Assembly: GCA_027315345.1 (NCBI GenBank) | Contig: DAHUYE010000106.1 | Coordinates: forward strand, 1-32,936 | Direction: 5' to 3' | DNA length: 32,936 bases | Source of the DNA: Actinomycetota bacterium | GTDB taxonomy: Bacteria > Actinomycetota > Acidimicrobiia > Acidimicrobiales > JAJPHE01 | The notes under the pieces: generated by a model | Told to the model about the DNA's origin: nothing | Database searches by the model: none | Seen by the model: only the letters and a program-made list of their open reading frames with translations | Shown here: one piece after another, positions 1 through 32,936 of the stretch | Position numbering within the stretch: the stretch's first letter is position 1 | Layout: every line of letters begins with the position of its first letter | Program-made: the position numbers and the translations under genes

Positions 1-353
1 TCGACGCTCGCGTCGGGCAGCGGGAGATGCTGTGCGTCGGCCTGGACCAGCGAGAGGCGGCCGGTCTGGCGCAGGTCCCGTAGCGAACTCAGCATCCCGG
101 CGGACAGGTCAAGGCCGATGGCGTGGCGGCAGCGGCCTTGCGGCACGAGTTGACGGAGATCGAACCCGTTGCCGCAGCCTACGTCGGCCACGACCTGGGT
201 TCCGTCCCACGGGATCATCGAGGTACGCCACCCCGGGTTTGCCGGTGTCTCGGCATAGGCATAGATCGCACCGCGGGAACGGATGTGCCTGTCGTCAGCG
301 TAGGCGGAACCGGTCAGCATCCGCCGTCCGGTCACAGGGTCGTCGTCGGACAC
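1..353 (-). CDS. Class I SAM-dependent methyltransferase, N-terminal part (runs off left edge)
   Basis: Reading leftwards from a GTG at 353, the frame stays open to the window edge. It contains a textbook Rossmann motif I, VADVGCGNG, at about residues 55-63, then an acidic strand end (AIGLDLSAGML) and a motif resembling post-III, VQADAQHLPLPDASV. This pattern is that of Methyltransf_11/25-type enzymes, which transfer a methyl group from S-adenosylmethionine to a small molecule or lipid; the substrate cannot be read from this part. An in-frame TAG lies 12 bases upstream of the GTG, so GTG 353 is the most upstream start. An ATG twelve codons in is an alternative. The gene is divergent from the acyl-CoA dehydrogenase and shares a 142-base intergenic region with it. 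The 3' end and any substrate-specificity domain lie outside the window. Confidence 0.8.
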   Translation of the reverse strand, partial: MSDDDPVTGRRMLTGSAYADDRHIRSRGAIYAYAETPANPGWRTSMIPWDGTQVVADVGCGNGFDLRQLVPQGRCRHAIGLDLSAGMLSSLRDLRQTGRLSLVQADAQHLPLPDASV

Positions 354-392
354 ATCAGCCAGCTAACCACGCCAGCCGTGAGGATTGCATCG

Positions 393-411
393 CTTAGAAC
401 GTGATTCTAAG
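393..411. promoter_or_regulatory. Palindromic operator candidate in a divergent promoter region
   Basis: Perfect 7-base inverted repeat CTTAGAA / TTCTAAG around a 5-base spacer (CGTGA). It lies between the divergent methyltransferase and acyl-CoA dehydrogenase genes, in a locally AT-richer stretch. Length and symmetry fit a TetR-type repressor site. The outer TAGAAC...TTCTA resembles the TAGAAC/GTTCTA halves of the mycobacterial KstR site, but the spacing differs by one base, so identity with KstR is not claimed. Confidence 0.5.
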
Positions 412-420
412 ATTTGCCTG

Positions 421-452
421 TCCGCCCGTATTGTCATCCGCCCGTATTGTCA
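421..452 (+). repeat. Two tandem copies of a 16-bp repeat
   Basis: The 16-base unit TCCGCCCGTATTGTCA occurs twice head to tail (421-436 and 437-452) with no mismatch. It sits just downstream of the palindrome and 43 bases before the chosen start of the acyl-CoA dehydrogenase. It may be a replication-slippage duplication in the leader or a paired regulator site; nothing in the sequence decides between these. Confidence 0.7.
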
Positions 453-495
453 CCCGCGCCAGCCTGGCCGGCGCGGTCTCAGCCCGGAGGCCGCA

Positions 496-1728
496 GTGGA
501 ACTTGACCTTGGCCCGGACATTGCCGAGTTTCGTGCGCAGACGCGGGAGTGGATCTCCGGCCACGCTCCGGCTGGCCTGGCGGAGCTGACCGACTGGAAC
601 AACGTCGTTACCACCGGAGGCTACGGCAGCGACCGCCGCGCCGAGGCGACCCGGCATCCTGCCTATGCGAAGTGGGAAGCGGAGTTGCAGCAGGCTCGGC
701 TCATCTGCCCGCAGTGGCCGGAGGAATTCGGCGGCAAGGGCCTGGACGCGGTCCGGGTCGCGGTCTTCAACGAGGAGCTGTACCGGGCCCGGGTGCCGCG
801 CGTCGTCCGCGGCATGGGCGAGAGCCTGGTCGGCCCGTCGGTCATCGTGCACGGCACCCCGGAGCAGCAGGCTCACTTCCTGCCCCGGATCATTACCGGC
901 GAGGACGTCTACTGCCAGGGCTTCTCCGAGCCGGGCACCGGGTCGGACCTGGCCGGCCTGCAGACCAAGGGCGAGGTCGACGGTGACGAGATCGTCATCA
1001 CCGGGCAGAAACTGTGGACGTCGGGCGCCGCGCGGGCCAACAAGATGTTCGTCCTGTGCCGCACCGACCCGACGGCCGAGAAACATGCGGGCATCTCGTT
1101 CGTCCTCATCGACTTCACCGACCCGAAGGTCAGCTACCGGCCGGTCCGGCAGATGTCCGGCGCCGCCGAGTTCTGCGAGGACTTCCTCGACGGCGTCAGG
1201 GCGCCGATGTTCAACGTGATCGGCGGGCTCAACAACGGGTGGCGGGTGGCCATGACCACGCTCGGCAACGAGCGGGGCGGGGGCGCCACCACCCAGCATC
1301 TCCGCTACGAGAAGGAGTTCTGGGACCTGGTGGACGAGACCCGCAAGCGGGGGCGGTCCACCGAAGCGTTGGTGCGACAGGATCTGGCCTGGGCCTATAC
1401 CCATGTCGAGTTGATGCGCTTCCAGGGCATCCGCCTCCTGGCCACCCTGGCGGCCAAGAAGGAGCCGGGGCCCGAAGCCAGCGTGAGCAAGTTGTTCTGG
1501 TCCGAGTACCACAAGCGGCTGGGCGAGATAGCCATGGGCATCCTGGGGGCGGAGGCCATGGTGGCGAGCCAGCCGGCGGCGGAGGGCGAGTACCCCCTCG
1601 ATCGGTGGCAGACCACCTTCATCTCCAGCCGGGCCGGGACGATCTTCTCCGGGACCAGCCAGATCCAGCGCAACATCATCGGCGAGCGCGCCCTGGGCCT
1701 GCCCAAGGAGCCGTCCTCCGAGCGCTGA
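496..1728 (+). CDS. Acyl-CoA dehydrogenase family protein
   Basis: FAD-dependent dehydrogenase that introduces an alpha-beta double bond into an acyl-CoA (fatty acid, sterol side chain or similar; the chain cannot be told from sequence). Seen: the N-terminal helical domain; the middle beta-domain signature QGFSEPGTGSDLAGLQT, then GQKLWTSGA; and the C-terminal helical domain ending TIFSGTSQIQRNIIGERALGLP, the family's usual tail. At about 410 residues the length is typical. I chose GTG 496 because GGAGG (486-490) sits five bases upstream and the protein then starts directly with the family-like stretch ELDLGPDIAEF. A longer frame from ATG 385 would run through the palindrome and tandem repeat and add a non-conserved leader. 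It is the first gene of a likely three-gene lipid cluster; the operator candidate upstream suggests repression by a TetR-type regulator. Confidence 0.92.
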   Translation: MELDLGPDIAEFRAQTREWISGHAPAGLAELTDWNNVVTTGGYGSDRRAEATRHPAYAKWEAELQQARLICPQWPEEFGGKGLDAVRVAVFNEELYRARVPRVVRGMGESLVGPSVIVHGTPEQQAHFLPRIITGEDVYCQGFSEPGTGSDLAGLQTKGEVDGDEIVITGQKLWTSGAARANKMFVLCRTDPTAEKHAGISFVLIDFTDPKVSYRPVRQMSGAAEFCEDFLDGVRAPMFNVIGGLNNGWRVAMTTLGNERGGGATTQHLRYEKEFWDLVDETRKRGRSTEALVRQDLAWAYTHVELMRFQGIRLLATLAAKKEPGPEASVSKLFWSEYHKRLGEIAMGILGAEAMVASQPAAEGEYPLDRWQTTFISSRAGTIFSGTSQIQRNIIGERALGLPKEPSSER

Positions 1729-1812
1729 GCGTCCCGACGGCCGGGTTCGGGGCCGGTCCCGGGCTGGATGCCGGGGCTGAATCCGGACGGCAGCGGGCGA
1801 CGAATACCGGAT

Positions 1813-2634
1813 ATGGCCTTCGACATTGACGCCTACAAGCGACGCACGGACCGGTTGAGGTGGGACGACCTCGATCTCGACAGCTTCCGTCACTCACCTC
1901 TGGACCCGGGGGCGCTGCGCTGCCTCCGCTACATGCACGACGTCGAGTACCACACGGTGTGTTACCTGCGCGACCTGTTGGTCGGCCCCGCCCACGACGA
2001 GCCCGAGGTGACCGCCTTCCTATCCTTCTGGGCCTACGAGGAGTTCTGGCACGGGGAAGCGCTGGCGGCGGTCCTCGAGGCCCACGGGGAGCCGGCCGCC
2101 GAGGCCCGGGTGGCACCCATGCGCCGGCGGCTGTCGCGGCGGGAGAGACTGCGCACGTTTCTCATGCTGATCGCCTCCAGCCTGGTGGGGCGAGACTTCG
2201 TCGCCCTCCACATGGCCTGGGGAGCCGTGAACGAGTGGACCACCCAGGCCGGCTACCTCCAGTTGGCCCGCCGGGCCAAGCACCCGGTGCTGAGCGAACT
2301 CGTCTCCCGCATCGCCAAGCAGGAGGGCCGCCACATCGACTTCTACGCCACCCAGGCGGCCCAACGATTGGCCGCCAGCCGCCGGGCGCGCCGGCTCACC
2401 CGCTGGGCCCTGCGCCGGCTCTGGGCGCCGGTCGGCTCCGGGGTGATGCCCAAGGCCGAGGTGGCCCACCTGGCCGGGTATCTCTTTGCCGACGGGGAAG
2501 GCTCCGAGATGTCCAGGCGGATCGACCGGCGCATCGACCGACTGCCGGGCCTGGCCGGCCTCCGGCTGCTGGAGGAGTCGGTGACCAAGGCCGGCGCCGT
2601 TCCGTCGTCTGGAAACCTGCCCCTGGCCGCCTGA
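1813..2634 (+). CDS. Diiron ferritin-like (acyl-ACP desaturase-type) protein
   Basis: Helical protein of about 273 residues with two carboxylate/histidine signatures expected of a diiron site: YEEFWHGEAL, containing an E-x-x-H within EEFWH, and later KQEGRHIDFY, containing EGRH. Spacing and order match ferritin-like and acyl-ACP/acyl-CoA desaturase-type (FA_desaturase_2-like) four-helix bundles, which use O2 and electrons to desaturate or hydroxylate. The true substrate is unknown. It lies 84 bases after the acyl-CoA dehydrogenase and one base before the acyltransferase, which supports a lipid role. ATG 1813 begins MAFDIDAYKRRTDRLRW; an in-frame ATG at 1768 would add 15 residues without conserved character. 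Neither start has a strong ribosome-binding site. Confidence 0.75.
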   Translation: MAFDIDAYKRRTDRLRWDDLDLDSFRHSPLDPGALRCLRYMHDVEYHTVCYLRDLLVGPAHDEPEVTAFLSFWAYEEFWHGEALAAVLEAHGEPAAEARVAPMRRRLSRRERLRTFLMLIASSLVGRDFVALHMAWGAVNEWTTQAGYLQLARRAKHPVLSELVSRIAKQEGRHIDFYATQAAQRLAASRRARRLTRWALRRLWAPVGSGVMPKAEVAHLAGYLFADGEGSEMSRRIDRRIDRLPGLAGLRLLEESVTKAGAVPSSGNLPLAA

Positions 2635-2635
2635 A

Positions 2636-3439
2636 GTGAGCCGGGTCGCTCCGGCCCGTTGGGCGCGCCGGCAGTTCAACCGGCTGGTGGTGGTGGTCGG
2701 CGCCATGATCATCCTGCCCAGCGTGGCCGGACTGGAACGGGTCCGGGCCGGGGCCGGCCGGGCCTTCGCCCGGGCGGGGATCCGACTGGTGATGGTCCTC
2801 ACCGGGGTCGGGATGACGGTCCACGTCGAGGCTGCCGGGGGGGCCGGGTCCAGCCCGCCGGGGGGGCCGGGAGAGTCAAATAGGTCCAGAGGAGCCGCCG
2901 GGTCCGGCCGGACCGGAGGTCCTGGCGGGCAGCTCTCGGTGGTGGTAGCCAACCACTCCTCACTGCTGGACATAGCCGTGCTGATGCTGGCCCTGCCCGA
3001 TGTTCGCTTCCTGGCCGCCGCCGATCTGTACCGCATCCCGCTCCTGGCCTCCGCTCTGCGCGCCCTGGGGTGCGTCCCCATCGACCGCCGACAGCCCCGC
3101 CGGGGCCGTGAGCAGATAGAGGCCCTGGTGGCGGCCGGTCCGACCGGCACTCTGGCGGTCTTCCCCGAAGGTGCTATCCGCGCCTCGGGTGCGCTCAAGT
3201 TCAAGACGGGGGCCTTCGAGCTGGCCAGCCGAACCGGTGCGGTCGTCTGGCCGGTAGCCATCCGGGGGGCAGCTGCCGTGCTTCCCCCCGGCTCCCGGCT
3301 GGCGGTCCGGCCCGGAAGCATCGAGGTCCATTTGCTGAAGCCGATCGGTCCGGCCGAAGCGGGCGGGCTCAGCCGACGGGAGCTAAGGGACCGGGCCGAG
3401 GCCGCTGTCCTGGCCGGGCGGGGAGAGCCGGCGCCCTGA
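2636..3439 (+). CDS. PlsC-like lysophospholipid acyltransferase
   Basis: Membrane-associated acyltransferase of the 1-acyl-glycerol-3-phosphate O-acyltransferase family. Motif I, NHSSLLD (about 106-112, the H-x4-D catalytic pair), and motif III, FPEG (about 178-181), are both present, together with a basic stretch around VPIDRR. A hydrophobic N-terminal segment (LVVVVGAMIILPSVAGL) probably anchors it. The GTG start is one base after the previous stop, so translation is probably coupled. Unusual: residues about 67-98, just before the catalytic histidine, are a Gly/Pro/Ser-rich insert (GGAGSSPPGGPGE and similar) that typical family members lack. It reads as a disordered linker or a slippage expansion, and the frame stays open through it. 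The acyl acceptor cannot be read from the sequence. Confidence 0.88.
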   Translation: MSRVAPARWARRQFNRLVVVVGAMIILPSVAGLERVRAGAGRAFARAGIRLVMVLTGVGMTVHVEAAGGAGSSPPGGPGESNRSRGAAGSGRTGGPGGQLSVVVANHSSLLDIAVLMLALPDVRFLAAADLYRIPLLASALRALGCVPIDRRQPRRGREQIEALVAAGPTGTLAVFPEGAIRASGALKFKTGAFELASRTGAVVWPVAIRGAAAVLPPGSRLAVRPGSIEVHLLKPIGPAEAGGLSRRELRDRAEAAVLAGRGEPAP

Positions 3440-3514
3440 GCGAACCCGGCCCCACCAAAGGGGAAACCGGCGACCTGGCCACATCGTGCGGAAGCGGACC
3501 CAGGCCGGAGGAGC

Positions 3515-4264
3515 TCAGACCGACCCGGACGCGACCGGCTCGGACGTCGGCTTGGCCGAACCACCGGCCGGTTCGACAGTGACGGCCAGAACGCTGGCCT
3601 GATCGGCCAGGCGGAACTCGGTCACCCCCGGGTGCGATCCCATCAGTCCGGCCGAAATGGCCCGACCCGAAACGATCGACCACAGCTGGTACGTGCGCCC
3701 GGCCGGAAGGGTGGGCATGGCCTCGGAAACCACGTAGCCGGTCCCGTCAGGTAGCACGGCGGCGGTGGCCTGGGTCTGCCCGCTGGGACTGGTAAGAGCT
3801 ACACGCTGGGCGGCTGGGTCGAGGGCGGCGGCGGTGGCCTGGCGGAGCAAGCCCTGATCGGCCAGGGCCGACGTCAGCTGGTTGATCCGGTCATCCTGAC
3901 GGCTGATCTGGAACCCGGTCCCGGCCAACATCACCACGGCGGCAGCGGCGGCCGCCCGTAGGGCCCAGGTCCGGGCCGGCCGCTTCTGACCCCCGATCAT
4001 GAGGCTGAGTTTCGGAGCGGGGGTGGCCTCTCCACCGCCTATCTCCTCGGAGATCCTCTCCCAAACCCCCTCCGGGGACGGGCTGCCGGCATGGGCCAAG
4101 AGGGCCGCCGTCTGGCGGTATCCGGCCAACTCCTCACGGCACCGCGGGCATTGGCGTAGATGGTCCTCGACCCCGGCCACCTCGGAATCCTCCAAGGCGT
4201 CCAGGGCGTAGACGGCCACCAGATCCCGCATGGATTCGTGCAGATCCCGTTCGCGCTGGCTCAT
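3515..4264 (-). CDS. Anti-sigma factor, RskA type
   Basis: Membrane-bound inhibitor of the ECF sigma factor encoded just upstream. Residues 1-60 form a zinc-associated anti-sigma domain with H35-x3-C39-x2-C42 (HLRQCPRC). One membrane helix spans about 99-120. The C-terminal 125 residues are an extracytoplasmic RskA domain (for example GTGYVVSEAMPTLPAGRTYQLW). Length (249) is normal for the family. The start codon ATG overlaps the sigma-factor stop in an ATGA, the classical arrangement of a sigma/anti-sigma pair. In known cases regulated proteolysis releases the sigma factor; which signal acts here is not visible. The gene is convergent with the acyltransferase, with 75 bases between them. Confidence 0.9.
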   Translation of the reverse strand: MSQRERDLHESMRDLVAVYALDALEDSEVAGVEDHLRQCPRCREELAGYRQTAALLAHAGSPSPEGVWERISEEIGGGEATPAPKLSLMIGGQKRPARTWALRAAAAAAVVMLAGTGFQISRQDDRINQLTSALADQGLLRQATAAALDPAAQRVALTSPSGQTQATAAVLPDGTGYVVSEAMPTLPAGRTYQLWSIVSGRAISAGLMGSHPGVTEFRLADQASVLAVTVEPAGGSAKPTSEPVASGSV

Positions 4265-4830
4265 GAGACCTCCACCCCGGTATCGGCCAGGGCGGTCCGC
4301 AGGCGCTGCAGGCCGTTCCGGATCCTGGTCTTAACCGTGCCCTCCGGTTGCCCCAGCAACTCAGCCACCTCCCGGTAGGTATGGCCGCCGAAATAGGCCA
4401 TGCCGATGGCCTGGCGCTCCCCTTCGGACAATTCTCCCAGAGCCTGACGAAGTTGATCGGCCACGGAGATGTCCCAGACCTCGCGCTCCAGATCGTAAGG
4501 AGCCTCGGCCTGGGAGGCCAGCCGTTCCTCGCGGGCCCGGCGGCGGCCGTCGGACCGGATCATGTCTATCGCTCGTCGGTGGCCCATGGTGAGCAGGAAG
4601 ACCCGAAGCGAGCCCCGCTCGGGATCGAAGCGGTCCGCCGCCTCCCACAACGAGGTGAAGACGGTCTGGGTGACGTCCTCAGCCCGGGCCCGATCCCCCA
4701 GAACCCGTTGCGCCAGAGCGAACACGGCCCCGCCATGCCGGCGGTAAGCCTCGGCCAGGGCTTCGGGTCGCCATCGCCCGATGGCCACCACCAGGGCGGG
4801 GTCGCTGAGGGTCTGCAGATCTGGGCCCAT
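4261..4830 (-). CDS. ECF RNA polymerase sigma factor
   Basis: Sigma-70 family extracytoplasmic-function factor, about 189 residues, SigK/SigL-like in its pairing with an RskA-type partner. Region 2 is seen at about 26-100 (AEDVTQTVFTSLW, then RGSLRVFLLTMGHRRAID for -10 recognition). Region 4, a helix-turn-helix, is seen at about 133-180 (LSEGERQAIGMAYFGG, TYREVAELLGQPEGTVKTRI). ATG 4830 starts MGPDLQTLSDPALV, close to the usual ECF N-terminus. An in-frame GTG at 4887 would add a 19-residue Pro/Asn-rich leader and cannot be excluded. It overlaps the anti-sigma gene by four bases and is divergent from the small membrane-anchored protein at 5028, which may be one of its targets (inference). Confidence 0.9.
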   Translation of the reverse strand: MGPDLQTLSDPALVVAIGRWRPEALAEAYRRHGGAVFALAQRVLGDRARAEDVTQTVFTSLWEAADRFDPERGSLRVFLLTMGHRRAIDMIRSDGRRRAREERLASQAEAPYDLEREVWDISVADQLRQALGELSEGERQAIGMAYFGGHTYREVAELLGQPEGTVKTRIRNGLQRLRTALADTGVEVS

Positions 4831-5027
4831 ACGAGTTGTATTCGCCGCCGGGGGCGGTCCTGGATTGGACTCTCCCGGGCGGGCCACCGACCATGAGTAT
4901 CAGATAGCCGGCCGAGCAGGTCGCCATCAGGGACCCAGGAAGTTCCGCGGAACGGCCCCACAGCCCAGTCACCAGGTCCTCTAAGCCTTCTCTGAGGTTC
5001 CCCCCTGATCATGGGTTCTCCCGATTC

Positions 5028-5363
5028 ATGGAGCTGATGCAATTGATCGACCCTTCCGGCTTCCGACCTGTGACCCCACGCCGACATCCGGCCCGGCGGG
5101 CGCGTCTCGCTACCGGGCTACTCAGCGCATCCGGCCTCTTGGGGCTGACCGTCGCGCTGGTCGTGACCGACGGGTTCCACAACGGAGCGGCTTCGGCCAC
5201 CACGCCGGCCGGCGGTTCGTCGGTCTCCAACCCGACGGCGGGGTCGGCAGGCACCTCCTCCGGTAACACCGGCCTCATTCCGCCCAGCCAGAGTTTCGCC
5301 CCTCCTCAGGCAGCCGGATTCGCGCCGGGCGGCGGAATTCAAACCTCTAGCGGGGGGAGTTGA
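5028..5363 (+). CDS. Small membrane-anchored or secreted protein of unknown function
   Basis: A 111-residue protein with a basic N-terminus (RRHPARRARLATG), one hydrophobic helix at about 29-48 (LLSASGLLGLTVALVV), then a Ser/Thr/Gly/Pro-rich tail with no fold that I recognise. The layout suggests a type II anchor or uncleaved signal sequence with a disordered exterior. The GC-rich third positions support real coding. It is divergent from the ECF sigma factor across about 200 bases, so co-regulation is plausible. No homologous family is recognised. It is convergent with the end of the metal-transport operon, and only 7 bases separate the two gene ends. Confidence 0.55.
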   Translation: MELMQLIDPSGFRPVTPRRHPARRARLATGLLSASGLLGLTVALVVTDGFHNGAASATTPAGGSSVSNPTAGSAGTSSGNTGLIPPSQSFAPPQAAGFAPGGGIQTSSGGS

Positions 5364-5370
5364 CCTCTTC

Positions 5371-5503
5371 TTACCGGGGTTCGGCCCGGAAGCGCTCAAG
5401 GCAGCGTTCGGAGCAGAAGTAGTACAGGGTGCCGGCCCGGAAGACCCGAGCCGGGGCCGAAGTCCTCCACCCACCGGCGGGCCTCCTCAGTGTGGCGAGT
5501 CAT
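5371..5503 (-). pseudogene. YHS/TRASH-type metal-binding domain gene, apparently frameshifted
   Basis: An ATG at 5503 overlaps the permease stop (ATGA) and opens MTRHTEEARRWVEDFGPGS. At about 5455 the sensible reading moves to a different frame, giving RVFRAGTLYYFCSERCLERF and ending at TAA 5371. YYFCSxxC followed by a Phe three or four residues later is the core of YHS/TRASH zinc-ribbon-like domains, which bind Zn, Cu or other soft metals and often sit next to metal transporters. One frameshift in the GC-rich stretch CCCCGGCTCGGG therefore separates the two halves. The permease frame and the YHS tail share the same phase, so an ancestral permease-YHS fusion is a second possibility. A sequencing error would produce the same appearance. 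Confidence 0.5.
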
Positions 5504-6312
5504 CCCATCGAAGAGCACCGGGCTCCGGGCCGGGACCAGCGGGTCCAGGCGCGCCCGGTGGCATAGCTCACGGCGCTGGTCACTCCGACGAAGAAACCAG
5601 TGGGCCAGTTGGACAGATAGGACAGGGCGATGGCCGACCAAACCGTGACCAAAGCTATGGCCACGGAGAGCAGGATGGCTACCGGAGGCCGGCCGGTAAA
5701 GGCCCGGGCTGCGGCCGGTGGCCCGATCATCAGGCTGAAGATCAGCAGAGCTCCCACCACCGGCACGGTCATGGCGGTGGCCAGAGCCAGGATGACGAGA
5801 AAGGCGACGTCGAGCTGATAGGGCTGGACGCCTCTGGCCTCGCCCAGTTGGTCGGCCACCGAGGACAACAGCAGAGGACGGTAGAGCGCAGCCACGGCTC
5901 CGAGGCAGAGCAGAGCCAGACCGGCCACCGGCAGCAACTCGTTCGAACTAACTCCGAGAACCTCACCGAACAACAGCGAATAGATGGCTGGTTCATACTC
6001 CTGACTCAGCCCCAGGAACACCGCTCCGGCGGCCAGCATCATGACCAGGGCCAGGGCAGTGGCAACGTCGTGGCGGCCCCGCCGTCCGAGGGTGCCGATG
6101 CCGACGGCGGCCAGGAGCGCGCACGCGGTCAGTCCGGCCAGCGGGTTGAGGCCGAGGACGTTGGCGGCGGCCGCACCGGCGAAGGCACCGTTGGGGATGG
6201 CATGAGCCGGAAAGGCGGCGGCCCGGAGGACAACGAAGAACCCCACCACCCCGGCGATGACGGCGACCATCGTCGCCACCGTCCAGGCGTTGGCCATAAA
6301 GCTGGAGAACAC
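5500..6312 (-). CDS. Metal ABC transporter permease (ABC-3/ZnuB family), second permease
   Basis: Integral membrane protein of about 270 residues with 7-8 hydrophobic helices. The family features VVLRAAAFPAHAIPNGAFAGA (the first part of the permease after helix 1, compare LRRMSFLGDALAHA-type stretches), the central SLLFGEVLGV and the C-terminal VVGALLIFSLMIGPPAAAR are clear. With the neighbouring permease it should form the membrane channel of a Zn2+/Mn2+ importer. GTG 6312 lies two bases after the stop of the first permease and gives VFSSFMANAW, matching where family members begin; ATG 6297 is an alternative. The C-terminal 20 residues (after SYATGRAW) lose family character, consistent with a nearby frame disturbance (see the YHS remnant). 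Confidence 0.85.
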   Translation of the reverse strand: MFSSFMANAWTVATMVAVIAGVVGFFVVLRAAAFPAHAIPNGAFAGAAAANVLGLNPLAGLTACALLAAVGIGTLGRRGRHDVATALALVMMLAAGAVFLGLSQEYEPAIYSLLFGEVLGVSSNELLPVAGLALLCLGAVAALYRPLLLSSVADQLGEARGVQPYQLDVAFLVILALATAMTVPVVGALLIFSLMIGPPAAARAFTGRPPVAILLSVAIALVTVWSAIALSYLSNWPTGFFVGVTSAVSYATGRAWTRWSRPGARCSSMG

Positions 6313-6314
6313 GA

Positions 6315-7259
6315 TCAGCCGCCGGGCGAAGGGTTGAGGGCGGGTCCGGGGGCGGATACCTGAGTTGGCGGGGGCTGAGCCCGACGGCCATCCGACCGGG
6401 CCCGCAGACGGGCGGCCGGGCCCGAAGCCAGATAGAAGCTGAAGATCAGGGCGACGATGAAGAAGCTGACCGGGAGGGAGCGGTGGGAGGCGTTCCAGTC
6501 GTAGCTGTCGTAAGCCAGGAGCACTCCGATCCAACAGGCCGCCAGGCCCAACCCGGACGCCAAGAGGAGGCTCCACCCGATCCGACTGGTCAGGCGCACT
6601 GCCGCCGCCGCCGGACCGATCAACAGGGCGGTGGACAGAATCGCTCCGATGGTCAGTGAGGACAGACCCACGGCCAGGGCCATGGCCACCGTGAAGAACA
6701 CGCCGACCAGCCGCTCAGGTACCCCCCGGGCCACGGCCATCTCCGGGCCCACGGTGCTGAGAAGGAGGGGTCGGTAGAGGACTCCCACCAGCACCAGCGC
6801 GGCCAGTCCCAGCCCCACCACCACGGGGGCGGTGGAGGACTGGATGCTGAAAATGGACCCGAAGAGGATCTGCTGGGTCGCTCCGGTGGTGGCGCGGGAG
6901 GTCGAATCCAAATAGAGGAACAGCGCCGCCAGCCCGATGGACGCCCCCAGCACCACTCCGGTGGCCAGATCGCGTCCCCGCAGCCGTCGCACTCCAATGG
7001 CGTCCATTACCCCCGCCCCCACGATCCCCAAGCCGACGAAGCCCACTATCGGTCCGGCCCCCAGCAGGAGCGCACCCGAACCGCCGGCGGTGGAGACGTC
7101 GGTCAGGGCGTGGCCAGCGAAGGACTGACCCCTCAGGACGGTGAAGACGCCCACCACCGCCGAGACCACCGCCGAACAGCCCCCTATCACCAGGGCCACA
7201 CGGACCGGTGAGCTCGACCAGAAACCGGGCTCGATCAACCAGCGCAATCCGAACCCCAT
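6315..7259 (-). CDS. Metal ABC transporter permease (ABC-3/ZnuB family), first permease
   Basis: Membrane permease of 314 residues with multiple hydrophobic helices: VALVIGGCSAVVSAVVGVF near residue 20, then LRGQSFAGHALTDVSTAGG (the conserved coupling region), QQILFGSIFSI in the centre and ILSTALLIGPAAAAVRL near the end. Its basic, Pro-rich C-terminal tail (ARLRARSDGRRAQPPP) is cytoplasmic and unusual but plausible. The start lies four bases after the ATPase stop and its own stop two bases before the second permease, so the genes form one operon. Two different ABC-3 permeases suggest a heterodimeric channel, as in Mn/Zn systems of the SitCD/MntCD type, rather than a ZnuB homodimer (inference). 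Confidence 0.88.
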   Translation of the reverse strand: MGFGLRWLIEPGFWSSSPVRVALVIGGCSAVVSAVVGVFTVLRGQSFAGHALTDVSTAGGSGALLLGAGPIVGFVGLGIVGAGVMDAIGVRRLRGRDLATGVVLGASIGLAALFLYLDSTSRATTGATQQILFGSIFSIQSSTAPVVVGLGLAALVLVGVLYRPLLLSTVGPEMAVARGVPERLVGVFFTVAMALAVGLSSLTIGAILSTALLIGPAAAAVRLTSRIGWSLLLASGLGLAACWIGVLLAYDSYDWNASHRSLPVSFFIVALIFSFYLASGPAARLRARSDGRRAQPPPTQVSAPGPALNPSPGG

Positions 7260-7263
7260 CCGC

Positions 7264-8085
7264 TCAACCGGGGACCTCGTCGTGAGACATGGTCAGATGG
7301 TCAAGGCCTTCATGGCCGGCCACCACCAGGATCCGACCATGGACGCTGATGACATCGACGTGGTGGCCATAGAGGGCGCTCAGCACCTCGGTCTTGATGA
7401 CCTCCTCGGTGGTACCGCTGGCCGCTCGGCCGTTGGCCAGGTACACGACCCGGTCCATCACCGGCAGCAGGGGGTTTATCTCATGGGCTGAGAGCAGCAC
7501 CGCCACCTTCTGCTCGGTGGCTATAGCCGCCAACAGGCCCACGATCTCCTGGCCGCTATGCAGGTCCAGATTGGCCAGGGGCTCGTCCAGTAGAAGCAGG
7601 CGAGGGCGGCTGATGATGGCATGGGCGATGAGGATCCTCTGCTGTTCCCCTCCGGACAGTTGACCCACCCGGGCGTCCCCGAAGCTCTCGGCGCCCACGG
7701 CGGCCAAGCTCGCCTCCACGGCCGCGTTCCGCGACCGGGTCCGCAGTGGCACTCCCAGCCGGTGCCCATCCAGACCCAGCCCCACCAGGTCCCGCGCCCG
7801 CATCGGCATATCCGGGTCCAGATTGATCTTCTGAGGTACGTAACCGATCAGATGGTTTCGCTTCGACCGGGGACGGCCCAGGAGGTGGATAACGCCGGAG
7901 TCATGCACCTGCATGCCGAGCACAGCCCGCAGCAGGGTTGTCTTGCCCGCTCCGTTGGTGCCTATGAGGCCGGTGAATTCCCCGGTGCCGACAGAGAAGC
8001 TGACCTGGTCCAGTACCCGCCGGCCGGAGAGGGAGACAGAAAGGTTTTCGACTTCCAGTATCGGAGCCGACTCGGACGCGCTCAC
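7264..8085 (-). CDS. Metal ABC transporter ATP-binding protein (ZnuC/MntB-like)
   Basis: Cytoplasmic ABC ATPase of 273 residues: Walker A GTNGAGKTT at 42-50, Q-loop region YVPQKINLDPDMP at 82-94, signature LSGGEQQR at 143-150, Walker B LLLLDEP at 163-169, H-loop in LLSAHE. The YVPQ...D motif and the neighbouring ABC-3 permeases assign it to divalent metal import. The GTG start overlaps the stop of the binding-protein gene (GTGA), showing translational coupling. ATP hydrolysis here powers uptake through the two downstream permeases. Confidence 0.93.
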   Translation of the reverse strand: MSASESAPILEVENLSVSLSGRRVLDQVSFSVGTGEFTGLIGTNGAGKTTLLRAVLGMQVHDSGVIHLLGRPRSKRNHLIGYVPQKINLDPDMPMRARDLVGLGLDGHRLGVPLRTRSRNAAVEASLAAVGAESFGDARVGQLSGGEQQRILIAHAIISRPRLLLLDEPLANLDLHSGQEIVGLLAAIATEQKVAVLLSAHEINPLLPVMDRVVYLANGRAASGTTEEVIKTEVLSALYGHHVDVISVHGRILVVAGHEGLDHLTMSHDEVPG

Positions 8086-9074
8086 AGGTGCTCGGTGGAG
8101 GTGTGGTCAGAGACGGCCTTCCGGATGGCCGCCACCTCGGCCAACATCCAGCTCTGATAGGTGTATCCGGGCGTGGGCATGGTCTCATAAACAGCCACCA
8201 CCGGAACGCCGTCCCTGACCGCGGTGGCCCGCATGGAGCTGGTGAGGGCATCTACGACCTGCTGGTTGTAGCAGAAGACCTTGACCTGGTGACCTCTCAG
8301 GAGATCGTTCTCCAGGGACACGTCCTGGGGAGACGGGTCCACGCCGTTCATGATGTCGGCCTGGAACCGGAACGGAGTGAGATTGTCCATGCCCATGGCC
8401 TGTAACAGGTAGTCCGCCACCGGCTCAGTGGTGGCCGCTGCCACGGCGGGATGGTCGGCACGGAAAGCGGCCATGGCCTGGTCCCAAGGCTGAAGGGAAG
8501 CGTCGAAGGCGGCCAGGTTGGCCCGGAAGTAGGCGGCGTGGCCGGGCAGGAGGGCGGAGAGGTCGTCGGCCATAGCCCGAGCGGCGGCCGGCATGGCCCT
8601 GGGGTCATACCAGAGGTGAGGATTGGGCGTGTCATCGGGCAAGCCCAGGAGTCGCTGCACCACGATGATCCGCCGGCCGGAGGAGGACGCCGACTCGATC
8701 TTGTTCATGAAACCGTCGTATCCCGCCCCGTTCTGCACGATGATCTCGGCCGAGCTCACCTCCTCGGCCACCGCCGGGCTGGACTCGAACGTGTGCGGGT
8801 CGGTGTTCGGGTTGCTCAGGATGGCTGCCGCCCGGACATAGCGGCCGCCGATCTGACTGAGGACGTTGGCGTACTGGTTCTCGGCTCCGACCGCGCTCAC
8901 CACCCCCGACCGGGCGGCACCGCCGGCGGCGGCCCGGGGCGAGCCCGCACTACAGCCACCGGCCAGCAGAGCCAGGACGAGGGCCGCCCCGGCCGCGCTC
9001 AGCCGGCCCCGGAGTCGGGCCCGTCCCGGACCCCGCATGGCCCTGAGGCTGCGTCCCGTTCGGCTGCCGTTCAT
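8082..9074 (-). CDS. Metal-binding lipoprotein of the ABC transporter (ZnuA/PsaA family)
   Basis: Extracellular solute-binding lipoprotein. The signal peptide has basic residues to about 24, then AAGAALVLALLAGGC with the lipobox cysteine at 41. The cluster A-I fold is indicated by ligand-region motifs NPNTDPHTFESSP and NPHLWYDP (two His ligands), then TTEPVADYLLQAMG, where many ZnuA proteins carry His and Mn-type proteins Glu, and VVAVYETMPTPGYTYQSWM near the C-terminal acidic ligand. There is no His/Asp-rich loop, unlike typical ZnuA. The ligand set leaves Zn versus Mn undecided. ATG 9074 is preferred over the in-frame GTG 9092 because GGAGGA lies about eight bases upstream. First gene of the operon, directly behind the Fur-type box. 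Confidence 0.88.
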   Translation of the reverse strand: MNGSRTGRSLRAMRGPGRARLRGRLSAAGAALVLALLAGGCSAGSPRAAAGGAARSGVVSAVGAENQYANVLSQIGGRYVRAAAILSNPNTDPHTFESSPAVAEEVSSAEIIVQNGAGYDGFMNKIESASSSGRRIIVVQRLLGLPDDTPNPHLWYDPRAMPAAARAMADDLSALLPGHAAYFRANLAAFDASLQPWDQAMAAFRADHPAVAAATTEPVADYLLQAMGMDNLTPFRFQADIMNGVDPSPQDVSLENDLLRGHQVKVFCYNQQVVDALTSSMRATAVRDGVPVVAVYETMPTPGYTYQSWMLAEVAAIRKAVSDHTSTEHL

Positions 9075-9111
9075 TGCCCGGTCCTCCTCCACTGGGACGA
9101 GATCATATAGT

Positions 9112-9130
9112 TGGAATGGTTCTTATTTCA
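9112..9130. promoter_or_regulatory. Fur/Zur-type box between metal operon and its regulator
   Basis: TGGAATGGTTCTTATTTCA, an imperfect palindrome in a short AT-rich island between the divergent transporter operon and the Fur-family gene. It matches the idealised Fur-family inverted repeat TGAAATGATTATCATTTCA (the core of actinobacterial Zur sites) at 15 of 19 positions by eye. Its position allows control of both directions: metal import and regulator autoregulation. Which family member binds is inferred from the adjacent gene. Confidence 0.55.
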
Positions 9131-9162
9131 ATTTTATTCCCCGGGCCGCTAACGTAGGACGG

Positions 9163-9627
9163 GTGAGTAGTCGGCTCGACCCAACCTCCGGCGGCGGCTT
9201 GCACCCGGACGTGGCCGGCCGCCTACGGTCCATCGACCAGCGCTACACCCGGGGACGTCGCCAGCTGGTCGCAGTGCTGGCCCAGGCCGCCCGGCCCCTC
9301 ACCGCCGCCGAATTGGTGACTGCCTGTCCCGACCTGCCCCAGAGCACCGCCTACCGGAATCTGGCCATCCTGACCCAGGCCGGGGTGGTGCACCGGCTGG
9401 CCGGAACCGATGACTTCGCCCGCTATGAGCTGGCCGAGGCGCTGACCGGCCGGCACCACCATCATCTGGTGTGCCGGCGTTGCGGCGCCGTGGAGGACTT
9501 TTCCGCTCCCCCAGGCCTGGAGGCCGACGTGCGGTCTCTGATCGGAAAGGTAGGGGTGGAGAGCGGCTTCCAGGCCGACACCCACCGCCTGGACCTGGTC
9601 GGGACCTGCGCCGCCTGCGCTGGTTAG
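9163..9627 (+). CDS. Fur-family metalloregulator (probably Zur-like)
   Basis: A 154-residue ferric-uptake-regulator family repressor. The N-terminal winged helix includes LTAAELVTACPDLPQSTAYRNLAIL (recognition helix STAYRNL). The dimerisation domain has GRHHHHLVCRRCG (His sensor site and first structural Cys pair, C104/C107), a DFSAPP stretch, and the second Cys pair CAAC at 149-152. Two C-x2-C pairs form the structural zinc site of Zur/Fur/PerR proteins. GTG 9163 gives a protein of normal length. Divergent transcription from a metal ABC importer with a Fur-type box between suggests Zur-like (zinc) control, but Mn or Fe sensing is not excluded. A hairpin terminator follows. Confidence 0.9.
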   Translation: MSSRLDPTSGGGLHPDVAGRLRSIDQRYTRGRRQLVAVLAQAARPLTAAELVTACPDLPQSTAYRNLAILTQAGVVHRLAGTDDFARYELAEALTGRHHHHLVCRRCGAVEDFSAPPGLEADVRSLIGKVGVESGFQADTHRLDLVGTCAACAG

Positions 9628-9635
9628 CCCACCCA

Positions 9636-9653
9636 GGGGCGATCAATCGCCCC
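9636..9653 (+). terminator. Hairpin behind the Fur-family gene
   Basis: GGGGCGATCAATCGCCCC is a perfect inverted repeat of 7 bp with a 4-base loop, beginning nine bases after the TAG stop of the regulator. No strong U tract follows (ACCCCTT), which is common in high-GC actinobacteria. Its position ends the regulator transcript before the hydrolase gene. Confidence 0.6.
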
Positions 9654-9700
9654 ACCCCTTCGTAGCGCTGGCGCCGCCGAACCCGTCCTACGCTCCGGTC

Positions 9701-10438
9701 ATGATCGATGCCAACCTTGACATCCCCACCGCCGACGGAGCGATGAACACTTTCGTCACCCATCCCGAAGAGGGTGGACCCCATCCGGTGGTCTTCTTCT
9801 TCATGGATGCGCCGGGCAAGCGGGAGGAACTACATGACATGGCCCGACGGCTCGGCACCGCCGGTTACTTCGTGGTGCTCCCCAACCTGTACTACCGCTC
9901 GACTCGGGAGTTCAACGTCTTCTCCGGGGATCCAACTCATACCCGGGAGCGGCTCATGGAACTGATGACATCCCTCGACTACGAAATGATCGCCCGCGAC
10001 ACCCAGGCCCTGTTCGATTACGTGGACGCCAACCCGGCGGCGGACGCCGCCCGCATCGGTTGCATGGGCTACTGCATGAGCGGGCCATTCTCTTTCGCCA
10101 TGGCCGGCTACTACCCCGACCGCATCAAAGCGGCGGCCTCCCTCCACGGGGTACGACTATCCGGGCCCGGCTCGCCCGAGGCCATGGCTGAGAAGGTCAA
10201 GGGCGAGCTCTACTTCGCCTGCGCCGAACACGATGAATACGCTCCGCCCGCCATGATCGAGTCCCTCGAGGCCCACCTCCGGACGACGGGAGTCAAGGCC
10301 CGGGTCGAGTGGTACCCGGGCACTCACCACGGCTTCACCTTCCCGGAACGGGGCGCCATCTATGACAAGCCGGCGGCCGAGCGGCACTGGGAGAGGCTGC
10401 ACTCCCTGTTCGCCCGCAACCTCGGACCGACCGCTTAA
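9701..10438 (+). CDS. Dienelactone hydrolase family protein
   Basis: Alpha/beta-hydrolase of 245 residues. The nucleophile elbow is G-Y-C-M-S-G with Cys125, as in dienelactone hydrolases; the acid is probably Asp178 (CAEHDEYAP) and the base His210 (GTHHGF). The N-terminal strand PVVFFFMDAPGKREEL provides the oxyanion region. Family members hydrolyse dienelactone or other lactones/esters; the natural substrate here is unknown. The start ATG 9701 has no Shine-Dalgarno but a TACGCT (-10-like, TAnnnT) seven bases upstream, so the message could be leaderless. It overlaps the convergent DyP gene by four bases (TTAA supplies both stop codons). Confidence 0.85.
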   Translation: MIDANLDIPTADGAMNTFVTHPEEGGPHPVVFFFMDAPGKREELHDMARRLGTAGYFVVLPNLYYRSTREFNVFSGDPTHTRERLMELMTSLDYEMIARDTQALFDYVDANPAADAARIGCMGYCMSGPFSFAMAGYYPDRIKAAASLHGVRLSGPGSPEAMAEKVKGELYFACAEHDEYAPPAMIESLEAHLRTTGVKARVEWYPGTHHGFTFPERGAIYDKPAAERHWERLHSLFARNLGPTA

Positions 10439-11328
10439 TCGTTCCAGCTGGCCAACGCCGAAAGGGGGGGCACCACGTAGTAGGCGCCGGTCTGGGGGGT
10501 GGCGTGAAGGGTCAGGGCGTCGCGGATCCCGTCCCCGACGCCCGCCATCCGCTCCAGCATGACCTGGAGTGGACGTTCGTCCGCACAGAAACCGACGAAG
10601 AGGGTCCCGTGCTCAGTCGGGCCGCCGTAGGCGGTATTGCGCCGGTAGATCTTGAGCTCGGATCCGCCCTCCTCGACCACGGTGCGGGACACGTGGGAAT
10701 CGGGCGGCATGACATCCGCGGGTAGCTCGGTGCTGTCCAGCTTGGTCCGGCCGATGACCATTTCCTGTTCTTCCTGGCCCAGGAGGGCGAAGCTCTCCCG
10801 GTGGCTCCATCTCTGCACCAGAACCACGCTCGAGCCGGCGCCGGGACCCGAGGAGGCGATGGCGACCTCGACGGCCTCCTGGGCGCAAGGATTCTCGGTG
10901 CCATCAATGAAGCCGGTGAGATCCCGGTCGTGCTGATAGACCCATCCGGTTATCTCGGAGGCCACGGTGGCCAGATCCTGCAGGCTGCGCAAGACCTGGA
11001 GCGTGTTGTCGAACACGGCGTCCCGTGACCCGCCGGCTATCCACAGCCAGGCGTCGTGCTGGGTGGCCGGCATCACCATCTCGGGACCTCTGATCTCCCG
11101 GAAGGAGCGACCGCCGCAGGCGGCATCCGGCCGCAAGGAGTCCCACAGCTCGGGGCGGAAGCCCACCACCGCCGTCACTCCGGCCAACGGCGTGTCGGGA
11201 CCGCTGAGGCCCGCCAACCCGGATACCAGGCTGTGCGGCTCAGCGCCCGGGCGGAGTTCGAGCTCCACGTAGCAGTGTTCGGTCATGCCGACGGCGAAGA
11301 TTCCCGGTTGGGGCTGCATGGCCGCCAT
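10435..11328 (-). CDS. Dye-decolorizing (DyP-type) heme peroxidase
   Basis: Heme peroxidase of 297 residues with the diagnostic GFIDGTENP (139-147; distal Asp142), the proximal heme His in SHVSR (H212) and the distal Arg in IYRRN (R229/R230). The ferredoxin-like halves AVVGFRPELWDSL and HGTLFVGFCADERPLQVML are also present. It oxidises dyes, phenolics or Mn with H2O2; the physiological substrate is open. No Tat signal and no encapsulin gene next to it are seen, so it is predicted to be cytoplasmic. The length fits P-type (DypB-like) enzymes. ATG 11328 is used; a second ATG three codons on is equally possible. Confidence 0.93.
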   Translation of the reverse strand: MAAMQPQPGIFAVGMTEHCYVELELRPGAEPHSLVSGLAGLSGPDTPLAGVTAVVGFRPELWDSLRPDAACGGRSFREIRGPEMVMPATQHDAWLWIAGGSRDAVFDNTLQVLRSLQDLATVASEITGWVYQHDRDLTGFIDGTENPCAQEAVEVAIASSGPGAGSSVVLVQRWSHRESFALLGQEEQEMVIGRTKLDSTELPADVMPPDSHVSRTVVEEGGSELKIYRRNTAYGGPTEHGTLFVGFCADERPLQVMLERMAGVGDGIRDALTLHATPQTGAYYVVPPLSALASWND

Positions 11329-11366
11329 TCTGATCGACCGGCCACACCCCTCTGTCCGTCGGTGCG

Positions 11367-11383
11367 ACCCCCCGGGAGGGGGT
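11367..11383 (-). terminator. Hairpin behind the broken CLC gene
   Basis: ACCCCC / GGGGGT, a 6-bp perfect stem with a 5-base loop, lies between the stop of the CLC remnant (11395) and the start of the DyP gene, both on the minus strand. It could end readthrough from the remnant; no clear U tract follows. Confidence 0.4.
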
Positions 11384-11394
11384 TTCGGCCGCCC

Positions 11395-12275
11395 TCAGCC
11401 GGGCGTCCGGCGCCCGGACCCGGCCCGCCGGGGCAGGCGCAGGTGCCGATAGACGGGCAGGTAGAGGCTGGCCTCCCGGTGCCGCTCCTCTTCCAGCTGG
11501 CGGCGCCGGGCAGCGAGGAGTTCAAAGCTGGTGACAACACCGAGGACGACGCCGGAGTCGGACCGCTCCACCACCGGCAGGGCTCCCACCTGATGCTCAG
11601 CCATCCGGTCGGCCACCGAGCGCAGCGTCTCGTCCGGAAAGGCCACCACGGGCTGGCCGTGCATGACGGCACTGATCGCCTGACCCTGCGCCGACGGGCC
11701 CAGCAGGTCGGTCCAACCCACGACTCCCTGCATCCGAGCGGCCTCGTCCACCACGGGATACAAGCGCTGGCGGCGGATAACCGGGTCAGTCTCCAGGACC
11801 CGGCGGAACTCGTCGGCCCCCGAGTCCGGGGTTACCGAGTAGGGCTCGGCCACCATCACCTCCCGGACGAAGAGGGCCTCCAACGGGTCCACGATGTACT
11901 CACGCATGACGTGGAAGCCCCGCCGGGAGACCTTCTCGGTGAGGATCGACCGGCGCAGCACCAGGGCGCTGGTCAGATGAGCAAGGGCACAGGCGATCAG
12001 CAGCGGCAAGAGGGAACCGGTGTCATGGGTCAGCTCGAAAGCGAAGACGACCGAGGTGAACGGCGAGCGGGTGACTCCGGCCAGGGTTCCGGCCATGCCC
12101 ATGAGCTCCCAGGTGGCAGCCGAGCCACCCAGGCCGTGACCCATGATCCCCCCCAGGGATGGGCAGGCGCTTGAAGGCATCCTCGGCTCCGTAGACGGCG
12201 TTGGTGAGGACCCAGGCCAGACAACCGGCGGCCAGCCCCACCGCCGCCGCCTCCGCCACTCCGACGGTGGAGAAC
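11395..12275 (-). pseudogene. CLC chloride channel with CBS domains, broken (truncated, internally deleted)
   Basis: The 3' two thirds read well as the C-terminal half of a CLC anion channel/antiporter: MAGTLAGVTRSPFTSVVFAF, ELTHDTGSLLPLLIACALAH, then SRRGFHVMREY and two CBS domains (VREVMVAEPYSV..., SAVMHGQPVVAF..., HQVGALPVVERSDSG). The 5' part, in another frame, reads MFSTVGVAEAAAVGLAAG and VLTNAVYGAEDAFKRLPI, a helix from the middle of the same family. The two parts join at a G7 run near 12155, where family members normally have about 100 more residues. The whole N-terminal half, including the selectivity-filter helices, is absent; beyond 12276 the DNA belongs to a MarR-like fragment on the other strand. 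No functional channel is expected. Confidence 0.75.
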
Positions 12276-12280
12276 ATCCC

Positions 12281-12487
12281 GTGGGCCGGCTGGTGCGCCG
12301 GACGGGTGACCCAGAGGATGCCCGGGTGGTGCGAATCTCCTTGACGCCGGCCGGCCGGCGGGCACTGGAGCACCTATCCCTCTTGCATGTCGAGGAGTTG
12401 TCCCGACTCACCGCCCATCTCCAACCGCTCCTGAGGGGGCTCGACCTCGAACAGGACGATCGGGGGGGCTCCCGGGTCGTGGGTTAG
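12281..12487 (+). pseudogene. MarR-family regulator, C-terminal remnant
   Basis: The open frame reads VGRLVRRTGDPEDARVVRIS and LTPAGRRALEHLSLLHVEEL. This matches the wing and C-terminal dimerisation helix of MarR regulators, whose usual pattern is GLVxRxxDPEDRRxxxVxLTxxG. The frame is still open upstream, but the DNA-recognition helix and everything before it are missing, because the sequence there belongs to the CLC remnant on the opposite strand. It ends at TAG 12485. No functional DNA-binding protein can be made from this piece. Confidence 0.6.
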
Positions 12488-12513
12488 GCGCCGCTCTCGG
12501 TCACGGCGGCGCC

Positions 12514-12828
12514 GTGGTGACCGGGCTGGCCACGCTGGCCGCCTTCGGGCTGTGGAGCCACCCGTCGGTGTCGACTGATGGCTACCCAGGCCTCCTCCAG
12601 GCCGGCGCCGCTGCCGTTGGCGTTGGCTTGACCCTGGTGCTGCAGCATCTGGTCGGGTCGCACCACGCTTTCGCCGCGGCCACTTCGCTACTCATCACCA
12701 CGGGTCTGGCCCGGCCGGGAAATCCGCTCTACGGCCTGCTCATCGGCCTGACCCTGGTCATCCTGGGCGGCCCGTTGCTCGGGCGCCTCCCCTTCGGGGA
12801 CGATCAGTCCGAGGCGGACGCAGGCTGA
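12514..12828 (+). CDS. HPP-like membrane protein fragment
   Basis: About 104 residues with three hydrophobic helices: VTGLATLAAFGLWSH, GLLQAGAAAVGVGLTLVLQH and LYGLLIGLTLVILGGPLLG. The stretch HLVGSHHAFAAATSLLITTG resembles the HPP family (helices with an HPPA/ATSLL motif), whose members are inner-membrane proteins, some linked to nitrite transport. The frame is open upstream of GTG 12514 (LGAALGHGGA), so a longer ancestral N-terminus is likely. It follows the MarR remnant by 26 bases and overlaps the SDR gene tail-to-tail by 25 bases. It is probably the remains of a larger gene; whether it is expressed is uncertain. Confidence 0.45.
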   Translation: MVTGLATLAAFGLWSHPSVSTDGYPGLLQAGAAAVGVGLTLVLQHLVGSHHAFAAATSLLITTGLARPGNPLYGLLIGLTLVILGGPLLGRLPFGDDQSEADAG

Positions 12829-13658
12829 ACCGACCCGAACAGCCCACCGGCCCGCAGTTCAGGGTTGCGGCCGGACACGATGGCCTCCATCCGGGCTTCC
12901 ACGGCCGGGGTCATCTCCGGGTGGGTAAGCACGTAGAAGTGGTCGGCCACCACGGCAGCATGGACGGCGCCGGCCACCTGAGCCGGGTCCAGCCCGGACG
13001 CGATCACGGAGGAGAGGAGACCCTCCCCGACCGGGGCCACAGAGCCCCCCGGCCGATTACGGGAGGACTCGTGGATGCGGGTGCGCACCCAGCCGGGGCA
13101 GAGGACGGACACACCCACGGCCGTCCCGGTCATCCTCATCTCGTGATACAACGTCTCGCTGATGGCCACCACCGCGAACTTGGAGGCGTTGTAGGGCCCC
13201 ATGAACGGAGTCGTTATCAGCCCCGCCACCGAGGCCGTGTTGACCACATGGGCCGGCTGCCCATGGGCCAGCATCCCCGGAAGGAACGCTCGGAGTCCGT
13301 GGATGACGCCCCACAGATTGACGCCGAGCACCCAGTCCCAATCCGCCTCGGACAGGGTGGCGATAAGGCCCCCGCCCCCCACGCCGGCGTTGTTACACAA
13401 CAGGTGGACCGGACCGAACTCGGCTTCGGCCGCCTTGGCCAGGGCGTCGACGGACCCGGCCGACGACACGTCCGTCGGGACAGCCAGCACTCTTGCGCCT
13501 TCGGCCAGCAGCTCCTCAGCCATCGCCTCGAGCGGATCGGGTTCGATGTCCGCCAGCACCACGTTCATGCCGGCCTCGGCCCAACACCGGGCCAGAGCGG
13601 CCCCGATCCCACTGGCCGCTCCCGTCACCACGGCCGTACCCCCCGCCAGCTGTTCCAT
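12804..13658 (-). CDS. Short-chain dehydrogenase/reductase (classical SDR)
   Basis: NAD(P)-dependent oxidoreductase of 284 residues: cofactor motif TGAASGIG (12-19), acidic LADIEPD after strand 2 (Asp favours NAD), NNAG at 89-92, catalytic Ser143 (TASVAG), Tyr156 and Lys160 (YNASK), then CPGWVRT. All catalytic residues are present and the length is normal with a C-terminal extension. The substrate (secondary alcohol/ketone) cannot be told. ATG 13658 starts MEQLAGGTAVVTG. The gene is divergent from the YdeI-like gene; its 3' end overlaps the HPP-like fragment. Confidence 0.93.
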   Translation of the reverse strand: MEQLAGGTAVVTGAASGIGAALARCWAEAGMNVVLADIEPDPLEAMAEELLAEGARVLAVPTDVSSAGSVDALAKAAEAEFGPVHLLCNNAGVGGGGLIATLSEADWDWVLGVNLWGVIHGLRAFLPGMLAHGQPAHVVNTASVAGLITTPFMGPYNASKFAVVAISETLYHEMRMTGTAVGVSVLCPGWVRTRIHESSRNRPGGSVAPVGEGLLSSVIASGLDPAQVAGAVHAAVVADHFYVLTHPEMTPAVEARMEAIVSGRNPELRAGGLFGSVQPASASD

Positions 13659-13770
13659 GGTCTCCCCAATCCCTCCCGCGGCCCGAACAGCCCACTATCT
13701 AGCGGACAAGGGCACCTCCAGGCCACTCGCCCCTCGACAGGGGGGTCCCGATAGGGGGAACGCCGTTACC

Positions 13771-14109
13771 ATGGCGGCCGTGAGCCCTGCGAGCCCAGCT
13801 GGCCCTGTGAGCCCGGCCGGCGCGGCGAGCCGTCGTAGCTTGGCCCAGAACGGGAGCGTACCGGGCGGTGTGGTCCACCAGCTGCCGACAGACCTGCGCA
13901 AGGCGCTATTGGCCAACCCCATTGCGCTCGACGCTTGGAAGGACATAACTCCCCTGGCCCGCAACGAGTTCATCTGCTGGGTCGAGGACGCCAAGCAGGA
14001 GACCACCCGGGTCCGGCGGATCCGCCGGACCCGAGAGGAGCTCGAGGACGGCATGCGCCGGCCGTGCTGCTGGCCGGGGTGCAAGCACCGCGAGCGCAAC
14101 GGCCGATAG
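13771..14109 (+). CDS. YdeI/OmpD-associated family protein
   Basis: A small cytoplasmic protein of 112 residues. After a variable Ala/Ser/Pro-rich leader of about 35 residues comes the family pattern LPTDLRKALLANPIALDAW, then ITPLARNEFICWVEDAKQ and RRIRRTREELEDGMRRPCCW, with a Cys-containing end PGCKHRER. Relatives are annotated YdeI/OmpD-associated or bacteriocin-protection-like, but the molecular function is not established. ATG 13771 follows an AGGGGGAA at reasonable distance. A GTG at 13780 is an alternative that removes three residues. Confidence 0.8.
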   Translation: MAAVSPASPAGPVSPAGAASRRSLAQNGSVPGGVVHQLPTDLRKALLANPIALDAWKDITPLARNEFICWVEDAKQETTRVRRIRRTREELEDGMRRPCCWPGCKHRERNGR

Positions 14110-14318
14110 CCAGCCTGCCTGCTTCTCCCTGTGATGCAGACCTCAGCGGCGGTCCGGACCGTGCCTCCGCAGCCGCGAAGCCGATGGACGCTTGGGGGTC
14201 TGCGTACGCACTGCATGGGCGGCTGCACACTTATGCGGCACGCCGGGCCGACCTCCGCCCGATAAAACTCATCATCGCGCCCGGATAACGACGGCGTAAC
14301 CTCAACGAGGGCTATCGT

Positions 14319-15557
14319 CTAATGAAATTCCACCAGAAACGCGGTGGTGTCGTCACTCAGAATGCCGTGGTAGTCCAGCACTGTGTGGGACAGTTGGCGC
14401 ACTGTCTCTGCCGCGTCCAGCTCGGCGCTAGATCGCTCGCTGAGTAGCTCGATTAGGCGCTCCTCACCGAAGTCCTCGCCGCCTGGGCGATGCGAGTCGA
14501 CGACTCCATCGGTGATGCAGAAGAGCCTGTCCCCCGGCTCCATGACATGGTGTCCGACCAGGATTAGACCATCGCTGTTCGGGCAATGGCGGAGGCCGGC
14601 GGGCAATGTCGGCTGGCACTCCAGGAACCCGATGACCGTACCGGCGCGTACGAGGAGCGGACGCGGGTGATCGACGTTGATCCAGGTCAACGCTCCGTCG
14701 AGCAGGTTCAGTCGGCCGAGAACGCATGTGACGTATGCCTCTCCCCCATGTCTGGCGCTGATGACGGTGTCCATCGCCTCGTACGTGGCCTCGAGACCCA
14801 GGCCGGACCGCCGGCTATGGCGGTAGCTGTTCACCGCCAGGTGGGCGAGTTGGCTCGACTCGAGGCCGTGACCCATGGCGTCGAACACGGCGAAGTCGAG
14901 GGTGTCGCCGTTCACGGCGTAGTCGAAGGAGTCGCCTCCCACTTCGTAGGCGGGCTGGATCAGCCCCGCCACTGATACCCGCCCGCTGTCCAGGCTCAAG
15001 GGTGGGAGAAGGTCCCATTGCATCTCAGCCGCCAAGGTGAAGTTCTGGCTGCGTCGGATGGTGGTGTAAGCATCGGTGCACTGGCCGCGGGTGACCAACA
15101 GGGCGGCGACCACCCCGGCCAGACTGTCCGCCAGGGCCCGAGCCTCGTCGTCCGCCTCAGCGACGGTTACGCAGATGACGCCGAGGCGGGCCGCCCCGTC
15201 CACCACCACGCTCCACAGCCGAACGCCTTCGCCGGTCGGCTCTTGAACCTGGCCAGCAGTAGTGAAGCACCGCCCTCCCACCGAGACGTCGATGGCCAGC
15301 GGGGTCGTTGCTGTCGACCCCGGGATCGGAACAAGGTTGCGCTGCTCGAAGTCGCTCACATACACGGAGAGATGCCGCATCCCGAATTGAGCCACCCGGC
15401 GGCCGAGGAACGCACCCAGTTGGTCAGGAGCCTGACGTCGGGACTCATGCAACAGTGCCGCCACTTGGGCGTAGACGCCCGAGGGTCCAGTACCGGTCCT
15501 GGCCGTTGCCGAGCCGGCTTGCCTCGTCGACTCCTCGGCAGCGAAGTTGGTTTCCAC
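14319..15557 (-). CDS. SpoIIE/RsbU-type PP2C serine phosphatase
   Basis: A 412-residue protein. Residues about 25-160 look like a degenerate GAF-type sensor. Residues about 170-412 form a PP2C_SIG/SpoIIE phosphatase domain with metal-binding motifs GGDSFDY (207-213), FDAMGHGLESS (about 225-235), CITDGVVDS and SDDTTAFLV. It should dephosphorylate a STAS-domain anti-anti-sigma factor; the one encoded at 17621 is a candidate (inference). A linker helix between sensor and phosphatase (TIRRSQNFTLAAEMQWDLLPP) is the usual regulatory element. GTG 15557 is used, with GAGGGAAAG about nine bases upstream. It is transcribed alone, away from the sigma-regulator cluster on the other strand. Confidence 0.9.
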   Translation of the reverse strand: METNFAAEESTRQAGSATARTGTGPSGVYAQVAALLHESRRQAPDQLGAFLGRRVAQFGMRHLSVYVSDFEQRNLVPIPGSTATTPLAIDVSVGGRCFTTAGQVQEPTGEGVRLWSVVVDGAARLGVICVTVAEADDEARALADSLAGVVAALLVTRGQCTDAYTTIRRSQNFTLAAEMQWDLLPPLSLDSGRVSVAGLIQPAYEVGGDSFDYAVNGDTLDFAVFDAMGHGLESSQLAHLAVNSYRHSRRSGLGLEATYEAMDTVISARHGGEAYVTCVLGRLNLLDGALTWINVDHPRPLLVRAGTVIGFLECQPTLPAGLRHCPNSDGLILVGHHVMEPGDRLFCITDGVVDSHRPGGEDFGEERLIELLSERSSAELDAAETVRQLSHTVLDYHGILSDDTTAFLVEFH

Positions 15558-16382
15558 GGCGGCCGCTTTCCCTCAGGCCAACGGCGCGCCACCGAGATCC
15601 GGGGCGACGTGACGGAAACGGCCACCGCGCACACCCGTGCGCTTGGCATGGATCCTACACCCCCCACGTCCCCCACGCTCGCTCAAGAGGACCCGAACCC
15701 GAATCGGTCACATGGAGCCGAGGCGGGGGGCTGGTCGCTTCCCCTCACCTCGTGCCCGCAGTGGAAGAAACGCGGCTCGGCCCCCGCCGGGTTCACTGAC
15801 GGGTACAACACCCTCTCTGCCCCATATCGTCGGCCTTCGCCCGTGCCTGAAAGTGCCCGGGGATCCTCCCGATCCATGGAAGAGGTTTTCACAGAGCTGG
15901 ACGCCGATGCCCTGAACACTGTTGAACTCGGGGAGGAGCGGCATCCCCGCCGGAGGCCGCCGCACGCGCCGAGGAGACCGGCACCACCATCGAGACCGTG
16001 CACGGTGATGTCTTCGGATGGCAGCCGACCAGCACCTCCTGACAGCCGTCTCCGTGGAGGTCCTCGATCAACAGCGCCGCCACCCCGACCACGCAAGGGA
16101 GCCGACCGGCGTGGCTCCCCACGTCGTCGTGCTTGCCTGGCCGACCAGGCGTGTCGGGTGACCCCCGGACAGTCGCCCAGCTGCGTGGGGTACCGCCCGG
16201 ACGGTGGCGAGGACATCGCCGTCCTGGCTGACCTGCGGCGGGGCAAAGCCGTGCTCATCGATCCTTCCGCCTTGCGCCGGAGGGTCGACGGCTGGGACTA
16301 CGGGCCGCGCACCCGGCAACTACTATCGGCAATCTGAGGGAGGTGAGACACCTGCCGGGTCCTGCACTCCCGGTGGAACCGT
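15558..16382. other. 825-bp region without a confident gene
   Basis: A plus-strand frame is open to 16337. Its downstream part from ATG 15876 reads MEEVFTELDADALNTVELGE and ends near DIAVLADLRRGKAVLIDPSA, but the middle is an Arg/Pro-rich run typical of an out-of-frame reading. In a different plus frame near 15960-16025, AEETGTTIETVHGDVFGW resembles a methyltransferase segment. This may be a decayed gene with several frameshifts. The part next to 16383 must also contain the promoter of the phosphatase cluster; no clear -10/-35 was recognised. Confidence 0.4.
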
Positions 16383-17624
16383 ATGGTCGATGTTGAGTCG
16401 TCGCCCGAGGACGAGCAGAACCGCTTGGCCGCGGTGCATCGCTATGACATCCTCGACAGTCCCCCGGATGGGGCGTTCGATCGGGTCACCGCGGTAGCGG
16501 CCCGCCTTTTTGACGTCCCCATCTCGATCGTGAGCATCGTCGACACCGACAGGATCTGGTTCAAGTCCCACCACGGGATCGAGGTGGAAGAGGTCGGGCG
16601 CGATCCAGGCCTGTGCGCCTCGGCCATCCTCTCTGACGGCCCCTGGCTGGTACGGGACGCCAGGGCCGACCCTCGGACGCTGGCCAACCCTTTGGTGGCT
16701 GGCGAGTTCGGCTTGCGGTTCTACGCCGGGGTTCCCCTGACCACCCATGACGGCTTCAATCTCGGCACCCTGTGTGTAATAGATCGCGAGCCGCGGGAGG
16801 TTACCGAACAAGAAGTGGCGACGCTCAGCGATCTGGCCGCGGTCGTAATGGACGAACTGGAGCTGCGGATCGGGGCGCGCCGGACGGTGGCTCTGGAGGC
16901 CCAGCTGCGCCACCATGCCGAGTTGGTGGCGGCGAAGCTCCAGGAGAGCCTCATACCCCCCCAGGTCCCCGTGGTCGACGGGCTCGATGTGGCCACCCGC
17001 TACCACGTGGCTCAGCTGGACCAGGTGGGTGGCGACTTTTTCGACGTGATCTCTACCGACTGGGGTACGGCGCTGACGCTGGGCGACGCTTGCGGTAAGG
17101 GCACCATGGCCGCAGCCTCCGCCGGGACGGCCCGTTGGGCTCTCCACGCGGTCATGATCGACGAGCCCGACCCAGCCAAGGCGCTCGAGCGAGTCAACAC
17201 CGTGCTCTACCGGTCGACTCCCAATGCCTCGACCTATGTGACGGCACTGGCCGTCTCACTGCGTCAACAAGTCGACGGCCTCGACATATCTGTGGCCGTC
17301 GGCGGTCATCCGCTCCCGCTCATAGTTCGCCGTGCTGGAGGGGTTGAATCGCTCGGAACCGCCAGCCCCATCGTGGGCTGGCGCTCCCAGAGCACCTACA
17401 CGGTCGCCCATGCCACCTTGGCGGCTGGCGACATGGTGGTGATGTACACCGACGGACTCCTCGAGGCGATCGCCGGTCGAGGCGAACCCGACGACCAGGC
17501 CCTGCGCTCTCTTCTCGGTCCGCTCGCCGGGCAGCCAGCGGATGAGGTAGCGCAAGCACTCGACGCTGCCATCGGCAACGAGCGCCGTGACGATGTTGCC
17601 GTCATGGTCACCCGCGTCCTGTGA
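16383..17624 (+). CDS. GAF-domain SpoIIE/RsbU-type PP2C phosphatase
   Basis: A 413-residue protein. The GAF domain at about 20-165 has the clear family core ISIVSIVDTDRIWFKSHHG, then LCASAI and FYAGVPLTTHDGFNLGTLCV. A helical linker (LEAQLRHHAELVAAKLQESL, then IPPQ) leads to a PP2C_SIG domain with GGDFFDV (216-222), GDACGKG (234-240), YTDGLLEA and DDVAVMV. It probably senses a small ligand or redox/light cue and dephosphorylates the STAS protein encoded immediately downstream, with which it overlaps by four bases (GTGA). ATG 16383 follows a GGTGGAA stretch. This is the first gene of a three-gene partner-switching operon. Confidence 0.92.
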   Translation: MVDVESSPEDEQNRLAAVHRYDILDSPPDGAFDRVTAVAARLFDVPISIVSIVDTDRIWFKSHHGIEVEEVGRDPGLCASAILSDGPWLVRDARADPRTLANPLVAGEFGLRFYAGVPLTTHDGFNLGTLCVIDREPREVTEQEVATLSDLAAVVMDELELRIGARRTVALEAQLRHHAELVAAKLQESLIPPQVPVVDGLDVATRYHVAQLDQVGGDFFDVISTDWGTALTLGDACGKGTMAAASAGTARWALHAVMIDEPDPAKALERVNTVLYRSTPNASTYVTALAVSLRQQVDGLDISVAVGGHPLPLIVRRAGGVESLGTASPIVGWRSQSTYTVAHATLAAGDMVVMYTDGLLEAIAGRGEPDDQALRSLLGPLAGQPADEVAQALDAAIGNERRDDVAVMVTRVL

Positions 17625-17953
17625 TCTCGTCCGAATCTCTCCCCTTTTCTGTCGAGGTCCTAACCGAGGGTGACCAAACTCGCATCGTCGCCCGGGGCGA
17701 GATCGACATCGCCACCGAGCAGGCCCTTCGCGATGCCGCTGCCGCCGCCGTGGCCTCAGCCCCTAGTGGACGCATCGTGGTAGACCTGCACCAGGTCTCG
17801 TTCATGGACTCCTCCGGCCTACGGGCCCTTCTGCAGAGCAGGGACACGGCCGAAGCCGCCGGGACGGCATTTCGGATAACGGCAGTGCCGGAGGGCGCGG
17901 TACAGAGACTGTTCAGGGCGGCCGGAGTGGCGGATTGGTTCGACTATGAGTGA
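17621..17953 (+). CDS. STAS-domain anti-anti-sigma factor
   Basis: A single STAS domain of 110 residues: ARGEIDIATEQALRDA, VVDLHQVSFMDSSGLRALL, where MDSSG (S64/S65) carries the regulatory serine, and RLFRAAGVADWF at the end. In the unphosphorylated form such proteins bind the GHKL anti-sigma kinase and free the sigma factor. The GTG start overlaps the phosphatase stop (GTGA), and its own end overlaps the kinase start by eight bases, so phosphatase, antagonist and kinase are translationally linked in the order of their biochemical circuit. Confidence 0.93.
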   Translation: MISSESLPFSVEVLTEGDQTRIVARGEIDIATEQALRDAAAAAVASAPSGRIVVDLHQVSFMDSSGLRALLQSRDTAEAAGTAFRITAVPEGAVQRLFRAAGVADWFDYE

Positions 17954-18338
17954 CTCGCTGCGATTCAGCATCCGCCTGCCGGCCCATCCCCTCTCGGTGG
18001 GCGTGGCACGCGCCATCGTGCGGTCCCTCTCGCGCAGCCTTGGATCCCACCACGCCGACCGTGCGGAACTGCTGCTCAGCGAGCTGGTCACCAACTCCAT
18101 CCGCCACGGTTCTCGCACCCCCGACGATCCGGTCGATGTCGAGCTGGTGCTGCAAGGCGATCATTTGAGCGGCAGTGTCTGCGATCAGGGACCGCTCTTC
18201 GACCGTCCCGCCGAGCAGCCCCGACCGGGTCAGGTCGGCGGGTTCGGCCTGCACATCGCCGCCGAGCTGGGCCAAGTGACGATCCAGCGCACCGACACAG
18301 GCAACCGCGTGATGTTCAGCCTCGCACCGGATCTCTGA
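17946..18338 (+). CDS. GHKL ATPase, RsbW-type anti-sigma serine kinase
   Basis: A 130-residue HATPase_c domain: N-box ELVTNSIRHG (46-55; Asn50 for Mg), G1 box CDQG (79-82), G2 box GGFGLHI (98-104). It should bind ATP, phosphorylate the STAS serine and sequester a sigma factor. No SigB/SigF-type sigma gene is present in the window, so its target lies elsewhere or it acts through another output. ATG 17946 overlaps the STAS gene by eight bases (ATGAGTGA). Nothing terminator-like was recognised after it. Confidence 0.9.
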   Translation: MSDSLRFSIRLPAHPLSVGVARAIVRSLSRSLGSHHADRAELLLSELVTNSIRHGSRTPDDPVDVELVLQGDHLSGSVCDQGPLFDRPAEQPRPGQVGGFGLHIAAELGQVTIQRTDTGNRVMFSLAPDL

Positions 18339-18588
18339 CCTTGTGCTTCTGAGTGCCATGGCGATGAGTACCCGGCAGCACCCCCCAGGGTCAGCCGTTG
18401 TCGGTGTCTGCATCGTCGGGGCGGAGCGAGCATGTCTGGTACTGCTCGGGTTCCAGAGGGCGTAACTGTTGTCCTGAAGCCCAGCAGTGCCAGGGCGTCG
18501 CGGGCGGAGCAGCGAGCAGCCCGTCGACGGCAGCAGCCTATGAGTCGTTGCGCCACCGCCTGGGAAGTGGAACGAGCCGGTCAGAGGA

Positions 18589-18933
18589 TCAGAAGCTGAG
18601 CACCGTGTAGCCCTGGCGGGCGTACTCCTCCACCTCTGCTCCTGCAGCAAGGAGCTCCACGGATCGAGCGGCGATCGCCTCGCCGAGCCCGTACTGCTCG
18701 ACGTTGGCCGAGCAGGCCTTGGCACCAATGCCCGCCGCATGCAGCGCGTCGAGTTGCTCGTCGGCCGCCCCACTGGCGGCCAGCTTCACGCCGGGGCCGA
18801 AGAACATGACCCGTACATCGGCGCCACGGTTCGCCTTCATCCGGGCCGCCATCACCAGACCAGGAAGGGCCCTGGCCGGGTCGTCACTCAAGATCAAGAA
18901 CGCCACCTTGGCCGAGTTGGATGTCGTGGTCAA
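18589..18933 (-). CDS. DsrE-like small protein
   Basis: A 114-residue alpha/beta protein with the DsrE/DsrF-like layout: strand KVAFLILSDDP, helix ALPGLVMAARMKA, strand VRVMFFGPGVKLAA, then ALHAAGIGAKACSANVEQYG with one Cys at the usual position, and EYARQGYTVLSF. Relatives move sulfur or are uncharacterised peroxiredoxin-like proteins. The start is probably TTG 18933, because no in-frame ATG or GTG precedes the first strand and AGAGG lies just upstream. Its neighbours do not suggest a pathway. The 250 bases between it and the convergent kinase gene contain nothing I recognise. Confidence 0.8.
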   Translation of the reverse strand: MTTTSNSAKVAFLILSDDPARALPGLVMAARMKANRGADVRVMFFGPGVKLAASGAADEQLDALHAAGIGAKACSANVEQYGLGEAIAARSVELLAAGAEVEEYARQGYTVLSF

Positions 18934-19105
18934 GGCACCTCTTCAATGATCGTACCAGCGCAGAACTCCTCTCCGTCGGCGCGCCTGACCAGCGGTCGTG
19001 GTCTAGTGAGGTCTTCACAATTGGGCCTGACCAGCCGGTTGTCTGACTGATCGAGGTCCTCCGCGCAGGTTAAGCCGACGCCGACCACGGGATGTCCACA
19101 ACCGC

Positions 19106-19290
19106 TCAGCGTCTTCCGGCGGGGACCTCAGCCTGCAGCGACGCGATGGCTTCCAACCGGCCAGCAGCTGGCGGGCTCGGCGGTCGTTGTCGATCCAGGC
19201 CTGGTAGTTGGCGGCCTGCTCGGGCGAGAGCCACCGCCCCACGGTCTTGGCCGCCACCTTGCGGGTCCACTGCCAGTAGGGCCCGTGGGG
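19106..19290 (-). pseudogene. DUF6788-like mobile-element-associated protein, C-terminal remnant with frameshift
   Basis: Reading leftwards, HGPYWQWTRKVAAKTVGRWL and SPEQAANYQAWIDNDRRARQ match the conserved end of the DUF6788 family, small proteins with a CxxC-type ribbon usually found beside transposases. After RQLLA the good reading shifts by one base to RLEAIASLQAEVPAGRR, ending at TGA 19106. The N-terminal half, with the cysteines, is absent: DNA beyond 19290 belongs to a different fragment on the other strand. It is a truncated, frameshifted leftover. Confidence 0.55.
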
Positions 19291-19491
19291 GCGGGGTGGT
19301 GTCGCATCGCCGGGCTGGCCGGCATCTCCCTGTTCCTGGCCGCCGTCACCGTCGCCCGCAACCTGCGGGTGACCGACGCCTTCGAGGCCCGGGTGGCCGA
19401 CGACGCACTACGGGCCGAGCAGGGCCGCCCGGCGCGCACCCGACGCCGACGGCGCAAAGCTCTATCCGCGCTTTCGGACCCCACGGCCTAA
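19285..19491 (+). pseudogene. Transposase-like C-terminal remnant
   Basis: The frame reads CRIAGLAGISLFLAAVTVAR, NLRVTDAFEARVADDALRAE and a basic end PARTRRRRRKALSAL. A hydrophobic helix, then VARNLRV, then an Arg-rich end is typical of the last 60 residues of several actinobacterial DDE transposases, but no catalytic residue is present. It abuts the DUF6788-like remnant head to head, so the stretch 19106-19491 is best read as the debris of one or more insertion sequences. The family is uncertain. Confidence 0.4.
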
Positions 19492-19663
19492 CGGGCCGCA
19501 CAGCACTCAGCGCCAGGACACCGTGGCCGTCGCGCTGCCGGCAGGCGGTTCGATGCGCCTCCGGCCGGCAGGTCACGACCGACCCAACCGTTGGTGCCCC
19601 CAACAGCGTTGGCTGTCACATCCAAATGTGAAGATGGGAAGAGGTCAAACGTGAAGACCTCCT

Positions 19664-19709
19664 TGGTGGCGGGGGCAGGATTTGAACCTGCGACCTTCGG
19701 GTTATGAGT
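19664..19709 (-). tRNA. tRNA-Met (CAU), 3' half only; likely attachment-site copy
   Basis: On the minus strand, ACTCATAACCCGAAGG carries the anticodon loop CTCATAA (anticodon CAT at 19706-19704). It continues into a perfect T arm (GCAGG TTCAAAT CCTGC), acceptor strand CCCCGCC, discriminator A and encoded CCA (19666-19664). The 5' half does not fit: the five bases before the loop (GATAA) cannot pair with CCCGA, and no D arm is present. GGCGGGA at 19730-19724 could pair with most of the acceptor strand, but only 64 bases would then be available. A 3' half starting at the anticodon loop is the usual core duplicated by tyrosine-recombinase integration, so this is probably an att site rather than a working tRNA. 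Confidence 0.7.
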
Positions 19710-19822
19710 TATCCGTGAGTCGTTCCCGCCCATGTCGCTCAGTGTCGAATCATGGCCCTGAGCAGGACTTCATCTGCCTGACCATGTCGTACCGTATCGC
19801 TTCGTTGGCGCCGGTGCGAGAT

Positions 19823-19846
19823 GATCCGGTAGAAGATCCGGTAGAA
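19823..19846 (+). repeat. 12-bp tandem repeat, two copies
   Basis: GATCCGGTAGAA occurs twice in tandem without mismatch (19823-19834 and 19835-19846), followed by a further GATC. It lies in the 200-base non-coding stretch between the tRNA remnant and the F420-type gene. Close spacing to a probable attachment site makes a recombinase arm-type site possible, but two copies alone do not prove it. Confidence 0.55.
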
Positions 19847-19910
19847 GATCGGCGTCGCTCGCAGCGCCCTTCAACCCCGCCGGTTCCAGCGCCGGGCGGG
19901 ACCCACGTCG

Positions 19911-20324
19911 TCACGGCCAGGCTCTCCAGCTCTCGATCTCTAGGACGATAACCGGCCCAGGGATGGCCACACGGCCGTACTGCGGGTACTTGCCCACCAG
20001 GGCGCGCCGAGCCTCATCTGCCTCTGCCCCGACCGCCTCGACGCGAGCCATCCCATCGAGGCGCACCCACCACAGCCGCGACCAGTCCTCCTCGTAGTGG
20101 TCGACGAGCAGGCAAGCTGCCGGCTGGGCAGCGACATTGGCGACACGACGCAGGGCGAGGCTCGACTTGGGATTGGCGTCGACGGCCGTGTAGACGGTGT
20201 CGGCGCGCAGGGCGAAACAGCACGGGACGAGATGCGGCCGCCCACCCGGGCTGACGGTGCCCAGCCGACCCACTGGGGCCTCCTGCACCCGTCGCCTCGC
20301 TACGGAGAGATCCATCCCCATCAT
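19911..20324 (-). CDS. PPOX-class, probably F420-dependent oxidoreductase (TIGR03668-like)
   Basis: A 137-residue split-barrel flavin/F420-binding protein: VGRLGTVSPGGRPHLVPCCF, YTAVDANPKSSLALRRVANV, CLLVDHYEEDWSRLWWVRLD, then ALVGKYPQYG and a final hydrophobic strand. The DHYxEDWxxLWWVRxDG pattern is characteristic of the TIGR03668 PPOX subfamily, whose members are thought to use coenzyme F420. The substrate is unknown. Three ATGs (20324, 20321, 20315) compete for the start; the first is given. It lies on the island side of the tRNA remnant, so it is either cargo or interrupted backbone. Confidence 0.82.
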   Translation of the reverse strand: MMGMDLSVARRRVQEAPVGRLGTVSPGGRPHLVPCCFALRADTVYTAVDANPKSSLALRRVANVAAQPAACLLVDHYEEDWSRLWWVRLDGMARVEAVGAEADEARRALVGKYPQYGRVAIPGPVIVLEIESWRAWP

Positions 20325-20689
20325 CTTGGTCGTCCGGGACCGGCCTGGCAGTTCTGACTCCCCTCCCTCCAGCGAGTCCGAGCGTTCGCCGCTCTGGCAA
20401 TCCATGGTGGATCGGCGGCGGACGGGAGCCCGATATACCTGCCGAATCGGCGTGCGTTCTTCGGCCGCTCCCAAGGGCCCTGGCAGCCTTGTTCTGGGGC
20501 CGTGGCTGAACATGCAGGGGCGGCATGCTTGAGAAGTCAAGTGTGAGCAGCATCTCCCAGACCGCCGCTTCCGGGACGGCCGACTCGGCTTGGGGCCCGG
20601 ACGTTCTGGGATGGTCCCAGCGGTGGCCCAGAAGGATCCGAGCGGGCAAACCCCGTTAGTCCTGGGCGAGTGACTCATCGCCTCGAACC
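20325..20689. other. 365-bp intergenic region
   Basis: No convincing gene on either strand: the long minus-strand frame here is an Arg/Pro/Ser-rich extension of the F420-type gene without family character. It must hold the end of the nuclease operon and the promoter of the PPOX gene. No hairpin with a U tract and no repeat was recognised. Confidence 0.4.
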
Positions 20690-22873
20690 TCATGTGTCCG
20701 TCCCCCTCCGGGCGAACCATTCGAGGATCGCCGCGTAGAGGTCTTCGACGAGCGGCGGGCAGGGTGTTGCTTCGGCCAGGAGGCGCCCCGCTCTGGGCTT
20801 GCTCTTCGGAGCCTCCTCGGTAGCAGCTTCGGCTGCCGCCGCAAGTTGCGACTGCGAGTGGACGAATCCTTCGAAGGACTCCCGGTCCCCATGGGGCTCG
20901 CTCTGACGCTCCCAGCCCGGGGCCAGTGTGAAGACGCCGTGGCTTCTCCCGAAGTCCTTCATCGCATCGAACTGTGCCTGGTCCATCTCGCTTTGTGACT
21001 TCGAACCTAGGTTTTCGCTCTCGACATAGTGCCGGAGCACCGAATCATCGATACCCGCACTGACGACCTGCTCGAAGATATGCGAGCGCACATCGAACCG
21101 GAAGGCCCCGCCGTCGCAGACGACCGTCCAGGGCACGCCGAAGCGGTCGAGGTAGGCGAGGAAGGGACGGAAGGACTGATCTCCACCGACGGTGTAGAAC
21201 GCCAGGTGCAGGTCGTCCGGTGAGCGGTTCCGCTCGGCTGTCTTGCTGGTAGCGAACCAGGCCGGCAGCGCGGCCAGCTCGGTCGGTCCTTCTGTCAAGA
21301 TGACGCCATTGGCGAATAGGAGTCCGCGGGCGTCCGCTGACCAGTTCAGCTCCTTCACGAGCGTCCCGATCCACCGCTGGTCGGCCAAGTCGCCCGGCGA
21401 TAGACGGTGGGTCCGGGTGGCCCCTTCCCGAAGGTCGAGCCGGACGATGGACGCCAGGTGGTCCCGGCCGTCCGATGGCACGAGGTAAGGCGAGTGGGTG
21501 ATGAGCAGGCACTGACCCTCCCGGTTGGTCAGGTGAGAGCGGACAATCCGCTGCCACGACGGGTGCAGGTTGGTGGCGGGCTCGTCGAGCAGAAGCACCC
21601 GGTCGGGATCGCCGACCAGCGTCTCGGCGATGAGCAGCGCCTGCTGTACGCCGGTCCCGGCCAGGCGAAACGGTCGCCCGATTGCCGGCAGCGGATCGCC
21701 AGAAGCGGGAAAGATCTCGATCTGGATGGCCGGGTCGTCGCCCTCAGGCGTGCGCCGCCGCTCGGTCCTCAGCTCGAACCGCCGCCCCGGTGCCAGCTCC
21801 TCGAACCTGGCCTGGACAGCGCGGTAGCGGACCTGTTCCTGTTGGTCGCCGTTCTTGAGGTCGTGCAGCCGCTCGGCCAGCCCATCACCACCGCCACGGG
21901 GATCGTAGCCAGCAGCGACCGACTCCGCGCTGTCAGCCCTGCTTAGCAGCGCCGGATCGTTCACGCCTAGATGCCAGAGCCCGTAGTCCAGAACGTGCGA
22001 GAAGACGGATCCAAGCGTGTACGACCGCCGGAAGGGGCCGAGGGGGTCCTCGGGAGCGGACGGCAAGCCGATGGCAGCCACGAACTCGCGGTGCGGCAGC
22101 GGTGCGACGTTCGAGTTGAGCGGGTTCATGTTCAGCTGGACCAGCTCACTCTCCGAGGGCAGCAGCAGCGCCAGGGAGAACGGCAGATCGGGCGGACGCA
22201 CCGGACGAGCGTCATGGACACCCTGGCCGAAGAGGCGGACCCCCAGGATGACGGTGTTGGGCAGCCCGGCCGCTTCGTCCCGGTCGGAAGGGGCAATGAC
22301 GTTGCTCAGGTTCGGCAGGTCGGTGTTGATGTGCCAGGTGAGGGGAGCGTCCTCGTATTGGAACTCATAGCTCACCTGCCACTGGGCGCCGAGCACTCCG
22401 GAGTGCGAAACGACCAGCGTCCCACTGGTGAGACTGGCGAGGGCCTCCGGCATGACTTGCTCACGGATCCAGGCCTCCAGCCGGGGAAGCGAGGGTGAGT
22501 CGATTACCTGGTTGCCGAAGCTGGCTGAAAGGACCATCATCCCAACGAACGAGGTCAGCAGCTTGAGCTCGTTCGGACCCGTAAGGTCGGTCTCCAGGCG
22601 GATGACGCTGCGAGCGTTGGGTGCCATGCCCTCGTGCCGGGAGAAGCGGGCGTAGTCCTCCAGGGCAGCCCAGAGGGGTTGACGCTTGTCTTGGCCGCTG
22701 TCCTGAAACCGCAGCACCGCCTGGACCAACTTCAATGCCCGCACCAGGTTCGACTTGCCGGCGGCGTTGGGACCGACGATCACCGTGAGGTCCCGGTCGA
22801 GATCGAGCCGCAGCCGGTCTTCACCGGTACCGAATGAGAAGATGCCCTCAGCTTCCAGTGCCTTCAGCCGCAT
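20690..22873 (-). CDS. OLD-family ATPase with TOPRIM nuclease domain
   Basis: Overcoming-lysogenization-defect-type protein of 727 residues. The N-terminal ABC/SMC-like ATPase has Walker A GPNAAGKS (34-41). A long insertion (about 50-390) precedes the signature-like LAGTGVQQ (404-411), Walker B RVLLLDEPATNLHP (about 425-438) and a His switch LLITHS (about 457-462). A C-terminal TOPRIM domain carries ILTEGPTE (E528 and E532, the ExxxE pair) and VVCDGG (D587). The second Asp of the usual DxD is replaced here (DGG). Homologues (GajA, PtuA-like, retron Eco8 effector, P2 OLD) nick or cut phage or host DNA. ATG 22873 is chosen over an in-frame TTG at 22882. It is the last gene of the operon, 42 bases after the large repeat protein. 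Confidence 0.9.
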   Translation of the reverse strand: MRLKALEAEGIFSFGTGEDRLRLDLDRDLTVIVGPNAAGKSNLVRALKLVQAVLRFQDSGQDKRQPLWAALEDYARFSRHEGMAPNARSVIRLETDLTGPNELKLLTSFVGMMVLSASFGNQVIDSPSLPRLEAWIREQVMPEALASLTSGTLVVSHSGVLGAQWQVSYEFQYEDAPLTWHINTDLPNLSNVIAPSDRDEAAGLPNTVILGVRLFGQGVHDARPVRPPDLPFSLALLLPSESELVQLNMNPLNSNVAPLPHREFVAAIGLPSAPEDPLGPFRRSYTLGSVFSHVLDYGLWHLGVNDPALLSRADSAESVAAGYDPRGGGDGLAERLHDLKNGDQQEQVRYRAVQARFEELAPGRRFELRTERRRTPEGDDPAIQIEIFPASGDPLPAIGRPFRLAGTGVQQALLIAETLVGDPDRVLLLDEPATNLHPSWQRIVRSHLTNREGQCLLITHSPYLVPSDGRDHLASIVRLDLREGATRTHRLSPGDLADQRWIGTLVKELNWSADARGLLFANGVILTEGPTELAALPAWFATSKTAERNRSPDDLHLAFYTVGGDQSFRPFLAYLDRFGVPWTVVCDGGAFRFDVRSHIFEQVVSAGIDDSVLRHYVESENLGSKSQSEMDQAQFDAMKDFGRSHGVFTLAPGWERQSEPHGDRESFEGFVHSQSQLAAAAEAATEEAPKSKPRAGRLLAEATPCPPLVEDLYAAILEWFARRGTDT

Positions 22874-22915
22874 GGTCGACAAGCGTACTGACGGCCAGTG
22901 ACGATCTCCCCTTGA

Positions 22916-25783
22916 TTACCTCTCGCCTGGCTGCAGCACGCTCCGGAACTGTCGATAACCCCGTGCTCCGAGCCCGTGGGTGATCTGTTCCGCCTTCTCA
23001 CGGACCTGTTCAGGACCGCTGAGTGCCGAGCGCAGGACCTCGATCACGGACTCCTCGCCGAGCACCAGCCAGTCGTCACTCTGTCCCTTCATCATCAGAT
23101 CGAGGACTTCAACCACCTGCTCGGGGCGGGCGGACACCAGTTCCGCCAGACGCCGGCCCACGAGATGGCCGGACTCGACTGAGCCGGCGAGGCGCAATGC
23201 CCGGAGGATATGGATGAGTGCCCATTCGGGGTCAAAGGCCGGCGAAACAAACCACCAGCCGAACTCGACCATCTCGGGGGCGAAGGCAGACCGGTCTTCG
23301 GCGGCTTCGGCGGCGGCGATGCGGGCCTCCCAGAGGGCCATGGCCCGATCAACCGCCTCGGCGGCCATCGGCGGGTCCAGTGGCCGTGGTGCCCGATCCT
23401 CAATGGTGTACGAACTACGGCCCACAAAGCGCAGAGCGACGGAGCGAAGCTCCGCCCGGGCGGTGTTGAAGAACTCCTGAAGTAGTTCGTCGTCGATGCC
23501 CAACCGTCCGCGCAGGTAGTAGACCATCAAATGCTCGGCCAGCCTCTGCCAGGCCAGCATCGGATGCTGGCGGTCGGGACTCTGCTCCGCCAGCCGAGCG
23601 ACGGCCCGCCGGTACTCCTCCTTGAGCAGGTTCAAGGCCGAGTCATAGGGCGGGCAAAAGCTGACGTATGCCTCCCAGGCGGCTTCCCAGTAGAGAAAGC
23701 GGTCCTCGTCAGCCGGGAAGATTCTCCCGACGTTCTGCGCCGCCCATGCCTCGTCGACCAGCGCGAGCCACGGGAACCACTGGCCGTAGAGCGAGTGAAT
23801 GGCGTAGGACGGATCACGGTCCAGGTCGAGGTGAGCCTCCAGGACCTCTCGGACTTCGGGCATCCGGTCAAAGCCGGTCGTCCCGGCAGGAGCGCTTGCT
23901 GTTTCGAGCTGGCGGTGTACCCAGACCGCATACTTGACGACCGATCCGATGGCCTGGCCCCGGACGGTGTTGATAGCGAGCGTCGAGGGGTCCATGTTGT
24001 CCCCGCCGAATCGCTCTTCGGACTCTTGGGTCGGATCGGGGTCGTCGCTCAACGGACGCAGGATCGACCAGGCCAGCTCCCGCAGGTGAATGGGGATCTG
24101 GGCCGGCCCGTCGTTGAAGCCGACGTCCAGGAGGTGGGCAGTCGTGCTGCGTGTCCAGGACCACGGCAGGTCGAGAGCGTTCTCCGCCGAACCCGGCCTG
24201 AACTCAGCGCCTCGGTCAAGGGTCCGCTTGGCGAGACGAAGGACCGGTTCCCAGTCAAAGACCTGCCTGCTGGCGGCGGCGTTGCGAAACCCTTGGAGGA
24301 CGGAGTTGATGTAGACGGGCGGTACTGCCTGGAAGATCTGAGCGATCTCGGCGTAGCGCACCGGATCGTCTTTGACGGCCGTCTCGACCAGGCGTCCCAG
24401 ACCTTCCGGTGAGGGAGCGCCCCAGCCGCCTTGCGGCTGCCAGGACAGGAGGAAGTCGAGTAGCTCGTCGTGTGACATGGCGGCGAACTCTTCGTTGCTC
24501 AAGGGACTGGTCGGTCCGACGAAGCCGCCGTCCATGTAGGACAGGAACTCCGGATGCTCGATCAGCCGGTGCTCGGCGACCAGCCGGTTGAACCAGGCCC
24601 GCTCGTCCGGAGGCAGATCGTCGCTGATCGCGGCGAGCATCCGGGCTTGCCAGGTCAGGAGCCCGATCTCCCGGTTGCGGACGTCGGACTCCTCCGGCTC
24701 GGTGTAGAAGGGGGGACCGGCGCTAATGGCGTCAAGCACCTGCCGTTGTTGCCGTCCGGTCAGGCCCGTAAACCGATCGTGAAGCAGCATCCAGAACTCG
24801 TGGAGCAGATCGCCGTCGTAGAAATAGGATGTGCCGGTCAGCCGCTCCGACACCAGGGCCGACCGCCTCGGCGCCGCCACCCGGATGACGTCCAGGGCGA
24901 TTCGCCGATGGATAGCCCAGGAGTAGCCCTCCAGCTGGGCGACACCCTGAGCCAGGTCGGACCGGTCGGTCCTGGCCAGACGGAGGCCGGCATCCCGGAC
25001 CGCCGTGACTATTGCGCTGCGGGTGCTGGGGATGTTGTTCTGGCCGCGCGGCTCGACAGCTGGTCGCCAGACGAACGAGTAGTCGTGCCGACGCTCCTCG
25101 GGGTCACGGGCTTCGAGCGTCATGGCCCGATCGAGCAGGTCGCATAGGACGGTGAATCCCCGGAACCCGGTACCGCCGATGAAGTCCGGCAGGGATTCGC
25201 TGAGCAGACGCTCATAGTGATAGTCATCGATGACCGGTCGGACCTCGACCGGCCACTCAAGTGTCTGACCATCGTCAGTCGTTGTACGGATCGGGTTGCC
25301 GGCCCGCACGTCGAAGAGAGCGGAGGCAAGGGAGATAGCTGCATCGGCGAGCCCCGCCGCTGCCAGGCGCCGGAGGAGTTGGGCCAGCTTGTCCGGCAGC
25401 AACAGCCGGAATGTGCCGTTGAGCCAGCCGACCAGGCGGGGCACGAACTGGACGGCCATCTCCGGCGGCAGCGCCAGTACGGCCTCGGCGTAGTCATGGT
25501 GAACCCGGGCGTTATCCGTCTCGGGCATCTCGAGCAGGACCCTACGGACCTGCTCGGGGCTGCGGGACGCTACCCGGACGAGGTATCGGAGGGCCGCCCA
25601 GGGCGACAGCTGATATCCGCCGTCGACCGGTGTCGGAGTTGGCGGCGATGTGAAGAAGCCTTCGGCGGCGAGCGGCTCGATCCAGTCTGGTGAGGTTAGG
25701 TTGTCGAAGAAGTAGTTGACGTCTTCTCCGGTGATCAGGGTGTCCAACACCCGCTTGATCAGAGCGCTGTCAGGTCTTGCCAT
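22916..25783 (-). CDS. Large helical-repeat protein of unknown family, defence-island component
   Basis: A 955-residue soluble protein with no signal peptide, no membrane helix and no recognisable P-loop or nuclease motif. The N-terminus (GEDVNYFFDNLTSPDWIEPL, then AAEGFFTSPP and WAALRYLVRVASRSPEQVRR) has the look of short alpha-alpha repeats. Amphipathic helices recur throughout (RLVGWLNGTFRLLLPDKLAQ, LLRRLAAAGLADAAISLASA), suggesting a HEAT/ARM-like solenoid. Such solenoids act as phage-protein or nucleic-acid sensors, or scaffolds, in other defence systems; that role here is inference. Its ATG shares one base with the stop of the preceding gene (TGATG), so the two are coupled. I know no named family for it. 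Confidence 0.82.
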   Translation of the reverse strand: MARPDSALIKRVLDTLITGEDVNYFFDNLTSPDWIEPLAAEGFFTSPPTPTPVDGGYQLSPWAALRYLVRVASRSPEQVRRVLLEMPETDNARVHHDYAEAVLALPPEMAVQFVPRLVGWLNGTFRLLLPDKLAQLLRRLAAAGLADAAISLASALFDVRAGNPIRTTTDDGQTLEWPVEVRPVIDDYHYERLLSESLPDFIGGTGFRGFTVLCDLLDRAMTLEARDPEERRHDYSFVWRPAVEPRGQNNIPSTRSAIVTAVRDAGLRLARTDRSDLAQGVAQLEGYSWAIHRRIALDVIRVAAPRRSALVSERLTGTSYFYDGDLLHEFWMLLHDRFTGLTGRQQRQVLDAISAGPPFYTEPEESDVRNREIGLLTWQARMLAAISDDLPPDERAWFNRLVAEHRLIEHPEFLSYMDGGFVGPTSPLSNEEFAAMSHDELLDFLLSWQPQGGWGAPSPEGLGRLVETAVKDDPVRYAEIAQIFQAVPPVYINSVLQGFRNAAASRQVFDWEPVLRLAKRTLDRGAEFRPGSAENALDLPWSWTRSTTAHLLDVGFNDGPAQIPIHLRELAWSILRPLSDDPDPTQESEERFGGDNMDPSTLAINTVRGQAIGSVVKYAVWVHRQLETASAPAGTTGFDRMPEVREVLEAHLDLDRDPSYAIHSLYGQWFPWLALVDEAWAAQNVGRIFPADEDRFLYWEAAWEAYVSFCPPYDSALNLLKEEYRRAVARLAEQSPDRQHPMLAWQRLAEHLMVYYLRGRLGIDDELLQEFFNTARAELRSVALRFVGRSSYTIEDRAPRPLDPPMAAEAVDRAMALWEARIAAAEAAEDRSAFAPEMVEFGWWFVSPAFDPEWALIHILRALRLAGSVESGHLVGRRLAELVSARPEQVVEVLDLMMKGQSDDWLVLGEESVIEVLRSALSGPEQVREKAEQITHGLGARGYRQFRSVLQPGER

Positions 25784-26445
25784 CAGGACTCGCCCTCTCT
25801 GATCAGCGCATCGATCTTGTCGGCGTTGTCAAAGGTGCGGGGCCGCACTCGGTCCAGCATGAAGTTCTCGAAGGCGTTGTACCAACGGTCGAAGTCATCG
25901 ACGGAACAAGGGGAGTGATGGGCGCTCCGGACGAAGAAATCTCGGATGTCCATCCACTCCTCGGCGTGGCGCTCCTCGATCCGTTGCGGCAGGAGGCGGT
26001 TGGAGGGGTCGAACCGGGTTACGGTACGGCGGGCAACTTCCCGCCGGGCAGGGAAATTCCCGGCCTCCCAATCGAAGAACCTTTCGAGTTCACTGACGAA
26101 TCGATCGCTCAAAGACTCGTTGGTCTTGTTCTTAGCCCGGGGCTCCCTCCGCCATTTCGAGGCCAGGGCCTTCACCTGGTCACTGAGTCTGTCCGGCGCC
26201 TTTAGAGATGCGTCCGCGAAGTGGCGGGGTAGTTCGTTGATGAGTTCACGGAGACTATGGCTGGCCTGATGGAGATACTCGGGATTGTCCATTGCGGCCC
26301 GCGCCTTGACGGCCCCCACGAACATCCGTCCCAGGTCTTTATCCCGCTCTACCAGAACATCGAACAGGACAAGCTGCCGGGCCGTCAGGGTGGTCAGCTC
26401 CTGAGGGGCTGCCGGTTGGCTGGTCGGCTCCGGAGCGGTGCTCAT
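25783..26445 (-). CDS. Small helical protein, possibly HEPN-like, defence-island component
   Basis: A 220-residue, largely helical, charged protein. After a Pro-rich leader come LVLFDVLVERDKDLGRMFVG, HSLRELINELPRHF and, near the end, WMDIRDFFVRSAHHSPCSVD (165-182) and a long helix FDRWYNAFENFML, finishing PRTFDNADKIDALIREGE. The layout R...R-S-A-H-H followed by a terminal helix recalls HEPN domains, whose ribonuclease motif is R-x4-6-H; the spacing here (R168 to H176) is not canonical, so catalysis is uncertain. ATG 26445 has a strong GGGAGG six to seven bases upstream and overrules a longer non-conserved leader. A 166-base gap separates it from the ATPase gene, so this three-gene segment may have its own promoter. 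Confidence 0.8.
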   Translation of the reverse strand: MSTAPEPTSQPAAPQELTTLTARQLVLFDVLVERDKDLGRMFVGAVKARAAMDNPEYLHQASHSLRELINELPRHFADASLKAPDRLSDQVKALASKWRREPRAKNKTNESLSDRFVSELERFFDWEAGNFPARREVARRTVTRFDPSNRLLPQRIEERHAEEWMDIRDFFVRSAHHSPCSVDDFDRWYNAFENFMLDRVRPRTFDNADKIDALIREGES

Positions 26446-26611
26446 AGGCACCTCCCATTCTGAGCCCATTGACGGTGACAGAGGCGGCGACCCGGCCGAA
26501 GTCCCGACGCCGAGGGCAGCGTGGCCGACGGCCGGCTTGCGGTCGCCAGTACCAGCCCGTGTGTTAAGGCATGTAAGGCCACCAAATATCACGACTGTCC
26601 TGGCTCTTGCC

Positions 26612-29600
26612 CTAGTCGAACTCGGCAGGGTCAAGTCCGAGGGTGCGGGCGTTCTCGGTTACCACTCGCCGTGTGTCCTCGCTGAAATCCGGACCGTCGG
26701 CTTCGATTTCGATAGTAATCCTGAGGTTGCTCCCACGCGCCGCCGCAAGGTGCGGGATCAGTTCGGTGGCAATGCTTCCAGCGACCGCCGCTAGCCGAGC
26801 TGGGTTCTGCACTTCTATTCGTCCGAAAAAGTGGTTCAGGACTCCAGGTACTGGCTCCTGTCGCTCCGGTGGACGCTGTCCGCCAGGGCCTCCACCATGC
26901 GCGGGGCCGCCTTCGGCCGCGTCTGCTTCTTCATGTGCCTGACGTTCCGCGCGTTGCTGAGTAAGAGCGACGCCCGGCATGACTAGCACGCTGTTCCCGT
27001 CGGCGACAGGGCGGTCAACTGACCCGTTGATGACCAGCCCACGGTATCGGCCGTTCTCGGCGTCGAAGGACTCGGCGTATCCGAATCCCTCGTCCTCGAC
27101 GGCGAATCCCTGAGGTCCAACAGCGACGGCGCCGAGGAAGACGGACAGGTCCTTCAAGCGGGGCAAGTAAGGGTAGCGGGCGAAGTCCTCCCACACCTGG
27201 CTCACGTCGACATGATCGCCGTCTCGCCACAGCGGGATTCGATCCAGCTCAAGGCGGAGGTTGGTTGCCCCGTAGACGGTGCTCAGATGGTCGGGCATCG
27301 CCTTACGTGCAGCCCGGGTGGCCAGCCCGCCCTGACCATTGACCCTGATTGCCTCGATGTGGAACTCGGACTCTTCGGGCGTCTGGGCTGGGACCAGGAG
27401 CCAGACGTAGGTTTCGCTCAGACGCTGTCGCACAGTGTCCTCGGCCGTGTCCCGTTTGGTCCTCGCCTGAGTGATGCCGAACTGGTCGAGGTTCATCTCC
27501 GCCTGGCGATCAAAAATGTGGGACCACGCCATCTGTTGCCGGATCGCCGTGAGTAGGTCGGGGAGCCGGTTTTGGTCGGCCGCCAGGAACACGAGCATGT
27601 TGCGGTAGGCGCGCTCTCCACCGGACCGACGGGAGACGATGTCCGTGGCCACCGCAAGCGCCTCGGACGACGCCGATCTTGGCGCATATGCGTATTCGGG
27701 CCGCAGAATCACAAGGCCTGCCGAAGCCTCGTCGGCAACGTCACCCGGGTTGTGCGGGCAGCGATGGACCCGTGCGAACTCGCCCTGGTCGGTCTGAGCC
27801 TGGATCAGGCGAGCAAGCGCCTCGTTCACTTCGTCCTCGCGGTATCCCTCAGCGAGAGCCTGGGCAGTGCTGGCGACCGAGGGGATCGTCGAGTACCAGT
27901 AGCGGGAGCCGTCCACGTAGAGGTGGGTGGCCCGGTCGGACAGCCGCCGCAGTGCGTCGCCGAACACCGCGGTGCTCTCCCCTGGGAGTACGCTCCCCAG
28001 CTTCACCCGTACGTCCTCGATGCCACGGTTCGGGTTCTGCCCGGCAGCACCGTCCTGGGTCCGCCGCTGCATCGTTGGGGCCGAGCCTATAAAGACAGTC
28101 CGGGCGACCCGTCGTGCGGCCCGGAGACGGCCGAGAGCAGGAATGTCCCGGTCGAGGACGTTCGGCACCGAGCCCCGCCCGTCGATGTCGGTGTCGACGA
28201 CGGGCTTCCAGTTGTCCTCCAGGTGCCGGGTGACCTCTTCGAATACCTGCTGGTCGTCGAGGGGGATGCTGGCAGGGAGAATCAACGGATTCTGGTCGCC
28301 GTTTGCCCACAGGCTGTGGACGACGGCCGCCATTAGGCGCAGCACCCCGCGGGTCCTCTGAAAGCGCTCCAGGGCAGCCCAGTCCTGATAGAGGCGATCG
28401 AAGAACTCGGGATGGATCGGATAGGCGCGCTTGATGCGATCCTCGTAGGACGCCTCCCGACTTTCCGCCGGGAACTCGGTCTCTTGCTGGCGGTACATCT
28501 CTACGAATCGACGAGCGACTACGTCTCGCTTGGCGAAACCCTCGGCGTCAAGGGGCTTGAACAAGCGGCGTCGCACGATCTCAAACCCCTCCTCGGCCGT
28601 CGCTGGCTGCCATGGGGAGTCCATGCGATGCATGACGTTGCGCAGTCGCTTGAGCGCCTCAAGCCCGCCAACGCCGCCCACCTCAATGCCGGCCTCAATG
28701 GAGCCCTCTTCGACATCGGTGGAGGCGCTGAACCTATCCGACGCCGGGATGGAGACAAACATCATGGCGGTGGGCACGGCCTTGACCGCCTCAGCCAGCG
28801 ACTGAGCGAAGCTCATCTGCGCATCGAAGCTGCCGCCGAGGAGGTCATCCTTCGCCCAAAGTTGGCGGGCATATGCCACCCACTCATCGATCAGGATAAT
28901 GCAGGGCGAGCAGAGTTCGAGAAGCTCCTGCAGAGCCGCGCTGCCGGGGTCCACCCCGGCCTGGTCTTCATTAGCGACAAGGCTGTACCCTTCTGGCCCG
29001 GCGAGCTGCCACGCCATTTCGCCCCAGATCGTTCTGACCGTGGCGCCGTCGCCCTTTTCCACCAGACGATGTGGTGAAAGAGCGGTGCCGACGATGACTG
29101 CACGGGTCACACTCGATGGGATAGCGTCCACCCCTGCCTCAGCACCGATCTCCTCCATGCCGGGGAGGCTGAATGCGTCCGGCCCGACCCCGGCCAGGTG
29201 GAACACAGCGAGCAGCGAGTGAGTCTTGCCTCCGCCGAAGTTGGTCAATAGGTCGATGACTGGCTCCGCCGTCTGACCTGCGAGCCTGCGCACAGTCTGA
29301 ACAAGCAGCGTCCGTAGCCCTCTGGTCAGGAAGGTCCGACGGAAGAACTCCTCAGGGTCCGTATATTCGGGAAGCCCGTTGCCCCGGTAGACCTGGGCGA
29401 GGTCGGCCGCGAACTCTGCTTGCTGGTAGCGCCCGGTTGCCACGTCCTCGTGGGGCTCGATGACCTCGCGCCAGCCTGGCAGACCAGACTCGGACGACGG
29501 GGCGACCACACCAGGCAGAGGAGCGGCAGTGGCCTTCTTAGTCATCTCCTCGAAGCGGAGGCGAAGCGCCTCCTGGCGCAGATCGTCTACCGCCGCCGTT

Positions 29601-29977
29601 TCCGGCGCTCCGACGGCGCTCAGGAGGAGGTACGCGGTGTCGAGAACCCGGTAAGTGGCGTCGGCAGTGAAGGACTCCTTGTGAGCCCACTTGTGTCGGG
29701 CATCACGCAGTTCGCCGATATAGCTACGTTCCTGTTGGCCCAGGACCTTGCGGAACGGATTCTGCCAGTGATTGATCGTGACCCAGAGGAGAAAGTCCGG
29801 GTCGGTGGGATTGGGTTCAGAACCCCCCTTTTCCCTCGCCCAGCCGCCCCGATCCGCCGCCTGACTGATCCAATCCTCTGGGTACATACGGGACAGTTCG
29901 GAAGCGACGAACGGACCAAACCCAACGACGACCAGGTCGAGCGCCTCGTCGATCCGCTGTCGATTACTCTTGGGCAT
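26612..29977 (-). CDS. Swt1-like HEPN domain + DUF499-type P-loop ATPase
   Basis: A 1,121-residue cytoplasmic protein. Residues about 5-145 form a Swt1-type HEPN domain (IDEALDLVVVGFGPFVASEL at the start, LRDARHKWAHKESFTADATY at 90-109), with R94-x4-H99 as a possible ribonuclease motif. A linker is followed by an ATPase with Walker A NFGGGKTH (246-253) and Walker B CIILIDEW (359-366). The remainder has the DUF499 look (KRAYPIHPEFFDRLYQDWA, FQRTRGVLRLMAAVVHSLW, then long strand/helix alternation). DUF499 ATPases are repeatedly found beside DUF1156 methylases in predicted defence loci. ATG 29977 lies 13 bases after the methylase stop, with GGAG upstream; a longer leader to 30022 would overlap the methylase and is not family-like. 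Confidence 0.9.
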   Translation of the reverse strand: MPKSNRQRIDEALDLVVVGFGPFVASELSRMYPEDWISQAADRGGWAREKGGSEPNPTDPDFLLWVTINHWQNPFRKVLGQQERSYIGELRDARHKWAHKESFTADATYRVLDTAYLLLSAVGAPETAAVDDLRQEALRLRFEEMTKKATAAPLPGVVAPSSESGLPGWREVIEPHEDVATGRYQQAEFAADLAQVYRGNGLPEYTDPEEFFRRTFLTRGLRTLLVQTVRRLAGQTAEPVIDLLTNFGGGKTHSLLAVFHLAGVGPDAFSLPGMEEIGAEAGVDAIPSSVTRAVIVGTALSPHRLVEKGDGATVRTIWGEMAWQLAGPEGYSLVANEDQAGVDPGSAALQELLELCSPCIILIDEWVAYARQLWAKDDLLGGSFDAQMSFAQSLAEAVKAVPTAMMFVSIPASDRFSASTDVEEGSIEAGIEVGGVGGLEALKRLRNVMHRMDSPWQPATAEEGFEIVRRRLFKPLDAEGFAKRDVVARRFVEMYRQQETEFPAESREASYEDRIKRAYPIHPEFFDRLYQDWAALERFQRTRGVLRLMAAVVHSLWANGDQNPLILPASIPLDDQQVFEEVTRHLEDNWKPVVDTDIDGRGSVPNVLDRDIPALGRLRAARRVARTVFIGSAPTMQRRTQDGAAGQNPNRGIEDVRVKLGSVLPGESTAVFGDALRRLSDRATHLYVDGSRYWYSTIPSVASTAQALAEGYREDEVNEALARLIQAQTDQGEFARVHRCPHNPGDVADEASAGLVILRPEYAYAPRSASSEALAVATDIVSRRSGGERAYRNMLVFLAADQNRLPDLLTAIRQQMAWSHIFDRQAEMNLDQFGITQARTKRDTAEDTVRQRLSETYVWLLVPAQTPEESEFHIEAIRVNGQGGLATRAARKAMPDHLSTVYGATNLRLELDRIPLWRDGDHVDVSQVWEDFARYPYLPRLKDLSVFLGAVAVGPQGFAVEDEGFGYAESFDAENGRYRGLVINGSVDRPVADGNSVLVMPGVALTQQRAERQAHEEADAAEGGPAHGGGPGGQRPPERQEPVPGVLNHFFGRIEVQNPARLAAVAGSIATELIPHLAAARGSNLRITIEIEADGPDFSEDTRRVVTENARTLGLDPAEFD

Positions 29978-29990
29978 CTGCGTCAAGCTC

Positions 29991-32678
29991 CTATCCGAGG
30001 CCGGGCAGCTGCCCGCTACCAAGTCGTTGCTGGGTTTGTAGCTGTTGGGCGAGTTGCGCTATTTCGGGCCAAGAGGCGACGAGGACGTTGTATGCCCCGC
30101 CTTCCTCCGCCCATCCCTTGCGTTCACAAATGGCATACAGCCGGTACGCCAGATCTCGGGCAGCCTCGCTGTTCGAAAGTCGACTGAAGAGGCTCGCTGC
30201 TTTCTCCTCGCCGCCATCCAGCAACTGCTCGACTAGATGCTGGACCGACTCCCAAACAGTTGCCCGGGCATCTTTGGCGGGGTCATAGTCCTCGGGCAGC
30301 TCGTCACGTCGAAGGAGGCGACAAGTTCCACCTCTAGTTACGATGATGCCGGCCCGTTCCAGTCCCTCGATGCTGGTTACCTTCGCCCTGGCAAGGGAAT
30401 CGGCCTCGCCGGAAGGAGCCTCACCAAATTGGAACTGCTCAAACCAGGTGATTGCCCAGCGGGTGTCGGCGTCGAACTCCCCCTCCTGTTCATCCAGAAC
30501 CTCGCCCAAAACAGAGTTGACGAGGAGCAGCGCCGAACGGACCGTCATCGGGGTGCCGTCCGGTTCGAGAACCGACTGGTGCCGGGTGAACACAGCCATA
30601 CCTGGTCCAACTACCGCCTGTGCCAAGTCGACAGGAGCCACCGCCGCCGATTGGAGAAGCTGAATGGCCGGACCAAGCTCGGAACGCAGGGCGACCGCCA
30701 GGTCCCGACGCGAGACCCTGACCGCTTCTTGATGGCGAGGTCGGCAGACCAGCACGACGTATGACGCAAGCGTGTTCGCGCCTTGGCCCACATTCGAAAT
30801 CAGACGAGCGGCTCGTGCTCCTCGAATGGGCCACGTCATGACCACCGTGAGCCCCGAGCGGATTACCGCTTCGAGAATTGCCTCCCACCCAGGTGACACC
30901 CGAGCTCCCCGCTCTGCCTCCTGTTCCTTGTGGGCGTAAACGATGAGAAGTGGAAGATCATCGCGAGCGGCATCGCAGAGCGAGGCGAAAGTCAGGGTGA
31001 ATCCATCAATAAAGTACTGCTTCGCCGCCTCCTTGGAATCATGCCGGGCGGGTTCCGCAATCAGCTCGCCGCCCTTCGGGGTGGCCATGGTGGCGAGGAG
31101 TTCTGGGTAGACGTCTTTGAGCGCGAGTCGGATCCAGGGGTAAAAGTAATCGGCCAGGTTCGCATAACCGATGGCCGCGAAATATGGTGGGTCGGTAACA
31201 ACTAGACACCGATTGGTGAGTTCCTCACTATGAGTTCGAGCATCTCCCTGAACCACCGTTGACGCAGGCCCATGGGGCTCAATAAATCCGTAAGCTCTGC
31301 TGGAGGTCTCGACCACTTGAATCCAGTCGCCCACCGACCCGCCGAAGGGATTGACCTCGGCGAAATCCATCAGCGGCGCAACATCATGCTGAGCAAATGC
31401 GGGTTCCGCCTTGGCCGTCGCCGTCGATCGCACGTTCCACCTGACAAGAGTCGAGGATGATTGGGCGAGCTTTCCAACACAAAGCCCAAGAGCGGTCGCA
31501 ACGCTCTTAGCCTGCTGATCACTGCCCCCGTCCTCCCTGACCCATTTGGCAACATCACTAACAAGCGATGCAAAAGTGAGCAACATCTGTCGCTGTCTGT
31601 TGGTGAAGAGACTGGGCCAGTCGCGGATTCCGTATCCCCATGCTGAGAAGCTCAGTGCTTGTTCCGGTATCGCCAAGACGGGAAGGCAATCGGGTTCGCT
31701 GATCTGGGAAGCGGCCACATGTTCGGGAGAGGACGCATAGAACTTCCTCCCGTGCTGGCCGCTCGAAGCGAACGAGGTCATGACGATCCCTAGCCGACCA
31801 CTCTGCCCCTGTTGCCTTACGTAGGAGAGCGGAATTGGCGCCCCAGACAGCAAGCACGTGTCGCGTCCGGGTGAGGTCGGCTGTCCTTCCATGTGAACTT
31901 CGAAGGAGATGGACTTAGCAGCTAGGTCCACAACCGGCTTGAGGTAGGCCCTGAACTTCGGCGTCTTTGACAGCCACCAGTTGCCAACCAAGGGCACGTG
32001 GGACCCCTGGAATCGAGGGTCAGGGCTCTCGACCGTTCGTGCCCACAGCCAAGCAATTACTGGATCACCATTCGGGGCGAGTGGGTAAAGGTGACCGATC
32101 TGCTGCCAGGCAGCATCCCTAACACGCTTAGCGTAATGCTCTACATCGGATAGAAACCCTGAAAGTCCCCGCACACTGGTCTCATCGAAGAGGCCGTCAG
32201 CATTTATCTGCGGGCGATCTACAACGGCTGGAGGTAGTTCAGTCAACGCCTTCGAGATAAGCACTGGCACGGGGTTCAGATCACTCCCCCGGCTGGACAG
32301 GCCGAGACGCTGAGCCTCCACGAGGGTCGAACCGCCACCACAGAACGGGTCGAATACAATCGGGGTCTGTTCCATGCTGGCGGCAATGGCCTTCTTGGCG
32401 GCATCGAGAACTTCCGCCTCGGGATTGGACGCCACAGAGGCCACCAATCCTTTGATCGTGTCAAATAGCCTGGCCCGCTCAGCATCTTCCCCTGGGTCAT
32501 CCACGAGCGAAGCGAAGATGAGTGCCCGTAGCGCTGGAACAGGCATCGGGGCAAACCATTTGTGCAAGTTGCGGATCGTCCCCGTCTTTCGTTCCTTGTC
32601 CGCCTTGCATGCGGCATTGATGGCTTCGAGTGGCAGGGCCGTCTCGATAAGCTTCTTGCGGTACGGGGTATGGCTCAA
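29991..32678 (-). CDS. DUF1156-type DNA methylase (adenine/cytosine-N specific)
   Basis: An 895-residue protein. DUF1156 lies at the N-terminus (RKKLIETALPLEAINAACKA, then GTIRNLHKWFAPMPVPALRA). SAM-binding motif I is FDPFCGGGSTLVEAQRLG (109-126) with SDLNPVP (132-138); the catalytic motif IV is VVTDPPYF (493-500). DPPY is typical of amino-methyltransferases (N6-adenine or N4-cytosine). Motif I precedes motif IV by about 380 residues, an alpha-class-like order in which the insert would hold the target-recognition region. It probably marks host DNA as self. The TTG start overlaps the stop of an upstream gene (TTGA), so this was not the first gene of the operon. Third codon positions are visibly less GC-biased than in the left half of the window. 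Confidence 0.92.
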   Translation of the reverse strand: MSHTPYRKKLIETALPLEAINAACKADKERKTGTIRNLHKWFAPMPVPALRALIFASLVDDPGEDAERARLFDTIKGLVASVASNPEAEVLDAAKKAIAASMEQTPIVFDPFCGGGSTLVEAQRLGLSSRGSDLNPVPVLISKALTELPPAVVDRPQINADGLFDETSVRGLSGFLSDVEHYAKRVRDAAWQQIGHLYPLAPNGDPVIAWLWARTVESPDPRFQGSHVPLVGNWWLSKTPKFRAYLKPVVDLAAKSISFEVHMEGQPTSPGRDTCLLSGAPIPLSYVRQQGQSGRLGIVMTSFASSGQHGRKFYASSPEHVAASQISEPDCLPVLAIPEQALSFSAWGYGIRDWPSLFTNRQRQMLLTFASLVSDVAKWVREDGGSDQQAKSVATALGLCVGKLAQSSSTLVRWNVRSTATAKAEPAFAQHDVAPLMDFAEVNPFGGSVGDWIQVVETSSRAYGFIEPHGPASTVVQGDARTHSEELTNRCLVVTDPPYFAAIGYANLADYFYPWIRLALKDVYPELLATMATPKGGELIAEPARHDSKEAAKQYFIDGFTLTFASLCDAARDDLPLLIVYAHKEQEAERGARVSPGWEAILEAVIRSGLTVVMTWPIRGARAARLISNVGQGANTLASYVVLVCRPRHQEAVRVSRRDLAVALRSELGPAIQLLQSAAVAPVDLAQAVVGPGMAVFTRHQSVLEPDGTPMTVRSALLLVNSVLGEVLDEQEGEFDADTRWAITWFEQFQFGEAPSGEADSLARAKVTSIEGLERAGIIVTRGGTCRLLRRDELPEDYDPAKDARATVWESVQHLVEQLLDGGEEKAASLFSRLSNSEAARDLAYRLYAICERKGWAEEGGAYNVLVASWPEIAQLAQQLQTQQRLGSGQLPGLG

Positions 32679-32811
32679 CGTGGTGACTCTGCTCTCTGCC
32701 AGAAGTGGTCGAACTCGTAGTTCACGCTGGCAACTCCAGTGAGTGCATCGTCTTGGCCCATGAAGGGGTCGTAGAGGTAGCGGACTTCGACTGAAAGTTG
32801 AGTCCCAGGAA
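32675..32811 (-). pseudogene. C-terminal tail of the gene upstream of the methylase, cut by an insertion
   Basis: The minus-strand frame reads GTQLSVEVRYLYDPFMGQDD, then ALTGVASVNYEFDHFWQRAE, and stops at TGA 32675. This TGA overlaps the TTG start of the methylase by four bases (TTGA), so the gene was once the first or an earlier cistron of the operon. The composition is clearly coding and no start codon fits; the frame stays open to 32866, but the sequence beyond about 32811 probably belongs to the insertion sequence. The protein family is not recognised from this tail; in related loci this position can hold a helicase or DUF3780 protein, which is only a guess here. Confidence 0.55.
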
Positions 32812-32913
32812 GTGGTGTAAGAGCCGGTAGGGCCTGAAGGGTCCCCCAGACGCGACAGTCACCGCGTCAACCTCAAGAAGCAGTTCGACACAAACCACTT
32901 GAGGAGGAACACG

Positions 32914-32936
32914 ATGACTGTCCCTACAACTATCGA
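32914..32936 (+). CDS. Start of a transposase, probably IS256 family (runs off right edge)
   Basis: Only eight codons are inside the window: MTVPTTI followed by Asp or Glu. A strong GAGGAGG at 32901-32907 sits six bases before the ATG, and the non-coding leader of about 100 bases is what IS256-type elements show before their transposase. Several actinobacterial IS256 transposases begin MTVPTTIDP or similar; that is the basis for the family name. The outer end of the element should lie between about 32800 and 32850 (GTGGTGTAAGAGCC at 32812-32825 is a candidate), but no second copy is in the window to prove it. Confidence 0.45.

Follow-up and report, generated by a model that had tools for sequence, protein, structure and literature searches.

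We found that a 955-residue protein encoded in a defence operon of an Actinomycetota bacterium corresponds, by homology, to the part of Dsr1 that lies downstream of the SIR2 domain, with the SIR2 domain itself missing, and that its gene is coupled to one for a 220-residue helical protein. We lean towards reading the two as a split, SIR2-less version of the Dsr1-type design: a two-subunit phage-sensing, fail-safe module in which the 955-residue protein would serve as the recognition and regulation subunit and the 220-residue protein as its partner. The DNA analysed (32,936 nucleotides; hereafter the window) is a whole contig.

Results

The open reading frame occupies exactly positions 22,916–25,783 on the minus strand and runs uninterrupted for 955 codons plus a stop. 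The initial annotation had assigned its product to no recognised family, a statement that no longer holds: the Dsr1 profile of PADLOC (PDLC04166) covers the protein, with residues 5–944 matching positions 305–1215 of the 1227 in the profile (E = 8.3e-43). Pfam lacks a matching family, which explains the earlier verdict, and it recognises no enzymatic motif in the protein, as had been stated. The NCBIfam Dsr1 model gave a weak match (E = 4.4e-7), with 28 bits against an equivalog cut-off of 1400, so the protein is a relative of Dsr1 that falls outside the NCBIfam equivalog. The first 300 positions of the PADLOC profile remained unmatched, and these are where Dsr1 carries its SIR2 domain; comparison with a protein of genome G692 that has SIR2 fused ahead of the solenoid (locus L057) places SIR2 there as well, so the 955-residue protein amounts to Dsr1 minus its effector. 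SIR2 had no match in any of the five operon proteins searched with Pfam and PADLOC. Likewise, the DSR2 profiles of PADLOC did not match the 955-residue protein, and no DSR2 chain appeared among the PDB matches of either the single sequence or the family profile.

The amphipathic helical period described in the initial annotation was present but modest, with a mean hydrophobic moment of z = 2.7 at 100 degrees relative to shuffled sequences, whereas the value at 170 degrees was indistinguishable from them (z = -0.5). Self-BLAST of the protein did not find an internal sequence repeat. An AlphaFold2 model built from two sequences was poor (pLDDT 53.9) and all-alpha, with some 50 helices. A Foldseek search with this low-confidence model returned mostly HEAT proteins, for example importins, at a TM score of about 0.2, which is consistent with an alpha-solenoid. 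The N-terminal pattern that the initial annotation had picked out proved to be conserved. It spans residues 25–71 (25,571–25,711, minus strand) and reads FFDNLTSPDWIEPL..EGFF..PP..W..RYL. Across a diverse set of 11 relatives, among them proteins associated with SIR2 or NTPase partners, F25, F26, W34, P48, Y67 and L68 were invariant and L38, G42, F44, P47 and W62 almost invariant. This conserved start, FF..W..G.F..PP..W..YL, was seen again in diverse relatives.

The partner gene occupies 25,783–26,445 on the minus strand, with its ATG at 26,445. The start of the 955-residue gene overlaps the stop of this upstream gene in a TGATG (TCC TGATG GCA; junction TCCTGATGGCA), so the two genes are coupled, as the initial annotation had proposed, and in relatives both proteins are fused. 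A split form also exists elsewhere: in genomes G011, G813 and G862, a gene for a protein of 240–289 residues precedes and overlaps the solenoid gene, giving, with the window, four split pairs with overlapping junctions. The 955-residue protein is 39% identical to its relative in G011, which has the same split gene order. In five further loci (G088, G239, G508, a Goldiibacteriota MAG and a Streptomyces plasmid), a domain of the 220-residue type stands at the N-terminal end of a single long polypeptide. When a profile was made for each form of this domain, split and fused, the two matched with hhalign (95.7%, E = 8.7e-9), and HMMER cross-matches between the two forms reached about 1e-9 in a small test set. 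The window's 220-residue protein is the most divergent member, and the fused profile found it weakly (E = 0.046). The tree is compatible with a single splitting event or with several. When the 220-residue domain alone was used as a query, it was present in 3 out of 396 genomes of the phylum, all three of which also carried the solenoid, so it looks like an obligate partner of the solenoid.

Seven residues were invariant in nine sequences of the 220-residue family (H63, R66, E67, W164, A175, H176 and L197), most of them in the motifs HxxRE (H63-x2-R66-E67), W (W164) and AH (A175-H176). No Pfam or fold assignment held up for the family, and a catalytic fold was not recognised in the nine members. 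The best Pfam candidate, pP_pnuc_1, matched one member out of nine (E = 0.0037) and was not taken as an assignment. A HEPN identity, considered because of the AH motif, was dropped: none of the nine members matched HEPN, the family did not match the HEPN domain of HmaC, and of an Rx4-6H motif only the H of AH was invariant, the window copy having no R five to seven residues before it. A structure model from one sequence was poor (pLDDT 44.0). Matches of the 220-residue protein to Rhizobium plasmids obtained by tblastn (E = 0.9) were attributed to chance.

Searches of genomes and plasmids recovered further relatives of the solenoid, linked to the 955-residue protein by the Dsr1 profile or by BLAST similarity. 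Besides the SIR2 fusion in G692, a separate SIR2 gene lies immediately before the solenoid gene in G505, G256, G255 and the Vibrio plasmid pOCN014; the solenoids of these split arrangements scored 377 bits (Vibrio plasmid) and 119 bits (G505) against the Dsr1 profile, and a relative embedded in a BREX locus (P0006) scored 173 bits. G557 carries a TIR–solenoid fusion with a SIR2 gene upstream. At locus L038 (1021–5167), a TIR–solenoid gene lies directly downstream of a SIR2 gene, an arrangement with two NAD-degrading domains around one solenoid.

On haloarchaeal plasmids the solenoid is fused behind STAND-like NTPases, and these fusions scored 113 bits with the Dsr1 profile. Three plasmid loci (L004, 4309–8814; L005, 8354–12,835; L006, 5577–10,028) encode such STAND/Avs-like NTPase–solenoid proteins of about 1500 residues, which are uncharacterised candidates for archaeal defence receptors. 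They join the NTPase to the same solenoid as in the window, where, by contrast, the 955-residue protein has no NTPase domain. In six genomes, the solenoid is fused behind a DUF255/Thioredox_DsbH domain in what appear to be ordinary chromosomal settings, some of them beside biosynthesis genes; the domain was identified by Pfam in one of the six and by a matching N-terminal sequence in the other five. Four of these fusions were compared with the 955-residue protein and were 30–38% identical to it, and the fusions form one clade (100/100). Their DUF255 parts are SPATA20/YyaL-like (L030, 6887–11,740; L031, 3836–8656; L032, 7811–12,622; L033, 336–5132; L036, 815–5575; L037, 8203–12,969). Some adjoin biotin-synthesis-like genes, and in L030 the thioredoxin CxxC is altered (STSWQC). 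The viral contigs and phage records searched yielded no relatives. Taken together, these architectures show the Dsr1-type recognition region as a stand-alone module with at least five different partners, and suggest that bacteria swap one recognition module among different effector partners.

The pair lies in an operon on the minus strand. Upstream of it are genes for an HmaB-like DUF1156 DNA methyltransferase (29,991–32,678; PADLOC HmaB, E = 9.7e-232; Pfam DUF1156) and for an HmaC-like DUF499 ATPase with an N-terminal Swt1-type HEPN domain (26,612–30,022, with a likely start at an ATG at about 29,974; PADLOC, E = 2.7e-280; Pfam DUF499, E = 6.1e-31; HEPN_Swt1, E = 1.7e-26). Downstream, on the same strand and 33–42 nucleotides from the 955-residue gene, is a gene for an OLD-family ABC ATPase with a TOPRIM-like domain (20,690–22,882; 730 residues from a TTG, with an ATG three codons on at 22,873), which matches AAA_21 (E = 1.2e-20) and OLD-like_TOPRIM (E = 1.7e-12) in Pfam as well as the GajA and Old profiles. 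The widest gap in the operon, 166 nucleotides (26,446–26,611, minus strand), separates HmaC from the pair; no sigma-70-like promoter was found in it. It is possible that the pair was acquired on its own, as a separate unit.

The contig breaks upstream of HmaB. Its last bases (32,793–32,936) are a repeat shared, at 99%, with the end of another contig of the same genome (G000:C20:6297-6440), probably the start of an insertion sequence, so an insertion sequence may part HmaA from HmaB. A near full-length HmaA gene lies at the end of a third contig (G000:C13:141-3518) and points out of it, which makes HmaA-HmaB-HmaC-220-955-OLD the likely order, the adjacency of HmaA across the break being deduced. 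Elsewhere in the window, on the plus strand (16,383–18,338), genes that by eye are of GAF/PP2C, STAS and RsbW type stand in a row, a regulatory cassette unrelated to the present finding.

Modification or restriction genes were neighbours in five out of the nine pair or fusion loci; the solenoid, not the presence of defence genes nearby, had been the criterion for picking these loci, and the count is an observation, not a tested statistic. The five comprise the window, with Hma; G011, where the pair lies between remnants of BrxC and PglZ, among fragmentary BrxF/BrxC, PglZ and BrxA genes; G862, with HsdM; G239, where the fusion adjoins an Eco57I type IIG enzyme; and G508, where the neighbours are an N4/N6 methylase and a type II restriction enzyme. 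At locus L034 (5896–15,881), genes for a type IIG methylase, a DUF3644 protein, a fusion of the 220-residue type and the solenoid, and a DUF697 GTPase follow one another on one strand.

Among the 34 HmaC-bearing genomes in the sample of 396, only the window's own genome carried the solenoid, and 33 did not; the module of the 220- and 955-residue proteins is therefore an accessory of Hma and not a core component. In the other Hma genomes, the slot downstream of HmaC mostly had no continuation on the same strand, and a few had other cargo. By eye, HmaC is followed by a TIR-like gene at L082 (723–1094) and by a pair of GmrSD-like and Schlafen-like genes at L087 (431–2959), which suggests that the slot after HmaC is a variable accessory slot.

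Discussion

The window thus has HmaB and a HEPN-fused HmaC, with HmaA on another contig, as in Hma, the DUF499-centred Type-1 BR system, but the pair and the OLD gene are extras. Its nearest relative pair sits among BREX genes, whereas PglZ and other BREX-specific genes are absent from the window operon proteins tested. With Dsr1, the protein shares homology over its whole length to the region after SIR2, supported by the weaker NCBIfam match; it differs in having no SIR2 NADase, in being encoded with its partner by two genes instead of one, and in its score far below the cut-off.

The trigger of DSR2 is a phage tail tube protein: its C-terminal region detects this protein, and the SIR2 domain at the N-terminus is thereby freed (PMC10973363). 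The likeness of the window protein to DSR2 is one of analogy, a long helical C-terminal sensor controlling an N-terminal effector; the window protein has no SIR2 and no sequence match to DSR2 profiles or solved structures. Sharing this layout, the solenoid would recognise a phage product, which could be a protein or an inhibitor of restriction, much as the C-terminal region of DSR2 does, and would release the 220-residue protein. The change would be passed on at the N-terminus of the solenoid, the place held by SIR2, TIR or an NTPase in relatives, and release of the partner would start a response that is toxic or nucleolytic, in which the OLD-TOPRIM protein may also take part. The pair would act as an accessory fail-safe layer upon restriction-type systems, here upon Hma, with its helicase HmaA, methyltransferase HmaB and HEPN-ATPase HmaC. 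The homology to Dsr1, the pairing or fusion with the 220-residue family, the change of N-terminal partners and the place in defence loci are observed; sensing, activation of the partner, its effector activity and cooperation with Hma and OLD are steps that we infer. The homology supports the initial guess that the 955-residue protein may be a phage sensor, and its position next to restriction systems hints at a fallback defence once restriction fails. For BREX and BR loci, such backup modules, including OLD proteins, have been reported (PMC12839542).

The adjoining OLD gene raises a different reading, in which the solenoid and the 220-residue protein regulate and the OLD-TOPRIM protein is the nuclease of a three-gene system that acts on sensed infection. 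The close spacing on one strand and the ATPase and TOPRIM-like matches speak for it, as does the description of OLD ATPases as recurrent backup modules in a survey of BREX/BR loci (PMC12839542), in whose main text SIR2, Dsr1 and solenoid do not occur. Yet none of the other three split pairs or five fusions was seen to adjoin an OLD gene, so that we found no special link of the pair to OLD, and the TOPRIM region reads CDGGAF where D-x-D is expected, which puts its activity in doubt; we judge this arrangement fairly unlikely. The pair might instead be a targeting or structural subunit of a restriction-type complex (Hma, BREX or type I/II) and no independent sensor, given that five loci adjoin modification or restriction genes and that the G011 pair sits within BREX remnants. 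These neighbours are of quite different types, however, and because the enzyme systems are unrelated, a single docking surface is improbable; in addition, 33 of the 34 Hma genomes do without the solenoid, and its close relatives pair with SIR2, TIR or an NTPase instead. We therefore consider a subunit role unlikely.

The DUF255 fusions call for caution, as they indicate that the solenoid may be a general protein-binding scaffold, beyond a phage sensor alone. The initial annotation had named a housekeeping match as what would count against a defence role, and the six fusions, in ordinary-looking settings, go part of the way there. That the family has a housekeeping role and came into this operon by chance nevertheless seems very unlikely to us, since the other solenoid architectures carry or adjoin conflict domains (SIR2, TIR, STAND-like NTPase or restriction genes) and the partner in the window's operon belongs to a family found only with the solenoid. 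We give almost no credence to a decayed Dsr1 that lost its SIR2 part and no longer functions, an idea to which the absence of SIR2 from the five operon proteins and the probable insertion sequence upstream of HmaB might lend colour: the frame is full-length, its relative in G011 retains 39% identity and the same gene order, and four split pairs with one partner family point to a maintained architecture.

For the two-subunit, fail-safe reading that we prefer, the fold class and the relation to Dsr1 are already known. We did not find a SIR2-less split form with the 220-residue family in Hma, BREX or R-M settings, or a description of this partner family, in the limited open-access literature searched. 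A wider proposal, tentative and in our view doubtful, is that the 220-residue family is a new type of effector that replaces SIR2 in Dsr1-like immunity, and that the pair is a transferable fail-safe guarding Hma, BREX, type I, type II and type IIG systems and firing when these are breached or inhibited.

The finding would give a gene without an assigned function an identity, as the sensor half of an anti-phage protein that is already known, with a partner family that recurs next to restriction systems. It also yields a prediction: when the N-terminal partner is swapped and the solenoid kept, phage specificity would be kept and the outcome would change.

Follow-up and report, generated by a model that had tools for sequence, protein, structure and literature searches.

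The N-terminal part of HmaC is, on the evidence of its sequence, a true Swt1-type HEPN domain with a canonical R-x4-H motif (R94, H99). The gene lies in the window, by which we mean the whole stretch analysed, namely the entire contig C32, which has 32,936 bases and belongs to a draft genome of 3.84 Mb. We consider it reasonably probable that HmaC provides the ATPase of an Hma system with three genes, and that its HEPN domains pair on invader DNA, cut RNA and shut down the cell. In outline, the ATPase, the helicase and the methylase would survey DNA together; on meeting unmodified or blocked invader DNA, the ATPase would oligomerise or change shape and so bring two HEPN domains together, whose paired D59/R94/H99 sites could then cut RNA in a metal-free reaction. 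By cutting RNA, the paired domains would stop the infected cell and would back up the DNA restriction carried out by HmaA. Within this scheme, HmaC probably assembles on DNA with the helicase-nuclease and the methylase, and its HEPN domain probably serves as a reserve RNase, stopping the cell once restriction fails. The evidence for the RNase step comes from sequence and fold. What triggers it and what follows for the cell we infer, the latter along the lines proposed in PMC12839542. Should the ATPase indeed control an active RNase in the HEPN domain, a single polypeptide would couple the surveillance of DNA to a shutdown through RNA, in a defence family that is widespread.

Both the HEPN-DUF499 pairing and the idea of suicide have been described before; the finding in HmaC of the window is correct but ordinary. 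The passages of PMC3710099 (2013) on this family report that HEPN domains from the Abi2/Swt1 family are joined to DUF499 within R-M-like operons, the group being marked as active, and those of PMC12839542 (2026) count the fusion in 1370 of 2446 Type-1 BR taxa and term it a last-resort suicide effector. The RNA-cleaving toxin and abortive infection envisaged in the original prediction are consistent with the HmaC data and had already been proposed in these passages. Searches of an open-licence library of papers found no experimental work on the HEPN domain.

Domain layout of HmaC

The hmaC gene (26612..29977, minus strand) encodes a HEPN-DUF499 ATPase of 1121 residues from its ATG and is recognised by the PADLOC HmaC profile (2.7e-280) and by the Pfam profiles DUF499 (6.1e-31) and HEPN_Swt1 (1.7e-26). 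The ATG at 29977 (MPKSN...) lies 13 bases past the hmaB stop, and this start is supported by the relatives, since methionine occupies residue 1 in 86 of the 91 rows in which the column is filled. In ATG numbering, the HEPN_Swt1 (PF18731) match extends over residues 12–123 and covers the profile almost fully, scoring 93.2 bits where the cut-off is 27.5. Together with a model of residues 1–165, it delimits a HEPN domain of residues 1–151 (29525..29977, minus strand) that includes the last long helix. The PADLOC HmaC profile spans only the part of the product C-terminal to this domain. A Walker A motif, NFGGGKTH, is located at residues 246–253 (29219..29242, minus strand), exactly where it had been predicted, and is invariant in all 35 aligned rows, the window included; the Pfam DUF499 match covers residues 301–828 (27494..29077, minus strand).

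The order of a HEPN domain followed by a DUF499-type ATPase, as claimed in the original prediction, is borne out by the profile match, by conservation, by the model and by the comparison of folds. The position given for the motif also holds, with RHKWAH running from R94 to H99; the span quoted for it (29686-29977) contains the R94 codon (29696..29698, minus strand) and stops just short of the H99 codon (29681..29683, minus strand).

Predicted structure of the HEPN domain

Structure prediction of the HmaC front, the check proposed for it at the outset, yields a confident helical model (residues 1–165, built from 77 sequences, pLDDT 94.2). In this model, R94 is close to the end of helix 81–98 and H99 is the first residue beyond the helix. 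The arrangement is the one expected of HEPN domains, whose motif sits where the third core helix ends, and the description of the HEPN motif in PMC3710099 locates it where the model has R94 and H99.

A Foldseek comparison of the HEPN model with the PDB gave no match at E ≤ 0.001, and the HEPN chains in its list were few and no stronger than unrelated helical proteins. The best chain in VIA-align 2 was the C-terminal domain of yeast Swt1 (PDB 4pqz; Z 7.4, rmsd 3.6, 123 aligned, 7% identity), followed by Csm6 (Z 7.3), AbiF (7.1) and AF0298 (7.1), and such Z scores can be reached by chance for helical bundles. The Swt1, AbiF and AF0298 chains are HEPN-type according to their entry titles or to the families covered in PMC3710099, where the eukaryotic Swt1 domain, the best structural match, is called inactive. 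Matches at Z 7.1–7.4 lend support to the predicted HEPN fold and are not proof of it. We take the Csm6 chain to be HEPN-type as well. PDB sequence searches with the HEPN and full-length alignments returned no meaningful match.

The HEPN domain seems to be flexibly tethered to the ATPase, since residues 148–162 fall below a pLDDT of 50 in the full-length model (pLDDT 80.9, pTM 0.55). This low-confidence stretch and a raised dN/dS at residues 153–165 define a flexible linker at residues 152–165 (29483..29524, minus strand). Compared with the closest relative (L035), dN/dS is 0.27 in the linker, 0.055 in the HEPN domain and 0.037 in the ATPase, with 0.04–0.07 outside the linker; the values are rough, as they come from this single pair with a high dS of 1.0–1.6. 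By this measure, the HEPN domain of HmaC is under strong purifying selection.

Conservation and loss of the putative active site

R94 and H99 are both kept in 92 of 94 non-redundant HEPN-bearing rows from many phyla, a set obtained from 98 rows by a 90% identity filter that dropped four. Arginine is present at position 94 in 92 rows and histidine at position 99 in 93, the latter being the sole strongly conserved His column in the domain; W97 and A98 are likewise each kept in 92 rows. At position 95, N is found in 88 rows and H in four, so that HmaC of the window, with H after R94, departs from the residue usual among its HEPN-fused relatives. A polar residue (N or H) directly follows R94 in 92 of the 94 rows, and such a residue after the motif arginine is given as typical for HEPN domains in the motif description of PMC3710099. 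Homologues without both residues had been named as the observation that could overturn the motif claim; one row in 94 (L059) is without both and one (L022) without the arginine, and the claim stands.

A further conserved position is D59 (codon 29801..29803, minus strand), an acid present in 93 of the 94 rows and a putative third active-site residue; a conserved acid adjacent to the motif is described in the HEPN overview of PMC3710099. The sole row without D59 is again L059 (8561-11995), which has lost D59, R94, A98 and H99 and keeps the remaining 15 of the 19 sites tabulated. Because D59, R94 and H99 vanish jointly in this row, we suggest that they may form a single active site, although one lineage gives a pointer and not a statistic. 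L059 can serve as a natural variant that marks the three residues for mutation, and the value of the finding is as test material. The second row, L022 (1498-5043), lacks R94, W97 and A98 and carries K in place of R8, with D59 and H99 kept.

Since L022 and L059 keep the domain without the motif, a HEPN domain can persist with some non-catalytic role. This role might be the main one throughout: the domain would then be a dimerisation or nucleic-acid-binding module that keeps HmaC on its target, with vestigial RNase activity, which we judge rather unlikely. Both rows retain most other near-invariant residues and the fold; R110, R139 and D113, all outside the motif, are equally or more conserved (R110 and R139 rank above R94 in the 94-row alignment), and non-catalytic HEPNs are described among the families treated in PMC3710099. 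Such a module does not readily account for the retention of R together with H in 92 of 94 rows drawn from many phyla, nor for L059, where the only tabulated sites lost are the four named above and they are lost together.

Alternatively, the HEPN domain could be an active RNase with a narrow substrate, such as a phage transcript, a tRNA or the mRNA of the system itself, and act in direct interference or self-regulation with no abortive infection. Motif conservation and the model serve this explanation as well as they serve RNA cutting that shuts down the cell. We nevertheless hold a narrow substrate to be clearly unlikely, as both PMC12839542 and PMC3710099 lean towards suicide or dormancy, on the example of HEPN toxins elsewhere, and no specificity element was seen here.

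By itself, the RHKWAH motif is weak evidence: HmaC contains two R-x4-H occurrences where shuffling a protein of equal composition would yield about 1.9, and a 150-residue stretch holds one by chance in 22% of shuffles. We take the motif as real because of the HEPN_Swt1 profile match and the conservation in relatives. That RHKWAH arose by chance in a helical N-terminus of some other kind, as the shuffled counts would allow, is ruled out by the 93.2 bits and by both residues standing at the column in 92 of 94 relatives, and has a negligible probability.

The hma genes and a probable insertion sequence

Directly upstream of hmaC, hmaB (29991..32678, minus strand) encodes a DUF1156 adenine methylase of 895 residues (PADLOC HmaB 8.5e-232; Pfam DUF1156 1.3e-12), in agreement with the DNA modification that had been predicted for the neighbourhood. 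It is preceded by a 3' remnant of the helicase-nuclease gene hmaA (32675..32795, minus strand), the C-terminus of which matches the HmaA of L035 (1.4e-18). The remaining 141 bases, up to the terminal repeat (32796..32936, no strand assigned), close the contig with one end of what seems to be a repeated insertion sequence. The rest of hmaA is found at the end of contig C13 (L115, 1-3701) as a 1194-aa frame, with an HmaA match of 1130 bits over residues 62–850 of the scanned stretch.

The ends of C13 and of the window contig each carry 141 bases of the element with matching inverted ends, GTTGAGTCCC, which recur at contigs C10 and C20, and the hmaA junctions share a 9-bp direct duplication, TTCAGTCGA. 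From the matching inverted ends and the duplication at both contig ends, we infer an insertion sequence in hmaA. The gene appears to be interrupted about 35 residues before its end, with the assembly broken there and the order of the contigs presumed rather than shown by reads. The truncated HmaA keeps the nuclease motif as GYDVES...FVEVKGR (GYDxES...EVKGR in its relatives) and is without the tail of the other aligned HmaA rows.

Among the HEPN-bearing relatives of the 80-locus set described below, those with at least 7 kb upstream carry hmaB in 41 of 43 cases, hmaA in 37 and both on the same strand in 36; with at least 1 kb upstream, hmaB is found in 61 of 69. The apparent truncation of hmaA near its 3' end, with hmaB and hmaC still open, is new here. 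If the insertion sequence has cost hmaA its conserved C-terminal tail and so crippled the restriction arm, the locus, with the other two genes still open, might persist as a modification-gated RNA toxin, in effect a module for abortive infection or addiction that no longer restricts DNA, a reading we consider very improbable.

Relation to known systems

As far as they are described in PMC12839542 and PMC8565338, the HEPN-fused variant of the Type-1 DUF499-centred BREX-related (BR) system and the Hma system of PADLOC are the same. HmaC is one of their members. The locus shares with them, in the features given there, a HEPN-DUF499 ATPase, a DUF1156 methylase and, if the two parts of hmaA are indeed one gene, probably an Snf2 helicase with a PD-(D/E)XK-type C-terminus; unlike the usual systems, its hmaA seems to be split by the insertion sequence. 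Compared by description, it also resembles the Ava_2192 group of Swt1-like HEPNs in the corresponding part of PMC3710099, which combines a HEPN domain with a DUF499-overlapping AAA+ ATPase in operons with R-M parts and is labelled active; at this level no difference was seen. BrxC of BREX has a related ATPase core according to the comparison in PMC12839542, but differs at its C-terminus, and the HEPN domain is described in that comparison for DUF499 ATPases and not for BrxC.

Distribution and history of the fusion

A profile search of 396 genomes of the phylum found HmaC in 35, and a contig scan with an ATPase-only alignment yielded 80 further loci from many phyla. These 80 were chosen by similarity to an ATPase alignment made from HEPN-bearing proteins, and the presence of a HEPN domain in 78 of them is not a population frequency. 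Overall, a HEPN domain precedes the ATPase in 98 of 110 loci, with the window (L016) counted. The 12 loci without a HEPN call comprise nine more distant ones (L023-L031), L013, in which the hmaC front is lost or replaced, L085, which is cut by a contig end, and L056. In L056 (77-3280), an in-frame TAG follows the HEPN domain about 60 residues before the Walker A motif, and the HEPN frame has RNRWAH; the TAG may reflect a split gene, readthrough or an error. The system can work without the domain, since the survey of the phylum found no HEPN in nine of its 30 loci, a count made with a detector that was built from the window's own HEPN and that remote HEPNs could escape.

The tree of the ATPase region comprises 67 rows from the 110 loci, without L071, L013, L056, L085 and the even-numbered loci of the ATPase-scan set; L016 was left out as a duplicate of the sequence entered as 'window'. 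A branch supported at 100/100 has the HEPN-bearing rows on one side, and the motif losses of L022 and L059 are separate from each other. In this sample, the HEPN-ATPase fusion arose once, with the root unsure because the HEPN-less rows sit on long branches.

Some loci show further arrangements. L046 (7871-8131) has a second, short HEPN-profile frame upstream of its HEPN-HmaC gene. L123 (1-1300) encodes an HmaC without the HEPN front, and its upstream frames resemble, by eye, a nucleotidyltransferase-HEPN pair and a PIN-type pair. Two hmaC genes, each downstream of an hmaB piece, are present in a genome of the same order (G263, contigs C21 and C9; L116 and L117).

Genes downstream of hmaC

Among the compared loci, the genes at 25783-26634 and 22916-25783 have no relatives near HmaC relatives, and the gene at 20690-22882 has them in L038 and L051 only. 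Being rarely or never found beside HmaC relatives, these genes were set aside as Hma components and are taken to be defence-island neighbours. The gene at 20690-22882 encodes an OLD-like ATPase of 730 residues that carries TOPRIM (Pfam OLD-like_TOPRIM 1.7e-12) and adjoins the Dsr1-like gene at 22916-25783. The latter encodes a 955-aa Dsr1-like core without the SIR2 part (PADLOC Dsr1 8.3e-43, profile from position 305 on) and is preceded by the small gene at 25783-26634, which has a weak pP_pnuc_1 match (0.0039) below the cut-off. Three relatives of this core in the phylum have shorter frames, and the frame upstream matches SIR2_2 in L129 and DUF3644, named as a HEPN family in the family listing of PMC3710099, in L130, and is unmatched in L131. 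Perhaps the Dsr1-like core is combined with exchangeable effector genes.
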